Below, piece after piece: positions 1-56,873 of a stretch of DNA of 56,873 nucleotides. The position numbers were made by a program, and so were the translations under genes. The notes under the pieces are model-generated. The model worked only from the letters and a program-made list of their open reading frames with translations. It was not told the origin of the DNA and searched no databases. The stretch's first letter is position 1, and each line of letters begins with the position of its first letter. The DNA is from Bacteroidota bacterium (lineage in GTDB: Bacteria; Bacteroidota; Ignavibacteria; UBA10030; UBA8401). The stretch spans positions 1 to 56,873 of the forward strand of contig WBUG01000015.1 in assembly GCA_008933835.1 (NCBI GenBank), given 5' to 3'.

Positions 1-1
1 C

Positions 2-256
2 ATGTGGGCGGACGGGGTGTTCTACGACGGGTTGTCGATGCCGGCCCTGGAGATCGAGGACCGGGTGGGGGGCGGCGATGGATTTGCATCGGGCTTCACC
101 TATGGGTTCCTGAACGGGAAGAGCGCGCAGGAGTGCGTGAACTACGGTGTGGCGCACGGGGCGATGCTGATGACGACGCGGGGAGACTCGAGCATGATCA
201 CGCTGGAGGAGCTCAACCACGTGGCCGCCGGCGGAAGCGCGAGGATCAAACGGTAG
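2..256 (+). CDS. PfkB-family sugar kinase, probable 2-keto-3-deoxygluconate kinase (C-terminal fragment)
   Basis: This is the last 84 residues of a ribokinase-fold (PfkB) kinase cut off by the window edge; the reading frame is open to the left, so the first ATG is not the true start. The fragment holds the PfkB signature region around DRVGGGDGFASG, with the catalytic Asp in GGGD (the usual form is GAGD), and a tail with TTRGDSSMITLEEL that resembles 2-keto-3-deoxygluconate kinases. The family phosphorylates a sugar acid or sugar with ATP in the cytoplasm. The sugar specificity is inferred from the tail only. A strong intrinsic terminator follows. Confidence 0.75.
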   Translation: MWADGVFYDGLSMPALEIEDRVGGGDGFASGFTYGFLNGKSAQECVNYGVAHGAMLMTTRGDSSMITLEELNHVAAGGSARIKR

Positions 257-276
257 GAAGAATGGATCCGCCGCAG

Positions 277-305
277 AAAGGGAGACCGCATGGTCTCCCT
301 TTTTC
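277..305 (+). terminator. Rho-independent terminator after the sugar kinase
   Basis: A perfect stem GGGAGACC (280-287) with GGTCTCCC (292-299), loop GCAT, is flanked by AAA and followed by a T run from 300 to 304. It sits 20 bases after the kinase stop codon and ends that transcript before the GH5 gene. Confidence 0.85.
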
Positions 306-374
306 ATTTTCTGTCGTTGCATTTGCGGACATCATCATGGATATTCTCCGGTATCATGAACGGAACGAACGGAT

Positions 375-1733
375 ATGAAGCACGGCTCTATCATTGCAGC
401 GGTTTTCCCGCTTCTCTTCTTCATTGGTTGCGCCACCCTCTGGCCGTTCGGCGGAGAAGATGAAATGGTCGCCGTACGGGGGACACAGTTCGTCCGCAAC
501 GGCAAACCGTACCTCTTCGCCGGAACGAACCTCTGGTATGCGCCGTACCTCGGCTCACCGGGTGCGGGCGGCGACAGGGCACGGCTCCGCCGGGAGCTCG
601 ATTCGCTGCAGGCCGCCGGCGTCACCAATCTGCGCATCCTTGCGGGCTCGGAACGGGGCGGAATGAACGGAACCCTTTCGCCGTCGTTCATCACCGGGCC
701 CGATGCGTATAACGATTCGCTGCTGCTCGGTCTGGATGTGGCGCTGGCGGAACTGGCGGAACGCGGTATGACCGCGGTCCTCTTCTTCACGAACTACTGG
801 GAATGGTCGGGCGGCATGCTGCAGTACGTTACATGGGCGGACGCACTTCCGGTGTTCGACCCGTCGGTCGAAGGGTGGGATGCGTTCATGGACCGCTCCG
901 CCTCCTTCTACGGCAATGAAAATGCGAACCGGATGTACCGTTCGTACATCCGAACCATCATCGCTCGCGTCAACACCGTCAACGGACGGCGGTACGCCGA
1001 AGATCCCTCCATCATGGCATGGCAGCTCGCGAACGAACCGCGACCCGGCTCCACCGGACCGGAAGGATGGCGGAACGCTGAACGGTACGTCCGGTGGATC
1101 GATGAGACCGCCGCGTACATCAAATCGCTCGATTCCCTTCATCTTGTCTCCACCGGCAGCGAGGGGATCGTCGGAAGCCTCCAGGATGAATCGCTCTACG
1201 TCGCCGCACACCGTTCGCGGCATATCGATTATCTCACGCTCCACCTCTGGCCCGGCATCTGGCGCTGGTTCGACGCCGGGCGGCCCGCCGAGACGTTCGG
1301 ACCGGCGCTCGACAGCGCCGGGTCGTACGTACGCGCGCATCTGCGTATCGCCCGGCAGCTGCAGAAACCGCTGGTGCTCGAAGAGTTCGGTTGGCGCCGT
1401 GATGAAGGAGCGAACGCTCCCTCCGCACCCGCGAGTTTGCGTGACCGGTTCTATGAACGGATGCTGGACCTGGCGGCGGATTCCGCCGAAGCGGGCTCGC
1501 CGATGGCGGGGACGAACTTCTGGGCATGGGGAGGGGAAGGGCGTTCGGTGCGCGGTGACGGCCGGTGGAGAGCGGGGGACCCGCTGACCGGGGACCCGCC
1601 GCACGAACCGCAGGGGATGCATTCGGTGTTCGATACCGACATGTCGACGGTGAACATCCTCAAGGCGCACGCCGCGCGGATGAGAAGTGCGGCGGAACGG
1701 CGCCGGAGCGTCGCGGCGGGAGATGTCCGGTGA
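375..1733 (+). CDS. Glycoside hydrolase family 5-like lipoprotein (mannanase-like)
   Basis: A 452-residue predicted lipoprotein. The N-terminus is a short signal with lipobox FIGC, so Cys19 would carry the lipid and the enzyme would sit on a membrane facing the periplasm or outside. The (beta/alpha)8 fold of clan GH-A is indicated by an ANEP motif (acid/base Glu near residue 221) and a strand ending LEEFGW (nucleophile Glu near 336-337). The aromatic-rich loops and the spacing resemble GH5 beta-mannanases, but the substrate is inferred. The stop codon overlaps the start of the next gene (GTGA), so the two are probably co-translated. No clear promoter is visible in the 118 bases upstream. Confidence 0.8.
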   Translation: MKHGSIIAAVFPLLFFIGCATLWPFGGEDEMVAVRGTQFVRNGKPYLFAGTNLWYAPYLGSPGAGGDRARLRRELDSLQAAGVTNLRILAGSERGGMNGTLSPSFITGPDAYNDSLLLGLDVALAELAERGMTAVLFFTNYWEWSGGMLQYVTWADALPVFDPSVEGWDAFMDRSASFYGNENANRMYRSYIRTIIARVNTVNGRRYAEDPSIMAWQLANEPRPGSTGPEGWRNAERYVRWIDETAAYIKSLDSLHLVSTGSEGIVGSLQDESLYVAAHRSRHIDYLTLHLWPGIWRWFDAGRPAETFGPALDSAGSYVRAHLRIARQLQKPLVLEEFGWRRDEGANAPSAPASLRDRFYERMLDLAADSAEAGSPMAGTNFWAWGGEGRSVRGDGRWRAGDPLTGDPPHEPQGMHSVFDTDMSTVNILKAHAARMRSAAERRRSVAAGDVR

Positions 1734-2233
1734 CGTTCCTCGCCATCGACTTCGAGACCGCGAACCGGTATCCGGACAGTGCCTGTTCAGTGGGGCTGGT
1801 CCGCGTCACCGGCGGCAGCATCACCGAGAAACGGACCCTGCTCATCCGTCCGCCGTACGACCTCTTCGAGTTCTCGCACATCCACGGCATCACACTGCGC
1901 GACGTCCGGCGGGCGCCGACCTTCCGGGAACGGTGGAAGAGCATCGCTCCGTTCTTCGAAGGGATCGACTTCGCCGTCGCCCACAACGCGCCGTTCGACC
2001 GGCGGGTGCTCGAGGCGTGCTGCCGTACGTTCGCCATCACGCCGCCGGAGGTCGAGTTCCGCTGTACCGTACGGCTCTCCCGTTCGGTCCTCCGGATCAA
2101 GCCCGCGAACCTGTCGAACGTCTGCCGCGAGCTCTTCATCCCGCTCGAACACCACGAAGCGGGGTCCGACGCGGAGGCGTGCGCCCGCATCATGATGGAG
2201 GTGCTTCGCCGGGAGGAGGAGCGTCAGCGCTGA
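1730..2233 (+). CDS. DnaQ-like 3'-5' exonuclease (DEDDh family)
   Basis: A 167-residue protein covering a single RNase T/DnaQ exonuclease domain. Exo I is FLAIDFETAN at the N-terminus (Asp and Glu bind metal), Exo II is VAHNAPFDRRVL, and the last motif is HEAGSDAEACA, the HxxxxD form. It lacks any polymerase or UvrC-like extension, so it is a stand-alone exonuclease of the DNA polymerase III epsilon-like type, probably in repair or RNA trimming. The GTG start at 1730 overlaps the upstream TGA and is preceded by a GGGAG ribosome site; the open frame reaches back to 1565 but the domain begins here. The 3' end overlaps the convergent TPR gene by about 10 bases. Confidence 0.85.
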   Translation: MTFLAIDFETANRYPDSACSVGLVRVTGGSITEKRTLLIRPPYDLFEFSHIHGITLRDVRRAPTFRERWKSIAPFFEGIDFAVAHNAPFDRRVLEACCRTFAITPPEVEFRCTVRLSRSVLRIKPANLSNVCRELFIPLEHHEAGSDAEACARIMMEVLRREEERQR

Positions 2234-3762
2234 CCGAGGGTGCGGCCGAAGTGCTCCCGCCGGCAGTCGGGACAGATGCCGTGGGAGAAGGTCGCGTGCG
2301 AGTGGTCGGAGATGTATCCTTCGAGGTTCTGCCAGTATCCTTCGTCGTTGCGGATCTTCTTGCAATGCGAGCAGATGGGGAGGAGACCGGAGAGCGTCTT
2401 CAGTTCCTGCATCTTCTCCTGCAGCTGCCGGTTCAATCCCTCCACCTCTTCCTTCCGTGCTTCCGCGATGCGGCGCCCTTCCCGGATGCGCCGGATGTAG
2501 AGCACCAGCAGAACGACGATGCCGGAGAGGAGGGCCAGCCCGCCGATGAGCGCGTACCCGCGCAGTTCCTGTTCCTGCAGCGCATGCTCGGTCTCCGCCC
2601 GGAGCAGTTCGAGTTCTTTCTCCTTCTTGTGCCGCTCGATGCGGATGAGCAGCTCGGTGATGCGGTTGCTCTCCCGGGAGTTGAAGACGGAATCCTTCGC
2701 CGCCGAATACTTCCGGAAGTACCGGTACGCCGTTCCGGTCTCACCGCGGTCGTCGTAGAGCCGCGTGAGCGATTCGTACGCTTTCTTCACTTCGTCCGTG
2801 GCGCCGATGGAGGTGGCGAGCGCTGCGGCCTTCTCCAGCCACCGGATGGCCCCCGCGTCGTCGTCCGCTCCGTGCGCGGCGATGCCGAGGGCGTTGAGCG
2901 CCTGCACCGCGCCGTGTTTCTGGCCGAGCTCTTCATAATAGGCCAGCGACCGGCGGAGGTCCTCCACGGCCTTCCGGAACTTCTTCTGCTCGATCTCGAT
3001 GAGCCCGAGGTTCAGATACGAGTACGCCATGCCGTTCGTGAAACCGGTCCGTTCGGACATCTCCAGCGCGATGCGCTGCAGCGTGATGGCGGTGTCCAGA
3101 TTGCCGCGGCGCAGTTCGGCGAACCCGACGTTCTGATGGAACCGGATGAGCGTCAGCGTGTCGCTCTCCGACCCCCGGCGCTTCAGCACTTCGTTGTAGT
3201 ACTCGATGGCCTTGTCGTACAGGCCCATGTTGTGGTACACGATGCCGATGTTGTTCAGCGTCCGCGTCGCTCCGTAGTACCAGCCGATCTCCTCGCGGAT
3301 GCGGAACGCCTCCTGATGATGCTCGAGCGCCTTGCTGTACTGTCCCAGATACCCGTAGGTGATGCCGAGCGTGCTGTGGGCGCTGGCGATGTACCGTTTG
3401 TTGCCGAGTTCCGTCGCCAGTTCGAGGGAGAGGTAACCGTTGGAGAGCGCTTCGGTGAAATCGCCGAGCTGTGCGGAGGCGAACGAGATGGTCGCGACGA
3501 TGGTCGGAACGGTATCGCGGATGCCGAGCTGCCGTGCGATGGTCAACGCCTCGTTCGCATGATGGATGGCGTCGAGCGGTCGGACCGCCTCCAGTTTTTC
3601 GGAAAGCACGTAATGGGCTTTGAACAGTTCCTCGCCGGTCAGGGAAGGGAGAAGGCGGCGGATGGAGTCCAGGTCGGTCGAGCCGCCCTGTCCGGGAGCC
3701 GTGACAGCGGCGGCGAGCAGCAGAGCGATGATATGGCGTCGGATGAACTTCATGGGCTGCAT
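2224..3762 (-). CDS. TPR-repeat membrane protein with C-terminal Cys-rich signalling-associated domain
   Basis: About 512 residues: a signal peptide (IIALLLAAAV), roughly eight tetratricopeptide repeats (residues about 60-370), a transmembrane helix (YALIGGLALLSGIVVLLVLY), a coiled coil, and a C-terminal module with ICSHCKKIR, GYW and GICPDC. That module, with two CxxC pairs, is common at the ends of PAS and receiver proteins in several phyla but has no assigned function. The layout (periplasmic TPRs, one TM, cytoplasmic tail) resembles Bacteroidota TPR sensor proteins, but no kinase, guanylate cyclase or HTH output domain is present. I chose the ATG at 3762 because it lies 3 bases after a TACATTTT -7 element; ATG 3753 (MKFIRR) is the alternative. 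Confidence 0.75.
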   Translation of the reverse strand: MQPMKFIRRHIIALLLAAAVTAPGQGGSTDLDSIRRLLPSLTGEELFKAHYVLSEKLEAVRPLDAIHHANEALTIARQLGIRDTVPTIVATISFASAQLGDFTEALSNGYLSLELATELGNKRYIASAHSTLGITYGYLGQYSKALEHHQEAFRIREEIGWYYGATRTLNNIGIVYHNMGLYDKAIEYYNEVLKRRGSESDTLTLIRFHQNVGFAELRRGNLDTAITLQRIALEMSERTGFTNGMAYSYLNLGLIEIEQKKFRKAVEDLRRSLAYYEELGQKHGAVQALNALGIAAHGADDDAGAIRWLEKAAALATSIGATDEVKKAYESLTRLYDDRGETGTAYRYFRKYSAAKDSVFNSRESNRITELLIRIERHKKEKELELLRAETEHALQEQELRGYALIGGLALLSGIVVLLVLYIRRIREGRRIAEARKEEVEGLNRQLQEKMQELKTLSGLLPICSHCKKIRNDEGYWQNLEGYISDHSHATFSHGICPDCRREHFGRTLGQR

Positions 3763-3764
3763 GA

Positions 3765-3795
3765 AAAATGTACTGAAAATCGTCCCATCGTCCAA
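3765..3795 (-). promoter_or_regulatory. Bacteroidetes-type promoter for the TPR gene
   Basis: On the minus strand TTG (3795-3793), 20 bases, then TACATTTT (3772-3765). The predicted transcription start falls on or next to the ATG at 3762, so the mRNA would be leaderless. Confidence 0.6.
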
Positions 3796-3816
3796 CTCAA
3801 TTCGGTCGTCATGGTC

Positions 3817-3847
3817 TTGCATTCCGCGGGATGCCTGAGTAGATTGG
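3817..3847 (+). promoter_or_regulatory. Bacteroidetes-type promoter for the zinc-ribbon gene
   Basis: TTG (3817-3819), 20 bases, TAGATTGG (3840-3847). It lies inside the upstream region shared with the divergent TPR gene and would start transcription near 3851. Confidence 0.6.
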
Positions 3848-3871
3848 AGTGACAAACGAAAGAGAGTTCCG

Positions 3872-4039
3872 ATGAGTCAGCGAGAGAGCGAACGCCCGCT
3901 CACCGTGAAATGCCCGAATTGCCGTCAAACCGTGGAACCGGACCGGAACGAGACCACCGGACGGTTCGTATGTCCCATCTGTGCGACACCGGTGGACGTT
4001 CAGGTCATCGTGGAAAAGAAGAAACGGGGTATACGGTAG
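3872..4039 (+). CDS. Small zinc-ribbon protein (55 aa)
   Basis: A short gene of 55 residues beginning MSQRESERP. It has two CPxC knuckles, CPNC near residue 14 and CPIC near residue 34, separated by 16 residues, which is the four-Cys layout of a zinc ribbon. The tail is basic (EKKKRGIR). A GAGAG ribosome site and a good promoter precede it, and GC-rich third positions support coding. The function is unknown; such proteins often bind nucleic acid or a partner protein. A terminator hairpin follows, although its T run serves the opposite strand. Confidence 0.7.
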   Translation: MSQRESERPLTVKCPNCRQTVEPDRNETTGRFVCPICATPVDVQVIVEKKKRGIR

Positions 4040-4046
4040 GAAGGTG

Positions 4047-4082
4047 AAAAAAAAACGCCGTTCCGGCGGACCGGAACGGCGT
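4047..4082 (-). terminator. Rho-independent terminator of the lipoprotein gene
   Basis: A 12-base perfect stem (4055-4066 with 4071-4082, loop CGGA) is followed on the minus strand by a run of eight to nine U (the A run at 4047-4055). It ends the minus-strand lipoprotein transcript; the same hairpin may also stop the plus-strand zinc-ribbon transcript. Confidence 0.85.
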
Positions 4083-4103
4083 CGGTGATGATGCGGAGAG
4101 GCT

Positions 4104-4760
4104 TCAGTGCGTGCTGAAACGACGGTGTATGTCCGACTTGATGCGTGAGACCAGCTCGTCGTCCATGCCGCCGTAGACGAAGTACCGGTCCACGACGGGT
4201 GCGTTGAACGAGCCGCTGCTCACCTGGATGGTGGTGAGCGTGTCGAAGATGTTATAGCCGCTTCCGGAGAACGTGCCGGAGATGTTCGTCTCGCTCGCGC
4301 TGCTGACGACGCTGGCGCCGTTGAGCAGCATGTAGAACTGCGGGAGCGACGCCGTGTCCGCCAGGTTCGGGAAGTACGCGAAGAAGCCCATCCGCTGCGC
4401 GTTCACGGCGGAGTAGGAGTACGTGCCGGCGCCGACCGCCGTGGCCGTGTCGATCATGCCGGTGTAGACGAGCTTCGGAGCCATGGGATTGGTGACGTCG
4501 TACGCAAAGACCACCACGTACTCCATGTTCCCGTCCGAGTACGAGAAGGCGCCGGCGGCGCTCTGCGAGGTCATCAGCGTATCGAAGATGCCGTTGGCGG
4601 CGAAGTTGCCGCGGTTGGAGGAGAAGGAGAACGTGCCGGCCGATTTGAAGAGGCCGCTGCCGCCGGGCGAGACGGGATCGGTCTCTTTGTCGCAGCCGAC
4701 GATGGTGAGTCCGGCGACGAGAGCGGCGAATACGAGAAGACGGAAGTGTGTGTTGTTCAT
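4104..4760 (-). CDS. Predicted lipoprotein of unknown function
   Basis: A 218-residue protein with signal MNNTHFRLLVFAALVAGLTIVGC (cleavage at the lipobox IVGC) followed by an acidic linker and a beta-rich, Ser/Thr/Gly/Ala-rich region. Repeats of the form FDTL...SGSF are visible, for example around SSNRGNFAANGIFDTL and SGSGYNIFDTLTTIQVSSGSF, suggesting a repeated beta-sheet unit. I do not recognise the family. The start at 4760 is supported by AGGAG six bases upstream; a longer open frame to 4856 has no such site. The gene has its own promoter and terminator and so is probably monocistronic. Confidence 0.75.
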   Translation of the reverse strand: MNNTHFRLLVFAALVAGLTIVGCDKETDPVSPGGSGLFKSAGTFSFSSNRGNFAANGIFDTLMTSQSAAGAFSYSDGNMEYVVVFAYDVTNPMAPKLVYTGMIDTATAVGAGTYSYSAVNAQRMGFFAYFPNLADTASLPQFYMLLNGASVVSSASETNISGTFSGSGYNIFDTLTTIQVSSGSFNAPVVDRYFVYGGMDDELVSRIKSDIHRRFSTH

Positions 4761-4801
4761 GATGCTCCTGCGATAGTGATGGTTGATGTGAACGAGCGGT
4801 G

Positions 4802-4831
4802 CAAGTATACGGTTTTCTGCGTACATTTCAA
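4802..4831 (-). promoter_or_regulatory. Bacteroidetes-type promoter for the lipoprotein gene
   Basis: On the minus strand TTG (4831-4829), 19 bases, TATACTTG (4809-4802). Transcription would start about 40 bases before the AGGAG-led ATG. Confidence 0.55.
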
Positions 4832-4871
4832 ATGACGCTCCGGTCCGTTGTATCACCCATCACATACCGCC

Positions 4872-5264
4872 ATGGACATCACCCTCACGACCCCCGCACT
4901 GCTCTTCCCGGCGCTCTCGCTGCTGATGCTGGCGTACACGAACCGCTTTCTCGCCCTTGCGTCGCTCATCCGCACGCTGCATGCGGAATACCAACAGACG
5001 AAGGAGGAGGTGGTACAGTTGCAGATCGAGAGCCTGCGGAGACGGCTGAACGTCATCAAACAGACGCAGACCTTCGGCGTCGCCGGATTCTTCGGAGGTG
5101 TCCTCTCCATGGTGCTCTCGTTCGTCGGGGGGACCGCCGCTGCCGCGTGGATGTTCGGCGCGAGCCTCGTGCTGATGCTCATCTCACTGGCGCTGTCGCT
5201 GAAGGAGGTCTACCTCTCGCTGGACACGCTCTCGCTCCTGCTGGACGGCCGCCCTTCCGAATGA
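4872..5264 (+). CDS. DUF2721-type small membrane protein
   Basis: About 130 residues with an N-terminal hydrophobic helix (ALLFPALSLLMLAYTNRFLALASLI), a charged amphipathic central helix (about residues 40-65, rich in Glu, Gln and Arg), and two further membrane helices (FGVAGFFGGVLSMVLSFVGG and AWMFGASLVLMLISLALS) followed by a SLKEVYLSLDTL segment. This layout matches DUF2721 proteins, which are inner-membrane proteins without known function. I chose ATG 4872 over a TTG at 4848 because the hydrophobic core begins there. The next gene is 80 bases downstream. Confidence 0.7.
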   Translation: MDITLTTPALLFPALSLLMLAYTNRFLALASLIRTLHAEYQQTKEEVVQLQIESLRRRLNVIKQTQTFGVAGFFGGVLSMVLSFVGGTAAAAWMFGASLVLMLISLALSLKEVYLSLDTLSLLLDGRPSE

Positions 5265-5344
5265 CGTCTTCGTCACAACTTTCCCGCCGTTTCGTCCGTA
5301 TATTGCCCGGCAACGATTCCACCATGCACCATCGCTAAGGACCC

Positions 5345-6574
5345 ATGAACCAGCGCCTCCTGCACAAGACCATCGAAAGTTTCGCCGACACCCCGTTCGC
5401 AACGACCGAAGAGCTCCTCACGCACGTCCTCCGGCAGATCGTCTCCAACGACCGCATCGAGATCACGGGGGGACGCGTCTGGCGCCTCGACGTCCAGCGG
5501 TACGCCTACGAGATGGTCGCCCAGGCTGGCGCCATAGAACAGGTGAAGCCGAAGTTCTCCATCAAGGTGGACGAATACCGGATGTTCAAACAGCTTCCGC
5601 AGCACCGCACCATCGTGGCGAAGGAGACCGACGCCTACCTCAAGAGCAAGGGCATTCGCAAGTACTCGGCCACCGGTGTGGGGGACATCGTCCGTGTGAA
5701 GGGGAACGACCTCTTTCCGTACATCCTTTCGTTCAATACGGACCTGGACCATGAGCATGTCGCCCCGACGCTGAACATCATCAGCATCGCCGTCACCTCC
5801 ATGCTCAAGAACCGGAGCATCGAGCGGCGCTCGACCCAGCTGCAGAAGGACCTGGACAAGGCGCGCGAGATCCAGCGGAGTATCCTGCCGGAGCACGCGC
5901 TGCAGTTCCACAACTACGAGATGTTCGGCATCTCGCTGGCGGACCGCATCGTGGGAGGGGATTTCTTCGATTACATTGTGAGCGGGGAGAAGGACCGGGT
6001 CGCGATCGTCATCGGCGACGCGGCGAGCAAGGGCATCTCCGCGGCGGTGCAGGCGCTGTACGTCTCCGGCGCGCTGCGCATGGGGGCAGCCTACCAGACG
6101 AAGATCAGCAACCTCATCCGGAACCTGAACACGCTGGTGAACCACGCCTTCTCCGACGACCGGTTCCTGACCCTGTTCTACGCGGAACTCTCCAACGACC
6201 GGCAGGGGCTCTGCGTCTATGTGAACGCCGGGCACAGCAGTCCTATCGTCTACCGGGCCAGAACGGGGGAGACCGAACTGCTCCCGGCGACCGGGAACAT
6301 CATCGGTCCGTTCCCGGACCAGCATTTCCGGAGCGAAGGATTGATGCTCGCGAAGGGGGATGTGATGCTCCTGTTCACGGACGGCGTGTCCGAAGCGATG
6401 GACGGGGCGGGGAACCAGTACTCGGAGCGGCGCCTCATCGAGCGACTGAAGGAACGGCATCGCGAAACGCCGGAGCTCATTGCGAAGCACATCATCGAGG
6501 ATGTGCAGAAGTTCAGCGCGAAGGGGAAGTACTCGGACGACAAGACGCTCGTCGTGGTGAAGAGGATCAAGTAG
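5345..6574 (+). CDS. SpoIIE/RsbU-type PP2C protein phosphatase
   Basis: 409 residues. The C-terminal half (about 170-409) is a PP2C-like SpoIIE domain: the metal-binding motifs are GGDFFDY, GDAASKGISAAV, FTDGVSEAMD and DDKTLVVVK. The linker EIQRSILPEH just before the domain is typical of RsbU-like phosphatases. The first 165 residues form a sensor-like region that I cannot assign; it lacks a clear membrane helix. Such enzymes dephosphorylate anti-sigma-factor antagonists (STAS proteins) in partner-switching signalling; no antagonist or anti-sigma kinase is encoded next to it. The gene ends 8 bases inside the convergent ABC-F gene. Confidence 0.85.
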   Translation: MNQRLLHKTIESFADTPFATTEELLTHVLRQIVSNDRIEITGGRVWRLDVQRYAYEMVAQAGAIEQVKPKFSIKVDEYRMFKQLPQHRTIVAKETDAYLKSKGIRKYSATGVGDIVRVKGNDLFPYILSFNTDLDHEHVAPTLNIISIAVTSMLKNRSIERRSTQLQKDLDKAREIQRSILPEHALQFHNYEMFGISLADRIVGGDFFDYIVSGEKDRVAIVIGDAASKGISAAVQALYVSGALRMGAAYQTKISNLIRNLNTLVNHAFSDDRFLTLFYAELSNDRQGLCVYVNAGHSSPIVYRARTGETELLPATGNIIGPFPDQHFRSEGLMLAKGDVMLLFTDGVSEAMDGAGNQYSERRLIERLKERHRETPELIAKHIIEDVQKFSAKGKYSDDKTLVVVKRIK

Positions 6575-8456
6575 CGGACGCTCCGCTGCGCACCGACTCC
6601 AGATCGTGCCACCGGGCGTAGAGCCGTTCCACCTCCGTCCGGCAACGTTCCATCTCGTGTGTTAGCTCCTCGGTACGCGCGCCGTGCAGCGCATAGAAGT
6701 CGGGCGAGGCGAACAGCGTTTCGAGCCGCAGCACCTCCTCCTCCGCGCGCATGATGGCCTCTTCCATCCCTTCCAGTTCCTTCGCTTCCTTGTAGCTCAG
6801 CTTCCGGACCGCCGCCTTCGGCTCCTTCGGCGCCGCCGTCTCCAGCGCAGCGGGGAGCGCCGCCGCCCGGCGCGCCTCGCGCTTCTCTTTATAGTAATCG
6901 TAGTGCCCTTCGCTGAAGTGCACCGTACCGTCCTCCTCGAACGCGAGGATGCCGTTGCAGACACGGTTCAGGAAGTACCGGTCGTGGCTCACGGCGATGA
7001 CGCACCCGTCGAACGCCTCCAGCGCCTCCTCGAGCACCCGGAGCGTGGGAAGGTCCAGGTCGTTCGTCGGTTCGTCGAGCACGAGCAGATTGCCGCCGCG
7101 CCGCAGCACCTTCGCCAGCAGCAGTCGGCTCCGTTCGCCGCCGGAGAGGGAGCCGACCTTCGTCATGATGCGGTCGTCCGTGAAGAGGAACCGCCGCAGG
7201 TAGGACCAGACCGTCAGCCGCTGCTCGCCGAACATCACCCAGTCGTTCCCTTCGCCGATCTCGCGCAGCACCGTGTTCCCGTCATCGAGGGAGAGGCGCG
7301 ACTGGTCCACGGAATTGATCACCGTCCGCTCGCCGATCTCCACCGAACCGGCCGCCGGCGTCAGCTCGCCGAGGATGACGCGCAGCAGCGTCGTCTTCCC
7401 GCTCCCGTTGCGTCCCACGATGCCGAGCTTGCGGTGTTTCGTGAAGAGCAGGTCCACGCCGCGGAAGAGGGGCCGGCCGTCCATGTCCATCCCCAGGTTC
7501 CGCAGATTGAGGATGGTGGAACCGAGTCCGGGCGGGGGAGGGATGACGAGCTCCACTTCCCGTTCCGGCACGAAACCTTCCGCATCGGCAACATCGAAGT
7601 ACCGTTTGAGCCGGCTCTTCGACTTGGTCGTACGCGCGCGGGGACCCCGGCGCACCCACTCCAGCTCCCGGCGCAGGAAGTTGTTCCTCTTCTTCTCCTC
7701 GCTCTCCAGCTGCGCCTGCCGTTCCGCCTTGTCGATCATGAAATCGGTGTAGTTCCCCTCGTGCGGATGGCAGACCCCCTCCGCCAGTTCGATGATGCGG
7801 TTCGCGATGGAGTCGAGGAAGTAGCGGTCGTGCGTCACGAACAGGCAGGCACCCTGGTAGGAGGCGAGGTACTCTTCGAGCCATTCGATGGAGCCGGTGT
7901 CGAGATGGTTTGTCGGCTCGTCCAGGATGAGCAGGTCCGGCCGCGCGACGACCGCCCGGCAGAGGGCGACGCGCCGCTTCTCGCCGCCGGAGAGGGTGTC
8001 GATGGAACGTCCCGGCGCCGGTGCGTTGAGGGAGGTCATCACCGCATCGACGCGGTTCCGAAGGTTCCATCCGTCGATCTGGCGCAGATGCTCCTCCACC
8101 GTGTGGCGGCGTTCCGCGTCGAAGGGGAGATGTTCGTACTCCTCCAGCAGTTCCAGCACACCGCGTGCCCCCTCCAGCACGTTCTCGTACACCGTCTTCG
8201 ACGTGTCCAGCGTGAACTCCTGCGAAAGGTACCCCGTCACCAGCTCACGGCGCCGTTCGACGGTCCCCGAGTCCGGCGACATCAGTCCGGCGATGACCTT
8301 GATGAGCGTGGACTTGCCGGAGCCGTTGGCGCCGACGAGGCCGATCCGGTCGGTCTGATGGATGCTCAGGGTCGCGGAACGGAGCACCACCTGCTCGCCG
8401 AATCGTACGGCGAGGTCGCGGGCGGCGATGAGGAGGGGGGAGACCGGTTTGGACAT
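6567..8456 (-). CDS. ABC-F family ATPase (Uup-like)
   Basis: 629 residues with two ABC ATPase domains in tandem and no membrane segment. The first has Walker A GANGSGKST and signature LSGGEKRRVALCRA; the second has GRNGSGKTT and LSGGERSRLLLAKV. Each signature is followed by a LILDEPTNHLD or LVLDEPTNDLD Walker B. The interdomain linker is rich in Arg and Lys (RRELEWVRRGPRARTTKSKSR), and the C-terminus (about 555-629) is a charged coiled coil as in Uup, which binds DNA or ribosomes. ABC-F proteins act on translating ribosomes or replication intermediates rather than in transport. It is transcribed alone toward the phosphatase gene. Confidence 0.9.
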   Translation of the reverse strand: MSKPVSPLLIAARDLAVRFGEQVVLRSATLSIHQTDRIGLVGANGSGKSTLIKVIAGLMSPDSGTVERRRELVTGYLSQEFTLDTSKTVYENVLEGARGVLELLEEYEHLPFDAERRHTVEEHLRQIDGWNLRNRVDAVMTSLNAPAPGRSIDTLSGGEKRRVALCRAVVARPDLLILDEPTNHLDTGSIEWLEEYLASYQGACLFVTHDRYFLDSIANRIIELAEGVCHPHEGNYTDFMIDKAERQAQLESEEKKRNNFLRRELEWVRRGPRARTTKSKSRLKRYFDVADAEGFVPEREVELVIPPPPGLGSTILNLRNLGMDMDGRPLFRGVDLLFTKHRKLGIVGRNGSGKTTLLRVILGELTPAAGSVEIGERTVINSVDQSRLSLDDGNTVLREIGEGNDWVMFGEQRLTVWSYLRRFLFTDDRIMTKVGSLSGGERSRLLLAKVLRRGGNLLVLDEPTNDLDLPTLRVLEEALEAFDGCVIAVSHDRYFLNRVCNGILAFEEDGTVHFSEGHYDYYKEKREARRAAALPAALETAAPKEPKAAVRKLSYKEAKELEGMEEAIMRAEEEVLRLETLFASPDFYALHGARTEELTHEMERCRTEVERLYARWHDLESVRSGASAT

Positions 8457-8566
8457 GCGGAGCGGACCTTCTTTCGGACAGTATACGAAAATCTTTTCTG
8501 ACCTCTGAGTGAAATTCGCGGAGCGATTGAGTACATTCCTCCATTCACCACACCTCAGGAGTGCCC

Positions 8567-10111
8567 ATGTCCGCCGTCCGAACCCTGCTCATGCTCTCGT
8601 TCTCCGCCACTCTTCTCGCCGCACAGTCCATGCCGCGGGACTTCGACGCGTACGTCGACCGGGTGATGAAGACCTTCAACGTGCCCGGCGTCGCGGTGGC
8701 GGTGGTGAAGGACGGGAAGGTGGTGCTGGCGAAAGGGTACGGCGTGAAGCGGACCGGCGAAGCCGGCACGGTGGACGAACGGACGAACTTCAGCATCGCC
8801 TCCAACACCAAGGCCTTCATCGGCACCTCGCTCGGGATGCTGGTGGACGACGGAAAACTCTCCTGGAACGACCGTGTGGTGGACATCCTGCCGTGGTTCC
8901 AGATGTCCGATCCGTACGTGACGCGCGAGATGCGCATCATCGACCTGCTCACGCACCGGAGCGGACTCGGTCTGGGGGCGGGCGACCTGCTCATCTGGCC
9001 GACCAACACCTACACACAGAAGGAAGTGGTGCGCCGCTTCCGGCACGTCCCGCTCGCCGCCAGTTTCCGCAGCACGTACGCGTACGACAACATCCTCTAC
9101 CTCATCGCGGGCGAGGTCATCGAAGCGGTGAGCGGACAGACGTGGGACGAGTTCGTACGGACGCGCATCTTCCGCACATTAGGGATGGACGCGAGCGCGC
9201 TCACCTTCACCGAAGCGGTGCGGATGGGGACCAACGCCACGCCGCACGCGGAGATCGCCGGAACGGTCCGCCCCGTGGCGGCGTCCGACAGCGACAAGAC
9301 CAACCCTGCCGCCACCATCAACACCAATGCGCGGGACATCACCGCCTGGATGATGTGCCAGCTCGATTCCGGACGGTTGTCGGACGGTTCGCGGCTCTTC
9401 AGCGCTTCCGTCGCACGGCAGCTCTGGTCCGTGGTCACCCCGCTCTCCGTTCCGAAGATGCCGCCGGAGCTCGCGCCGTATCAGGCCAACTTCGCGGGGT
9501 ACGGAGGCGGTTTCAACCTTCGCGATTACCGCGGAAAGAAGCTCGTCTGGCATACGGGAGGGTTGAGCGGCTTCGTGTCGCTCGTCGCCTTGATCCCGGA
9601 GGAGCGTCTCGGCGTGGCGGTCTTCACGAACCAGGAGGTCGGGCAGGCGTTCTACGCCATCGGTTGGCGGGCGCTGGACCATTTCCTCGGCGCGAAGTAC
9701 GACTGGCTCACCGCATACCGCACGGTGAAGGCGCGGGCCGATTCGACGAACGCGGCGGCGGAGAAGAAGACGGCCGCTTCCCGGGATTCGCTCTCGACCC
9801 CTTCGCTGCCGCTGGAACGGTACGCGGGACGGTACACGGACCGGTGGTACGGCGACATCACCATCGAGGTCCGCGACGGACAGCTCTTCCTGCAGATGGT
9901 CCCCACGCCGTCGCTCGGCGGCTTCCTCGAACATTACCAGTACGATACGTTCATCGCGCGGTGGAGCGATCCGGAGATGCGGGCGGACGCGTTCGTGACC
10001 TTCTCGCTCACCCCGGAAGGGAAGGTGGAGCAGGCGAAGATGAAGGCGGTCTCCCCCGCCACCGATTTCAGTTTCGACTTCCATGACCTGACGTTGAAGC
10101 CGGTGAAATGA
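8567..10111 (+). CDS. Secreted beta-lactamase-fold serine hydrolase with C-terminal DUF3471-like domain
   Basis: 514 residues. A signal peptide ([21 protein letters not shown]) is followed by a class C beta-lactamase/penicillin-binding-protein fold: SxxK is SNTK (nucleophile Ser79, base Lys82), the second motif is YDN in the YAYDNILYL segment, and the third is HTGG near residue 330. The C-terminal about 100 residues are a lipocalin-like DUF3471 domain. Such proteins are periplasmic esterases, DD-peptidases or peptidases; the substrate is not readable. ATG 8567 is preferred over GTG 8561 because AGGAG at 8557-8561 is five bases upstream. The stop overlaps the VF530 start (ATGA). Confidence 0.85.
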
Positions 10112-10344
10112 TGTCCGGGACGCAGCCCAACAATCCGCTCCACGGCGTCACGCTGGAGATGATGCTCACGGCGCTGGTGGAGCGGCTGGGATGGAAGGAG
10201 ATGGGTCGGCGGGTGCGGATACGATGTTTCACATCGGACCCGAGCATCGCGTCGAGTCTGGTCTTTCTCCGCCGCACTCCGTGGGCGAGGAAGAAAGTGG
10301 AGGAGCTCTACCTCCGTACACACGGAACCCCGCCCGGGAAGTGA
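10108..10344 (+). CDS. VF530-family (DUF2132) small DNA-binding protein
   Basis: A 78-residue protein that spans the whole VF530 domain: [52 protein letters not shown]. The family is a small helical fold reported to bind DNA, found widely in Gammaproteobacteria and Bacteroidota, with no defined pathway. Translation is coupled to the upstream hydrolase through an ATGA overlap; a second in-frame ATG at 10111 is equally possible. Confidence 0.85.
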
Positions 10345-10354
10345 GCGGGGTTCC
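10324..10354. terminator. Inverted repeat between convergent operons, possible terminator
   Basis: GGAACCCCGC (10324-10333) pairs perfectly with GCGGGGTTCC (10345-10354) across an 11-base loop and overlaps the VF530 stop codon. It has no T run on either strand, so intrinsic termination is uncertain. It lies between the convergent VF530 and GcvH-like genes. Confidence 0.45.
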
Positions 10355-10380
10355 GGTGAAGCAGGACCGTTGCGGTCCGT

Positions 10381-11214
10381 TCAGGCTTCCAGGAACATCT
10401 GTCCGAGCACGCCGTCCCAGTCCGCTTTCGGAAAGTGACGGTGGAAATCAGGCACCAGCTCGCCGCCGTCCGCCAGGGTCGCGCCGACCCCCGCCGTCGC
10501 GAACGACACCTGCAGCCGTTCCATCTCCCGCATGATCCACGGCCGCACTTCGGCTCCGCGGAGCAGATGCTCCGTTCCGTTCCCGTTCTCCGCCGGACGA
10601 ACCTTCAGTGTCCAGGCATCCTCCGCTCCGCCGTGCGCCGTCACCTCGCCGTCCACCGGCGAGAGGATGCGCAGCGCTGCCTTGTGCGTCCGCACCTTCC
10701 ATCCCGTTCCGTTCACGGTCACCCGGCTTCCCACGGGAGGCAGTTCCTTCGCATCGGCGGTGCCGATGATGCGCTTGCCGAAATCGTCCAGACCGACCAG
10801 GTAATTCCCTTCATTGTCCGGCGCCACCCACGTGTGTCCGCGGTGGTACATCCGGTCCGCCGGCATCGCGAATCCGAGCACGTCCTCCTGCAGCGTCAGG
10901 GGAGAGACGCCCCGGCCTTCCAGCGGCGGGAAGGTGCGGTGGAGCGGACACGTGCGGCAGTCGAACGCGTGGTCGCACTGGCGGTGCGCCACGTCGCCGG
11001 TGAACTGATGCCGGCAGGAACGGGCCGCGGGGGCCAGGTCTTCGAAGTCCGAATGCCAGAGGATGGCCTCGGCCGCGCCGGTCGCATGGGCCTTCGCCGT
11101 GCGGCGGAGCGCCGTCGTCAGCGTGGCGGCCACCACCATGAAGACGGTGAAGAAGACCGAGAGGAAGATGATGTGGAAGGGTGTCCAGTGGAACTCGTAG
11201 ACCCAGGGCAGCAT
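10381..11214 (-). CDS. Membrane-anchored GcvH-like lipoyl-domain protein, lipoyl lysine present
   Basis: 277 residues, last gene of the Qrc-like operon. An N-terminal membrane helix (about 14-36) is followed by a Cys-rich segment, Cys67, Cys80, Cys86 and Cys89 with several His, and then a GcvH fold: HTWVAPDNEGNYLVGLDDFG at 127-146 and HKAALRILSPVDGEV at 177-191. Lys178 lies eight residues before the Pro of SPVDG, where glycine-cleavage H protein carries lipoate, so the protein is probably lipoylated. The tail holds GATLADGG (244-251), a motif shared with two other proteins of the operon. No gcvT, gcvP or lipoamide dehydrogenase gene is nearby, so a role in glycine cleavage is unlikely; a thiol redox carrier docked to the complex is my inference. 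Confidence 0.85.
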   Translation of the reverse strand: MLPWVYEFHWTPFHIIFLSVFFTVFMVVAATLTTALRRTAKAHATGAAEAILWHSDFEDLAPAARSCRHQFTGDVAHRQCDHAFDCRTCPLHRTFPPLEGRGVSPLTLQEDVLGFAMPADRMYHRGHTWVAPDNEGNYLVGLDDFGKRIIGTADAKELPPVGSRVTVNGTGWKVRTHKAALRILSPVDGEVTAHGGAEDAWTLKVRPAENGNGTEHLLRGAEVRPWIMREMERLQVSFATAGVGATLADGGELVPDFHRHFPKADWDGVLGQMFLEA

Positions 11215-11230
11215 GACGTTCTCCGTTCAG

Positions 11231-12556
11231 TTACAGTTTTGAGGATGCGAAACGATCGATGAGGGCCGTGACGAACGACGGACGGCGGGGGAACGACGGC
11301 GCGGGGGCCTCCGCGGCGTCCGCGCGCGCCATGGAGAGCTCCTTCTCCTGCGGGAAGACCGTGGCGTACCGGTACGTGACCGAGTACAGGATCATGCCGT
11401 AGGCGATGACGAAGAGGAACGCGGCCACCTCCTCCCAGCTCGGGAGGTACGTGAGGAACGCATCGAACGGCAGCGTGGGCAGCGCGAGCGTCTGGATGGT
11501 CATCACGAACCGGTTCAGCAGCACGCCGCAGCAGACCAGCGCGCCGGCGGTGAAGAGCACGCGGCGGTTCCGGCGCATCCGATCGCTGAGCAGCACCAGG
11601 GCGGGGAGCAGTCCGAAGAGCACGATCTCCGTGAAGAGGATCCAGGTCCCGAAGGAACGCGTGGCGTAGAACTCGAACGCCGGGAAGCCGCTCCCGGGGG
11701 AGGTGCTGTTGATCCAGATGAGCGTGTCGACCGTCTTCAGCAGCACGTACGCGATGAGCATGATGCCGCTCACCCGGCCGAGGAACCGGTACACGTCGTC
11801 GCGGACCAGCCGTTTGCGCGTCACCGCCTCCGCCAGGCGCGTGGTGAGCATGATGAAGCTCGGACCCGCCGCCGCCGCGGAGATGACGAACAGGAAGAAG
11901 GTGGAGGGCCAGATGCCGAGCTCTTCGCGGAAGGCGAACGGCCGGCCGCGCAGCACGCCGAACAATCCGCCCAGCGAGCCCTGATGGAAGAACGACAGCA
12001 GCGTGCCGATCCCCGCGAACACCGGCATCAGTTTGTGCAGCTGGAACTCGAACACGAGGAACTTCGGGATCTGCCGCAGCTGCCGGTTCTTGAGCACGAT
12101 GGGGATGTACTCGATGAGCAGCACGATGAGGTAGCAGGTCAGGCAGAACGTCACTTCGGTCAGCATCGAATGCGTGTTGGGATGCCAGAAGGTGAACCAG
12201 GCGCGCAGCGGCTGCCCGACGTCCACCATCAGCACCAGCACCGCGCCGGAGTAGCAGATGAGGCCGATGATGACGGCGCTGTTGATGACCGCCTTCAGCT
12301 CCGTACGGCGGAGGATGTACAGCAGGAATCCGGTGAAGAACGCGCCGGCGCCGAGGGCGATCACCGTCAGGTCAAGGAAGATCCAGATGCCGAACGCGAA
12401 CCGGTTGTCCATGTTCGTGTGGTAGAGACCTTCGATGAGACAGAGGTAGATGGCGTAGAGACCAACGAGCAGCAGGGCGCTCCACGGCAGCAGCCAGAGC
12501 AGGAAGCGGCCGAAGGTGGTGCGCTGGACACCGCGGGGGATGAGCAGACTATCCAT
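11231..12556 (-). CDS. NrfD/QrcD-like quinone-interacting membrane subunit
   Basis: 441 residues with about ten hydrophobic helices. The start of the core, FGIWIFLDLTVIALGAGAFFTGFL, is typical of NrfD/PsrC/HybB membrane proteins, which exchange electrons and protons with the menaquinone pool without haem. Charged residues that may line a proton path sit inside helices (for example Asp in FLDLTVIALGAG and Glu in LTEVTFCLTCYLIVLLIEY). The ATG at 12556 overlaps the end of the iron-sulfur gene by 8 bases; the longer open frame to 12832 is a shadow. It would anchor the periplasmic FeS and MopB subunits, as QrcD or ActC does. Confidence 0.9.
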   Translation of the reverse strand: MDSLLIPRGVQRTTFGRFLLWLLPWSALLLVGLYAIYLCLIEGLYHTNMDNRFAFGIWIFLDLTVIALGAGAFFTGFLLYILRRTELKAVINSAVIIGLICYSGAVLVLMVDVGQPLRAWFTFWHPNTHSMLTEVTFCLTCYLIVLLIEYIPIVLKNRQLRQIPKFLVFEFQLHKLMPVFAGIGTLLSFFHQGSLGGLFGVLRGRPFAFREELGIWPSTFFLFVISAAAAGPSFIMLTTRLAEAVTRKRLVRDDVYRFLGRVSGIMLIAYVLLKTVDTLIWINSTSPGSGFPAFEFYATRSFGTWILFTEIVLFGLLPALVLLSDRMRRNRRVLFTAGALVCCGVLLNRFVMTIQTLALPTLPFDAFLTYLPSWEEVAAFLFVIAYGMILYSVTYRYATVFPQEKELSMARADAAEAPAPSFPRRPSFVTALIDRFASSKL

Positions 12557-13322
12557 GGAATTCCTCCTGCCGGGTCCTGGTGAGCGAGCGTTCCGCCAGG
12601 GCGCGCACCCAGGGTTTCGTGGTGTGGTAGTAGACCTTCGGTTCCGTGCCGAGCCGCGCCAGGAACCGGAACGCGCCGTCGCTCTTGGAGAGACGGCACA
12701 CGTCGCTCTCCTCGTCGTTGAGGTCGCCGAACGTGATGGCGTTGGTCGGACACGAAGCGACGCAGGCGGGGACGTAGTCCGCCGGATCGATCTCGTTCCG
12801 TCCGGCCGCGGCCGCCTTCTCCCGGGCCGCATGGAGCCGGCCGTGACAGAAGTTGCACTTCTCCACCACGCCGCGCATCCGCGGGGCGACGGCGGGGTTC
12901 AGCTGTGCCTTCATTCCGTCGGTCCATTCGGGGTCGCGCCAGTTGAACGTGCGCGCGTGGTACGGGCAGGCCGTCATGCAGTAGCGGCAGCCGAGACAGC
13001 GCTGCGGCACCTGGCCGACGATGCCGGTCACAGGGTCCACGTCCACCGCGTTCTGCGGACAGACCGTCATGCACGGCGTCTCGTTCTCGCACTGCTGGCA
13101 GAACATCGGGATGTAGGCCGTATCGCCCGCGGGGAACTGTTCATGGTTCGACACGGCGGAGACGTTCATCAGACTCACCGCGTTCCGTGTGTTCGCCTGC
13201 TGATGGGCCGGGGGGACGTTGTTCTCGACCGCGCAGGCGACCGCGCAGGCGCCGCAGCCGTTGCAACGGTCGAGGTCGATGACCATTCCGTATCGTTGCC
13301 GTTTGGGTGTCGTTGTTTCCAT
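12549..13322 (-). CDS. Four-cluster iron-sulfur subunit (QrcC/DmsB/PsrB-like)
   Basis: 257 residues with four ferredoxin-like Cys groups: CNGCGACAVAC near 20-30, CQQCENETPC with MTVCP near 75-90, CLGCRYCMTACP near 110-120, and CNFC near 155 with CVASCP near 190. This is the pattern of the electron-wire subunit of the DMSO-reductase superfamily. There is no signal of its own; partner export with the Tat-dependent MopB subunit is expected from the family. The start lies 3 bases after the MopB stop, and the end overlaps NrfD, so the core is translationally coupled. Confidence 0.9.
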   Translation of the reverse strand: METTTPKRQRYGMVIDLDRCNGCGACAVACAVENNVPPAHQQANTRNAVSLMNVSAVSNHEQFPAGDTAYIPMFCQQCENETPCMTVCPQNAVDVDPVTGIVGQVPQRCLGCRYCMTACPYHARTFNWRDPEWTDGMKAQLNPAVAPRMRGVVEKCNFCHGRLHAAREKAAAAGRNEIDPADYVPACVASCPTNAITFGDLNDEESDVCRLSKSDGAFRFLARLGTEPKVYYHTTKPWVRALAERSLTRTRQEEFHG

Positions 13323-13325
13323 GGA

Positions 13326-15422
13326 TCACGCTTTCTGAATGAAGGCCGGGGTGATTCTCCAGGTTCCGTCCGCCGCCACGGCGCACAGGTCGAGCATCGT
13401 GCGGCCGGAGGGATGACGCGGCGTCTCGGCGCCGTTGGGAAGGGGACCGATGACCGCCTCGATGGTGTCCGGACGGACACCCGCGTCGGTGCGAACCCGC
13501 ACCGTCATCGTGCCGCGGTCGGTGGAGACCGTCGCGGCATCGCCCGCGTTCAGTCCGAAGGAGGACGCAGTGAGGGGATTCAGCAGGACGGTGCCGGCAT
13601 TGTGCCGGAGTTCCGATTCCTGGAACACTTTGCTGAGCACCGGGGAGATCTGCGAGGCGGAGACCGTACCGCGCCAGCCGTTCGCGATCATTGCGAGACC
13701 CTGCATCGTCGGCGCCGCCGCGTCGGTCCCGGTCAGACCGAGGGTGAAGCGGGGCATCGCGCCGGTGCGTTCCGGTTCGTCCGTCCATCGCGCGCCGCCG
13801 GTGAAGAGGGTCCAGAGCTCTTCCGCTGAACCGATCTCCGCGACGGCAGTGACGGAACCGTCCGGTGTGCGGACACTTCCGCGCTTCGAAGCGTGTACGG
13901 CTTCCGCCGTTCGCTTCGCCGCGTCTTCCGATGACGGAAATTCCGGCGCGATGCCGAGTTCCGCCGCCAGAAGCCGGAGCACGTCGGAGGGTTCGGCGGT
14001 GTGTTCGTTCTTCGGAAGCAGAGGCATCGAGACCGCGAACGAGGCGGCGGGAGCGCCCGGTCCGTTCGGTATCCCGGCCGCCGCTTCGTACGGGGCCGGA
14101 GCGGGTATGAGGACGTCGGCATGCGCCGATACGGTGTTGAGCACCGGAGAGAAGGAGACGACGAGAGCGTCCTTCTGAAGCTTCCGCTCGATGAGCTCCC
14201 ACGGAACGGCGTATCCGGAATCGGCGCCGTCCACGAACAGCACGCCGATGGAACGGTCCGGCGCTTCGGCCAGCGTCATCGCAGGAGCGTGTGCGGGGAT
14301 TCCCGGCACGGTGGTGCGGCGGACGATGCCGCCGCGGCGGCCGACCGCCCCGATGAGCACGTTGATGGCGGCGACGGCCTTCTGCGTCTCCGCATCGAAC
14401 GGCCCGCCGCCGGCGTCGGCTCCGCTCAGTACCACCGCTCCGTCGGAGGCGGCCAGCCGTACGGCGAGATCGCGCACGACAGGTGCGGCGATGCCGGTGA
14501 CCGGTGCGGCCGCTTCCGGCGTCAGCGGACGGGTGGTGCGGAGGGCGTCGTTCAGGTCCGCCACGTTCCGTTTCACTGCGGCGGTGACGAGCCCTTCGTG
14601 CAGCAGCACGTTGAGCACGCTCAGAGCGAGCAGACGTTCCGTTCCGGGACGCACCGGGAGCCATTCGTGCGCCTGAGCGGCCGTACGGGAACGGCGGCAG
14701 TCGACCTGCACGAAGCGCGCTGCGCCGTTCAGGCGGAGGGACTGCATCACGGAAGGGACGCCCCATCCGTCGAGCAGCGGTGCGCCGAACGAGACGATGA
14801 GCGTGCTGTTCTCAAGGTCGAAACCATAATTGTGTGACGGGACGGACGACATCGCGCGCAAACGGGCGACGGTCTCCTCTTCGCGGGAGGAAGGGACGAG
14901 GTAGAGTCCGTCCGCCGCGGCGAGGAACGTGCGGTACTGTTCCGACACCGGCCGGCCGGGCTGATGGTCCAGCACCGCGGTGCTGCCGATGCGGAGGGCG
15001 AGACGCTTCGAGATGACGGCGGCCGCTTCGTTCAGCGGCACGGCGGTCATCGTGCTCATATCGTCGCGTCCGGAGAAGAGATGCGGATGGACGATACGGA
15101 GCGGATGATGGGCGAGGTGATGCCCCGCCAGTCCGGGAGCGCACAGCCCGCCGTCGATGCCGGCAAGACGGTACGGTGTTCCGCCGACGCAGTCCGCTTG
15201 CACCGCACAGCCGGCCTGGCAGAGGGTGCAGCGGGAGACGAGGGAGGAGAGCGGTCCGTGGGAGAGCTTCGGGGTGAGGGACCAGTTCTGCGTCCAGATG
15301 GCGGAATCGTCCAGCAGTTTCCACGGAAGCGGCGAGAGCATCACGCCCAGTAACGTTCCGCCGGAGTACTTCAGGATGTCGCGTCGTGTGAGCTTCGAAG
15401 GCATAACGGTCTTTCGGTTCAT
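13326..15422 (-). CDS. Tat-exported molybdopterin-oxidoreductase-like subunit (QrcB-like)
   Basis: 698 residues. The N-terminus has a Tat signal (LTRRDILKYSGGTLLGVML). A [4Fe-4S] site is formed by Cys65, Cys68, Cys72 and Cys94 (SRCTLCQAGC then GGLCAPG). Later motifs fit the MopB fold: INVLIGAVGRRGGIV in the Rossmann part and FGLNAGDAATVSTDRG in the C-terminal barrel. I see no convincing Mo ligand (the usual Cys, Ser or Asp loop reads LLDGWGVPS), and the gene order matches qrcABCD, in which QrcB lacks molybdenum. Whether it binds a pterin or acts only as a scaffold is open. The start overlaps the cytochrome stop (ATGA). Confidence 0.85.
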   Translation of the reverse strand: MNRKTVMPSKLTRRDILKYSGGTLLGVMLSPLPWKLLDDSAIWTQNWSLTPKLSHGPLSSLVSRCTLCQAGCAVQADCVGGTPYRLAGIDGGLCAPGLAGHHLAHHPLRIVHPHLFSGRDDMSTMTAVPLNEAAAVISKRLALRIGSTAVLDHQPGRPVSEQYRTFLAAADGLYLVPSSREEETVARLRAMSSVPSHNYGFDLENSTLIVSFGAPLLDGWGVPSVMQSLRLNGAARFVQVDCRRSRTAAQAHEWLPVRPGTERLLALSVLNVLLHEGLVTAAVKRNVADLNDALRTTRPLTPEAAAPVTGIAAPVVRDLAVRLAASDGAVVLSGADAGGGPFDAETQKAVAAINVLIGAVGRRGGIVRRTTVPGIPAHAPAMTLAEAPDRSIGVLFVDGADSGYAVPWELIERKLQKDALVVSFSPVLNTVSAHADVLIPAPAPYEAAAGIPNGPGAPAASFAVSMPLLPKNEHTAEPSDVLRLLAAELGIAPEFPSSEDAAKRTAEAVHASKRGSVRTPDGSVTAVAEIGSAEELWTLFTGGARWTDEPERTGAMPRFTLGLTGTDAAAPTMQGLAMIANGWRGTVSASQISPVLSKVFQESELRHNAGTVLLNPLTASSFGLNAGDAATVSTDRGTMTVRVRTDAGVRPDTIEAVIGPLPNGAETPRHPSGRTMLDLCAVAADGTWRITPAFIQKA

Positions 15423-16000
15423 TTATGGCAGGCCACGCAGCCGTCGCGGCGGCCGCGGTCGTCGTGACAGCGGACGCACCGGTCCATCTTCATCCCTTCC
15501 CAGGGATTGGAGGCGAAGCCGGAGATGTTCGGGCCCCAGATGTCGCGGCTGTAGCCGGAGATGCGGTTCACCTGGTACGCACGGAGCGTGTCGCTGCTGC
15601 CGTGCGGTCCGTGACAATCGGCGCATTCCATCGCGCCGAGGGTCACATGGGCGTTGTGCGGGAAGTGGGCGTTGTCCGGCTGGCGTGCGTACACTTTCCA
15701 TTCGATCTCCCGGTTCGGCGTCACGTACTGCTCGACGAGCTGCAGCTCGGACGCCGATTCGCCGATGGGGGCGGAGTGGCACTCCGCGCACTTGGCGACG
15801 GCGGGGATCCCCTGGAAGCGTCCCTGTTCGTCCACGGCATGACAGTCCGCGCACGCCATCCCCGCCTTCTCTCCGGCATGGGTGGCGTGACTGAAGTGCA
15901 ACGGCTGCGGCTCGGTGGAGTAGAGCGCCAGGGGGAAGACGAACCAGCCCAGGGCGAGGCCCGAGACGATACCGGCGGTGAGGACGATGGCGGATCTCAT
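15419..16000 (-). CDS. Membrane-anchored pentahaem cytochrome c (QrcA/ActA-like)
   Basis: 193 residues. An uncleaved signal-anchor (IVLTAGIVSGLALGWFVFPLAL) is followed by five CxxCH haem sites: Cys50-His54, Cys71-His75, Cys126-His130, Cys175-His179 and Cys188-His192. Extra His residues (FSHATHAGEK, HFPHNAHV) are candidate sixth ligands for bis-His haems. It would be the periplasmic electron donor or acceptor of the complex. The ATG at 16000 overlaps the GcvH-like stop (ATGA); the longer open frame reaching 16759 is a shadow of that gene. Confidence 0.9.
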   Translation of the reverse strand: MRSAIVLTAGIVSGLALGWFVFPLALYSTEPQPLHFSHATHAGEKAGMACADCHAVDEQGRFQGIPAVAKCAECHSAPIGESASELQLVEQYVTPNREIEWKVYARQPDNAHFPHNAHVTLGAMECADCHGPHGSSDTLRAYQVNRISGYSRDIWGPNISGFASNPWEGMKMDRCVRCHDDRGRRDGCVACHK

Positions 16001-16932
16001 ACGTGTGCGTTCCAGACGGCTTGCAGTGAAAAGAATTCGTTGTAGAGGGAGAGCAGTTCGTCCTTGCCGAGGTGGCGGACGAGACCGGTTTGGAACGACC
16101 CGCCGTCGGCCATGAGCACGGCCCCCTTCATGTCCGGGCGCGCGGCGACGCGGTGCGCGAGGGACGTCATGCGCTCCTTCTCGCGCTGCATCCACACGAG
16201 CGCGTCGGCGCCGTTCATCAGTCCGTCGCTGCCGGCGTTCCGCGGAAGGGAACGGTCCGGCGTCGCTTCGAACAGCCAGCCGAGCGTGTACGGGTCTGAC
16301 GTGATCTTCTCCGGATGCGTGCGCAGGTAGGTGTTCGCCCGCTTGATGTTCATCCGGAGCGGGAAGATGAACTGCATCTCGACGCCGTTGACGGAGAACG
16401 AGACCGCCGGACGATGGAACCCTTTGGTGGTGACGAACGTGACGTGGTCGATGGTGCCGAGCGCTTTGGTGAGGAACGCGTCCACACCGATGTGGCAGGT
16501 GCCGTCGCTCCCTTCCTCCATCCACATGTGGTTCTGCGCGTAGAGGAGGTGGGCGGGCACTTTCACGTCGTCCTCCGTCAGGACGCCGGTCCCTTCGGCG
16601 ACGGCGGTCCCTTCGGGCTGGGCCAGTCCGAGGAACAGCTCGCAGTACCGGTGACTGTCCGTACCGCACTGCGACAGGACCGATTCGCTGTAGGGGATGT
16701 ACTTCGTGACGGCGGCGGCCGTGCAGTACTGCACGAGCGATTCGTGGAGGAACGGACAATGGTCCGCGCTCGGGTGCTCTTCCAGGTGCTGCTTCGCCGC
16801 CGGGCAGTTCACGTACTCGGAGGAGGAGCAGCGTTCCGCCGCGGGCTGTTCGGCCAGCCGGACGATGAGCTTCCGGTAGGCCGATGCCCGGCAGAACTTC
16901 ACCTGTGCTTCACGTAAGAATGGACAACGCAT
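15997..16932 (-). CDS. Cys-rich GcvH-like protein lacking the lipoyl lysine
   Basis: 311 residues. The N-terminal 100 residues contain two copies of a Cys unit: Cys3, Cys14, Cys35, Cys43 and Cys59, Cys70, Cys89, Cys97, each opening with CPFL(R/H)E. A GcvH-like fold follows (HMWMEEGSDGTCHIGVDAFL at 135-154 and DPYTLGWLFEA at 213-223). At the lipoyl position the sequence reads VNGVEMQFIFP, with no Lys, so it cannot be lipoylated in the usual way. The tail carries GAVLMADGG. No membrane segment or signal is visible, so it is probably cytoplasmic. It may be a docking partner or cluster-binding subunit for the lysine-bearing paralogue at the end of the operon; that role is inferred. Confidence 0.8.
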   Translation of the reverse strand: MRCPFLREAQVKFCRASAYRKLIVRLAEQPAAERCSSSEYVNCPAAKQHLEEHPSADHCPFLHESLVQYCTAAAVTKYIPYSESVLSQCGTDSHRYCELFLGLAQPEGTAVAEGTGVLTEDDVKVPAHLLYAQNHMWMEEGSDGTCHIGVDAFLTKALGTIDHVTFVTTKGFHRPAVSFSVNGVEMQFIFPLRMNIKRANTYLRTHPEKITSDPYTLGWLFEATPDRSLPRNAGSDGLMNGADALVWMQREKERMTSLAHRVAARPDMKGAVLMADGGSFQTGLVRHLGKDELLSLYNEFFSLQAVWNAHV

Positions 16933-16958
16933 GGCGCATCGCTCCCTTCGGCGTGACG

Positions 16959-17237
16959 TCAGTTCTCTGACCGTTGAATGTGCTTCTCGTCGTTCTTCGT
17001 TTCCGTCTCGTTCTTGTCGAGACGCTTGCCGCCGTCCGCCATCGTCACGCCGAGTTCGCCGAGCAGGAACGAATGGTCATCCTGCAGTTGCGGCACGCGC
17101 ACTTTCGCGCGGGCGTCCGCGAAGAACTCCTTCGCCACCACCACACCCACCGCGACGAAACAAATGACGGTCACGATACCGAGTCCGGCGTTCGTGATGG
17201 TCAGCCATACGGTTTCGGAATTCATGGATTCAAACAT
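16959..17237 (-). CDS. Small single-pass membrane protein, first gene of the Qrc-like operon
   Basis: 92 residues: one membrane helix (about 12-36, LTITNAGLGIVTVICFVAVGVVV), then a cytoplasmic-type charged tail with LGVTMADGG at 62-70 and a Lys/Glu/Asn-rich end. The ADGG motif recurs in both GcvH-like proteins of the operon, which ties this gene functionally to them. ATG 17237 is chosen because AAAGGAG lies eight bases upstream. It is 53 bases after the predicted sigma-54 start site. I do not recognise a named family. Confidence 0.75.
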   Translation of the reverse strand: MFESMNSETVWLTITNAGLGIVTVICFVAVGVVVAKEFFADARAKVRVPQLQDDHSFLLGELGVTMADGGKRLDKNETETKNDEKHIQRSEN

Positions 17238-17300
17238 GGTCGTACTCCTTTCGTGATGTTCGGTGCTTACCGATTCGGGCATCGGTTCAACCACACAAAT

Positions 17301-17316
17301 GGCAAAGAGCGTGCCT
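17301..17316 (-). promoter_or_regulatory. Sigma-54 promoter of the Qrc-like operon
   Basis: Minus-strand sequence AGGCACGCTCTTTGCC matches the -24/-12 consensus TGGCACG-N4-TTGCA at all core positions (GG at -24, GC at -12, ten bases apart). Predicted start near 17290, about 53 bases before the first ATG. Confidence 0.85.
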
Positions 17317-17656
17317 GTTTTTCGAACACACCTGTAACATGTTGATATTATTGATGATGCGGAGATAGTGAAGTCGGACTTTCCGTCTCACAGTTCTTCC
17401 GTTATGCGGGAAATCCCCTCATGGCGTGTGGGGAATATCAACACAACCGATTTCCTGAAGAAAAGCAGGGAGATGCAATGATGGTGGGTCTTTTCGCCAT
17501 CCTGATATCTATTATATCCTTCGAGCGGGAAATGACCGTTGAATATTTCAATACCAACGCATCGTGCTCTTGAAAAAATTAATAGAGACATGATTATCCG
17601 ATTGCGAAAGGAATGGAATCAGGGCTGTTTCTCGATGACGAACTCTTCCGGATTTG
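17317..17656. promoter_or_regulatory. AT-rich regulatory region with candidate activator-binding dyads
   Basis: This 340-base stretch between two divergent sigma-54 promoters holds no credible gene and is clearly more AT-rich than its surroundings. It contains related dyads: GTTGATATT (17341-17349) mirrored by GAATATCAAC (17433-17442), GATAT-N5-ATATC (17504-17518), and TTGAA-N3-TTCAA (17539-17551). These sit 100-250 bases from the two promoters, the range used by NtrC-type activators. Short frames at 17388-17591 and 17539-17745 lack ribosome sites and are not called. Confidence 0.5.
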
Positions 17657-17672
17657 TGGCACGGATGATGCA
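17657..17672 (+). promoter_or_regulatory. Sigma-54 promoter of the histidine kinase operon
   Basis: TGGCACGGATGATGCA matches TGGCACG-N4-TTGCA with one change (ATGCA for TTGCA); GG and GC are ten bases apart. Predicted start near 17683, about 20 bases before the kinase ATG. This implies autoregulation by the NtrC-type protein encoded in the same operon. Confidence 0.8.
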
Positions 17673-17704
17673 CAATTCAACAGCGAACAAACACCGGGAA
17701 CTCC

Positions 17705-19366
17705 ATGACCCTGAAGCAGCGCGCACTCCGGCTTCCGCCGCATAAGATCTCGCAGAAGCTCATCCTTTCCTTTACCGTCATCATGCTGGTGGTCACCGTC
17801 ATCTCGAGCTATGTGCACGTGAAGACGCAGGAACAGCAGCTGCTCGACGCGATGATGCTCGGCGCGGACCAGCTCTCCGGAAGCATCTCGAGCGCCACCT
17901 GGCACGCGATGCTGGCGGACCAGCGCGACGCCGCGTACCAGACGATGGAGACCATCGCGCAGAAGCAGGGGATCACCCGCATCCGCATCTTCAACAAGGA
18001 GGGGCGCATCATGTACTCTACGATGCGCAGCGATACGGGGGTGGTGGACAAAGCGGCCGAGGCGTGTTTCATGTGCCACGCCGCGGAACAGCCGGTGGTG
18101 AAGGTCGACGTGCCGACACGCGCGCGCGTCTATCACACCGCCGAGGGTCTTCGGACCCTCTCTATGATCACTCCCATCTATAACGAACCCTCCTGCACCG
18201 TGGCGGAATGCCACGCCCATCCCGAATCGCAGAGCGTGCTCGGCGTGCTCGACGTGTCCATGAGCCTGGACATGGTCGACGCCGAGATGGCGCAGCTGCA
18301 GGTGCGGGTCATCATCATCTCGCTGTCTGTGATGGCGGTCGTGAGCCTCTTCACGATGGTCTTCACGAAGTACATCATCGACCGTCCCATCCGGCAGCTC
18401 ATCGCCGGCACGCATGCGGTGAGCGAGATGCAGTTGGACCGTCCCATCGTCATCGAATCGAGCGAGGAGCTCGGTGAACTGGCCCATTCGTTCGACGTGA
18501 TGCGCATCCGGCTGAAGGAAGCGCTGGACGAGATCAACGAGTTCACCGAAGGACTGGAACGGAAAGTGCGCGAACGGACCGACCAGCTCAAGGTCGCTCA
18601 TCAGAAGCTCCTCCACAGCGACCGGCTCGCCTCCCTCGGCCAGCTCTCCGCGAGCGTCGCGCACGAGATCAACAATCCCGTCTCGGGCGTCCTCAACCTC
18701 GCCATGCTGATGCAGCGCATCATGAAGGAGGACGGCGTCCCGAAGGAGCGCGTCGAGGAGTTCCGGAAGTACCTTGCACAGGTGGTGCACGAGACCTCCC
18801 GCGTCGGACGCATCGTGCAGGACCTGCTCGCCTTTTCACGCCGCTCAAAGCCGTCGCGCGCCAAGATCGACTTCAACGCCGTCATCCGTACCACGGTCAG
18901 TCTTCTGGACCATAAACTGAAGCTCTCCGGAGTACGGATGGAGCTCCTTCTGGGAGAGCACCTCCCGCCGGTCCACTGCGACTCGTCACAGATGCAGCAG
19001 GTGGTCATCAACCTGGTGATGAACGCCGCCGAAGCGGCGCAGGGGAAGCCCGACGGCGCCGTCACCGTCACCACGCGTACCGGTGAGCATGACCGTCAGG
19101 TCCTCTTCATCGTAGCGGACAACGGGGACGGCATCACGGAGGAGAACCTACAGCGCATCTTCAGTCCCTTTTTCACGACCAAAGGAGAGGGGAAAGGGGT
19201 GGGGCTGGGTCTCGCCGTGGTCTTCGGCATCGTCGAAGCGCACAAGGGGGACATCGACGTGAAGAGCGAGCTCGGCGTCGGCACCGTCTTCACCGTGACG
19301 CTGCCGGCGGACGAAGCGGTGCCGGACGGACCGGACGATATCGAAGCGGGGACAGCGGCAGCGTGA
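17705..19366 (+). CDS. Membrane histidine kinase with periplasmic haem-binding sensor domain
   Basis: 553 residues: TM1 (about 18-37), a periplasmic region (38-200), TM2 (about 201-222), HAMP, then a HisKA/HATPase core with phospho-acceptor His320 in SVAHEINNP, N box NLVMNAAEAA, DNGDGI, FFTTK and GVGLGLAV. The periplasmic domain carries a canonical haem site CFMCH (121-125) and a second, wider site Cys164-x4-Cys169-His170, so it probably binds one or two c-type haems and senses a redox state or a gaseous ligand. It is encoded with its likely partner, the NtrC-type regulator, and divergently from a cytochrome-containing respiratory operon. The stop overlaps the next start (GTGA). Confidence 0.9.
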   Translation: MTLKQRALRLPPHKISQKLILSFTVIMLVVTVISSYVHVKTQEQQLLDAMMLGADQLSGSISSATWHAMLADQRDAAYQTMETIAQKQGITRIRIFNKEGRIMYSTMRSDTGVVDKAAEACFMCHAAEQPVVKVDVPTRARVYHTAEGLRTLSMITPIYNEPSCTVAECHAHPESQSVLGVLDVSMSLDMVDAEMAQLQVRVIIISLSVMAVVSLFTMVFTKYIIDRPIRQLIAGTHAVSEMQLDRPIVIESSEELGELAHSFDVMRIRLKEALDEINEFTEGLERKVRERTDQLKVAHQKLLHSDRLASLGQLSASVAHEINNPVSGVLNLAMLMQRIMKEDGVPKERVEEFRKYLAQVVHETSRVGRIVQDLLAFSRRSKPSRAKIDFNAVIRTTVSLLDHKLKLSGVRMELLLGEHLPPVHCDSSQMQQVVINLVMNAAEAAQGKPDGAVTVTTRTGEHDRQVLFIVADNGDGITEENLQRIFSPFFTTKGEGKGVGLGLAVVFGIVEAHKGDIDVKSELGVGTVFTVTLPADEAVPDGPDDIEAGTAAA

Positions 19367-19926
19367 AGTCGATCGTGCTCATACCGTTCGGCCCGGTCCC
19401 GCCGGAGGTGCTGGACGCGCTCGAGGTGGGATTATGGCAGGAGTTCGGGTTCGGTGTGCGGCGGGGGGAGGCGCTTCCCGACCCGGCGTACGCGTTCGAC
19501 CAGCATGCGAACCAGTACAGCTCCGCGATGATGCTCAAGGACCTGCTCCGGCGAGTTCCGTCCGACGCGGTCCGGGTGCTGGGCGTGACCGAGCGGGACC
19601 TCTTCATTCCGATGCTCAGCTTCGTCTTCGGTCACGCGCAGGTGAACGGCCCGGCCGCGGTCATCTCCCTGGCCCGGTTGCGGCAGGAGTTCTACCGGCT
19701 CCCGCCGAATCCGCCCCTCTTCCTCCGCCGCGTGATGAAGGAGGCGGTGCACGAGCTCGGCCACACGTTCGGACTGGTGCACTGCGCGGACACGCGCTGC
19801 GCGATGTCCCTCTCCAACGCCATTCAGCATGTCGATACAAAAACGGAAGAGCTGTGCCCGTCCTGCACCATCCTCTTCCAGGATTCCGTCCATCAAATCC
19901 GCCAGCACTCTGGCGAGGAGCATTGA
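19363..19926 (+). CDS. Archaemetzincin-like zinc metalloprotease
   Basis: 187 residues. The zinc motif HELGHTFGLVH (His130, His134, His140; catalytic Glu131) is followed at once by Cys141 and Cys146, then Met148 for the Met-turn and a CPSC pair at 165-168, the four-Cys arrangement that defines archaemetzincins. No signal peptide is seen, so it is probably cytoplasmic. Bacterial archaemetzincins have no known substrates. Here it is wedged between a histidine kinase and its regulator with a GTGA overlap upstream and a 2-base gap downstream, so it should be made in step with them. A role in processing a component of the respiratory complex or the signalling proteins is inference. Confidence 0.85.
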   Translation: MKSIVLIPFGPVPPEVLDALEVGLWQEFGFGVRRGEALPDPAYAFDQHANQYSSAMMLKDLLRRVPSDAVRVLGVTERDLFIPMLSFVFGHAQVNGPAAVISLARLRQEFYRLPPNPPLFLRRVMKEAVHELGHTFGLVHCADTRCAMSLSNAIQHVDTKTEELCPSCTILFQDSVHQIRQHSGEEH

Positions 19927-19928
19927 CA

Positions 19929-21293
19929 ATGAAGAAGATGTGGAACATCATGGTCGTCGACGACGAGGAAGTGATGCGCGAATCGCTCGCGGCCTGGCTG
20001 CGGGAGGACGGTTACACCGTCGACACCGCCGAATCGGGGAAGGAGGCCATCGAGAAGGCCCGCGCGCGGGAGTACGCCATCTGTTTCGTCGACCTGAAGA
20101 TGCCCGGCGGGTACGACGGCATCGAGACGATGATGGAGATCCGCCTCCTCCGTCCCGAGGCCTCCATCATCATCGTCACGGCGTACGCCACGGTCGACAC
20201 GGCCATCACCGCGATGAAGGAGGGTGCGCAGGAGTACATCGTGAAGCCGTGCAATCCCGAAGAGATCTCGCTGCTGGTCAGCCGCATCATCAAGATCAAG
20301 AACCTGCAGCGCGAGAACTCCATCCTGCGCAAGAAGCTGAGCAAGCAGTACAGCTTCTGCGACATCATCAGCAAGAACCCGAAGATGGGCGAGATCTTCA
20401 CCCTCGTGCGCGAAGTGTCGAGCCTGCGCAGCACGGTGCTCATCCAGGGGGAGAGCGGCACGGGGAAGGAGATGATCGCCCGCGCCATCCATTTCAGCGG
20501 TGACCGGGCCGCCCGTCCCTTCATCGGCGTCTCCTGCGCCGCCCTCACGGAGTCGCTCCTCGAGTCGGAACTGTTCGGTCACGAGAAGGGCTCCTTCACC
20601 GGTGCCGTCGGACAGAAGAAGGGGAAGTTCGAACTGGCGGAGGGAGGGACCATCTTCCTCGACGAGATCGGCGACATCTCGCCGAAACTGCAGATGAACC
20701 TGCTGCGCGTGCTGCAGGAACGGAACTTCTACCGCGTGGGGGGGACCGAACAGATCTCCGTGGACGTCCGCGTCATCGCCGCCACCAACCGGGACCTCGA
20801 AAAGGCGGTGCGCGACGGGGCGTTCCGCGACGACCTGTTCTACCGTCTCAACGTCATCAACATCCACCTTCCGTCGCTGCGCGATCGGAAGGAGGACATC
20901 CCGCTGCTCGTCCGCGCCTTCATCGAACAGCTCGGTCCGGAGCTCGGCCGGGAGGTGTCGGACATCTCGGAAGGGGCGCTGAAGGTGCTGCTGAACCATC
21001 AGTGGCCGGGGAACGTCCGCGAGCTGGAGAACGCCGTCGAACGGGCCATCGTCACCTGTAAGACCAAAGTGCTCGCCGAAGAGGACTTCACCTTCATCGG
21101 CACCGCTCATCCCACGGAGAAGCAGGAGTGGTGCGTACCGGAGGACCTGACCCTCGACGACCTGACGAACCGTGCCATCACCGCCACGCTCCAGCGGACG
21201 CACGGCAACATCAAGGAGGCGGCCGCCATCCTCGGAGTGGACCGCTCGACACTGTACGACCGCATCAAGAAATACAATCTTCCGCGGAACTGA
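19929..21293 (+). CDS. NtrC-family sigma-54-dependent response regulator
   Basis: 454 residues: receiver domain (1-120, phospho-acceptor Asp55 in FVDLKMPG), AAA+ sigma-54 activation domain (Walker A GESGTGKE at 174-181, sigma-54 contact loop GSFTGA at 221-226, Walker B LDEIGD at 244-249, arginine region FRDDLFYRLNV), and a Fis-type helix-turn-helix (GNIKEAAAILGVDRSTLYDRIKKY). The contact loop has Ser where GAFTGA has Ala. GAGGAG lies upstream of ATG 19929; the open frame back to 19434 is a shadow of the protease gene. Its obvious targets are the two sigma-54 promoters in the divergent intergenic region. Confidence 0.92.
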   Translation: MKKMWNIMVVDDEEVMRESLAAWLREDGYTVDTAESGKEAIEKARAREYAICFVDLKMPGGYDGIETMMEIRLLRPEASIIIVTAYATVDTAITAMKEGAQEYIVKPCNPEEISLLVSRIIKIKNLQRENSILRKKLSKQYSFCDIISKNPKMGEIFTLVREVSSLRSTVLIQGESGTGKEMIARAIHFSGDRAARPFIGVSCAALTESLLESELFGHEKGSFTGAVGQKKGKFELAEGGTIFLDEIGDISPKLQMNLLRVLQERNFYRVGGTEQISVDVRVIAATNRDLEKAVRDGAFRDDLFYRLNVINIHLPSLRDRKEDIPLLVRAFIEQLGPELGREVSDISEGALKVLLNHQWPGNVRELENAVERAIVTCKTKVLAEEDFTFIGTAHPTEKQEWCVPEDLTLDDLTNRAITATLQRTHGNIKEAAAILGVDRSTLYDRIKKYNLPRN

Positions 21294-21320
21294 ACACATC
21301 CAGCGTGTACCGCGGTCCGG

Positions 21321-21353
21321 TCCGCCGCCCGATGCGGCGGATCGTTCCTTTTT
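21321..21353 (+). terminator. Rho-independent terminator of the kinase-protease-regulator operon
   Basis: TCCGCCGC (21321-21328) pairs with GCGGCGGA (21334-21341), loop CCGAT, followed by a T-rich stretch to 21353. It isolates the regulatory operon from atpD. Confidence 0.75.
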
Positions 21354-21450
21354 AAAAAAGGCATAACAGGGGACCGCGCTGTTCCATGAAGCGGAGAATG
21401 AAGCGAAACGGCTAACCTTCGGCCGGACAAACAAATTCCGGATCGGAACC

Positions 21451-21482
21451 GTTGATTCTCACCCGAAAATGCATTAAATTTG
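21451..21482 (+). promoter_or_regulatory. Bacteroidetes-type promoter of atpDC
   Basis: GTTG (21451-21454), 20 bases, TAAATTTG (21475-21482), a full match to TAnnTTTG. Predicted start near 21487, about 42 bases upstream of the atpD ATG. Confidence 0.7.
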
Positions 21483-21519
21483 TCGACATTTTGCAAACTC
21501 ACATCACCCCGTACCATAG

Positions 21520-22938
<1,419 letters not shown>

Positions 22939-22941
22939 GAC

Positions 22942-23349
22942 ATGGGCAAGAACTTCCAACTGGACATCGTCACGCCCGCCCGCACCGTCTACTCCGCCGA
23001 AGTGCAGAGCTTCACGGCACCGGGCGTGATGGGAAGCTTCCAGGTGCTCTTCAACCATGCGCCGCTCCTTTCGTCCGTCGGCGTGGGCGAGGTGAAGGTG
23101 ACCGAAGCGGACGGCACCGTGGTCCGCTTCGCGGCCAGCGGCGGGTTCGTGGAAGTGAAGGCGAACACCGTCATCCTCCTGGCGGAATCCGCCGAACGCG
23201 CCGATGAGATCGACGTGACCCGCGCGGAGCGGTCGAAGTCCCGCGCGCAGGACCGGCTGGCGAAGAAGGAGAAGAGCACGGACCTGGACCGGGCGCAGAC
23301 CGCGCTCCTTCGTTCCATCAATCGGTTGAAAATTGCGTCCAAGCGGTAA
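22942..23349 (+). CDS. atpC: F1-type ATP synthase subunit epsilon
   Basis: 135 residues with the N-terminal beta-sandwich of epsilon (LDIVTPARTVYSAEVQSFTAPG, GSFQVLFNHAPLLSSVGVGEV) and a C-terminal helical pair rich in Arg and Lys (ERSKSRAQDRLAKKEKS). The helical part is present, unlike in many Bacteroidota epsilons that end after the sandwich, so inhibitory control of hydrolysis is possible. It starts 3 bases after atpD and ends at a terminator. Confidence 0.95.
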   Translation: MGKNFQLDIVTPARTVYSAEVQSFTAPGVMGSFQVLFNHAPLLSSVGVGEVKVTEADGTVVRFAASGGFVEVKANTVILLAESAERADEIDVTRAERSKSRAQDRLAKKEKSTDLDRAQTALLRSINRLKIASKR

Positions 23350-23371
23350 ATACCGCTCCACACGTCGTCCT

Positions 23372-23404
23372 GCCCACATGAAGAGCGCTTCAGTGGGCTT
23401 TTTT
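23372..23404 (+). terminator. Rho-independent terminator of atpDC
   Basis: GCCCAC (23372-23377) pairs with GTGGGC (23393-23398) with inner TGAAG/CTTCA pairs and a single bulge, followed by six T. Confidence 0.85.
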
Positions 23405-23418
23405 ATTCCATCCGAACC

Positions 23419-24561
23419 ATGAAGTCCGACGAACGACCGGCCGATACCCGTCCCGCCCATGCAGCGGTGGACCTCTCCGCTCTCCGCGCGAACCTCCGCG
23501 GCGTTCGTGCGCGTGTCGGCCGGCATCCGCGCATCATGGCGGTGGTGAAGGCGAACGCGTACGGGCACGGCATGCTGCCGTTGGTGAAGTCCGTTCTCGA
23601 CCACGGTTCGGCGCAGTACTTCGGCGTCGCCATTCCCGAAGAGGGACGCCTGCTGCGGGCGTTCTTTCCGTCGGTTCCGGTCCATGTCTTCACGGCGCCG
23701 CTGAAGGAACAGGCACCGCTCTTCGCGGAACATGGCCTCGAAGCCACTGCGTGCGACTTCGCCGTCGTCAAAGCCCTGAACGCGGCGGGAGCCCGTGCAG
23801 GTCGAGCCGTGGCGGTGCACGTGAAGGTGGACACCGGCATGGGACGCATCGGCGTCACTCCGGAAGAGACGCACGCCTTCGTCCGCGCGGTGCAGGCGCT
23901 GCCGTGGATCGAGCTCAAAGGCATCTGGACCCATTTCGCGACGTCGGACGAGAAGGACCTCACGTTCGCCCGCCGTCAGCTCTCCGAATTCCGCTCGGTC
24001 GTGACGTCGCTGGAGCTCGCCGGCGTCCACGTTCCACTGGTGCACTGCGCCAACAGCGGCGCCATCATGCAGATGCCGGAATCGTACTTCGATATGGTGC
24101 GTCCCGGCATCATGATGTACGGATATGCGCCGTCGCACGAGACCCGCGCCACGGTGCCGCTCCGTCCGGTGATGTCCGTGAAGGCGACGGTGGGCTTCGT
24201 GAAGCGTGTCGCAAAAGGAACGAGCATCAGTTACGGCCGGCGGTACGTCGCGAAGCGTGCGACGACCATCGCCAGCGTCACGTTCGGGTACGCGGACGGG
24301 TACTTCCGCCGGCTCACCGGTTCCGCGCGCGTCCTCATCCGCGGCAGGAGCTATCCGGTGGCGGGGACGGTGTGCATGGACCAGATCATGGTGGACGTCG
24401 GAAACGACGCCGTGCGGACGGGGGACGAGGTCGTGCTCATCGGACGGAGCGGACGCCGGACCATCACCGGATGGGACGTCGCCGACGCGGCGGGCACCAT
24501 TCCGTACGAAGTGACCTGTGCAGTGTCGCAGCGGGTCCCGAGAAGGTACATCCATGGATAA
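23419..24561 (+). CDS. alr: Alanine racemase
   Basis: 380 residues with the Alr fold. The PLP lysine lies in AVVKANAYGHG near residue 43, the TIM barrel includes HVKVDTGMGRIGV, and the C-terminal beta domain holds the second catalytic Tyr region ISYGRRY with ARVLIRG and VCMDQIMVDVG. It interconverts L- and D-alanine for peptidoglycan synthesis. It begins only 15 bases after the atp terminator and overlaps the next gene by 8 bases, so they are coupled. Confidence 0.95.
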   Translation: MKSDERPADTRPAHAAVDLSALRANLRGVRARVGRHPRIMAVVKANAYGHGMLPLVKSVLDHGSAQYFGVAIPEEGRLLRAFFPSVPVHVFTAPLKEQAPLFAEHGLEATACDFAVVKALNAAGARAGRAVAVHVKVDTGMGRIGVTPEETHAFVRAVQALPWIELKGIWTHFATSDEKDLTFARRQLSEFRSVVTSLELAGVHVPLVHCANSGAIMQMPESYFDMVRPGIMMYGYAPSHETRATVPLRPVMSVKATVGFVKRVAKGTSISYGRRYVAKRATTIASVTFGYADGYFRRLTGSARVLIRGRSYPVAGTVCMDQIMVDVGNDAVRTGDEVVLIGRSGRRTITGWDVADAAGTIPYEVTCAVSQRVPRRYIHG

Positions 24562-25483
24562 TCACGAAGAATACATCCTGCGTGTCCTGCACCGGACCAA
24601 TGCGGGACTGCAGGACAGTCTCATCCCGGCGCACGGCGCGAAGCTGAAACGCCTCGTCGAAACGTTCGATGCCTCCCCTTCGCTGGCGGGCGAGATCGCG
24701 GCGCTGATGTCGGTGCACGGTTTCGGCAAGTGCGCCCTGGCGATGGAGTGGCTGTACGAACGGACGCGGAGGCCCGAAGACGAGTTCACGCCGGAACAGT
24801 TCGAGAGCGACGTGCTGCTGCTGAACGAGAAGATCTTCGAGGCGTTCCTGAACCAGCCGTTCGACATGCCGGACTACAGCCGCGCCGCCGGCGCCGCCGA
24901 GACGGTACGGCCGGTGAACGCCGAGGTGCAGATGTCGGCGGACGAACTGCAGCTGTCGGACGGGCACACCGCATCGTCGTCGGCACCTCCGCCGACGCTC
25001 TCCGAACCGAGCTGGGACACGGTGACCCCCATCTTCTCCTCCCTGGAGTCGGACCTCACGTCGGCGCCGGCCTCCGCCCCCGAGATCTTCTCCGGTAGTG
25101 AACCCGGCCTGCGGGACATCTTCGACGCGGAACTCACCGAGATCGCCGGCCGGGTGGCGGAGAGCGCCGCGCTCGTCATCGAAAAATCGGCCGCCGAGCG
25201 GCCGGTGACCGTGTCGGTGCTCCGCGTGACCGCCCGTGCGGCGATGGACGCGGCGCGCGCGGCCAATAACCTGGTGGCACAGGACTTCTTCGGCGCTCTG
25301 GTCCGGTTCATCGGCACGGCGGACGAGATGGGGAAGATCCGGCATGACCTCTTTGCCGAATCGCTCCGCGACGTTGCGGACCGGCTCACTATCGCGCTGA
25401 GCCAGCCCGACAACGGCATGGTGCTGCTCAAGAACATCACGGCGTACCTCGCCGATCCCAAAGAACTGTTAGGAAAGAAGTGA
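24554..25483 (+). CDS. Hypothetical protein, helical ends with a low-complexity middle
   Basis: 309 residues starting MDNHEEYILRVL inside the end of alr. The first about 110 residues and last about 140 residues look alpha-helical and soluble; the middle (about 125-180) is Ser/Pro/Ala/Thr-rich and probably disordered (SSSAPPPTLSEPS). There is no signal peptide, membrane helix or motif that I recognise. Its place between alr and manC suggests a cell-envelope or adaptor role, but that is only context. It ends 1 base before manC. Confidence 0.7.
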   Translation: MDNHEEYILRVLHRTNAGLQDSLIPAHGAKLKRLVETFDASPSLAGEIAALMSVHGFGKCALAMEWLYERTRRPEDEFTPEQFESDVLLLNEKIFEAFLNQPFDMPDYSRAAGAAETVRPVNAEVQMSADELQLSDGHTASSSAPPPTLSEPSWDTVTPIFSSLESDLTSAPASAPEIFSGSEPGLRDIFDAELTEIAGRVAESAALVIEKSAAERPVTVSVLRVTARAAMDAARAANNLVAQDFFGALVRFIGTADEMGKIRHDLFAESLRDVADRLTIALSQPDNGMVLLKNITAYLADPKELLGKK

Positions 25484-25484
25484 C

Positions 25485-26570
25485 ATGAACCGTCCGTCGT
25501 CCGTGTACGCCGTCATCATGGCGGGAGGCGTGGGCTCCCGATTCTGGCCCCGCAGCCGCGAGAAGAATCCGAAGCAGCTGCTCGAGATCGTCGGCGAAGG
25601 GACGATGATCCAGAACACCGTGCGCCGGCTCGCCGGTTTCGTGGAGCCGAAGAACGTCTTCGTCGTCACCAACCGGCTGCAGCGGAACGCCATCGTGCGC
25701 CAGCTCCCTGACGTGCCGGCGGAGAACATCATCGTCGAACCGGTGGGCCGGAACACCGCGCCGTGCATCGGCCTTGCCGCGCTCTTCATCCACCGTCTCG
25801 ACCCCGACGCGCTGATGGTGGTGCTGCCGGCGGACCATCTCATCGCCGACGAGCCGGAGTTCCTCCGCGTGCTCGGCACCGCCGCGACCGTCGCGCAGAC
25901 CACCGGCGCCCTCGTCACCATCGGCATCCACCCGACGCATCCGGAGACCGGATACGGCTACATCCAGGCGAAGGAACGTTCTGAGGCGGGACCGGAAGGG
26001 GTCTATGAAGTGAAGACCTTCGCCGAGAAGCCGAACTACGCCACCGCCATCAAGTTCCTGGAGAGCGGCGACTTCTACTGGAACAGCGGCATGTTCATCT
26101 GGCGGGTGGACACCATCCTCGCCGAGATCCACCGCTCCCTTCCGGACCTGCACGCGCAATTGCTGAACCTGCAGCCCTCCATCGGAACGCCGCTCTTCGA
26201 ACAGAACCTGGAGACGGCGTACGGCATCATCCGCGGCATCTCCATCGACTACGGCGTGATGGAGAAAGCGGAGAAGGTGTTCGTGGTGAAGGGGGATTTC
26301 GGCTGGAACGACCTCGGTTCCTGGGACGAAGTGGCGCGTCTCGCTCCCAAGGACGAGAACGGCAACACCATCGCCGGCAAGGTCATCCCGGTGAAATGCC
26401 GGAACAACTACGTGCACACCGCGGACAAGCCCGTCGCCGTGGTCGGGGTGGAGGACCTCATCGTCATCAACACGCCGGACGCCATCCTCGTCTGCAAAAA
26501 GGGGATGTCGCAGGACGTGAAGGAGGTCGTCGACCACCTCAAACGCAAACAGATGAACGAGTTTCTGTGA
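25485..26570 (+). CDS. manC: Mannose-1-phosphate guanylyltransferase
   Basis: 361 residues covering the nucleotidyltransferase domain: the nucleotide-binding signature is IMAGGVGSRFWPRSR with NPKQLL, the FAEKPN motif lies in the middle, and WNSGMFIWR and GWNDLGSW follow. It makes GDP-mannose for polysaccharides. The C-terminal phosphomannose isomerase domain of bifunctional ManC is absent, so this is the short, single-function form. ATG 25485 follows the unknown gene directly, and the stop overlaps the next start. Confidence 0.9.
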   Translation: MNRPSSVYAVIMAGGVGSRFWPRSREKNPKQLLEIVGEGTMIQNTVRRLAGFVEPKNVFVVTNRLQRNAIVRQLPDVPAENIIVEPVGRNTAPCIGLAALFIHRLDPDALMVVLPADHLIADEPEFLRVLGTAATVAQTTGALVTIGIHPTHPETGYGYIQAKERSEAGPEGVYEVKTFAEKPNYATAIKFLESGDFYWNSGMFIWRVDTILAEIHRSLPDLHAQLLNLQPSIGTPLFEQNLETAYGIIRGISIDYGVMEKAEKVFVVKGDFGWNDLGSWDEVARLAPKDENGNTIAGKVIPVKCRNNYVHTADKPVAVVGVEDLIVINTPDAILVCKKGMSQDVKEVVDHLKRKQMNEFL

Positions 26571-27031
26571 GGCGTTCCGCCCTTCAACGCGTCACGGCCG
26601 TTGCGGTCAGCGCCCTGCTGTTCGCCTCGTGCGCGTCATCGCCCCGTTTCACGACATCGAGACATGCCGAACCGGCCGTTCCCACCTCCGCCCCGGCGCC
26701 GGACCTGTCGGCCGCCCGCCCCTCGGTGTCCGAAGGGATCGCATCGTACTACGCCCACGATTTCCACGGGAAGAAGACCGCGAACGGCGAACGGTACGAC
26801 ATGAACGACCTCACCGCCGCCCACCGCTCGTATCCGTTCAACACCACAGTGCGCGTCACCAATCTTTCGAACGGACGTACGGTGATCGTCCGGGTGAACG
26901 ACCGCGGGCCGTTCAAACTGGAACGCATCATGGACCTGTCGCTCGGAGCGGCGGAACGGCTGGAGATGACGAAGAGCGGGACCGCGAAGGTCCGGCTGGA
27001 AGTGCTGGAGTGGGGACCCGCGGAGCGGTGA
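26567..27031 (+). CDS. RlpA-like double-psi beta-barrel lipoprotein
   Basis: 154 residues: a lipoprotein signal ending LFASC, a short linker, and an RlpA domain (GIASYYAHDFHGKKTANGERYDM, HRSYPFNTTVRVTN, RVNDRGPF, MDLSLGAAERL). RlpA domains cut or bind glycan strands lacking stem peptides; there is no SPOR domain here. The GTG at 26567 overlaps the manC TGA, so the longer open frame to 26396 is a shadow. It ends 3 bases before the convergent porD stop. Confidence 0.85.
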   Translation: MRRSALQRVTAVAVSALLFASCASSPRFTTSRHAEPAVPTSAPAPDLSAARPSVSEGIASYYAHDFHGKKTANGERYDMNDLTAAHRSYPFNTTVRVTNLSNGRTVIVRVNDRGPFKLERIMDLSLGAAERLEMTKSGTAKVRLEVLEWGPAER

Positions 27032-27034
27032 CGC

Positions 27035-27922
27035 TCAGCGCGACCGCATCGCCTGATCGTACGCGTTGAGGTGCGCCGGGTCGACCGCGGTCAGAAGCTG
27101 AAGGAGACTGGTGTCCGGGTACCGTTTGAAGACCTCCGCGAGCTCCTCGTACTTGGCTTCGAAGAACGTCCGGAAGAGGATCGATTTTGGATTGGAGGTC
27201 TTCTTCAGTTCCGCGATCTTCTCGATGAGCGAGGCCATGTTGCGGAACGCCGCCTCGGGTTTGGTGGCGAGCAGGTCGAGTCCCCGGTAATGGTACTGAT
27301 AGAAGCCCTCGCGGAAGGGCTGGTACTTCGGATTGTTGATCTCTTCGATGAGGCTGAACTTGCTGTACGCGGTCGCCGAACCGCGGTCCCACCCCTTGCT
27401 CGATGACGGCGCCTGATTGAGCAGCGTATACGCCCTCTGGAAGTACTGCGTGCCCCCCTGTTTCTCGAACGAATCGAAGTCGAAGCCCAGAATGAGGTAG
27501 AGGTAGAAGTCGAGGAAGTCCGTGAGCGGATCGAACTGCGAATCGTTGCGCTGCAGCGTCTGCCCCTTCACGTACGTGAACTCCCACTTGTCATCGAACA
27601 AACGCACCACCGGCGATTTCCGGTCGGAGGGTGCGCTGCCCGCATACACCGGCCGTGAACTGCCGATGAACGCCTGCGCCTGATAGGAATTGTCGCCCGT
27701 CGCGCCGACGAAGAAGATCGTGAAGGTGCATTTGATCTTCTCCCCGCCCATGTCCGCCGAACTCCACGTGTTGGAATTGATGTAGTTCTCCAGGTCCTGC
27801 TCGAACGTCACCAGCCGGTCGCGGACCTGCGAGACGTTGTCGTAATTCACGATGATGTCGCAGTCGAACTGCGCCGATACCGTCGTCGCAACGAGAAGGA
27901 GGAGGAACATGATTCGGACCAT
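27035..27922 (-). CDS. porD: DUF4835 protein, PorD-like (type IX secretion associated)
   Basis: 295 residues with a signal peptide (MFLLLLVATTVSAQ) and the conserved layout of DUF4835: FDCDIIVNYDNVSQVRDRLVTFEQDLENYIN at the N-terminus, then DPLTDFLDFYLYLILGFDFDSF and a C-terminal MDPxH-like AVDPAHLNAYD. The family is widespread in Bacteroidota and is linked by name and genomic studies to type IX secretion and gliding. ATG 27922 is used because a promoter lies 28-58 bases upstream; ATG 27910 is an alternative. Its 5' end overlaps the divergent plus-strand gene by 14 bases. Confidence 0.8.
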   Translation of the reverse strand: MVRIMFLLLLVATTVSAQFDCDIIVNYDNVSQVRDRLVTFEQDLENYINSNTWSSADMGGEKIKCTFTIFFVGATGDNSYQAQAFIGSSRPVYAGSAPSDRKSPVVRLFDDKWEFTYVKGQTLQRNDSQFDPLTDFLDFYLYLILGFDFDSFEKQGGTQYFQRAYTLLNQAPSSSKGWDRGSATAYSKFSLIEEINNPKYQPFREGFYQYHYRGLDLLATKPEAAFRNMASLIEKIAELKKTSNPKSILFRTFFEAKYEELAEVFKRYPDTSLLQLLTAVDPAHLNAYDQAMRSR

Positions 27923-28751
27923 AGGACGCCTTTCGCGGAACGTGTGGCATCAATATACCGTATTCGCCCTGCTCATTCAAGCGCCCCTCACCGGAGCGCT
28001 GTACGCCGGTTTCGAGCGTTCGCCGCTCCCGCCGGCCGCCGCGGGACGGGGAGGAGCATGCGCCGCAACGGAAGGGACGGCGATGTTCTGGCGCAATCCC
28101 GCCTCCGTCACCGGCATGACGGCGGTGCTGCTGTCGGCGGTCCCTTCGCCGTACGGTCTTCCGCCGTTGTCCGGAGCTTCCGCTTCGGTGCAGTCGAAGT
28201 TGTGGGAAACCGCCACCGCCGTCGGCATCTCGTCGGTCGGGAGTTCGATGTACCGGGAGGTGCAGGGAGCGTGGAGCGCAGCGAGGGGGGTGACGGACCG
28301 TGTCACGGCCGGTGTCAGCCTCCGCGTGTACCACGTGTCGGTGCGACGGTACGGTTCCGCATCGGCGCTCGGCGTGGATGCCGGAGTCCGCATCGATGCC
28401 GGCGGCGGCGTGTCGCTCGGAGCCGCGTTGACGAACCTGGGGGGAGCGCGGCTCGCCGGCGGTGACGAGCTTCCGCGGATGGTGACGGGCGGTGCCGCGT
28501 ATTCTCCCGCAGAGGGAGCGCTCATCGCTGCGGACATCGTCCACGAGACGGACCGTCCGGCATTCATCCGTGCCGGGGCGGAAGTGCGGCTCGCCGGAGC
28601 GTTCGTCGTGCGCGGCGGATATGACGGCTCATCCGGGGAACTGTGCGGCGGCGCGGGCTTTACCGCCGGTCCGGTGACGGTGGACTACGCCGTCACATCC
28701 CATCAGGACCTCGGCCTCTCCCATGCGGTCGGCGTGACGGTGCTCCTATGA
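27909..28751 (+). CDS. PorV/PorQ-like outer-membrane beta-barrel protein
   Basis: 280 residues with a signal-like N-terminus and alternating hydrophobic/polar strands rich in Gly, Val and Ala (VGISSVGSSMYREVQG, VTAGVSLRVYHVSVRRYG, AGVRIDAGGGVSLGAALTNLGG). An NPAS motif after the signal (MFWRNPASVTGM) is like the NPA motif of PorV/UPF0164 barrels. AGGAGGAAC directly before ATG 27909 is a near-perfect ribosome site. It may work with the divergent porD product or with the following barrel protein, to which it is coupled by an ATGA overlap; the specific role is inferred. Confidence 0.65.
   Translation: MIRTIGRLSRNVWHQYTVFALLIQAPLTGALYAGFERSPLPPAAAGRGGACAATEGTAMFWRNPASVTGMTAVLLSAVPSPYGLPPLSGASASVQSKLWETATAVGISSVGSSMYREVQGAWSAARGVTDRVTAGVSLRVYHVSVRRYGSASALGVDAGVRIDAGGGVSLGAALTNLGGARLAGGDELPRMVTGGAAYSPAEGALIAADIVHETDRPAFIRAGAEVRLAGAFVVRGGYDGSSGELCGGAGFTAGPVTVDYAVTSHQDLGLSHAVGVTVLL
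27950..27980 (-). promoter_or_regulatory. Bacteroidetes-type promoter of porD
   Basis: On the minus strand TTG (27980-27978), 20 bases, TATATTGA (27957-27950). It overlaps the 5' part of the divergent PorV-like gene. Confidence 0.6.
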
Positions 28752-30682
28752 GAACGCTCCGTCTCATCGCTTGCTTCGCCGCTGTGCCGTTCCTTCTCTC
28801 TGCGCAGACGGAGATGGAAACGGACGAACTCCTGCCGGACGACGGAAGCGACGAACCGGCCATCCAGGCGGTCACCGACGAACTGCAGTACCTCCGTGAA
28901 CATCCGGTGGACCTCCGGACGGCGAACTACGGCGACCTGCTGCGCATCCCGTTCCTCTCTCCATTCACGGCGGGGGCGATCCTGATGCACCGGGACACTG
29001 TGCAGTTCGTATCGGTCGAGCAATTGAAAGACGTCCGCCTCATTGCACCGGACCTGTTCGAACGCATCGTTCCCTATGTCACCGTCACCGAAGCGGCCGG
29101 CGATGATCCGTTCTTTGCACCGGTGACGGCACACCTGCGCGTGCGGCGAAAGAGGAGCGCTCCGTTGCCGGCGGGTTTCCGTAATGGCGCATACCGCGGC
29201 ACGCCGGAGGCATTGTATCAGAGGATGCGGGTGAAGAGCGGGCATGCGGAGGCGGCGATGGCGCTGGAGAAGGATGCCGGAGAATCGGTGCGGCACGGCC
29301 ATGCGTCGGGGTATGCGGCATTCGGTGAGGCGGGACCGGTCCGTTCGTTCATCGTGGGTGATTTCTCGGTCTCGGCAGGGGAAGGCATGGTCCTCGCGCG
29401 GAGGAACGGCACCACCTCCGCCATGACGATGCAGCAGCTCCGGTCCCGTGCGCCGGGTGTGCGCGGTGTCGCATCGTCCGCCGAGTCTGGCGCGCTTCGA
29501 GGCGCGGCGCTCTCTCTGGAGCGCGGTGCGTTCGGCGGCGCTCTGTTCCTCTCCGCGAAGCCCATCGATGCAACCGTCGATTCTGCCGGCGACATCACCT
29601 CTCCGTACACCTCCGGTCTGTTCCGGACCGATACAGAACTGCGACGGCGGCGATCTGCTTTTGAAGCGGCCGCAGGCGGGTGGCTGACCTGGAGTCCGGG
29701 GGAGGAATGGACATTCACGTTCTCCGGCGCGGCGCTGCGGGCGGGTTCCAGTGATGCGATAAGAGCCCGACCGTTGAGCGGAAGCGGTGCATCGCACGCG
29801 GCAGGATTCGGCTGGACGTGGCGGTCTCGCGGATGGGAATGTTCCGGAGAAGGGGCGGTGAACGGAGCCCGGAAAGGGGGATGGACGGCCGCCGTTCTTC
29901 TTCCGCTCGCGAGCCGCATCACCTGGGCCGTTCAGCATCGCTCCTTTCCTGCCGGATCCGGTTCGCCGTTGGGCGCTCCGTCCGGCCGCCGGCCGAACGA
30001 ACGCGTCGCCGAGACCGGAGACATGATGGCGCTCAGCGGACGGTTCGGTCCCGTGCGGTTGGAAGGGGTGCTGGATCGCTATGCATTGTCCGACCCTGCG
30101 GAACCGTTCGATACGCGGGGGCTCGACGCATTCTGTACAGTGGAAGCGAGCGTGAACCGTGGGGTGAAAGTGAACGGGAGGATGAAATGGCGGTCCGTTT
30201 CCGGGAGCGGAACCGACGGCGCCGATGTTGCGAGAGAACAGGTACACCTCCGCATCGGATACAGCGTTCGGTCCGGCGGTTCGCTCACCGTCGGTCAGCG
30301 CTTCGAGCGGACCGTTGTGACACGCGTTCCTACCGGAGCCGGCGGGTCCGGCGTACTCTCGTCGATGGACGCCCGGTGGGAACCGAACGATGTTCCCGTC
30401 GCGGTCACGTCACGCATCGTCTTCTTCGATGCCGGCTCGTACGACAGCCGGCTGTACCTGTATGAATCGGACCTGCCGGGCAGTGTCTCGAATCCGCCGT
30501 TGTACGGACGGGGCGTCCGGTGGTACGTGCTCGTCTCGGCGCTGCCGGTGCGGAGCATGACGCTGGCGTTGCGGTACGCCGAGACAGTGAAGCCGGGCGT
30601 CACCGGTTCCGGCAGCGGAAGCGATGCGATGGAAGGGCCGTACGACCGTGACATCACGCTGCAGGCCGATTTTTCGTTCTGA
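28748..30682 (+). CDS. Helix-hairpin-helix protein with C-terminal outer-membrane beta-barrel
   Basis: 644 residues. After a signal peptide (MRTLRLIACFAAVPFLLSAQ) comes a ComEA-like helix-hairpin-helix unit (about 45-115: DLRTANYGDLLRIPFLSP, FVSVEQLKDVRLI), then about 500 residues of beta-strands with many Gly, Ser, Arg and aromatic residues and a C-terminal Phe (QADFSF), typical of an outer-membrane barrel. This HhH-plus-barrel architecture is found in Bacteroidota without known function; DNA handling at the surface is one idea. It is coupled to the PorV-like gene by an ATGA overlap. Confidence 0.7.
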   Translation: MRTLRLIACFAAVPFLLSAQTEMETDELLPDDGSDEPAIQAVTDELQYLREHPVDLRTANYGDLLRIPFLSPFTAGAILMHRDTVQFVSVEQLKDVRLIAPDLFERIVPYVTVTEAAGDDPFFAPVTAHLRVRRKRSAPLPAGFRNGAYRGTPEALYQRMRVKSGHAEAAMALEKDAGESVRHGHASGYAAFGEAGPVRSFIVGDFSVSAGEGMVLARRNGTTSAMTMQQLRSRAPGVRGVASSAESGALRGAALSLERGAFGGALFLSAKPIDATVDSAGDITSPYTSGLFRTDTELRRRRSAFEAAAGGWLTWSPGEEWTFTFSGAALRAGSSDAIRARPLSGSGASHAAGFGWTWRSRGWECSGEGAVNGARKGGWTAAVLLPLASRITWAVQHRSFPAGSGSPLGAPSGRRPNERVAETGDMMALSGRFGPVRLEGVLDRYALSDPAEPFDTRGLDAFCTVEASVNRGVKVNGRMKWRSVSGSGTDGADVAREQVHLRIGYSVRSGGSLTVGQRFERTVVTRVPTGAGGSGVLSSMDARWEPNDVPVAVTSRIVFFDAGSYDSRLYLYESDLPGSVSNPPLYGRGVRWYVLVSALPVRSMTLALRYAETVKPGVTGSGSGSDAMEGPYDRDITLQADFSF

Positions 30683-30693
30683 CGCGGATTTCG

Positions 30694-30701
30694 TACATTG
30701 G
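30694..30701 (+). promoter_or_regulatory. Candidate -7 element of mnmA
   Basis: TACATTGG ends 3 bases before the mnmA ATG at 30705. The -33 triplet 20 bases upstream is TTT rather than TTG, so the promoter is weaker than others in the window. Confidence 0.4.
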
Positions 30702-30704
30702 TCC

Positions 30705-31847
30705 ATGATGAAAGCCTCGAAGAAAGGGACCGTCGTGCTCGGGATGAGCGGGGGAGTGGACTCCTCCGTCTGTGCCGCGCTGCTGACGGAGCAGGGATAC
30801 GACGTCATCGGCATCACCATCAAGACGTTCAACTACGACGAGGTCGGCGGGACCATCGAGGGGGACAAGAGCTGCTGTTCGCTGGACGGCATCAACGATG
30901 CGCGGCTCATCGCCGCCCATTTCGGATTCCCGCATTACGTCGTGGACTTCTCATCCCCGTTCGGGCGGGCGGTCATCGACGATTTCGTGGAGGAGTATCT
31001 CCGCGGCCGGACGCCGAACCCGTGCGTCATCTGCAACCGGAAGATCAAATGGGAGGAACTGCTGCGGAAGGGGCGCCAGATCGGCGCGGACTTCGTTGCG
31101 ATGGGGCATTACGCCGGTGTGCGGTACGATGAGGAACTCCGGCGGTACGTGGTGAGCCGCGGCCGCGATCTTCGGAAGGACCAGTCGTACATGCTCTGGA
31201 ACGTGACGCAGGATTCGCTCAGCCGCACCATCCTTCCGCTTGCCGAACTCACGAAAGAAGAGGTCCGCGCCATCGGCCGGCGTATGGGCGTTCGGACGGC
31301 GGAGAAGGGGGAGAGCTTCGAGATCTGTTTCATCACGGACAACGATTATCAGCGGTTCCTCCGGCACAAGGTACCGGCGCTCCGCGAACCGTCCGCACGC
31401 GGAACGATCGTCTTCCACGGCGAACCGGCCGGCGGGCATGAAGGGCATCCGTTCTATACCGTCGGACAGCGGAAGGGACTCGGCATCGCCCATTCCGAGC
31501 CGCTGTACGTGACCGGTATCGACGCCGCGACGAACACCGTCACGGTCGGAACGGAACGGGAGCTGTACCATAATGCCCTCATCGCCTCCAAACTCAACCT
31601 TGTGAAGTATCCCTCGCTGACGGGGGGCCGCCGTCTCACCGTCAAAGTCCGGTATAAGGACACCGACGAACCGGCGGCCGTCACGCAGCTCGACGGACCC
31701 GGCGACGGAGAGGGGACCGTCCATGTCCGCTTCGATGCGCCCAAGCGCGCCGTCACTCCCGGCCAGTCGGTCGTCTTCTACGAAGGGAACGACCTCGTGG
31801 GCGGTGCGGTCATCGACCGGGCGATGAACGAACCGCTGTCAGCATGA
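30705..31847 (+). CDS. mnmA: tRNA 2-thiouridylase MnmA
   Basis: 380 residues. The PP-loop is VLGMSGGVDSSV, the tRNA-side Cys lies in NPCVICNRKIKW, and the second catalytic Cys is in GESFEICFI; both members of the Cys pair that form the persulfide/disulfide are present. It thiolates U34 of Lys, Glu and Gln tRNAs using ATP and a sulfur relay. The C-terminal beta domain (VKVRYKDTDEPA, RFDAPKRAVTPGQSVVFYEG) is complete. The ATG is 4 bases after a TACATTGG element, so the mRNA may be leaderless; 30708 is an alternative start. The stop overlaps the next start (ATGA). Confidence 0.93.
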   Translation: MMKASKKGTVVLGMSGGVDSSVCAALLTEQGYDVIGITIKTFNYDEVGGTIEGDKSCCSLDGINDARLIAAHFGFPHYVVDFSSPFGRAVIDDFVEEYLRGRTPNPCVICNRKIKWEELLRKGRQIGADFVAMGHYAGVRYDEELRRYVVSRGRDLRKDQSYMLWNVTQDSLSRTILPLAELTKEEVRAIGRRMGVRTAEKGESFEICFITDNDYQRFLRHKVPALREPSARGTIVFHGEPAGGHEGHPFYTVGQRKGLGIAHSEPLYVTGIDAATNTVTVGTERELYHNALIASKLNLVKYPSLTGGRRLTVKVRYKDTDEPAAVTQLDGPGDGEGTVHVRFDAPKRAVTPGQSVVFYEGNDLVGGAVIDRAMNEPLSA

Positions 31848-33076
31848 ACGAACGGCACACCGCAATGTCTGCGCATCTGCGGACCATCCTGCCTCCGCTC
31901 TTCCTCCTCCTGCTCACCGTCTCCGTCTTCCATCCGTCGCTGGAGAACGGATGGACGACGTTCGACGACGATCTGTACGTCGTGGACAATCCGGATGTCC
32001 ATGGTTGGACGGCGCAGAACCTCCGCGCGGTATGGTCCCACCCCTACATCGGTTCGTATCAGCCGCTCACCATGATGACGTACATGGCGGACTACGCGGT
32101 CGGACGGCTCGATGCGTCGGTCTACCATGCGACGAGCCTCGGTGTTCATCTCATCAACGTGCTCCTGACGTACCTTCTGTCCTTTCGATTGACGCAGCGG
32201 GACCGCTCGGCCGCGTTCGTGACCGCGCTCGTCTTCGCCGTGCACCCGGCGCATGTGGAACCGGTCGCCTGGATCGCTTCTCGGAAGGATGTGGTGAGCG
32301 CCCTGTTCGCCCTGTCCGCGCTCATCGTGTACGCCGGCGGTTCCGGTGTCCGGCGCCGCTGGGCAGTGACGTTCCTCTTCACGGCGGCGGTGCTGTCGAA
32401 AGGAGCCATGTTCGTTCTGCCGTTCCTTTTCCTGGCGGTGGACCGGCTGCAGGGGCGGACGGATTGGAGGAGGGCGGCAGCGGAGAAGTGGCCGATGTTC
32501 GTCATCGCGGGTGTCACGGCGACCGGCGCGTTGTTCACGCAATCCGCCGCCGGTGCGGTCCGTACCTTCTCCGTGCACGAGGCGCTGGCGGTGCCGCCGT
32601 ACGCCCTGCTGTTCTATCTGCAGAAGTTCGCGGTGTGGAGCGGTCTCTCGGCGGTGTATCCGTTCCCCGTCAAGAACGGCGGACTGTTCCCGGCGGCGGT
32701 GTACGGTTCGGCGCCGATCGTCGCATCGCTCGCCGTGCTCGTGTGGCAGATTCGGCACCGGCCGATGGTGCTCTTCGGCCTCCTGTTCTTCCTCATCCTT
32801 GTCGCTCCGGCGCTGCAGGCCGTACGGTTCAGCAACATCGTCGCGGCGGACCGGTTCACGTACCTCGCCTACATCGGATTGACGCTGCCGCTGGCGGTGT
32901 GGGGGAGCAGATCGTGGAGAGAAGGACAACGGTGGCGGAAACTGCTGCTGTTTGCGGCGATGGCCGGTTGGATGGCGGCGGCGGGACTTTCGGCGCACGA
33001 ACGTGTGGGCGTGTGGCGCGACAGTGCGGCGCTCTGGAAGGACGTCCTGACGAAATATCCCGACCTCTTCCGGTGA
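31844..33076 (+). CDS. TMTC-like polytopic membrane protein (GT-C fold), short form
   Basis: 410 residues with about ten membrane helices. The first loop has FDDDLYVVDNPDVHGW, an acidic motif typical of GT-C glycosyltransferases and of TMTC-type proteins (DUF1736 region, VHPAHVEPVAWIASRKDVVS, FGLLFFLILVAPALQ). Family members usually continue into TPR repeats after the last helix; here the protein stops at DVLTKYPDLFR, just where TPRs would begin. It may transfer sugars from a lipid carrier to secreted proteins. Translation is coupled to mnmA. Confidence 0.75.
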   Translation: MNERHTAMSAHLRTILPPLFLLLLTVSVFHPSLENGWTTFDDDLYVVDNPDVHGWTAQNLRAVWSHPYIGSYQPLTMMTYMADYAVGRLDASVYHATSLGVHLINVLLTYLLSFRLTQRDRSAAFVTALVFAVHPAHVEPVAWIASRKDVVSALFALSALIVYAGGSGVRRRWAVTFLFTAAVLSKGAMFVLPFLFLAVDRLQGRTDWRRAAAEKWPMFVIAGVTATGALFTQSAAGAVRTFSVHEALAVPPYALLFYLQKFAVWSGLSAVYPFPVKNGGLFPAAVYGSAPIVASLAVLVWQIRHRPMVLFGLLFFLILVAPALQAVRFSNIVAADRFTYLAYIGLTLPLAVWGSRSWREGQRWRKLLLFAAMAGWMAAAGLSAHERVGVWRDSAALWKDVLTKYPDLFR

Positions 33077-33085
33077 CCGGAATCG

Positions 33086-35236
33086 TCACGCCGGTTTCGT
33101 CCGGCTCAGGTCTTTGATCTTGATCTCCGACAGAAGGTGATGCACTTCCGAAGCGTCGCGGGCTTTGAGCAGCCGCTGGTAGACGCCGTCGTTCCCGACG
33201 TTGGCCGCGATCATCCGCAGGGCGGTGAGGTACTCCTTGTCGTTGGTCCCGGTCGACACCATGAAGAGCATCCGCACCGTCTCCTTCGTCTGGTCGTTGT
33301 AGACCAGCGGCTCCCGCAGCCGCGCGAAGAGCACCACCACTTCCTTCCCTTCGCTTCCGACCCGCCCGTGCGGCACCGCCACCTGCTTCCCGATGATGGT
33401 GGGGATCTGCTCCTCGCGCTCCATCAGGCTCTGCAGGAATTCCGATTTGTTCTTCACCACCTTCGCCTTGTACGCCGCCGAGGCGAGCCGGGCGAACGCT
33501 TCGTTCTTGCTGGACGCATCGAGGTCCGTGAAGATGAGCTCTTCCGGGATGAACGCCGCGAGGTGCGGGTGTTCGATGCGGCCGTCGGTGATGTCCACCG
33601 CGTACACGATGGCTTCGCGCAGCGTCGTCACGAAATTGCCGATGCCGATCTTCTGGGTCACCCCCAGGTTGTAGAGGATCTCGCGGACCCGCGGACGGAT
33701 GCCGACGATGAGGAGCCGTTTCCGGTCGCGGTAGAGCCGCTCCACGATGTTCTCCAGCGCCACGGCGCCGGTGGTGTCCATGATGGGGACGTTCTCAATG
33801 TCGAGGATGACCACGTTCACGTCGAAGTTGTTCTCGAGCCGGTCCACGAACGATTTGGCGGCGCCGAAGAAGAGGGGACCTTCGATGTCGAAGATGACGA
33901 TGCGGTGCGCGGCGAGCGTCTCGCGCGTGGCATCGTCGAGCTGCACGCTGGCGGCGTCCGCCTCGTGCTGTGTCACCATGCCGAGCTCGCTCATGCGGTG
34001 CACGAACAGGAACGCCGCCATCACCATCCCCACCTCCACGGCGGTGATGAGGTCGACGAACACGGTGATGGCGATGGTGGTGAGCATCACCGCCGAGTCC
34101 GGAAGCGGCGATCTCGGGATGAGGCGGAGCGGTTCCGTCTCGAACATGCCGACGGCGGTCATCATCAGCACGCCGGCCAGGGCGGCCAGCGGGATGTGCG
34201 AGGCGAGTCCGCCGAGGAAGAGCATCACGACGATGAGCACGGCGCCGTGAAGGATGCCCGACAGCTTCGTCTTCGCTCCGGCGCGGATGTTGACCATCGT
34301 TCGCACGATGGCGCCGGTGCCGGCGACGCCGCCGAAGAAGGGCGCGGTGAAGTTGGCGATGCCCTGGCCGATGAGCTCCCGGTTGCTGTTGTGCCGGGTG
34401 TTCGTGGCATTGTCCGCCACGACCGAGGCGAGCAGCGTTTCGATGGCGCCGAGGAGCGAAATGGTGAATCCCGCCGGCACGCACTTCTGCCATGTTTCCC
34501 ACGAGATGGCGGGGAGGGACGGGACCTGGAACGAAGAGGGGATGGTGCCGATGGCGGCGACCGCGTCCGCCACGGTCACACCGTGCGATGCGGCGTCATA
34601 CTGCAGCCGCAGAACGTCCCATCCGGGGAGCAGGACCGCCGCGAGGGAACCGGCGAGCAGTCCGATGAGGGAACGGGGGAGGTCGCGGTGCACCTTCGGC
34701 GCCAGGTAGATGACCGCCATCGTGATGAGGGCGATGACCGGCGCGGTGCCGAACGTCCGGAACTGCTGCGTGAAGATGAGGATGGCGATGCCGTTGGTGA
34801 AACCGACGATGACCGGATAGGGGACGAGAGACACGTACTTACCGAGCTTCAATAGGCCGAATCCGACCTGGAACAGCCCGGCGATGATGCAGGCGGCGAG
34901 CAGCGCGTCCACGCCGCCGTACTGGATGTACACCTCGGTGAGCACCACCGTCATTCCCCCGGTGGGTCCGGTGATCTGCTGCCGGGTTCCGCCGAAGAAG
35001 GAGGCGAGAATGCCGGTGAAGATGGCGCCGTACAGTCCCGCGACGGCACCCTGCGGATCGCCGTTGTAGGAGAGGAGTCCGAAGCCCAGAGCCAACGGGA
35101 GCGCCACCACGGCGGAGGTGAGGCCTCCCGCGATGTCGTTCTTGAGATGCGTCAGGTCGAACCGGAGGATGTCGCCGAAGGAGAATTCGCGGAAGTAGTC
35201 GGTGATGAACGTGCGGGCCGTTCTGTCGGATTCCAT
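33086..35236 (-). CDS. SulP anion transporter fused to STAS and PTS EIIA domains
   Basis: 716 residues in three parts. Residues about 15-410 are a SulP permease (FDLTHLKNDIAGGLTSAVVALPLALGFG, ITGPTGGMT, FTNGIAI), about 430-540 a STAS domain (IVIFDIEGPLFFGAA, VVILDIENVPIMDTTG), and about 570-716 a PTS EIIA type 2 domain, with VAVPHGR placing the phospho-His at about residue 623. SulP proteins import sulfate, bicarbonate or related anions. An EIIA module could let the PTS phosphorelay control transport. ATG 35236 (MESDRT) is preferred over the upstream frame to 35305, which lacks transporter-like sequence. Confidence 0.88.
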   Translation of the reverse strand: MESDRTARTFITDYFREFSFGDILRFDLTHLKNDIAGGLTSAVVALPLALGFGLLSYNGDPQGAVAGLYGAIFTGILASFFGGTRQQITGPTGGMTVVLTEVYIQYGGVDALLAACIIAGLFQVGFGLLKLGKYVSLVPYPVIVGFTNGIAILIFTQQFRTFGTAPVIALITMAVIYLAPKVHRDLPRSLIGLLAGSLAAVLLPGWDVLRLQYDAASHGVTVADAVAAIGTIPSSFQVPSLPAISWETWQKCVPAGFTISLLGAIETLLASVVADNATNTRHNSNRELIGQGIANFTAPFFGGVAGTGAIVRTMVNIRAGAKTKLSGILHGAVLIVVMLFLGGLASHIPLAALAGVLMMTAVGMFETEPLRLIPRSPLPDSAVMLTTIAITVFVDLITAVEVGMVMAAFLFVHRMSELGMVTQHEADAASVQLDDATRETLAAHRIVIFDIEGPLFFGAAKSFVDRLENNFDVNVVILDIENVPIMDTTGAVALENIVERLYRDRKRLLIVGIRPRVREILYNLGVTQKIGIGNFVTTLREAIVYAVDITDGRIEHPHLAAFIPEELIFTDLDASSKNEAFARLASAAYKAKVVKNKSEFLQSLMEREEQIPTIIGKQVAVPHGRVGSEGKEVVVLFARLREPLVYNDQTKETVRMLFMVSTGTNDKEYLTALRMIAANVGNDGVYQRLLKARDASEVHHLLSEIKIKDLSRTKPA

Positions 35237-35378
35237 GCCGTGGATCGTTGTGGTCGGTGGAAAGAGGGTGATGCGTTGCGTCAATATAGGGAAATCGGGC
35301 GACAAATTCCTGCCGGACGCCCGCCCGCTCCACTTTGTCCGTGCAAGTGTGCGATTTTCCTTCTACATTGAGGCGCGG

Positions 35379-36278
35379 ATGGACACCAACGCTACCCATA
35401 CGGTCTGCCGGAACTGCGGAGAACCGCTGCACGGAGAGTATTGCGCACGGTGCGGGCAGCGCGACCGTACCGTCGTTCTGCCGGTGCGTGAACTTGTACG
35501 GGAGTTCGGCGATGAGGTCCTCTCGTGGGATACACGGCTGGTCCGGAGCCTGCGTCCGTTCCTCCTGCAGCCGGGACGGCTGACGCTGGAATACCTGGCG
35601 GGACAGAGAAAGAACTTCGTCTCACCGTTCAAACTCTATTTCTTCATCAGTTTCGTCTTCTTCTTCCTCAGTTCCGTATCGGAATCGTCCGGTAAAAAGG
35701 AGCTCCGTTCCCGGTTCCTGGACGAACCCGACTCGGTCTCCGTTCCGGCCGACGATTCCGTCCAGCTCAGAATACAGAACGAGGATTCGCCGTTCCGGAT
35801 GAGCGTGTCCGATACCGTGAAGGCCGCCTCGCTCTTCGGTGAAGATTTCGTGCATGGTCTTCAGGCCGGAAAGAAGGATCCGCGGCGATTATTCGCCATG
35901 ATGCGGGAGCATCTGCCGAAGGTCCTCTTCCTTCTCCTGCCGGTCTTCGCCCTCATGCTCAAGGCTGTCTATCTCCGTTCACGCCGTCTTTATATAGAGC
36001 ACCTCGTGTTTTCCTTCCATATCCATACGTTCATCTTCCTCATGATGATTTTCGGTGCGCTCGTGGAGATCTTGCTGCCGGCCGCGCTCCATTCCGTCTC
36101 GAACGTCTTCACGGCGACTGTGCCGTTCTATCTGGTCATCGCCATGCGGAAGGTCTACGGACAGTCGTGGCCCCGTACCGTCGTGAAATTCATCCTGTTG
36201 TCGCTTGCGCAGGTCGTCGTCTTTATCCTCTCATTGGTGATCATGGTGATTGCCGTGGTCTACCTCTATTTCATCTGA
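35379..36278 (+). CDS. DUF3667 membrane protein with N-terminal zinc ribbon
   Basis: 299 residues. The zinc ribbon [20 protein letters not shown] (residues about 10-29) and the following [48 protein letters not shown] define DUF3667, a Bacteroidota family of unknown function. Four to five membrane helices follow in the C-terminal half. ATG 35379 is eight bases after a TACATTGA element (35364-35371) that has GTG 20 bases further upstream, so its 5' leader would be very short. The stop overlaps the next gene (TGATG). Confidence 0.8.
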
Positions 36279-37828
36279 TGCCTATGAAGAACAAGCTCGA
36301 ACAGCTCGCGAAACGGAAAGAGAAGGCCCTCCACGGCGGAGGTGAACACCGCATCGCGGACCAGCACCGGAAAGGGAAGCTCACCGCCCGTGAACGGGTG
36401 GAGCTGCTGCTGGACGAGGGGAGTTTCGAGGAGATCGGGATGCTCGTCACCCACCGGGCGACCGATTTCGGGCTGGAGAAGCAGCGCATTCCCGGGGACG
36501 GCGTGGTGACCGGACACGGCCGCATCAACGGACGCGAAGTGTTCGTGTACAGCCAGGACTTCACCGTCTTCGGCGGCTCGCTCTCCGGAACGCAGGCGGA
36601 GAAGATCTGTAAGATCCTCGACATGGCCATGAAGGTCGGCATCCCGGTCATCGGACTGAACGATTCCGGCGGGGCCCGCATCCAGGAGGGGGTCGTCTCG
36701 CTCGGCGGGTACGCCGACATCTTCCTGCGCAACACGCTCGCGTCGGGCGTCGTTCCGCAGATCTCCGCCATCATGGGACCGTGCGCCGGCGGGGCGGTCT
36801 ATTCGCCCGCCATCACGGATTTCATCTATATGGTGAAGAACACGAGCTACATGTTCGTCACCGGACCGAACGTGGTGAAGACCGTCACGCACGAGGAGGT
36901 CTCCAGCGAATCCCTCGGCGGCGCGGAGACCCACGCCTCGAAGAGCGGCGTCGCCCATTTCGCCTGCGAGTCCGAGGTGGAGTGCCTGGACGGCATCAAG
37001 CGGCTCCTGTCGTTCCTGCCGCAGAACAATCAGGACGATCCGCCGCGCGTCCTCTGCACCGACCCCGCGGAACGGCGCGACGAACGGCTGAACTCGATCG
37101 TGCCGGAGCTCTCCTCCAAACCGTACGATATGAAGGAAGTGGTGCATGCGGTGGTGGACGACGGCGACTTCTACGAGGTGCACCGCGAGTACGCCCAGAA
37201 CATCGTCGTCGGCTTCGCGAGGCTCGGCGGACGCTCCGTCGGCATCGTCGCCAACCAGCCCGCGGTGCTCGCCGGCGTCCTGGACATCGAAGCGTCCGTG
37301 AAGGCGGCCCGCTTCATCCGCTTCTGTGACGCGTTCAACGTTCCCGTCATCACGTTCGAGGACGTACCGGGATTCCTGCCGGGCACCGACCAGGAATGGC
37401 GCGGCATCATCACCAACGGAGCGAAGCTGCTCTATGCGTACTGCGAGGCGACGGTCCCGAAGATCACCGTCATCACCCGCAAGGCGTACGGCGGCGCGTA
37501 CTGCGTCATGAACTCCAAGCATATCCGCGGCGACATCAACTTCGCCTGGCCAACCGCCGAGATCGCGGTGATGGGACCCAAAGGGGCGGTCGAGATCATC
37601 TTCAAAAAGGAGATCGATGCGGCCGAGGACAAGGCGGCCGCGCTCGACGCGAAGGTGCAGGAGTACACCGAGAAGTTCGCCAGTCCGTACATCGCCGCCG
37701 AACGGGGATATGTGGACGACGTCATCGAGCCGCGCGACACCCGTCCGAAGCTCATCCGCGCATTGGAAATGCTCGAGACGAAGGTGGACCGGAACCCGAA
37801 ACGGAAGCACGGCAACATCCCGTTGTGA
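36278..37828 (+). CDS. Acyl-CoA carboxylase carboxyltransferase subunit (propionyl-CoA carboxylase beta-like)
   Basis: 516 residues, full length for the family. It shows the two crotonase-like halves: [23 protein letters not shown] with [16 protein letters not shown] in the N-half, and [29 protein letters not shown] with [16 protein letters not shown] and [17 protein letters not shown] in the C-half; the Gly-rich stretches bind acyl-CoA and biotin. It carboxylates propionyl-CoA (or decarboxylates methylmalonyl-CoA) with a biotin carrier encoded elsewhere. The B12-binding mutase subunit at 50.5 kb belongs to the same propionate pathway. The start at 36278 overlaps the upstream stop; 36284 is an alternative. 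Confidence 0.88.
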
Positions 37829-37849
37829 CCGTTCCTTTACAATTATCGC

Positions 37850-37880
37850 TTGAATTTTCACGCTTTTCCCGCTATCGTTT
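37850..37880 (+). promoter_or_regulatory. Bacteroidetes-type promoter of the M14 peptidase pair
   Basis: TTG (37850-37852), 20 bases, TATCGTTT (37873-37880). A GC-rich imperfect hairpin (about 37890-37911) follows in the 57-base leader. Confidence 0.6.
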
Positions 37881-37941
37881 TTTCCTGAACCGTCCCCGCC
37901 GTCGGGAACGGTCCGGACCTCCGTCATCCTTCAGGTGCGTC

Positions 37942-39606
37942 ATGAATCGTCTGCTCATCCTCCTCGTGCTCTGTTCCGTTCCGGTGTCGGCGCAGTACCG
38001 CTCCGCCGCCGCTCTCGCGTCGGCGGTGAAGGACCTGGCGTCGTCGCGCTCCACCGTCGTCTCGCTGACATCGCTCGCGAAGACGCAGCAGGGGAACGAT
38101 CTCTGGCTTCTCACGGTCGGAAAGCGGCCGGAACGGAAAGCGGTGCTCGTCGTCGGGGGCGTCGACGCGGTCGACCTGGCTGGGACGGAGTATGCGGTCC
38201 GGACGGCGCAGCGGCTGGCGGCCGGTTACGGCACGGTGGACAGCATCACCGCTCTCCTCAACGACGTCACCTTCTATATCATCCCCCGTCTCAATCCCGA
38301 CGCCGCGCAGGCGTTCTTCGCATCACCGCTCTCCGAACGGAGCACGACCGTGACTCCGTTCGACGATGACGGGGACGGCGCGGTGGACGAGGACGGACCG
38401 GAAGACATCAATAAGGACGGGATGGTCACCATGATGCGGGTGCGCGATGAGCGCGGCGAGTGGCTGCCGGATCCGGACGAACCGCGCGTGATGCGGAAGG
38501 CGGACGCGGCCAAAGGGGAGCGGGGGATGTACCGGCTGTACTCGGAAGGGGTCGATAATGATAAGGATGAGGAATGGAACGAGGACCCTGCCGGCGGAAC
38601 GGACCTGAACCGGAACTTCACGTACGCGTACCAGTATTTCGGAAAGAACAGCGGCATCAACCAGATGTCGGAGGCGGAAAGCCGTGCCGTGGCGGACTTC
38701 CTCTTCGACCACCAGAACATCGCCGTCGTCTTCTCCTTCGCTCCGAACGACAACCTCACCGCCCCGTGGAAGCACGAACCGCCGCGGGGCGAATCCCCCC
38801 ATGTCACCTCGGTGATGAAGGATGACGAAGAGTACATGGCGGCGGTCGGAAAGCTCTTCTCCGAGACCACGCTGCTGAAGGATGCCCCGAAGAGCGCGAA
38901 AGGGGAAGGGGCGTTCAGCGAATGGGCGTACTTCCATGCCGGACGCTGGTCCTTCTCCGTCCGTTCCTGGTGGCCCGCCGAACCGCCGAAGGACACCTCC
39001 GTACGCGCCGATTCGCTCCGGAAAAAAACGGAGGGGAAGAAAGGGGAGAAGAGCGACGATCCATCGGTCCGGGCACTTCGATGGTTCGATGCGGCCGGGG
39101 TGAAGGAGGTCGCGCTGCCCTGGAAGAAGGCGGAGCATCCCGATTTCCCGGACCGTGACGTGGAGGTCGGCGGCGTTCGTCCGTACGCGTTGCAGAATCC
39201 TCCCGCGGACAGTCTCGACCGGTTCTCCCTCCCGTACAGTACGTTCATCATGCGGCTCGGATCGCGGCTGCCGTCGCTCCGTATCGTCAACGAGAAGGTC
39301 GAACGCCTGGGCCGTGACCTCTACCGCGTTTCGGCGGACATTCTGAACGACGGTTTTCTCCCCACCCTCAGCGCCATGGGTGTACGTTCCCGCTGGCTTC
39401 GCTCCGTACTGATCGATCTGGAGACGGGGAGCGGAGTCCGCATCGTCTCCGGCCGGCAACGGCAGCCGGTCGGTCCCTTGAAAGGGAACGGCGGTTTCGC
39501 GACGGTGAGCTGGATCGTGTCGGGCAGCGGCGCCGTCGGCATCACGGCGGAGTGTCCGTCGGCAGGGACGGCGGCCGTTTCCGTGAAATTGAGGACATCC
39601 AAATGA
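37942..39606 (+). CDS. M14 carboxypeptidase-like protein lacking zinc ligands (pseudo-enzyme)
   Basis: 554 residues with a signal peptide (MNRLLILLVLCSVPVSAQ). The fold follows its neighbour, but where an M14 enzyme has HxxE (GNIHSNE in the next gene) this protein reads GGVDAVD, replacing His and Glu by Asp75 and Asp78. The third ligand region TYHNN reads SFAPN, and the catalytic Glu region FTNELW reads FSVRSW. The substrate-carboxylate motif DLNRNF is kept. Calcium-type DxDxDG loops (DDDGDGAVDEDG) are present. It is therefore likely to bind peptides without cutting them. It is co-translated with the intact paralogue through an ATGA overlap. Confidence 0.82.
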   Translation: MNRLLILLVLCSVPVSAQYRSAAALASAVKDLASSRSTVVSLTSLAKTQQGNDLWLLTVGKRPERKAVLVVGGVDAVDLAGTEYAVRTAQRLAAGYGTVDSITALLNDVTFYIIPRLNPDAAQAFFASPLSERSTTVTPFDDDGDGAVDEDGPEDINKDGMVTMMRVRDERGEWLPDPDEPRVMRKADAAKGERGMYRLYSEGVDNDKDEEWNEDPAGGTDLNRNFTYAYQYFGKNSGINQMSEAESRAVADFLFDHQNIAVVFSFAPNDNLTAPWKHEPPRGESPHVTSVMKDDEEYMAAVGKLFSETTLLKDAPKSAKGEGAFSEWAYFHAGRWSFSVRSWWPAEPPKDTSVRADSLRKKTEGKKGEKSDDPSVRALRWFDAAGVKEVALPWKKAEHPDFPDRDVEVGGVRPYALQNPPADSLDRFSLPYSTFIMRLGSRLPSLRIVNEKVERLGRDLYRVSADILNDGFLPTLSAMGVRSRWLRSVLIDLETGSGVRIVSGRQRQPVGPLKGNGGFATVSWIVSGSGAVGITAECPSAGTAAVSVKLRTSK

Positions 39607-41393
39607 GGACGAACGACATGATGACGGCACTCCGTTCCCGGTTCCGGCGCTTCGCCGGTTGGCTCATCGCGGCAACGCTCGCCGCGGGAACCGCCTCCGC
39701 ACAGCAGTCACGCGAGTTCACCGCCAGCGCGCTGAAGGCGATGGGGGCGCCGAACGCTCCGAAAGTGGAGGTGGCGTGGAACCGGTACTACGATTCGCAG
39801 CAATTGTATGAGATCATGAAGCGGATGGAACGCGCCTATCCGAACCTCGTGAAGGTGCACAGCATCGGGAAGTCGGTGAAGGGGAAGGACCTGTGGGCTA
39901 TGACCGTCAGCAACCGCGCGAAGGGCGACCCCGACGCGAAGCCGGCGATGTACATCGACGGGAACATCCACTCCAACGAAGTGCAGGGTGCGGAAGTCTC
40001 CCTCTATACCGTCTGGTACGTCACGGAATTGTACGATGAGGTGGAGTGGATCCGCCTGCTGCTGGACGAGAAGACCCTCTACGTGGTCCCCACCATCAAT
40101 CCCGATGCGCGCGACCATTTCATCCACAACGCCAACAATCCCCATTCTCCGCGGAGCGGACTGATGCCGCGCGACGACGATGGCGACGGGCTGTTCGACG
40201 AGGACGGCTATGACGACCTGGACGGCGACGGGAACATCGTCTTCATGCGCATCAAGGACCCGAACGGCCGCTTCATCGCGGACCCGAAAGACCCGCGGCT
40301 GATGGTGCGCGTCGACGCGGACGAAAAGGGGGACTACACGCTCCTCGGTTGGGAAGGGATCGACAACGACGGTGACGGTGCGGTGAACGAGGACAATCCC
40401 GGATTCTACGACCCGAACCGCGACTGGGCGTGGAATTGGGCCCCGCGGTACGTCCAGTACGGCTCGGACCGGTATCCGTTCACCTTTCCGGAGAACAAAG
40501 CGGTCCGCGACTTCGTCCTCGCCCATCCGAACATCGCGGCGGCGCAGACGTACCATAACAACGGCGGCATGATCCTTCGGGGCCCCGGAACGCAGGCGGA
40601 CGAGGGGACCTATGCCCGGGCGGACGTGCAGACGTACGACTTCATCGGCCGGCTCGGCGAAGAACAGCTTCCGGGGTACAAGTACATGGTGCTCTGGCGT
40701 GACCTCTACACCGTGTACGGCGGCGAGATCGAGTGGTTCTACGGCGGCCGCGGCATCGTCTCGTTCACCAACGAGCTCTGGAGCGAGTACGATTACTTCC
40801 GCCGCGCCAAGGATTCCACCCGCGATGTGTCGCAGGAGGACCTGTACAGGTTCGACCGTCTCCTGCTCTTCGGCGAAGGGATCGTGCCGTGGCGCCCCTA
40901 CGACCATCCGCAGTACGGCGCCGTCGAACTCGGCGGCGTGAAGAAGGCGTGGACCCGGACCGCACCGTCGTTCATGATCGAGGATATGTGCCACCGCAAT
41001 ATGGCCTTCACGCTCTTCCACCTGTACCATACCCCTTCGCTGTCCATCGATACGGTCATCGTGAAACCGGCGGCGGGAGGGATGCGGGAGGTCACCGCGG
41101 TCGTCTCCAATGCCCGCGTCATCCCTACGCGCACCGCGCATGACATCAAGAACCGGATCACGCGTCCGGACATCGTTTCCCTCGAGGGGGCCGAGGTGCT
41201 GACGGGAGGCGTGCTCGAGAACCGGTGGCTCGGCACCAAGAAGGAGCAGCGCACCGCTCCCGGAAAGCTCCGCATCGACAGCGTTCCCGGCATGGGCTCC
41301 GTCGCGGTACGCTGGCTCGTCGCCGGGAACGGTCCCGTGACGGTCACCGTCGATTCGAAGAAGGGCGGACGCGCGGTGAAACGTTCACCGTAA
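39603..41393 (+). CDS. Secreted M14 zinc carboxypeptidase
   Basis: 596 residues. After a signal peptide (FAGWLIAATLAAGTASA) the M14 domain shows zinc ligands His123 and Glu126 in GNIHSNEVQGAE, Arg/Asn in DPNRDWAWNW, the third ligand His in QTYHNNGG, and a candidate catalytic Glu in SFTNELWSEYD. Two Asp-rich loops (DDDGDGLFDEDGYDDLDGDGN and DNDGDGAVNED) should bind calcium. The C-terminal about 130 residues form a beta-sandwich. It would trim peptides in the periplasm or outside. Together with the pseudo-enzyme and the downstream tricorn-type protease it forms a peptide-breakdown block. Confidence 0.88.
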   Translation: MRTNDMMTALRSRFRRFAGWLIAATLAAGTASAQQSREFTASALKAMGAPNAPKVEVAWNRYYDSQQLYEIMKRMERAYPNLVKVHSIGKSVKGKDLWAMTVSNRAKGDPDAKPAMYIDGNIHSNEVQGAEVSLYTVWYVTELYDEVEWIRLLLDEKTLYVVPTINPDARDHFIHNANNPHSPRSGLMPRDDDGDGLFDEDGYDDLDGDGNIVFMRIKDPNGRFIADPKDPRLMVRVDADEKGDYTLLGWEGIDNDGDGAVNEDNPGFYDPNRDWAWNWAPRYVQYGSDRYPFTFPENKAVRDFVLAHPNIAAAQTYHNNGGMILRGPGTQADEGTYARADVQTYDFIGRLGEEQLPGYKYMVLWRDLYTVYGGEIEWFYGGRGIVSFTNELWSEYDYFRRAKDSTRDVSQEDLYRFDRLLLFGEGIVPWRPYDHPQYGAVELGGVKKAWTRTAPSFMIEDMCHRNMAFTLFHLYHTPSLSIDTVIVKPAAGGMREVTAVVSNARVIPTRTAHDIKNRITRPDIVSLEGAEVLTGGVLENRWLGTKKEQRTAPGKLRIDSVPGMGSVAVRWLVAGNGPVTVTVDSKKGGRAVKRSP

Positions 41394-41462
41394 CGTTCTG
41401 CGCAGAATCTGCTGACCAGTGTCCAAGGTCTCACAACGAACCATCACCATCATGAGGTCCCA

Positions 41463-44400
41463 ATGACGAAGTTCATCATGTTGTTCCTCGCAGCGGCCGG
41501 CATCCTGGCGGCGCAGCAGGAGGCCCGGCTGCTCCGTTTCCCGGCCGTTCACGGCGGGAAGATCGTCTTCACGTACGCCGGCGACCTGTACACCGTCCCG
41601 ACGGCCGGCGGAACCGCCCGCCGCATCACGAGCGATGTGGGCACGGAGCTCTTCCCGCGCTTCTCGCCGGACGGCAAGTGGATCGCATTCACCGGACAGT
41701 ACGACGGCAACACCGAAGTGTACCTCATCCCCTCCGAAGGGGGAGTGCCGAAACGTCTCACCGTCACCGCCACGCTCGACCGCGACGACGTGTCGGACCG
41801 CATGGGTCCGAACAACATCGTCATGGCGTGGAAGGACGCGAAGTCGGTCGTCTTCCGGTCGCGCCGCATCGAGTTCAACGATTGGAAGGGGCAGCTCTTC
41901 CTCGCGTCGGTCGAAGGCGGACTGCCGGAACAGCTGCCGGTCCCGCGCGGCGGATGGATCTCATTCGCTCCGGACGGGAAACGCTTCGCCTATAATCGCG
42001 TCTTCCGCGAGTTCCGCACATGGAAACGGTACCGCGGCGGCCAGGCGGACGACATCTGGATCTACGACCCCTCCACGCGTGCCGTGGAGAACATCACCAA
42101 CGACCCGGCGCAGGACATCTTCCCGATGTGGAGCGGTTCGAGGATCTACTTCGTGTCGGACCGTGACGGACGGGACAAGAACAAACGGATGAACCTCTAT
42201 TCGTACGACCTCGGCACGAAACAGACGGTGCAGCACACCTTCTTCTCCGAGTTCGACGTGAAGTTCCCCTCCCTCGGCGACGACGCCATCGTCTTCGAGA
42301 ACGGCGGGTACATCTACCGCTTCGATCTCCGCACGCAGAAGGAACAGAAGGTGCCGGTGCAGATCAGCGAGGACCTGGACGGCGGCCGTGGCGGCATCGT
42401 CGACGTGAGCAAGAACGTCACCAACTATGAGATCGCGCCGGACGGGAACCGGGCACTCTTCGGCGCGCGGGGCGAGGTCTTCACCGTGCCGGCGAAGTAC
42501 GGTCCCACGCGCAACCTGACCCAGACCCCGGGAGTGCACGAGCGGAACGCGAAATGGTCCCCCGACGGCAAGTGGATCGCGTACGTTTCGGACGCGACCG
42601 GCGAGGACGAGCTCTGGATGCGGCCGCAGGACGGTTCCGGTGAACCGGTCCAGCTCACCAAGAACTCCAGCAACTATAAGTACCAGCCCGCCTGGTCGCC
42701 CGACAGCCGAAAACTGCTCTGGGCGGACCGCGCCCAGCGGCTGCAGTTCGTCGATGTCGAGTCGCGCTCCGTCACCCTCGTCGCCGAATCGAAGGTGTGG
42801 GAGTACAACGAGTACGCCTGGTCCCCCGATTCGAAGTGGATCACCTACGTGAATCCCGAAGCCGAAACGATGTCCAAGGTGAAGCTGTACTCGGTCGAAA
42901 AGAAAGAGACGGCGGACGTCACCGACGGCTGGTACGATTCGGGGAACCCGGTCTTCAGTTCGGACGGTAAGTTCCTCTTCTTCACCTCCAACCGTTCCTT
43001 CTCGCCGTCGTACAGCTGGACCGAATGGAACCACGCCTACTTCGATATGGCGAAGATCTACTTCGTCACCCTGGCGAAGGAGACGAAGTCCCCCTTCGAA
43101 CCGAAGAGCGACGAAGTGAAGGTGAAGGAGGAAAAGAAAGACGAGAAGAAGGACGACAAGAAGGACGAGAAGAAGAAGGACGACGGCAAGACCCCGGCGG
43201 TGAAGGTGGACCTCGACGGTCTGCAGCAGCGCATCGCCGGCCTCCCGGTCTCCGCCTCCAACTACCGGAACCTGACCGTCATCGGCGACAAGGTGTACTA
43301 CCTGCGCCAAGGGACGAAGGACGCCCGGTCGAAGATGTTCCTGTACGAACTGGACAAACAGAAGGAGACCGAACTGGGCGACGTGAACGGCTATGAGGTC
43401 TCCGCGGACGGGAAGAAGATGTTGGTCGGTCTTGACGGTTCCTACGCCATCATCGACCTGCCGACCGGCAAGGTCGAACCGAAGGACAAGCTCAATCTTT
43501 CGGACATGAAGATGGTCCTGGACCGCCGTGCGGAGTGGACGCAGATGTTCAACGAATCCTGGCGTCAGATGCGCGACTTCCTCTTCGCTCCGAACATGCA
43601 CGGCGTCGACTGGAAGCGGATGAAGGAGACCTACGCGCAGCTGCTGCCGCATGTGAACCACCGCATCGATCTCACGTACGTCATCGGAGAGATGATCTCC
43701 GAGCTCAACATCGGGCATGCGTACGTCGGCGGGGGAGAGTATCCGAAGGCCGAGCGGATCAAGCTGGGCCTGCTCGGAGCCGTGGTGGAACGCGATGCCG
43801 CCTCCAAGTACTACCGCATCGTCCGCATCCTGAAGGGCCAGAACTGGGATCCCGCCCTGCGGTCCCCTCTCACCGAGATCGGTGTGGATGTGAAGGAAGG
43901 GGACTACATCGTCGCCGTCGAAGGCAGCTCCACCGCCGGCATGACCGACCTCTATGCATCTCTCATCGGCACCGCCGGCAAGCAGGTGCGTCTGAAGGTC
44001 AACAGCTCGCCAAAGGAGACCGGAAGCCGCGAGACCACCGTCGTTCCCATCGCCAACGAAGCGCCCCTCTATTACTACAACTGGGTGCAGAAGAACATCG
44101 AGACGGTCAGCAAGGCGACCGGAGGGAAGGTGGGGTACATCCACATCCCGGACATGGGGCCGAACGGTCTGAACGAGTTCGCCAAGCACTTCTATCCGCA
44201 GCTCCGCAAGGAGGCGCTCATCATCGATGACCGCGGCAACGGCGGCGGCAACGTCTCGCCGATGATCGCCGAACGGCTGAACCGTCAGCTCGCGATGATC
44301 GACGTCGCGCGGAACGGCACGCCGGGCCCCAATCCGGACGGCATGCACCTGGGACCGAAAGTGCTCCTGCTGGACGAGTTCTCCGCGTCGGACGGCGACA

Positions 44401-44732
44401 TCTTTCCGTACCGGTTCCGGAAGTACAACCTCGGCAAGCTCATCGGCAAACGCTCCTGGGGAGGCGTCGTGGGCATCCGCGGAACGCTGCCGCTGCTGGA
44501 CGGCGGATTCCTCAACCGGCCGGAGTTCTCGCGCTACGATGTGGACGGGAAGTCCTGGATCATGGAGGGCTACGGCGTCGATCCGGACATCGTCGTGGAC
44601 AACGACCCGGCGAAGGAGTTCGGCGGCGTGGACGAACAGCTGAACAAGGCCATCGAGGTCATCAAGGAGGAGATGAAGAACTTCAAGTACCGCATCCCCC
44701 CTCCGCCGCCGTACCCGGACAAATCGAAGTGA
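41463..44732 (+). CDS. Tricorn-type S41 protease, secreted
   Basis: 1089 residues with a signal peptide (MTKFIMLFLAAAGILAAQQ). Two beta-propeller blocks come first (WD40-like PD40 repeats such as FPRFSPDGKWIAFTG and NAKWSPDGKWIAYVSD), then a helical core with NHRIDLTYVIGEMISELNIGHAYV, a PDZ domain (about 790-880), and the S41 catalytic domain: IIDDRGNGGGNVS and FSASDGDIFPYRF, where the Ser of SASDGD is the nucleophile. A Lys/Glu/Asp-only insertion of about 30 residues lies near 555-585 between the propellers and the core. The enzyme degrades peptides from the proteasome-like interior. Spacing to the M14 gene is 69 bases. Confidence 0.9.
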   Translation: MTKFIMLFLAAAGILAAQQEARLLRFPAVHGGKIVFTYAGDLYTVPTAGGTARRITSDVGTELFPRFSPDGKWIAFTGQYDGNTEVYLIPSEGGVPKRLTVTATLDRDDVSDRMGPNNIVMAWKDAKSVVFRSRRIEFNDWKGQLFLASVEGGLPEQLPVPRGGWISFAPDGKRFAYNRVFREFRTWKRYRGGQADDIWIYDPSTRAVENITNDPAQDIFPMWSGSRIYFVSDRDGRDKNKRMNLYSYDLGTKQTVQHTFFSEFDVKFPSLGDDAIVFENGGYIYRFDLRTQKEQKVPVQISEDLDGGRGGIVDVSKNVTNYEIAPDGNRALFGARGEVFTVPAKYGPTRNLTQTPGVHERNAKWSPDGKWIAYVSDATGEDELWMRPQDGSGEPVQLTKNSSNYKYQPAWSPDSRKLLWADRAQRLQFVDVESRSVTLVAESKVWEYNEYAWSPDSKWITYVNPEAETMSKVKLYSVEKKETADVTDGWYDSGNPVFSSDGKFLFFTSNRSFSPSYSWTEWNHAYFDMAKIYFVTLAKETKSPFEPKSDEVKVKEEKKDEKKDDKKDEKKKDDGKTPAVKVDLDGLQQRIAGLPVSASNYRNLTVIGDKVYYLRQGTKDARSKMFLYELDKQKETELGDVNGYEVSADGKKMLVGLDGSYAIIDLPTGKVEPKDKLNLSDMKMVLDRRAEWTQMFNESWRQMRDFLFAPNMHGVDWKRMKETYAQLLPHVNHRIDLTYVIGEMISELNIGHAYVGGGEYPKAERIKLGLLGAVVERDAASKYYRIVRILKGQNWDPALRSPLTEIGVDVKEGDYIVAVEGSSTAGMTDLYASLIGTAGKQVRLKVNSSPKETGSRETTVVPIANEAPLYYYNWVQKNIETVSKATGGKVGYIHIPDMGPNGLNEFAKHFYPQLRKEALIIDDRGNGGGNVSPMIAERLNRQLAMIDVARNGTPGPNPDGMHLGPKVLLLDEFSASDGDIFPYRFRKYNLGKLIGKRSWGGVVGIRGTLPLLDGGFLNRPEFSRYDVDGKSWIMEGYGVDPDIVVDNDPAKEFGGVDEQLNKAIEVIKEEMKNFKYRIPPPPPYPDKSK

Positions 44733-44750
44733 CGTGAGCGATGTTCGCTC

Positions 44751-44783
44751 CGAAGGCCGGGCACGTCCCGGCCTTCGTTTTTT
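44751..44783 (+). terminator. Rho-independent terminator after the tricorn-type protease
   Basis: CGAAGGCCGGG (44751-44761) pairs perfectly with CCCGGCCTTCG (44767-44777), loop CACGT, followed by six T. Confidence 0.92.
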
Positions 44784-44812
44784 CTCCGCCGGAATTTTCG
44801 CTATATTGGGAC

Positions 44813-45463
44813 ATGAAAGAAGGCAATCTCACCATCTTCGACCTGCGGAAGGACTTCAAGAAGGGTTCGCTCGACGAGAAGGAGGTCGAGCGGAATCCGT
44901 TCGACCAGTTCAACCGCTGGTTCAAGGAGGCCGTGGCGTCCGAGATACCCGAGGTGAACGCGATGACCCTCGCCACGGCGTCGCGCTCCGGCCGCCCGTC
45001 GGCGCGGACCGTCCTGCTGAAACAGTATGACGACCGCGGGTTCGTCTTCTTCACGAACTACGGCAGCCGCAAGGCGCACGACCTTGCCGAGAATCCCCAG
45101 GCGGCGCTCCTCCTGTTCTGGGAGCCGCTGGAACGGCAGGTCCGCATCGTCGGCCGCGCGGAGAAGGTGAGTCCCGCCGAGTCGTTCGAGTACTTCCGTA
45201 CGCGTCCTATCGACAGTCAGCTCGGCGCATGGGCGTCGCAGCAGAGCAGCGAGATATCGGCCCGTGCGCTGCTGGAGAAGGCGTTCGGAGAGATGCTCGA
45301 GAAGTTCAAGAACGGTGAGGTGCCGCTCCCGCCGTTCTGGGGCGGATACCGCATCGTGCCGGACGAGTTCGAGTTCTGGCAGGGGCGTCCCAACCGGCTG
45401 CATGACCGCATTCGATACACCGGAACGGTCGGCGGATGGCGCATCGCCCGGCTCTCGCCGTGA
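44813..45463 (+). CDS. pdxH: Pyridoxine/pyridoxamine 5'-phosphate oxidase
   Basis: 216 residues, full length. FMN and substrate motifs are ARTVLLKQYDDRGFVFFTNYGSRKA, RVIGRAEKV-like RIVGRAEKVSP, and the C-terminal WGGYRIVPDEFEFWQG with NRLHDRIRY. It oxidises pyridoxine or pyridoxamine phosphate to pyridoxal phosphate, the cofactor also used by the alanine racemase in this window. The ATG is 4 bases after TATATTGG (44802-44809), so the mRNA is probably leaderless. Confidence 0.95.
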   Translation: MKEGNLTIFDLRKDFKKGSLDEKEVERNPFDQFNRWFKEAVASEIPEVNAMTLATASRSGRPSARTVLLKQYDDRGFVFFTNYGSRKAHDLAENPQAALLLFWEPLERQVRIVGRAEKVSPAESFEYFRTRPIDSQLGAWASQQSSEISARALLEKAFGEMLEKFKNGEVPLPPFWGGYRIVPDEFEFWQGRPNRLHDRIRYTGTVGGWRIARLSP

Positions 45464-45473
45464 ACGGTCCTCG

Positions 45474-45504
45474 TTGAAATCCCCTCCATTTTTCCGTATC
45501 TTTG
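45474..45504 (+). promoter_or_regulatory. Bacteroidetes-type promoter of tgt
   Basis: TTG (45474-45476), 20 bases, TATCTTTG (45497-45504), an exact TAnnTTTG. The GTG start of tgt lies 5 bases after it, so the predicted transcript begins at or within one base of the start codon. Confidence 0.7.
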
Positions 45505-45508
45505 ACCA

Positions 45509-46630
45509 GTGAAGTTCACCGTTGTTCATACGGAGTCATCCGCCCGGGCCGGCGTTCTGGAGACCGACCATGGTGTCATCGAGACGCCCATTTTCATGCC
45601 GGTCGGAACGCAGGGAACGGTGAAGGCGGTCGAACAGCGGGAACTGAAGGAGATGGGGGCGCAGATCATCCTCGGGAACACGTACCACCTCTACCTCCGC
45701 CCGGGGACCGATGTGCTGACGGCGATGGGAGGGCTTCACCGGTTCATGAACTGGGACCGTCCGCTCCTCACGGACAGCGGCGGATACCAGGTGTTCAGCC
45801 TCAGCGATTTCCGGAAGATCTCGCACGACGGGGTGACCTTCAAGTCGCATCTCGACGGCTCGTCGCACTTTTTCACGCCCGCCTCGGTGGTCGGCATCCA
45901 GCGCGCCATCGGTTCGGACATCATGATGGTGCTGGACGAATGTCCCCCCTTCCCGTGCGACGAAACGTACGCGCTCGAATCGAACGGGATGACCGTCCGC
46001 TGGGCGAAGGAATGCCGGACGGCATGGCGAGGATCGGAACCGTTGTACGGACACCATCAATCCCTCTTCGCCATCGTGCAGGGGAGCGTCTTCCGTCACA
46101 TCCGGACCGACAGCGCGAAGGCGCTCACGGACCTCGATTTTGAGGGGTACGCTGTCGGAGGTCTGGCGGTCGGCGAACCGGCGGAGACGATGTACGACAT
46201 CACCGAACACACCGTCGGACATCTGCCGAAGGAGAAACCGCGGTACCTGATGGGGGTCGGCACGCCGGAGAACCTCCTGGAGAGCGTGGAGCGGGGCATC
46301 GACATGTTCGACTGCGTGATGCCCACGCGCAACGGACGGAACGGGATGCTCTTCACCCGCAACGGCCGCATCAACATCCGGAACGCGCAGTGGAAGAGCG
46401 ACGACCGTCCCATCGATGACGGGTTCGCAAGCTACACCAATACGAATTTCTCCCGTGGCTACCTCCGCCACCTCTTCCAGGTGGACGAGATCCTGGGGCT
46501 GCAGCTCGCCTCCATCCACAACCTCTCGTTCTACCTGTGGCTGATGCGCGAGGCGCGCACGAACATCATTGCCGGTACGTTCGCCTCCTGGAAACGGGAG
46601 ACCCTCGAACGGATGGCGCCGCGGACGTGA
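45509..46630 (+). CDS. tgt: Queuine/preQ1 tRNA-guanine transglycosylase, zinc-site Cys absent
   Basis: 373 residues. It has the TIM-barrel signatures of Tgt: ETPIFMPVGTQGTVKAV, LTDSGGYQVFSLSDFRKIS (Asp proton acceptor), GGLAVGEPAETMYD, and FDCVMPTRNGRNGMLFTRNGRINIRN (nucleophile Asp). It exchanges G34 for preQ1 in tRNAs with GUN anticodons. Where the family has CxCxxC before SRAYLRHL, this protein reads GFASYTNTNFSRGYLRHL, so all three zinc Cys are replaced while the distal His (SIHNL) is kept. The GTG start fits the family N-terminus. Confidence 0.93.
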   Translation: MKFTVVHTESSARAGVLETDHGVIETPIFMPVGTQGTVKAVEQRELKEMGAQIILGNTYHLYLRPGTDVLTAMGGLHRFMNWDRPLLTDSGGYQVFSLSDFRKISHDGVTFKSHLDGSSHFFTPASVVGIQRAIGSDIMMVLDECPPFPCDETYALESNGMTVRWAKECRTAWRGSEPLYGHHQSLFAIVQGSVFRHIRTDSAKALTDLDFEGYAVGGLAVGEPAETMYDITEHTVGHLPKEKPRYLMGVGTPENLLESVERGIDMFDCVMPTRNGRNGMLFTRNGRINIRNAQWKSDDRPIDDGFASYTNTNFSRGYLRHLFQVDEILGLQLASIHNLSFYLWLMREARTNIIAGTFASWKRETLERMAPRT

Positions 46631-46667
46631 ATCACAGCACAACAACCAACAGAACGGAGCAAACGGA

Positions 46668-47000
46668 ATGAACACGCTCATCGCCATGGCACCCCCGCAG
46701 TCCGGACAGGGGGGAGGGGAGATCTACAGCACCCTCATCATGTTCGGCGCCATCATCGCCATCTTCTACTTCATGATCATCCGGCCGCAGCAGAAGCGCC
46801 AGAAGGAGCGCGAATCGCTCCTCTCCACCATCAAGAAGGGGGACAAGGTCGTCACCGCCGGCGGACTGCACGGCGAAGTGGCGGGTCTGGACGAGAAGAC
46901 CGTGCTCCTTGAGATCGCGGACAAGGTGAAGGTGAAGGTGGAACGCGCCTCAATCGCCGTGGTCAACAAGCAGGGCGAAGTGGAGGGCGTCGCGTCCTGA
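46668..47000 (+). CDS. yajC: Preprotein translocase accessory subunit YajC
   Basis: 110 residues: a Gly/Gln-rich periplasmic lead, one membrane helix ([18 protein letters not shown]), then [33 protein letters not shown], the YajC hallmark. It associates with SecDF and SecYEG. The tgt-yajC order is common in bacteria. The stop overlaps the ribBA start (TGATG). Confidence 0.95.
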
Positions 47001-48214
47001 TGTCCTCGCCGCTCAACACGGTCGAAGAGGCGCTGGAGGAGCTCCGCGCCGGACGGGTCATCATCGTCGTGGACGACGAGGACCGCGAGAACGAAGGGGA
47101 CTTCGTCGCTGCGGCCGAGTCCATCACGCCGGAGACGGTCAATTTCTTCGTCACGCACGGGCGCGGCATCGTCTGCGTCTCGCTCACGGCACGGCGGGCG
47201 GCCGAACTCCATCTGGAACCGATGGTGGAGAACAACACGTCGCTGCACGAGACGCCGTTCACCGTCCCCATCGACTACCTGCACGGCACCACCACCGGCG
47301 TCTCGGCGGCGGACCGCGCGCTCACCATCCGTTCCGTCACCGATCCGGCCGTGAAGGCGGGCGACTTCGGCCGTCCGGGCCACGTCTTCCCGCTCCGCGC
47401 CGTCGAAGGGGGAGTGCTGCGCCGGGCCGGGCACACCGAAGCGGTGGTGGACCTCTGCACGCTCGCCGGCCTGTATCCCGCGGGCGCCCTCGTCGAGATC
47501 ATGAATCCCGACGGCACGATGGCGCGCATGCCGGAGCTCACCGCCGTCGCCGCCGTGCACGGACTGAAGATCGTCTCCATTAAGGACCTGGTGGAGTACC
47601 GCCAGCACCGCGAAAAGCTCGTCGAGCGTATGGTGAGCACCGTGCTCCCCACGCGCAACGGACGGTTCGACGTCCATCTGTACCGCTCGGCGGTCGACAC
47701 GAAGGAGCACATCGCCCTTGTGAAGGGGACCATCGACGCCGGCGCTCCGGTGCTCGTGCGCGTCCATTCGGAATGCCTCACCGGTGACATCTTCGGATCG
47801 CAGCGCTGCGACTGCAATGAGCAGCTGCACACCTCGATGGAGATGATCGAACGGGAAGGGAACGGCATCGTCCTCTACATGCGGCAGGAGGGACGCGGCA
47901 TCGGACTGCTCAACAAGCTCCGTGCGTACAAGCTGCAGGACGAAGGGAAGGACACCGTCGAGGCGAACGAGGCGCTCGGGTTCCATGCGGACGTGCGTGA
48001 CTACAGTCTCGCGGCGCAGATCCTGCTCGACCTCGGCGTTCGCCGCGTCCGGCTGCTGACGAACAATCCGAAGAAGATCGTCGGGCTCAAAGGCTTCGGC
48101 ATCGAGGTCACCGAACGCATCCCCATCGAAGGGACGGCGACCAGCGCCAACGAACGGTACCTCCGCACCAAGCGCGATAAAATGGGGCATCTCATCCTCA
48201 CCGGAGTGAAATGA
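47000..48214 (+). CDS. ribBA: Bifunctional riboflavin biosynthesis protein RibBA
   Basis: 404 residues with two enzyme domains. The first (about 1-205) is 3,4-dihydroxy-2-butanone 4-phosphate synthase, with [11 protein letters not shown] and [13 protein letters not shown]. The second (about 210-404) is GTP cyclohydrolase II, with zinc Cys in [20 protein letters not shown] and the GTP loop [22 protein letters not shown]. Together they make the two precursors of lumazine. No FMN riboswitch is visible because the gene is translationally coupled to yajC. Confidence 0.96.
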
Positions 48215-48235
48215 CCGCGCCGCGCCATTTTTCGC

Positions 48236-48266
48236 TTGCATCTCCGGCGCAATAGCGATACATTAC
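48236..48266 (+). promoter_or_regulatory. Bacteroidetes-type promoter of greA
   Basis: TTG (48236-48238), 20 bases, TACATTAC (48259-48266). Predicted start near 48271, upstream of a leader hairpin with a T run. Confidence 0.5.
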
Positions 48267-48280
48267 CATCAATAAAGACC

Positions 48281-48315
48281 AGCCATTGTCCCGACGGACG
48301 ATGGCTTTTGTTTTT
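48281..48315 (+). terminator. Intrinsic terminator in the greA leader (attenuator, or terminator of ribBA)
   Basis: AGCCATTGTCC (48281-48291) pairs with GGACGATGGCT (48296-48306) with one mismatch, followed by TTTGTTTTT. It lies 28 bases before the greA ATG and downstream of the predicted greA promoter. Confidence 0.7.
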
Positions 48316-48342
48316 CATATCCATATCCGAGTTTGTGGCACC

Positions 48343-48816
48343 ATGAGTGACGTCGTATACCTGACCAAAGAGAAGTTCGTCGGACTGGAACAGGAACTTC
48401 GCGAGATGAAGATCGGCGGACGGGCGCTGGTGGCGCAGAAGATCGCCGAAGCGCGCGGACACGGAGACCTGAGCGAGAACGCGGAGTACGATGCCGCGCG
48501 CGAGGAACAGCGTCATCTCGAGTATCGCATTTCAAAGCTCGAGGAGACCCTGTCCAAGGCCCGCATCATCGACAGCAAGGACCTGCCGACCGACAAGGTG
48601 TACATCCTTTCCAAGGTGACGGTGAAGGAGCCGAAGAACGGGAAGAAGACCCAGTACCAGCTCGTCTCTCCGGAGGAGGCCGATTTCGAACAGAACAAGA
48701 TCTCGGCGACCTCTCCCATCGGCAAAGGGCTCATGGGCAAAAAGGTGGGAGATACGGTCGAGATCAAGGTGCCTGCGGGCATTCTGAAGTACGAGATCGT
48801 GGAAATCTCGCGTTGA
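48343..48816 (+). CDS. greA: Transcription elongation factor GreA
   Basis: 157 residues. The N-terminal coiled coil (LTKEKFVGLEQELREMK, AEARGHGDLSENAEYDAAREEQ) carries the acidic tip Asp-Leu-Ser-Glu-Asn that reaches into RNA polymerase. The C-terminal FKBP-like domain ends in the SPIGKGLMGKKVGDTVEIKVPAG motif. It rescues backtracked polymerase by stimulating RNA cleavage. ATG 48343 is used because the family begins there; the frame to 48286 runs through the leader hairpin. Confidence 0.96.
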   Translation: MSDVVYLTKEKFVGLEQELREMKIGGRALVAQKIAEARGHGDLSENAEYDAAREEQRHLEYRISKLEETLSKARIIDSKDLPTDKVYILSKVTVKEPKNGKKTQYQLVSPEEADFEQNKISATSPIGKGLMGKKVGDTVEIKVPAGILKYEIVEISR

Positions 48817-48829
48817 TGCACTCTGTTTC

Positions 48830-48860
48830 TTGACACTGAGGGGAAGGTTCCTTATATTTG
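48830..48860 (+). promoter_or_regulatory. Bacteroidetes-type promoter of the tRNA cluster
   Basis: TTG (48830-48832, in TTGACA-like TTGACAC), 20 bases, TATATTTG (48853-48860), an exact TAnnTTTG. Predicted start near 48865, just before the broken tRNA-Gly copy. Confidence 0.72.
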
Positions 48861-48870
48861 TTACGGTTAT

Positions 48871-48952
48871 GCGGGAGTAGCTCAGTTGGTAGAGCGCAAT
48901 CCCGACGTTCGTCGGGATTGATGTGCATGGGGGAGTGACCAAGAATATCGTT
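48871..48952 (+). pseudogene. Broken tRNA-Gly copy with an expanded palindromic anticodon arm
   Basis: Bases 48871-48899 are identical to the first 29 bases of the intact tRNA-Gly 82 bases downstream (acceptor 5' strand and D arm). The anticodon arm is then replaced by a long perfect stem, CAATCCCGAC with GTCGGGATTG, loop GTTC, after which ATGT matches again. The T arm and the 3' acceptor strand are lost (48924-48952 does not pair with GCGGGAG). It cannot fold as a tRNA. It lies directly after the cluster promoter. Confidence 0.75.
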
Positions 48953-49025
<73 letters not shown>

Positions 49026-49027
49026 CT

Positions 49028-49060
49028 ATCCCGTCCCGACGCATCGGACGGGATTTTCGT
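49028..49060 (+). terminator. Rho-independent terminator after tRNA-Gly
   Basis: ATCCCGTCC (49028-49036) pairs perfectly with GGACGGGAT (49046-49054), followed by TTTTCGTTTC. It lies 3 bases after tRNA-Gly and before tRNA-Cys, so the following tRNAs may need readthrough or another promoter. Confidence 0.8.
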
Positions 49061-49100
49061 TTCACTGCGTTTTTTGACATGCGGTAACAACGGTATCAAC

Positions 49101-49172
49101 GGCGCCGTACCCAAGTGGTAAGGGAGAGGTCTGCAAAACCTTTATGCATCAGTTCGAATCTGATCGGCGCCT
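49101..49172 (+). tRNA. tRNA-Cys (GCA)
   Basis: 72 bases. Acceptor GGCGCCG with CGGCGCC plus discriminator T, anticodon loop CTGCAAA (anticodon GCA), T loop TTCGAAT. Confidence 0.94.
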
Positions 49173-49184
49173 CGAGCACCTTTT

Positions 49185-49270
49185 GCCGGGATGGCGGAAT
49201 TGGTAGACGCACAGGACTTAAAATCCTGAGGGACGGAAGTCCCGTGCCGGTTCAAGTCCGGCTCTCGGTA
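49185..49270 (+). tRNA. tRNA-Leu (UAA)
   Basis: 86 bases, class II with a long variable arm (GGGACGGAAGTCCC). Acceptor GCCGGGA with TCTCGGT, discriminator A, anticodon loop CTTAAAA (anticodon TAA). Confidence 0.94.
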
Positions 49271-49311
49271 CGGAAAAATGCAGTTGACTTCTGTTCAAAA
49301 AGTGCTAACTT

Positions 49312-49394
49312 GCGGAAGTGGTGGAATTGGCAGACACACCATCTTGAGGGGGTGGCGCCCAAAAGGCGTGCGGGTTCAAGTCCCGCCTTCCGCA
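49312..49394 (+). tRNA. tRNA-Leu (GAG)
   Basis: 83 bases, class II. Acceptor GCGGAAG with CTTCCGC, discriminator A, anticodon stem CCATC/GGTGG with loop TTGAGGG (anticodon GAG), variable arm GCGCCCAAAAGGCGT, T arm GCGGG-TTCAAGT-CCCGC. Confidence 0.92.
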
Positions 49395-49404
49395 CTCTGA
49401 ACCG

Positions 49405-49809
49405 ATGACAACGACGAGATCCATACTGACCCTGCTCCTGGTGACCGCGGCCGCACTGACGGCCGGCGCCATCCGCGACGGTTCCCTCCTGGCGCGGAGC
49501 GACGGCAACAACGTCACCGTGCAATGGGCGTCGGCGGACGAGTCGGCGGTGAAGGACTTCACGGTCGAACGCCGCAGCGGCACCGCGGGCGAGTTCGTCG
49601 CCGTGGCCGTCCTCGCGAAGAAAGGTTCGAACTCCTACTACGAATACATCGACCGCTCCGCGTTCAAGACCACCGGCACCGTCTACCAGTACCGTATCCG
49701 GACCAACGGCACGAACGGCGCGGCGGAACTCTCGGCGGTCATCACCGTCACCCATAACGTATCGAGCGTCAAGCGGACCTGGGGCAGTCTCAAGGCGATG
49801 TTCCGCTGA
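49405..49809 (+). CDS. Small secreted protein with a fibronectin type III-like domain
   Basis: 134 residues: signal peptide (ILTLLLVTAAALTAGA), then one Fn3-like beta-sandwich (NNVTVQWASADESAVKDFTVERRSG, YYEYIDRSAF, VYQYRIRTNGTNGAAELSAVITV). It begins 10 bases after tRNA-Leu(GAG), with no obvious promoter of its own, so it may be read from the tRNA transcript. A terminator follows. The function is unknown; such domains often mediate binding at the cell surface. Confidence 0.75.
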   Translation: MTTTRSILTLLLVTAAALTAGAIRDGSLLARSDGNNVTVQWASADESAVKDFTVERRSGTAGEFVAVAVLAKKGSNSYYEYIDRSAFKTTGTVYQYRIRTNGTNGAAELSAVITVTHNVSSVKRTWGSLKAMFR

Positions 49810-49832
49810 ACCGTTGACGGAACCACACGAAG

Positions 49833-49858
49833 GCGATTCTTGGAATCGCTTTTTTTTT
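49833..49858 (+). terminator. Rho-independent terminator after the Fn3-like gene
   Basis: GCGATTC (49833-49839) pairs with GAATCGC (49843-49849), loop TTG, followed by nine T. It lies 9 bases before the maf ATG. Confidence 0.9.
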
Positions 49859-49867
49859 GTACATCCT

Positions 49868-50476
49868 ATGCGCCCGCTCCCCGTACCGGTCATCCTCGCC
49901 TCCCGTTCGCCGCGGCGCTCGCAGCTGCTGCGGCAGATCGGCATGCAGTTCACCGTCGAGCCGAGCGGCATCGAGGAACGCATCGACGCGTCGCTCTCGT
50001 TCGAAGAGAACGTCCGCCGGCTCGCCCTGCACAAGGCCGAGGACGTCGCTCATCGCCGCACGGAGGGGATCGTCATCGGCTCGGACACCATCGTCGTCAT
50101 CGACGGCGACGTGCTCGGCAAACCGGCCGACGCCGCCGAGGCGCTGCGCATGCTCCGCCGGCTCAGCGGCCGGACCCACACGGTGTACACCGGGTTCGCG
50201 CTGGTGGACTGTGCGGACGGCCGGCGGCACATCGACCATCAGGAGACGAGCGTCACGTTCCGTGCGCTGACGGACGACGAGATCGCCGACTATGTGGCGG
50301 GCGGTTCTCCCATGGACAAAGCGGGGGCGTACGGCATCCAGGACGACGCCGGCGCGGTGTTCGTGGAACGCATCGACGGATGCTACTACACGGTCGTCGG
50401 ATTCCCGCTCGCGAAGTTCCACACCGCGTTCCTGTCCTTCACGGACGGGCTCGGTCAATCGAAAGGGACGCTATGA
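49868..50476 (+). CDS. maf: Maf-family nucleoside triphosphate pyrophosphatase
   Basis: 202 residues. The family signature [19 protein letters not shown] is at the N-terminus, followed by [34 protein letters not shown] and KAGAYGIQD with GxY near the end. It hydrolyses modified nucleotides such as dTTP/UTP analogues, limiting their use in DNA and RNA. ATG 49868 gives the full domain; the frame to 49814 runs through the terminator. The stop overlaps the next start (ATGA). Confidence 0.93.
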
Positions 50477-50880
50477 ACAGGAAGATCCGTGTGCTGGTCG
50501 CCAAGGCGGGGCTGGACGGTCACGATCGCGGCGCCAAGGTCATCGCCGCCGCGCTGCGCGATGCCGGGATGGAGGTCATCTATACCGGACTGCGCAAGAC
50601 ACCGGAGACCATCGTCGAGGCCGCGCTGCAGGAGGATGTCGACGCCGTCGGCATCAGTTCGCTCAGCGGTGCGCATATGACCATCTTCCCGAAGGTGCTG
50701 ACGCTGATGCGGGAGAAGGGGATGGAGGATGTGCTGCTGTTCGGCGGGGGGATCATTCCCCGGGAGGACATCGATGCGCTGAAGAAGATGGGGGTGGGGG
50801 AACTGTTCACGCCGGGCGCCTCCACCATCGCCATCGTCGAATATCTCACGTCGGCCATGGCGAAGCGCGCCACCGCTTAA
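50473..50880 (+). CDS. B12-binding subunit of a methylmalonyl-CoA mutase-like enzyme
   Basis: 135 residues making one cobalamin-binding domain. It has DxHxxG as [10 protein letters not shown] near residue 17, [14 protein letters not shown], and [29 protein letters not shown], all typical of the C-terminal domain of methylmalonyl-CoA mutase in split form. It needs a large catalytic subunit encoded elsewhere. It fits the carboxyltransferase at 36.3 kb in propionate metabolism. The gene overlaps maf by 4 bases and its stop overlaps the DNA polymerase stop. Confidence 0.92.
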
Positions 50881-53237
50881 GCGTCGTCGCTGTCCAGTTC
50901 GATCGTATAGCTCTCACCCGGGGCGGGGCCGGCCTCCCGCTCCGGTTCCACTCTCCGGTTCACCACCATGATGGCCGACGGCGTGAAGCCGAACAGGTCC
51001 TCCGTCGAAAAGACCGCCCGGAAATCGCTCTCCGTGAAGAACTCCGAGAACTTCTCCGAAAATTCGTTCAGCCGCTTCAGGTAGTAGGCCGTGTTCTCGT
51101 CGGGGAAGTTCGCGTCCCACTCATGCGCCTCTTTCGCGTTCTCGAATCCCCGCACGTTCGCATCGGAACCGGTGATGTAGTAGCGGAGGCGGCTTCCCTG
51201 CCGGTACGACCGAGACGAGCGCAGCGCCAGTTCGTACGCCGCAGAGCGGTTCCGCCGTCCTGCTGCCACGTCCGCCGCGTACGCTTCCGGCGCGTCCTTC
51301 AGCGTCTCCGAGCGCAGGAAGTCCTGCACGTCCCAGGAATGGCTCCGGATGGTGTGCTCCATCCCGATGTACAGGTCGTGCAGCTGCTGCATGTCCCCGC
51401 TCAGCAGCCGTTCGATGCAATGCTGCAGGTACTGCCGTCCGAACCGTTCGATGGAACGGGCGACGAGCGATGAACCGCGGATGGTGATGCGGTCGTCGGG
51501 ATGGAGCAGCGCGTAGTTCTTCTTCTTGTAGCTCAGCATCTTCGTGAACCGTCCCCCGAACGCCAGCCGGATCCCCTCCGGCAGCGTGCCGGAGAGATGC
51601 TCCACGAACCGACGTTCCGCCTCCTCGCCCACCACATTGTCCGGCGGAATGAAGTACAGCCCGTCGGTGTCCACTTCGATCACCGTTCCGTTGTGCCGTT
51701 CGATCTCCCGGATGAGCGATTTCAGCAGCGCCTGTCCGGTGGTCGTCACGAGGTCCGCCTGCCCGTAGTCGTTGAAGAGCCCTTTTGAGTATCCGAGGTA
51801 TCCGTAGAAGGAGTTGATGAGGATCTTGTACGAGGACTGGAGCGCGTCGATCGTGGTCCGCTCCTCCGCGGGAGCGTCGGGCAGTGACCGCTTCGCCTCC
51901 AGCCGGAGGTCCGTCAGGTACCGCAGCGCCGTGCGGAAGATGCCCAGGTCGTCGGTGATGGGGCGGACCCCCTTCGACAGCATGATCGAAGGGTAGAGCG
52001 ACTCCACGTCAGCGTGGATGATGGGGCCGAACACGCCGGTGGCGAACATGTCGGTGTACCCGCCGCTGATGGGGATCCCCGCCTGAGGCTTCGGGACGGA
52101 ATGCCGCTGACGGATGTACTCGCGGAGGAACACCGCTTCGATCTTCGCCGCGGAGCCGAGCTTCGAAACGGTGCCGTAGTTGTACGGGAGCATCTGCGTG
52201 AGGTGGAAGTTGCTGCCGGAGAGCTTCGAGCTCAGTCCCCGCGTCTCGCGCACGTCGTCCAGCGCGTAGCGCTTCAGCGTCTCTACGTCGTTGTCCCAGT
52301 GCCAGGAGATGCGGTCACCGTCGATGTACGTGCGGTCCGGCGCCGCCACACCGAAGTACGTCGCGGCGTATTTCAGACCATGGCTCTCCATGTTCCGCTT
52401 GTTCATGTCAAAGGACTGCACCAGCAGCCAGGTGTCCACGATGTGCCGGCCGGCGGACTCGTAGCTGAGGTACTCCACGGCGTTCTCGGAGAACGAGGTG
52501 CGCGTGCGGAAGACGGAGGGCGGGGAGCCGTCGCGGCCGACGGCGAACTCGACGCCGTGCATCTCGCACCGCTTCAGGATGTACGGCAGATCGAAGTTGA
52601 AGATGTTGTGCCCTTCGATGATGTCCGGGTCCCGTTCCCGGACCGCCTTCACGCACTGCTGCAGCAGCCGCTTCTCAGGGACCCCTTTGCCGCCGAGCAC
52701 CGTCTCCCATCCGCGGTTGTCGGAGAGGGAGATGAGGATGATGCGGTCCGTCGAACGGTCCGCCCGGCTGAACCGGTGGTCCTTCGAGTACGTTTCGATG
52801 TCAAGCTGCAGCCGGTGCAGGTCATCGAACCGCATCCCTTTGAACAGTGTCTTCCCGCTCTGCAGCAGGTACTGTGTGTTCATGTCCGGACGGAGGAACA
52901 GATGGTCCGTTTCGGTGTAGGAATTGTAGCCGGTCTTGTACTCGCGGTTGATGGAGCGCAGGGAGTACTGGACGGCGTCCCAGAAGACTGGAACCGAGGG
53001 GAAGGCGCAGAGGTATTGGTAATGGTTCGACCCTTCGAGCTTCTTCACCCAGGCCTTCTGGGGAAAGCCGTCGAGGAAGCGCTTGTCGGAGAGGTGGAAG
53101 AAGGGGTAGAAGGACTCGTCACGGTGCTCGATGATGTCGCCGGCCCGCTTGTACAGGCGGACCATATTGTCGCCGTTCGTCTGAACGGCGACGATATTGG
53201 TCTCGTCATCGTGTCCATAGAGCACCGGATCGGTCAT
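50877..53237 (-). CDS. Family B DNA polymerase with 3'-5' exonuclease
   Basis: 786 residues. Exonuclease motifs: QLDIETYS (Exo I), [15 protein letters not shown] (Exo II) and YALDDV (Exo III). Polymerase motifs: [11 protein letters not shown] (A), [14 protein letters not shown] (B), and VDTDGLYF (C), where both catalytic Asp residues are present. The length is close to that of E. coli DNA polymerase II (783), but the sequence is distinct from it in the parts I can compare. A bacterial family B polymerase usually serves in repair or translesion synthesis. A TATATTCA element ends 5 bases before the ATG at 53237, so the leader is very short. Confidence 0.92.
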
Positions 53238-53242
53238 GCGTA

Positions 53243-53272
53243 TGAATATACGCTTTGAACGGAGAAATTCAA
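53243..53272 (-). promoter_or_regulatory. Bacteroidetes-type promoter of the family B polymerase
   Basis: On the minus strand TTG (53272-53270), 19 bases, TATATTCA (53250-53243). Confidence 0.5.
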
Positions 53273-53316
53273 GGAGGAGGTCCGTTCACGGTCCCGTAAG
53301 CCGGTCTGTGCCGGCC

Positions 53317-54201
53317 TCACGGCACGAGCCGTACCGTGATGGGATTCCGTGCAGCGGTGCGCGACCCGAACACGCCGATGCCGCCGACGGTCCGGTACCG
53401 GATCTCACGCAGTTCTCCCCCCTGGGCGGGGATGTACTGGTTGATGAAATCGCTGTAATTGACATCGATGGCGTACACATCGAACCGGACCGTGCCGTAG
53501 TACGAGAGAAAGATCCAGGGGAGTTCCGTGCTGAGCTGGGTCGGAGGCAGACCGATGCGGTAGCCGACCTTGTCGGGGCGCTGGAAATCGGCGCTCAGCG
53601 TATCCTGGTAGAAGATCTTCGGGATCATCGCCGCGCCGGAGTCGAGATAGGTGATGGTCGGAAGGTACGTGCCGTACGACGCGCTCGGTGTCCAGGCGAA
53701 ACTGTGGACCGGTGCCGTCACATCGTACTTCACCGTTCCGCCGTCCGTCAGGGTGCTGGTGGTGATGGCGAACTCGTCGGGGACCGTGGTCACGGCGGAC
53801 ACGGTCCGCGCTTCGGGTGTGACGGTGCGGACGGTCAGTTCGTAGGTCCGTGTCGGCAGGATCTTCCTCGCCGTGTCCGGCGAGAAGTACCGGCCCGGCA
53901 CGGAGGGATCGTAGACCAGTGTGTCGGCGAAGGTGCCGCCCACCTCGCGGACGACGACGACGGCGTCCGTGATCGCCAATGCCGACAGGTCGTAACGCTG
54001 GTCCACCACGCCGGTCCAGGAGACCTTGATGGTGTCCACGGAACGGCCCGCGGTGAGCACGCCGCTGATGACCACTTCCCGCCGGTAGGTTTCGGCGGTG
54101 GGTGTCTCTTCACAGCCGCTGGATGCGAGGACGGCGGTAAGGAGGAGGGAGAGGGAGAGGGTTCGCATGATGATCGTTCGTTTCATGTCCGTTTCCGTCA
54201 T
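53317..54201 (-). CDS. DUF4249 outer-membrane lipoprotein
   Basis: 294 residues. Lipoprotein signal ending LASSGC, then the DUF4249 pattern: an N-terminal REVVISGVLTAGRSVDTIKVSWT strand pair, a domain with TYELTVRTVTPEARTVSAVTTVPDE, and a C-terminal FDVYAIDVNYSDFINQYIPAQGGELREIRYRTVGGIGVFGSRTA. DUF4249 proteins sit next to TonB-dependent receptors in Bacteroidota and probably act as the lid or substrate binder. Three in-frame ATGs (54201, 54186, 54168) are possible; the first is 4 bases after the receptor stop. Confidence 0.85.
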   Translation of the reverse strand: MTETDMKRTIIMRTLSLSLLLTAVLASSGCEETPTAETYRREVVISGVLTAGRSVDTIKVSWTGVVDQRYDLSALAITDAVVVVREVGGTFADTLVYDPSVPGRYFSPDTARKILPTRTYELTVRTVTPEARTVSAVTTVPDEFAITTSTLTDGGTVKYDVTAPVHSFAWTPSASYGTYLPTITYLDSGAAMIPKIFYQDTLSADFQRPDKVGYRIGLPPTQLSTELPWIFLSYYGTVRFDVYAIDVNYSDFINQYIPAQGGELREIRYRTVGGIGVFGSRTAARNPITVRLVP

Positions 54202-54205
54202 AACG

Positions 54206-56437
54206 TTAGAAGGAGAAATCGATGCCGAACGTCGGCAGGATGGGGAGGAGGGTCACGTCGGTGATCTCCGCAGGATTCTTGGAATTGTCGAACTGCTTGA
54301 ACCAGACGTTGCGCCGGTTGTACACATTGTAGATCTGGAAGTACCAGCTCCCGTGCAGACCGAAGAAGGTGGTCCGTTTCGTCACGCTCAGGTCCATGCG
54401 ATGGTACGGCGAGAGCCGCTGGTTGAACAGTTTGCCGGGCAGCGTGAACTCGATGGGTGCGCCGAACGGATTCTGCTCGTAGCGCGCCACGCCGGTGGTG
54501 TACGCCTGCCCCGTCGCGTACGTGAACACCGCGCCGAACCGCCAGGATTCGTCCGCCTGGAAGTTGACGGTCATCGTCAGGTCATGCCGTCGGTCGAACT
54601 TGGGCTGGAACTTCTCGCCCCCGTTGAGCATGTCGAACGTCCGGTACGTCCAGGCCAGTGTGTACCCGAGCGTGCCGGTCCATGGTCCCGCCTTCTTCTG
54701 CAGGAACAGTTCCGTGCCGAACGCTTCGCCGTCGCCGACGAAGAACAACTGGTCCACCTCTTTCGTGTACGTGATCTCGTTCCGGAAGTACAGGATCTCG
54801 CGGAACGTCTTATAGTATGCTTCGAGCGACAGGGAGACGTCCTCCAGGTACCGGTTCTCGTACCCCGCGACGATGTCGATGGCACGGCTGGGGTTCATCC
54901 GTTCGTTGATGGGGATCCAGATGTCGAACGGGGAGAATCCGTTGTCCGAGCCGGCGGGGACCGCCATCAGGAATTGGTAGTACATGCCGGACGCCAGTTT
55001 GACGGAACTGAGATCGTCGATGTTGAAGCGGACGTTGAGCCGCGGGCCGGTCGTGACATGCTTGGAGAGGTCCTGATACTCGGTGCGGAGTCCGAACTGG
55101 AACGTCCACCGTTCGTCGTACCGCCATTCGTCCTGGGCGTAGAACGAGATCTGCGCCGGCCGCTCCAGGAACTCGTACGGCTCGCCGTCGCCGGTCTGGG
55201 AGTACGTGACACGGTACTGCGACCACCAGACGCCGAGCTTCACCAGATGGTCCTGGGCCGCGAAGAAGTCGACGTCGGCGCGGATGGAGTAGTCGTCGAT
55301 GCTGTTCGATTGCGCGAACCGGACACCGCCGAAATTGAAGTCCGTCGTCGAGAGGTAACGGCTGTACGATGCCGTGATGTTCGAGAAGAGGGTCTGACTG
55401 AACAGGTGCGTCCACTTCAGGGCGCTGGTCCGGTTCCCCCACCGCATGTTGATGCTGAGCTCGTTTTCGCCCAGTTTCCAGAGCAGGTCGTCCTGCCCGA
55501 GGTAACCGACGAAGGAGACCTTGTCGTCATCGCTCAGGTCCTGATTGATCTTCAGGTTTGCATCATAGAAATAATAGAGGGGAAGGGCGTCCTTGCCGGT
55601 ATCGAGCCGGGCGATGGAGACGACTTGGTCGAGATAGGTGCGCCGTCCGGAAAGGAACCACGAACCGTTGCCGAGCGGTCCCTCGCCGGTCAGTCGTGAA
55701 CTCAGCAGACTGATGGAGGCCTTGCCGTGGGTGTTCACGCGGTCGCCGTCGATGTTGGTCACGTTAAGCACCGATGAGAGTCGTCCGCCGTACTCGGCGG
55801 GGAAGCCCCCCTTCATCAGATCGATGTCCTTCACGGCATCGGTGTTGAACGTGGAGAAGAATCCGAAGAGGTGCGAGGGATTGTACACGACCGTATTGTC
55901 GAGCAGGATCAGGTTCTGATCGGTGCTGCCGCCCCGCACGTTGAAGCCGCTGGAGATCTCCGAGGTCGCTTTGACGCCCGGCATCAGCTGCAGAGCCCTG
56001 AACACGTCCGCCTCACCGATGGTCGGCAGCGAGACGATGTCCTTCGCTTGCATGACGATCCGTCCCGTCTGCGTCGCTCTCCGCTCTTCCTCTTTTTCAG
56101 CATCGATGACGACTTCGGTGACCTGTACGGCCTTGTCGGTCAAGTACACGTCCTGCACAAGACGTTTCGTCCTCCGTGTGTCGATGGTGAACTCCGACGT
56201 TTGATAACCGAGGAGCGAAACCTGTACAGTATGAACCCCTTCCGGAATGGAAGGGATTGCGAAATAACCTTCGATCGTGGTCGCTGATCCGATCTTCAGC
56301 GCAGGGATGTAGATGTTCGCGTATGGAAGGGTCTCTTTATTTGCCCGGTCCCTCACGAATCCGCTCAAGGTGGCCATTTCTTGTGCCTGGGCATTCATGA
56401 CGAATACGATGAGGAAGGCGAAAATGAATGATCGCAT
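54206..56437 (-). CDS. TonB-dependent outer-membrane receptor with carboxypeptidase-like regulatory domain
   Basis: 743 residues. Signal peptide (FIFAFLIVFVMNAQAQ), a CarboxypepD_reg-like domain (about 20-100: LSGFVRDRANKETLPYANIYIP, GYFAIPSIPEGVHTVQVSLLGYQ), a TonB box region, a plug (GEADVFRALQLMPGVKATSEISSGFNVRGGSTDQNLILLDN) and a 22-strand-type barrel ending ...TFGIDFSF with a terminal Phe. It imports an unknown substrate with energy from TonB. ATG 56437 (MRSFIF) is used because the signal begins there. The pair with DUF4249 resembles a SusCD-like unit but lacks SusD. Confidence 0.9.
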   Translation of the reverse strand: MRSFIFAFLIVFVMNAQAQEMATLSGFVRDRANKETLPYANIYIPALKIGSATTIEGYFAIPSIPEGVHTVQVSLLGYQTSEFTIDTRRTKRLVQDVYLTDKAVQVTEVVIDAEKEEERRATQTGRIVMQAKDIVSLPTIGEADVFRALQLMPGVKATSEISSGFNVRGGSTDQNLILLDNTVVYNPSHLFGFFSTFNTDAVKDIDLMKGGFPAEYGGRLSSVLNVTNIDGDRVNTHGKASISLLSSRLTGEGPLGNGSWFLSGRRTYLDQVVSIARLDTGKDALPLYYFYDANLKINQDLSDDDKVSFVGYLGQDDLLWKLGENELSINMRWGNRTSALKWTHLFSQTLFSNITASYSRYLSTTDFNFGGVRFAQSNSIDDYSIRADVDFFAAQDHLVKLGVWWSQYRVTYSQTGDGEPYEFLERPAQISFYAQDEWRYDERWTFQFGLRTEYQDLSKHVTTGPRLNVRFNIDDLSSVKLASGMYYQFLMAVPAGSDNGFSPFDIWIPINERMNPSRAIDIVAGYENRYLEDVSLSLEAYYKTFREILYFRNEITYTKEVDQLFFVGDGEAFGTELFLQKKAGPWTGTLGYTLAWTYRTFDMLNGGEKFQPKFDRRHDLTMTVNFQADESWRFGAVFTYATGQAYTTGVARYEQNPFGAPIEFTLPGKLFNQRLSPYHRMDLSVTKRTTFFGLHGSWYFQIYNVYNRRNVWFKQFDNSKNPAEITDVTLLPILPTFGIDFSF

Positions 56438-56873
56438 GTTGTTATCGACTCGATTGTCTGGATTAATATAGAGAAACAAAGCCTGTTACGCTTCTCGTCT
56501 TATCATGTTGCGTTCGCGATGATAACATAACACCGAAATTCGTGATGAGATTCACATTTTCGGTGAACAATTGCTTCATATCGGTGAAAATGAATCATAT
56601 AGACGGACAGCTTGACCGTACAAGAGCGAAGGATGTCCGCTATGGAGTGAAAAGGAAGGTTGGGATTGAAAGGGGATTTCCAGTGGAAATGAACGGGCCG
56701 TCGGTCCATCCGGTGAGATTGTCTAGAAGGTACAACGACAGTGACGGGCCGTGTGGACGATGTGTTGTGGATAGTGATTCGAACCGATGACGTACCAGTG
56801 GTACATCCGTTCATTACTCCATCGAACTTGATCCCGCGATAAAGTACCGTTCCAATTCGCGTGCCTTCTGTTC
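56438..56873. other. Intergenic region with no supported gene
   Basis: This 436-base end region is more AT-rich than the rest of the window. A frame of 103 codons on the minus strand (56503-56814) and one of 82 codons on the plus strand (56542-56790) overlap each other, have low-complexity or Thr/Ser/His-rich translations and no ribosome site, and match nothing that I know. The receptor promoter probably lies within 56438-56520 (a TATATTAA is present on the minus strand), but no TTG is found 19-20 bases upstream. Confidence 0.4.

Follow-up and report, generated by a model that had tools for sequence, protein, structure and literature searches.

The window analysed here is a stretch of 56,873 nucleotides from a Bacteroidota genome (contig WBUG01000015.1), in which seven co-directional genes form one operon-like run on the minus strand (positions 10381-17237 in coordinates of the whole window). 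From g1 to g7 these are:

16959..17237, minus strand: g1, small single-TM protein of 92 aa with a TMADGG motif, predicted N-out/C-in
15997..16932, minus strand: g2, GcvHa, 311 aa, a duplicated Cys8 domain followed by a GcvH fold and a C-terminal ADGG, lacking a TM segment or signal and predicted to be cytoplasmic
15419..16000, minus strand: g3, QrcA, membrane-anchored pentahaem cytochrome c (NF041781)
13326..15422, minus strand: g4, QrcB, Tat-exported MopB-like subunit with a conserved N-terminal CxxCxxxC...C (NF041783)
12549..13322, minus strand: g5, QrcC, four-cluster ferredoxin subunit with Y114 at the quinone site (NF041782)
11231..12556, minus strand: g6, QrcD, NrfD-family membrane subunit (NF041784)
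10381..11214, minus strand: g7, GcvHb, an N-out TM helix, a C-x12-C-x5-C-x2-C motif, a GcvH fold and ADGG (PF01597)

The successive junctions measure +26, -4, -4, +3, -8 and +16 nt, matching the overlaps of 4, 4 and 8 bases given in the original prediction. The same prediction noted that glycine-cleavage genes are not nearby, in agreement with the placement of the genome's true GcvH, which retains EAVKA, on contig C56 and of GcvP on contig C82.

Qrc is a membrane enzyme of sulfate-breathing bacteria that delivers electrons to the quinone pool. The core of the locus had been predicted to be of this type, and the NCBIfam models bear this out: QrcA (206.9 bits, cut-off 180) and QrcD (573.8 bits, cut-off 570) pass, while QrcB (261.9 bits) and QrcC (332.2 bits) lie under their cut-offs of 440 and 400, yet in each case the Qrc family is the top-scoring one. 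Across the class survey QrcD matches of 542-589 bits stand well apart from the next NrfD protein at 182 bits. QrcA carries exactly five CXXCH motifs in 64/64 sequences, rather than the six of a hexahaem QrcA. The four N-terminal Cys of QrcB are kept in 67-68 of about 68 sequences, the 16 cluster Cys and Y114 of QrcC in 76/76, and D62, Y102, S130 and Y142 of QrcD in 81/81. Matched by position, these QrcC and QrcD residues (Y114; D62, Y102, S130, Y142) are the counterparts of QrcC Y113 and QrcD D70, Y110, S138 and Y150, which are essential in D. vulgaris Qrc (PMC13059093), so that all QrcC and QrcD residues proven essential in Desulfovibrio, at the quinone site and along the proton path, are kept in every homologue. 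Membership of the MopB subunit in an enzymatic Mo family, named beforehand as a possible refutation, was rejected: the QrcB model matches at 1e-77 against 2.4e-33 for the next-best family, PhsA, and the QrcB family has no conserved residue opposite the Mo-ligand Cys173 of PsrA.

The proteins flanking this core share structural and sequence features. GcvHa and GcvHb match PF01597 (GCV_H) at 30.1 and 35.3 bits, both above the Pfam cut-off of 22.2, and their AlphaFold models (pLDDT 85 and 85.8) match solved H-proteins in Foldseek (E about 1e-8; TM to target of 0.84 and 0.78), which upholds the earlier description of g2 and g7 as GcvH-like. Eight GcvHa cysteines (positions 3, 14, 35, 43, 59, 70, 89 and 97) are conserved in 95-100% of 59 sequences; the duplicated Cys8 domain that they form has no Pfam match and among 60 relatives is confined to the seven-gene module. 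In GcvHb four cysteines (67, 80, 86 and 89) are conserved in 78/78 sequences. The small protein g1, found in 59 loci, belongs to no Pfam family and no significant NCBIfam family, and its DGG motif is present in 58 of the 59. This motif is common to g1, GcvHa and GcvHb and is predicted to be cytoplasmic in all three, GcvHa having no TM segment and the C-termini of GcvHb (77/77) and g1 (56/59) being assigned to the cytoplasm solely by charge bias. Judged from conservation, the 8+4 cysteines are probably ligands of metal or Fe-S centres; the thiol role raised originally is possible, but near-invariant Cys arranged in four-Cys groups would suit metal or Fe-S sites better.

All seven genes occur in the same order in 57 of 80 loci from several phyla, a further 19 loci being interrupted by contig ends; nearly all of these loci come from MAGs. 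Complete loci were found in Bacteroidota/Ignavibacteriota, Kryptoniota, Eisenbacteria and Acidobacteriota, and partial loci in KSB1 and Myxococcota. GcvHb adjoins QrcD in 79/80 loci, the remaining one stopping at a contig edge. In a survey of 197 genomes of the class, QrcD and GcvHb occur in an identical set of 22 genomes, and GcvHa in these 22 with two additional cases, of which one is intact and the other degenerate. A chance neighbourhood or misassembly was rejected on the recurrence of this order in independent loci and on the identity of the QrcD and GcvHb genome sets. The conservation of GcvH-like genes beside the Qrc-type core, proposed as a check by genome search, thus holds, and the Qrc core with its three co-inherited extra proteins forms the distinct respiratory module that had been predicted. 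GcvHa and the small protein are missing upstream of qrcA in the Myxococcota locus L129, and GcvHa is missing in locus L084; hence GcvHa, and in L129 also the small protein, is not always needed. Since the contig scan used patterns taken from this clade and its output contained no Desulfobacterota, the co-occurrence of GcvH and Qrc applies to this clade and class, and for the four-gene arrangement in Desulfovibrio we rely on published work. No close QrcD was found among plasmids or in the PDB.

Upstream of g1 lie a candidate promoter and three neighbouring genes:

17301..17316, minus strand: putative sigma-54 -24/-12 promoter AGGCACGCTCTTTGCC, 79 nt ahead of g1
17705..19366, plus strand: sensor histidine kinase (HisKA, HATPase, HAMP) with CFMCH and CTVAECH motifs in its periplasmic domain, probably binding haem c
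19363..19926, plus strand: archaemetzincin-family (M54) protein (PF07998, 94 bits; NF033823, 157.5 bits, cut-off 145)
19929..21293, plus strand: NtrC-type sigma-54 activator (Response_reg, Sigma54_activat, HTH_8)

In 60% of 58 loci a sigma-54 motif scoring at least 18 precedes g1, compared with 2.8% of shuffles. The kinase is conserved beside the operon, the archaemetzincin is kept between kinase and regulator, and the cassette of haem-sensor kinase, archaemetzincin and NtrC-type regulator frequently adjoins the operon. Transcription of the operon is probably driven by sigma-54 via the neighbouring kinase and regulator.

Our preferred reading, held with moderate confidence, is that this Qrc variant acts as an electrogenic cytochrome c:menaquinone reductase, and that it is regulated or stabilized by a cytoplasmic subcomplex that is not lipoylated and probably binds metal. 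Electrons delivered by cytochromes of the periplasm would travel by way of QrcA and QrcC and reach menaquinone at a site on the periplasmic side of QrcD, while the protons for menaquinone reduction would be taken from the cytoplasm, so that the reaction would conserve energy. A single cytoplasmic subcomplex is probably made up of the TM-anchored GcvHb, the soluble GcvHa and the small TM protein, linked via their common DGG motifs and probably bound to QrcD on the side where protons enter. QrcD is without cofactors and its quinone site is periplasmic; direct electron transfer from the cysteine centres to the quinone is therefore unlikely, and we infer that they regulate or stabilize the complex according to the cytoplasmic redox state. 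Qrc is the sole NrfD-family complex with experimentally shown electrogenicity (PMC13059093).

Other roles for the flanking proteins can be weighed against this reading. The original prediction coupled the complex to a lipoyl or thiol carrier, and both GcvHa and GcvHb do have the GcvH fold, the window's own GcvHb even carrying Lys178 at the lipoyl position. Lys occupies this position, however, in only 6/78 GcvHb sequences (Gly in 31) and 0/59 GcvHa sequences (Gly in 50). With the acceptor Lys conserved in neither family, the lipoyl carrier is unsupported and identity with lipoylated GcvH or LbpA was rejected despite the shared fold; moreover the conserved genes of the module include no lipoate ligase, whereas sHdr clusters carry their own lipoylation genes (PMC10332631). 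A lipoyl or other swinging-arm function for the GcvH-like proteins, shuttling electrons or substrate between the Qrc core and a reaction in the cytoplasm in the manner of LbpA in sHdr, is thus very improbable, and in our reading the GcvH fold here serves as a scaffold rather than a lipoate carrier.

A role of the GcvH-like and small proteins as assembly factors for QrcB and QrcC, acting in cluster insertion or Tat-substrate proofreading without becoming stable subunits, would account for their cysteine richness, the position of their genes on either side of the core, their partial loss in some lineages and their predicted location in the cytoplasm, where QrcB and QrcC fold prior to export. We nevertheless think it unlikely, as both GcvHb and the small protein have a membrane anchor, such factors are usually linked more loosely than in 79/80 loci, and Desulfovibrio Qrc is made from qrcABCD alone (PMC13059093). 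Rather less likely still is a second redox entry, in which the cytoplasmic centres would feed the quinone reductase from the other side of the membrane. The near-invariant four-Cys groups favour such an entry, as does the presence in the same genomes of a second GcvH/FeS/NrfD system, one that has no MopB subunit, but with QrcD cofactor-free and its quinone site periplasmic a cytoplasmic centre would be too distant unless a second quinone site exists, and we know of none. More broadly, and only tentatively, the 8+4 Cys may hold Fe-S centres that constitute a cytoplasmic redox arm, such that the Qrc-derived complex would either exchange electrons on both sides or be gated by cytoplasmic redox, the non-lipoylated H-protein fold being a new respiratory scaffold that would also serve the second GcvH/FeS/NrfD system.

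Set against known systems, these features point to an undescribed version of the Qrc respiratory complex. QrcABCD of Desulfobacterota (D. vulgaris) shares the four core subunits, their A-B-C-D order and the tested essential quinone-site and proton-path residues (PMC13059093). It differs from the present set, as known from the literature, in lacking the three additional conserved genes; Qrc there has six haems c (PMC8076601) against five CXXCH in QrcA here, QrcB and QrcC here score under the NCBIfam cut-offs, and QrcB, described as cofactor-less in Desulfovibrio, here retains CxxCxxxC...C. Desulfovibrio Qrc is moreover the system of a sulfate reducer, whereas dsrA was not found in the present genome, and sulfate respiration was therefore rejected; the genome encodes three COX1 and one full-length NiFe hydrogenase. 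Alternative complex III (ActABCDEF) resembles the locus in its pentahaem cytochrome, MopB/FeS and NrfD modules but differs in having MopB fused to FeS, two NrfD subunits and quinol oxidation. The lipoyl proteins GcvH and LbpA (sHdr) share the H-protein fold, whereas here the lipoyl Lys is not conserved and Cys-rich, TM and DGG segments are added.

The qrcABCD genes of the acidobacterial MAG CO124, transcribed under anoxic conditions according to the portions of PMC10564751 that treat Qrc, correspond to our locus L106 with seven genes in the same order; those portions name qrcABCD alone, with no mention of the flanking GcvH genes. In Blakebacterota and Orphanbacterota, genomes mostly without DsrABC have an unannotated novel protein family beside qrcABCD (PMC9727166); the family, left unidentified in that text, is possibly the small TM protein g1, and GcvH proteins are not mentioned. 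A literature search combining Qrc or NrfD with GcvH yielded no paper, and we found no previous description of these GcvH proteins. In a 2021 survey QrcD was restricted to Deltaproteobacteria (PMC8076601); the seven-gene form takes Qrc into several phyla and outside sulfate respiration, and lengthens its parts list by three proteins, including the Cys-rich domain and an H-protein fold that does without lipoate. A gene annotated as "glycine cleavage H protein" may accordingly encode a respiratory component. Elsewhere in the genome, contig C149 carries a separate ActB-like MopB/FeS gene together with an NrfD gene.

The operon core is Qrc. Gene coordinates bear out the seven-gene arrangement of the original prediction, on the minus strand and overlapping by 4, 4 and 8 bases, in the following setting:

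8561-10344, downstream of the operon: beta-lactamase-fold serine hydrolase (Beta-lactamase + DUF3471) and VF530-type DNA-binding protein, a pair co-present only in close relatives
10381-17237, minus strand: small TM protein, GcvHa, QrcA, QrcB, QrcC, QrcD and GcvHb (GcvHa and GcvHb being the flanking GcvH-like proteins)
17705-21293, divergent, upstream of the operon: histidine kinase, archaemetzincin (M54) and NtrC-type activator

Pfam finds GCV_H in both flanking proteins and c-type cytochrome, molybdopterin-type, four-cluster ferredoxin and NrfD domains in the core. The proposed Qrc-type core is upheld by NCBIfam, where the best families of all four core proteins are QrcA-D; QrcA (206.9 bits, cut-off 180) and QrcD (573.8 bits, cut-off 570) exceed their cut-offs, while QrcC (332.2 bits, cut-off 400) and QrcB (261.9 bits, cut-off 440) fall below theirs with these still the best families. 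In Desulfovibrio, mutagenesis showed QrcD D70, Y110, S138 and Y150 and QrcC Y113 to be essential (PMC13059093). Matched by our own reading of how the residues named in PMC8076601 and PMC13059093 are spaced, the positional equivalents here are QrcD D62, Y102, S130 and Y142 (kept in 81/81 homologues) and QrcC Y114 (76/76), and QrcD D112 (81/81), R349 (81/81) and E404 (78/81) match D120, R358 and E413. In contrast to the six haems given for Desulfovibrio Qrc (PMC8076601), QrcA here has exactly five CXXCH motifs (64/64 sequences). Unlike Desulfovibrio QrcB, described as cofactor-less, QrcB here retains four cysteines, arranged as CxxCxxxC...C. QrcB homologues contain no conserved counterpart of the PsrA molybdenum ligand, Cys173.

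The extra genes belong to this core. Scanning a QrcD alignment against 84,980 species genomes yielded 80 loci, which come from Ignavibacteriota/Bacteroidota, Kryptoniota, KSB1, Eisenbacteria, Acidobacteriota and Myxococcota. The seven-gene order is complete in 57 of them, contig ends truncate 19, and 4 are exceptions; the co-occurrence of GcvH-like genes with Qrc cores, which the original prediction set as a check, was found. GcvHb adjoins QrcD in 79/80 loci, the remaining one ending at a contig edge. Of the four exceptions, L129 (Myxococcota) genuinely has neither the small protein nor GcvHa upstream of qrcA, with no GcvHa found elsewhere in its genome; L084 lacks GcvHa; and in L061 and L133 the QrcB end is incomplete, the L061 genome (taken as G017) having GcvHa on another contig. 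The same gene order, contig ends aside, was seen in 22 fetched loci reached via full-length GcvHb homologues (60 relatives). In a class survey of 197 genomes with NCBIfam's own QrcD model, QrcD exceeds 500 bits in 22 (the next NrfD scores 182 bits), GcvHb is present in the same 22, and GcvHa in these plus G162 and G084. Contig C23 of G162 holds stop-containing remnants of both QrcD and GcvHb (89635-92110, stops in-frame), which suggests decay of the module as a unit, or sequencing error. Acidobacteriota, Bacteroidota and Ignavibacteriota labels are interspersed in the QrcD tree, with a minimum of 2, 6 and 5 forced changes, respectively; this may include module transfer, though not every NCBI label is a clade. 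Four genomes of family f9 (G062, G072, G090, G107) have a second GcvHb-like gene after GcvHb, matching the model only from about position 32-45 and apparently lacking the TM helix.

Predicted models of both GcvHa and GcvHb have the H-protein fold. The lipoyl carrier originally proposed is not supported, the lipoyl position being Lys in 0/59 GcvHa (Gly in 50/59) and in only 6/78 GcvHb (Gly in 31/78); K178 of the window GcvHb is thus an exception, not the rule. The genome's ordinary GcvH, which retains the lipoyl motif EAVKA, and GcvP lie on other contigs, in agreement with the absence of glycine-cleavage genes nearby noted in the original prediction. GcvHa, which has no TM segment, starts with a segment present in two copies, C-x10-C-x20-C-x7-C followed by C-x10-C-x18-C-x7-C, whose eight cysteines are each kept at 95-100% (59 sequences); the segment occurs only in GcvHa (60 relatives) and has no Pfam match, and Foldseek returned no match for the model beyond its GcvH part. 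In this model C3/C14 lie at opposite ends of one strand, as do C59/C70, and therefore each putative metal site would have to combine residues of both repeats. GcvHb carries a TM helix and a C-x12-C-x5-C-x2-C motif invariant in 78 sequences, and the small protein a TM helix and TMADGG; net charge around the helices predicts that the C-terminal parts of both lie in the cytoplasm. DGG is kept in 58/59, 60/60 and 75/77 sequences across the three extra-protein families. L137 (Myxococcota) is one of two GcvHb DGG exceptions, and neither GcvHa nor the small protein is seen in the two Myxococcota loci. A second system in the same genomes as the operon consists of 2-3 GcvH-like DGG proteins, ferredoxin and an NrfD subunit, lacking MopB or QrcA, in which one GcvH protein has the cysteine motif of GcvHb:

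Locus L006, 5384-10593 (contig C82; also L055-L060): second GcvH/ferredoxin/NrfD system, in C82 adjoining a kinase whose haem-type motifs are the same as those of the kinase beside the operon

The operon probably encodes a Qrc variant bearing a cytoplasmic, non-lipoylated GcvH/DGG subcomplex that regulates or stabilises it. The strongest rival is that the extra proteins are assembly factors. As QrcD has no cofactors, the subcomplex is unlikely to donate electrons directly at the periplasmic quinone site. For the Qrc variant itself, we expect menaquinone reduction, the energy-conserving direction since Qrc takes up cytoplasmic protons and periplasmic electrons. Sulfate respiration is excluded as the setting because dsrA is absent from the genome. 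COX1 is present in three copies, and a single full-length NiFe hydrogenase is encoded near another NrfD gene.

A published survey detected QrcD only in Deltaproteobacteria (35 species; PMC8076601). PMC10564751 reports qrcABCD, transcribed under anoxia, in the acidobacterial MAG CO124, and PMC9727166 reports an unnamed novel family adjoining qrcABCD in Blakebacterota and Orphanbacterota genomes, most of which lack DsrABC; Qrc in organisms other than sulfate reducers, and an odd gene beside it, have therefore been seen before. The CO124 record is our locus L106, with all seven genes present. In the open-licence literature we came across no mention of the proteins with the GcvH fold, of their cysteine domain, of the seven genes as a fixed set or of the regulatory cassette.

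The divergent trio recurs beside the operon, upstream or downstream, in many Ignavibacteria and Acidobacteriota loci, and the kinase-archaemetzincin-NtrC-type cassette is conserved there in several phyla. A metalloprotease within a two-component operon is unusual, and a literature search turned up no paper that links archaemetzincin with a histidine kinase. The periplasmic domain of the kinase contains two haem-type motifs, CFMCH and CTVAECH. A putative site of sigma-54 type is located 79 nt upstream of the small-protein gene; by a home-made consensus, such sites reach a score of at least 18 in 60% of the 58 upstream regions versus 2.8% of shuffles that keep base composition only.

Follow-up and report, generated by a model that had tools for sequence, protein, structure and literature searches.

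Sigma-54-dependent promoters carry the hallmark GG-N10-GC at -24/-12. NtrC-type sigma-54 activators are recognized by a receiver, an AAA+ domain with a GAFTGA-like loop and a helix-turn-helix (HTH), and their enhancers by dyads located roughly 80-200 bp upstream, often in pairs separated by about two turns of the helix. In DVU3142/ohcBAC of Desulfovibrio vulgaris Hildenborough, the gene for a sigma-54 activator is transcribed divergently from a neighboring electron-transport operon, which is itself equipped with a sigma-54 promoter and with activator sites (PMC4641369). The menaquinone reductase QrcABCD has been described in sulfate reducers (PMC8076601, PMC13059093), and a 2021 survey found QrcD in Deltaproteobacteria only (PMC8076601). 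In the acidobacterial MAG CO124, qrcABCD is reported to be transcribed under anoxic conditions (PMC10564751).

We analyzed a stretch of 56,873 nucleotides (hereafter the window) from a 3.57-Mb assembly; its named relatives are Ignavibacteria/Bacteroidota metagenome-assembled genomes. The locus resembles DVU3142/ohcBAC in that a sigma-54 activator is encoded divergently beside an electron-transport operon with a putative sigma-54 promoter and candidate activator sites. However, DVU3142/ohcBAC pairs the Ohc complex with a single neighboring regulator gene. In our locus, the operon opposite the Qrc-like genes encodes three proteins, namely a kinase carrying c-haem motifs, an archaemetzincin and a response regulator, and a predicted sigma-54 element points in each direction. 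Judged from sequence, the intergenic region very probably controls transcription in both directions through sigma-54 and contains its own enhancer, switching both the qrc-like operon and the regulator operon. We found no description of a module combining a Qrc-like complex, a two-component system and an archaemetzincin in the open-access literature. The promoter architecture is classical; the surprise lies in the pairing of sensor and target, which seems to be undescribed.

Gene content of the two operons

The intergenic region extends from 17238 to 17704, and the operons diverge from either side. The leftward operon comprises seven genes on the minus strand, beginning with a 92-amino acid small protein (16959..17237) that has one hydrophobic segment, is kept across loci and gave no family match. 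It is followed by gcvH1 (15997..16932; 311 amino acids), in which a cysteine-rich N-terminus precedes the GcvH domain. Approximately nine cysteines of this N-terminal region are invariant (C3, C14, C35, C43, C59, C70, C89, C97 and others), and they may be ligands of a metal cluster. The next four genes encode a QrcA-like multihaem cytochrome c with five CXXCH motifs (15419..16000, start approximate; NF041781, 207 bits, cut-off 180), a QrcB-like subunit of the molybdopterin-oxidoreductase family (13326..15422; NF041783, 262 bits, below the cut-off of 440), a QrcC-like iron-sulfur subunit (12549..13322; NF041782, 332 bits, below the cut-off of 400) and the NrfD-type membrane subunit QrcD (11231..12556; NF041784, 573.8 bits, cut-off 570). 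The operon ends with gcvH2 (10381..11214), which encodes a membrane segment and a GcvH domain. QrcA and QrcD thus pass the curated NCBIfam cut-offs; QrcB and QrcC fall short of them, yet the Qrc models are their top matches, and for this reason we call the complex Qrc-like.

The subunit set and its order (multihaem cytochrome, molybdopterin-family subunit, FeS subunit, NrfD-type membrane subunit) are identical to those of QrcABCD. The differences are the two flanking GcvH-domain proteins and the small conserved protein, the five CXXCH motifs of QrcA against the six haems listed for QrcA (PMC8076601), and the genome itself, in which we found no dsrA match. The Qrc-like complex (10381-17237) occurs outside the sulfate reducers in which Qrc is described, and therefore probably supports a form of respiration different from sulfate reduction. 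By analogy, it would transfer electrons between periplasmic cytochrome c and menaquinone.

The rightward operon, on the plus strand, encodes a histidine kinase, an archaemetzincin and a response regulator. The kinase (17705..19366) has a predicted extracytoplasmic sensor with the motifs CFMCH and CX4CH, which matches Mcp40H-20_sensor, followed by HAMP, HisKA and HATPase domains. The archaemetzincin (peptidase M54; 19363..19926; NF033823, 157 bits, cut-off 145) is encoded between the kinase and the regulator at every compared locus where the regulator operon was complete. A previous reading of this DNA from its letters (the sequence-only reading) had recognized an NtrC-type activator in one of the operons, and the regulator gene (19929..21293) bears this out: it encodes a receiver (PF00072), an AAA+ sigma-54 interaction domain (PF00158) and a Fis-type HTH (PF02954), complete with the GESGTGKE and GSFTGA motifs. 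The protein scored below the cut-offs of all named NCBIfam regulators listed. It shares with NtrC, ZraR and AtoC the receiver, the AAA+ domain, the Fis-type HTH, the GSFTGA motif and paired upstream dyads on one helix face, but the system differs from them in the CXXCH and CX4CH motifs of the kinase sensor and in the archaemetzincin gene between kinase and regulator. The genome contains a single rpoN locus (E 4.8e-57) and approximately 13 strong sigma-54 activators.

Two putative sigma-54 promoters

The two GG-N10-GC elements proposed by the sequence-only reading, one on each strand, are both present. The element of the qrc-like operon, AGGCACGCTCTTTGCC, lies at 17301..17316 on the minus strand with a predicted start at approximately 17290, and that of the kinase/regulator operon, TGGCACGGATGATGCA, at 17657..17672 on the plus strand with a predicted start at approximately 17683. 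Compared with TGGCACG-N4-TTGCW, the left element has two mismatches and the right element one. The distance of 32 bases from the right element to the ATG (17705) was given correctly, whereas the 53 bases given for the left element should be 63, counted from the end of the element to the likely ATG, whose A is at 17237 with AGGAG just before it.

The elements could be chance matches to a loose consensus, and counted over the window only, such matches are no commoner than in shuffles: TGGCACG-N4-TTGCW with ≤2 mismatches was observed 5 times against 7.1 expected, which is not beyond chance. We rejected this explanation and consider it extremely improbable, since position, strand and sequence are conserved from locus to locus and between phyla, as judged against negative controls. 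The significance of the elements accordingly comes from this cross-locus conservation and not from the window-only count, which could not reject chance.

We aligned homologous intergenic regions from relatives of the same family (11 sequences) and ranked every 17-bp window by column information. The top five windows were, in order, the right promoter (17656-17672; 1.49 bits, the highest of the intergenic region), the dyads UAS1 (peak at 17401-17417) and UAS2 (17427-17443), the left promoter (17299-17315) and the dyad UAS3 (17537-17553). All windows outside these five had ≤0.96 bits, with a mean of 0.69. The comparison with relatives that had been proposed as a check thus places both elements among the five most conserved windows. 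In the left element, GGCAY and the G at -13 are kept in 11/11 family sequences; the C at -12 is found in only 4/11, the others having GT, GA or GG. All 11 sequences have TGGCAY-N5-RTGC as the right element.

We extended the qrc-side analysis to 33 homologous loci from Ignavibacteria, Acidobacteria and Eisenbacteria. A sigma-54 site with ≤2 mismatches was found 25-115 nt upstream in 16 of the 33, compared with 0 on the opposite strand, 0 for the reversed pattern and 0.23 expected from Markov shuffles. Several acidobacterial loci had a weak or absent match, and the CO124 locus, which is among those we found, had a weak one. On the kinase side, the site was found in 11/11 divergent loci at ≤3 mismatches and in 8/11 at ≤2, compared with 1 and 0, respectively, in each control. 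Both putative -24/-12 elements are therefore conserved far beyond chance.

Most family sequences share a further conserved element, TGTAAC-NNN-TTR (17333-17345 in the window), in the stretch that separates the tandem dyads from the left sigma-54 element; a second factor may bind there.

Tandem dyads as a candidate enhancer

Between the promoters lie three roughly palindromic 17-bp dyads with the consensus TGTNGRAAWWTYCNACA, which were absent from the sequence-only reading and were delimited by conservation. UAS1, TGCGGGAAATCCCCTCA, a candidate regulator site at 17405..17421, and UAS2, TGTGGGGAATATCAACA, at 17427..17443, are exactly 22 bp apart and form a pair approximately 100 bp upstream of the respiratory promoter. 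UAS3, CGTTGAATATTTCAATA, at 17537..17553, is close to the kinase promoter. The dyad centers are at -123 (UAS1) and -145 (UAS2) relative to the predicted qrc start (17290), and at -138 (UAS3) relative to the predicted kinase start (17683). The layout is thus nearly symmetric: going upstream from either predicted start, a dyad is centered at approximately 123-145 bp and further dyads follow at approximately 250-270 bp.

The spacing of UAS1 and UAS2 is 22 bp in 10 of the 11 family sequences and 21 bp in the remaining one. Tandem dyads 20-22 bp apart were found at all 11 family loci and at 12 of the 22 loci outside the motif derivation, there at 120-240 nt upstream and always with a spacing of 20-22 bp (23/33 loci overall). 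Shuffles and a control region contained none. We then searched 22 family genomes for the tandem pattern with ≤3 mismatches. Nine of them matched, once each, and eight of these matches fell at the qrc/kinase locus; the ninth (G016) was 255 bp upstream of the kinase on a short contig of a fragmented assembly. A search of the genome for further targets with a single dyad returned three weak places. The tandem dyads fit what is typical of a sigma-54 enhancer, and from synteny and co-occurrence we infer that the adjoining regulator binds them.

Regulator and target across genomes

We scored the co-occurrence of kinase-sensor orthologues (≥50% identity) and gcvH1 orthologues in the 22 family genomes. 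Both were present in 12 genomes and neither in 7, and the 3 discordant genomes were 71-89% complete. In many other lineages, the kinase/archaemetzincin/regulator genes adjoin qrc in a convergent arrangement; there, the qrc promoter often retains the sigma-54 site and tandem dyads, while good sigma-54 sites and dyads are mostly missing from the kinase promoter. These results suggest that sigma-54 control of qrc is widespread and that autoregulation of the two-component genes through sigma-54 is tied to the divergent arrangement. In one genome (G007), the kinase is on a different contig and the qrc promoter retains the dyads and the sigma-54 element, as expected for control in trans. The combination of promoter and tandem dyads also precedes orthologous operons of other Ignavibacteria, of Acidobacteria and of Eisenbacteria, including cases in which the regulator genes are elsewhere.

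The scarcity of good kinase-side sites in convergent loci would also be expected if only the qrc promoter were a genuinely regulator-dependent sigma-54 promoter, with the kinase-side element weak or secondary and the regulator operon transcribed mainly from a sigma-70-type promoter. The -12 region of the kinase-side element in the window is ATGC rather than the TTGC of the consensus, and on the plus strand, positions 17570-17597 weakly resemble a sigma-70 promoter (TTGAAA-16-GATTAT). We nevertheless regard this explanation as unlikely, given that the kinase-side element is the top conserved window of the intergenic region and occurs in every divergent locus.

The reading of sigma-54 control in both directions is thus the one we prefer, and the interpretation of the sequence-only reading is supported by these comparisons with one restriction. 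Its claim that sigma-54 drives both operons appears to hold across phyla for the respiratory operon; for the regulator operon it appears to hold in the divergent clade, elements being weak or absent elsewhere. Its claim that the promoter pair ties the respiratory complex to the two-component system gains from the dyads, the single rpoN and the co-occurrence of kinase and qrc.

In the mechanism we propose, the signal is probably a redox or gas cue tied to the respiratory chain, detected by the histidine kinase, whose predicted extracytoplasmic sensor bears c-haem motifs. As the pairing of the two in one operon suggests, the kinase would phosphorylate the NtrC-type regulator. The phosphorylated regulator would bind the tandem UAS1/UAS2 and the single UAS3, and DNA looping would let it activate sigma-54 RNA polymerase at both promoters. 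The predicted output of the left promoter is the seven-gene Qrc-like complex, including the two GcvH-domain proteins; that of the right promoter is more kinase, archaemetzincin and regulator, which would amount to positive autoregulation.

A separate locus (G002:C5:103000-109000, L079) contains two complete kinase/archaemetzincin/regulator sets next to each other, one qrc-type and one paralogous.

A paralogous module in the same genome

A second operon of the genome, on contig C82 (L080, G000:C82, 3492-10900), has the order GcvH-FeS-NrfD-GcvH-kinase-regulator-archaemetzincin, its kinase, regulator and archaemetzincin being 37%, 44% and 39% identical to those of the qrc locus. It is preceded by a perfect sigma-54 site, TGGCACGCCGCTTGCT, at 10653-10638 on the minus strand, and by the dyads TGTAGATATTCCCAACA and TATATAATTTCTCAACA at 10887-10871 and 10865-10849, 22 bp apart. 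The recurrence of dyads with the same spacing supports the dyads as the operator used by this family of regulators.

The same recurrence leaves room for a different activator: the sigma-54 promoters may be real while the dyads of the qrc locus are bound by another of the approximately 13 strong activators encoded in the genome, for example the paralogous C82 regulator, whose operon has similar dyads. This is quite improbable in our view: the adjoining kinase and regulator occur together with qrc, and where the dyads occur the HTH of this regulator is nearly invariant, whereas paralogue kinases turn up in genomes lacking qrc as well. The similar dyads also raise the possibility of cross-talk between the C82 and qrc modules.

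We see an even case for an undescribed module, present in Ignavibacteria, Acidobacteria and Eisenbacteria, whose c-haem-motif kinase and sigma-54 activator, encoded together with an archaemetzincin, would act specifically on NrfD-type quinone-reactive complexes with GcvH-domain proteins; because two paralogous modules of one genome have a similar tandem operator, respiratory branches may be cross-regulated. For a Qrc-like complex in bacteria known mainly from metagenomes, the locus offers a regulator, an operator and a promoter that can be tested. A haem-motif sensor over the qrc-like operon points to expression that responds to a redox or gas signal, and this predicted control helps to place the GcvH-domain proteins and the archaemetzincin.

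Elsewhere in the genome, on contig C47 (G000:C47, L081), two perfect sigma-54 sites face outward, at 8355-8370 on the minus strand and 8521-8536 on the plus strand, 150 bp apart and close to another sigma-54 activator gene.
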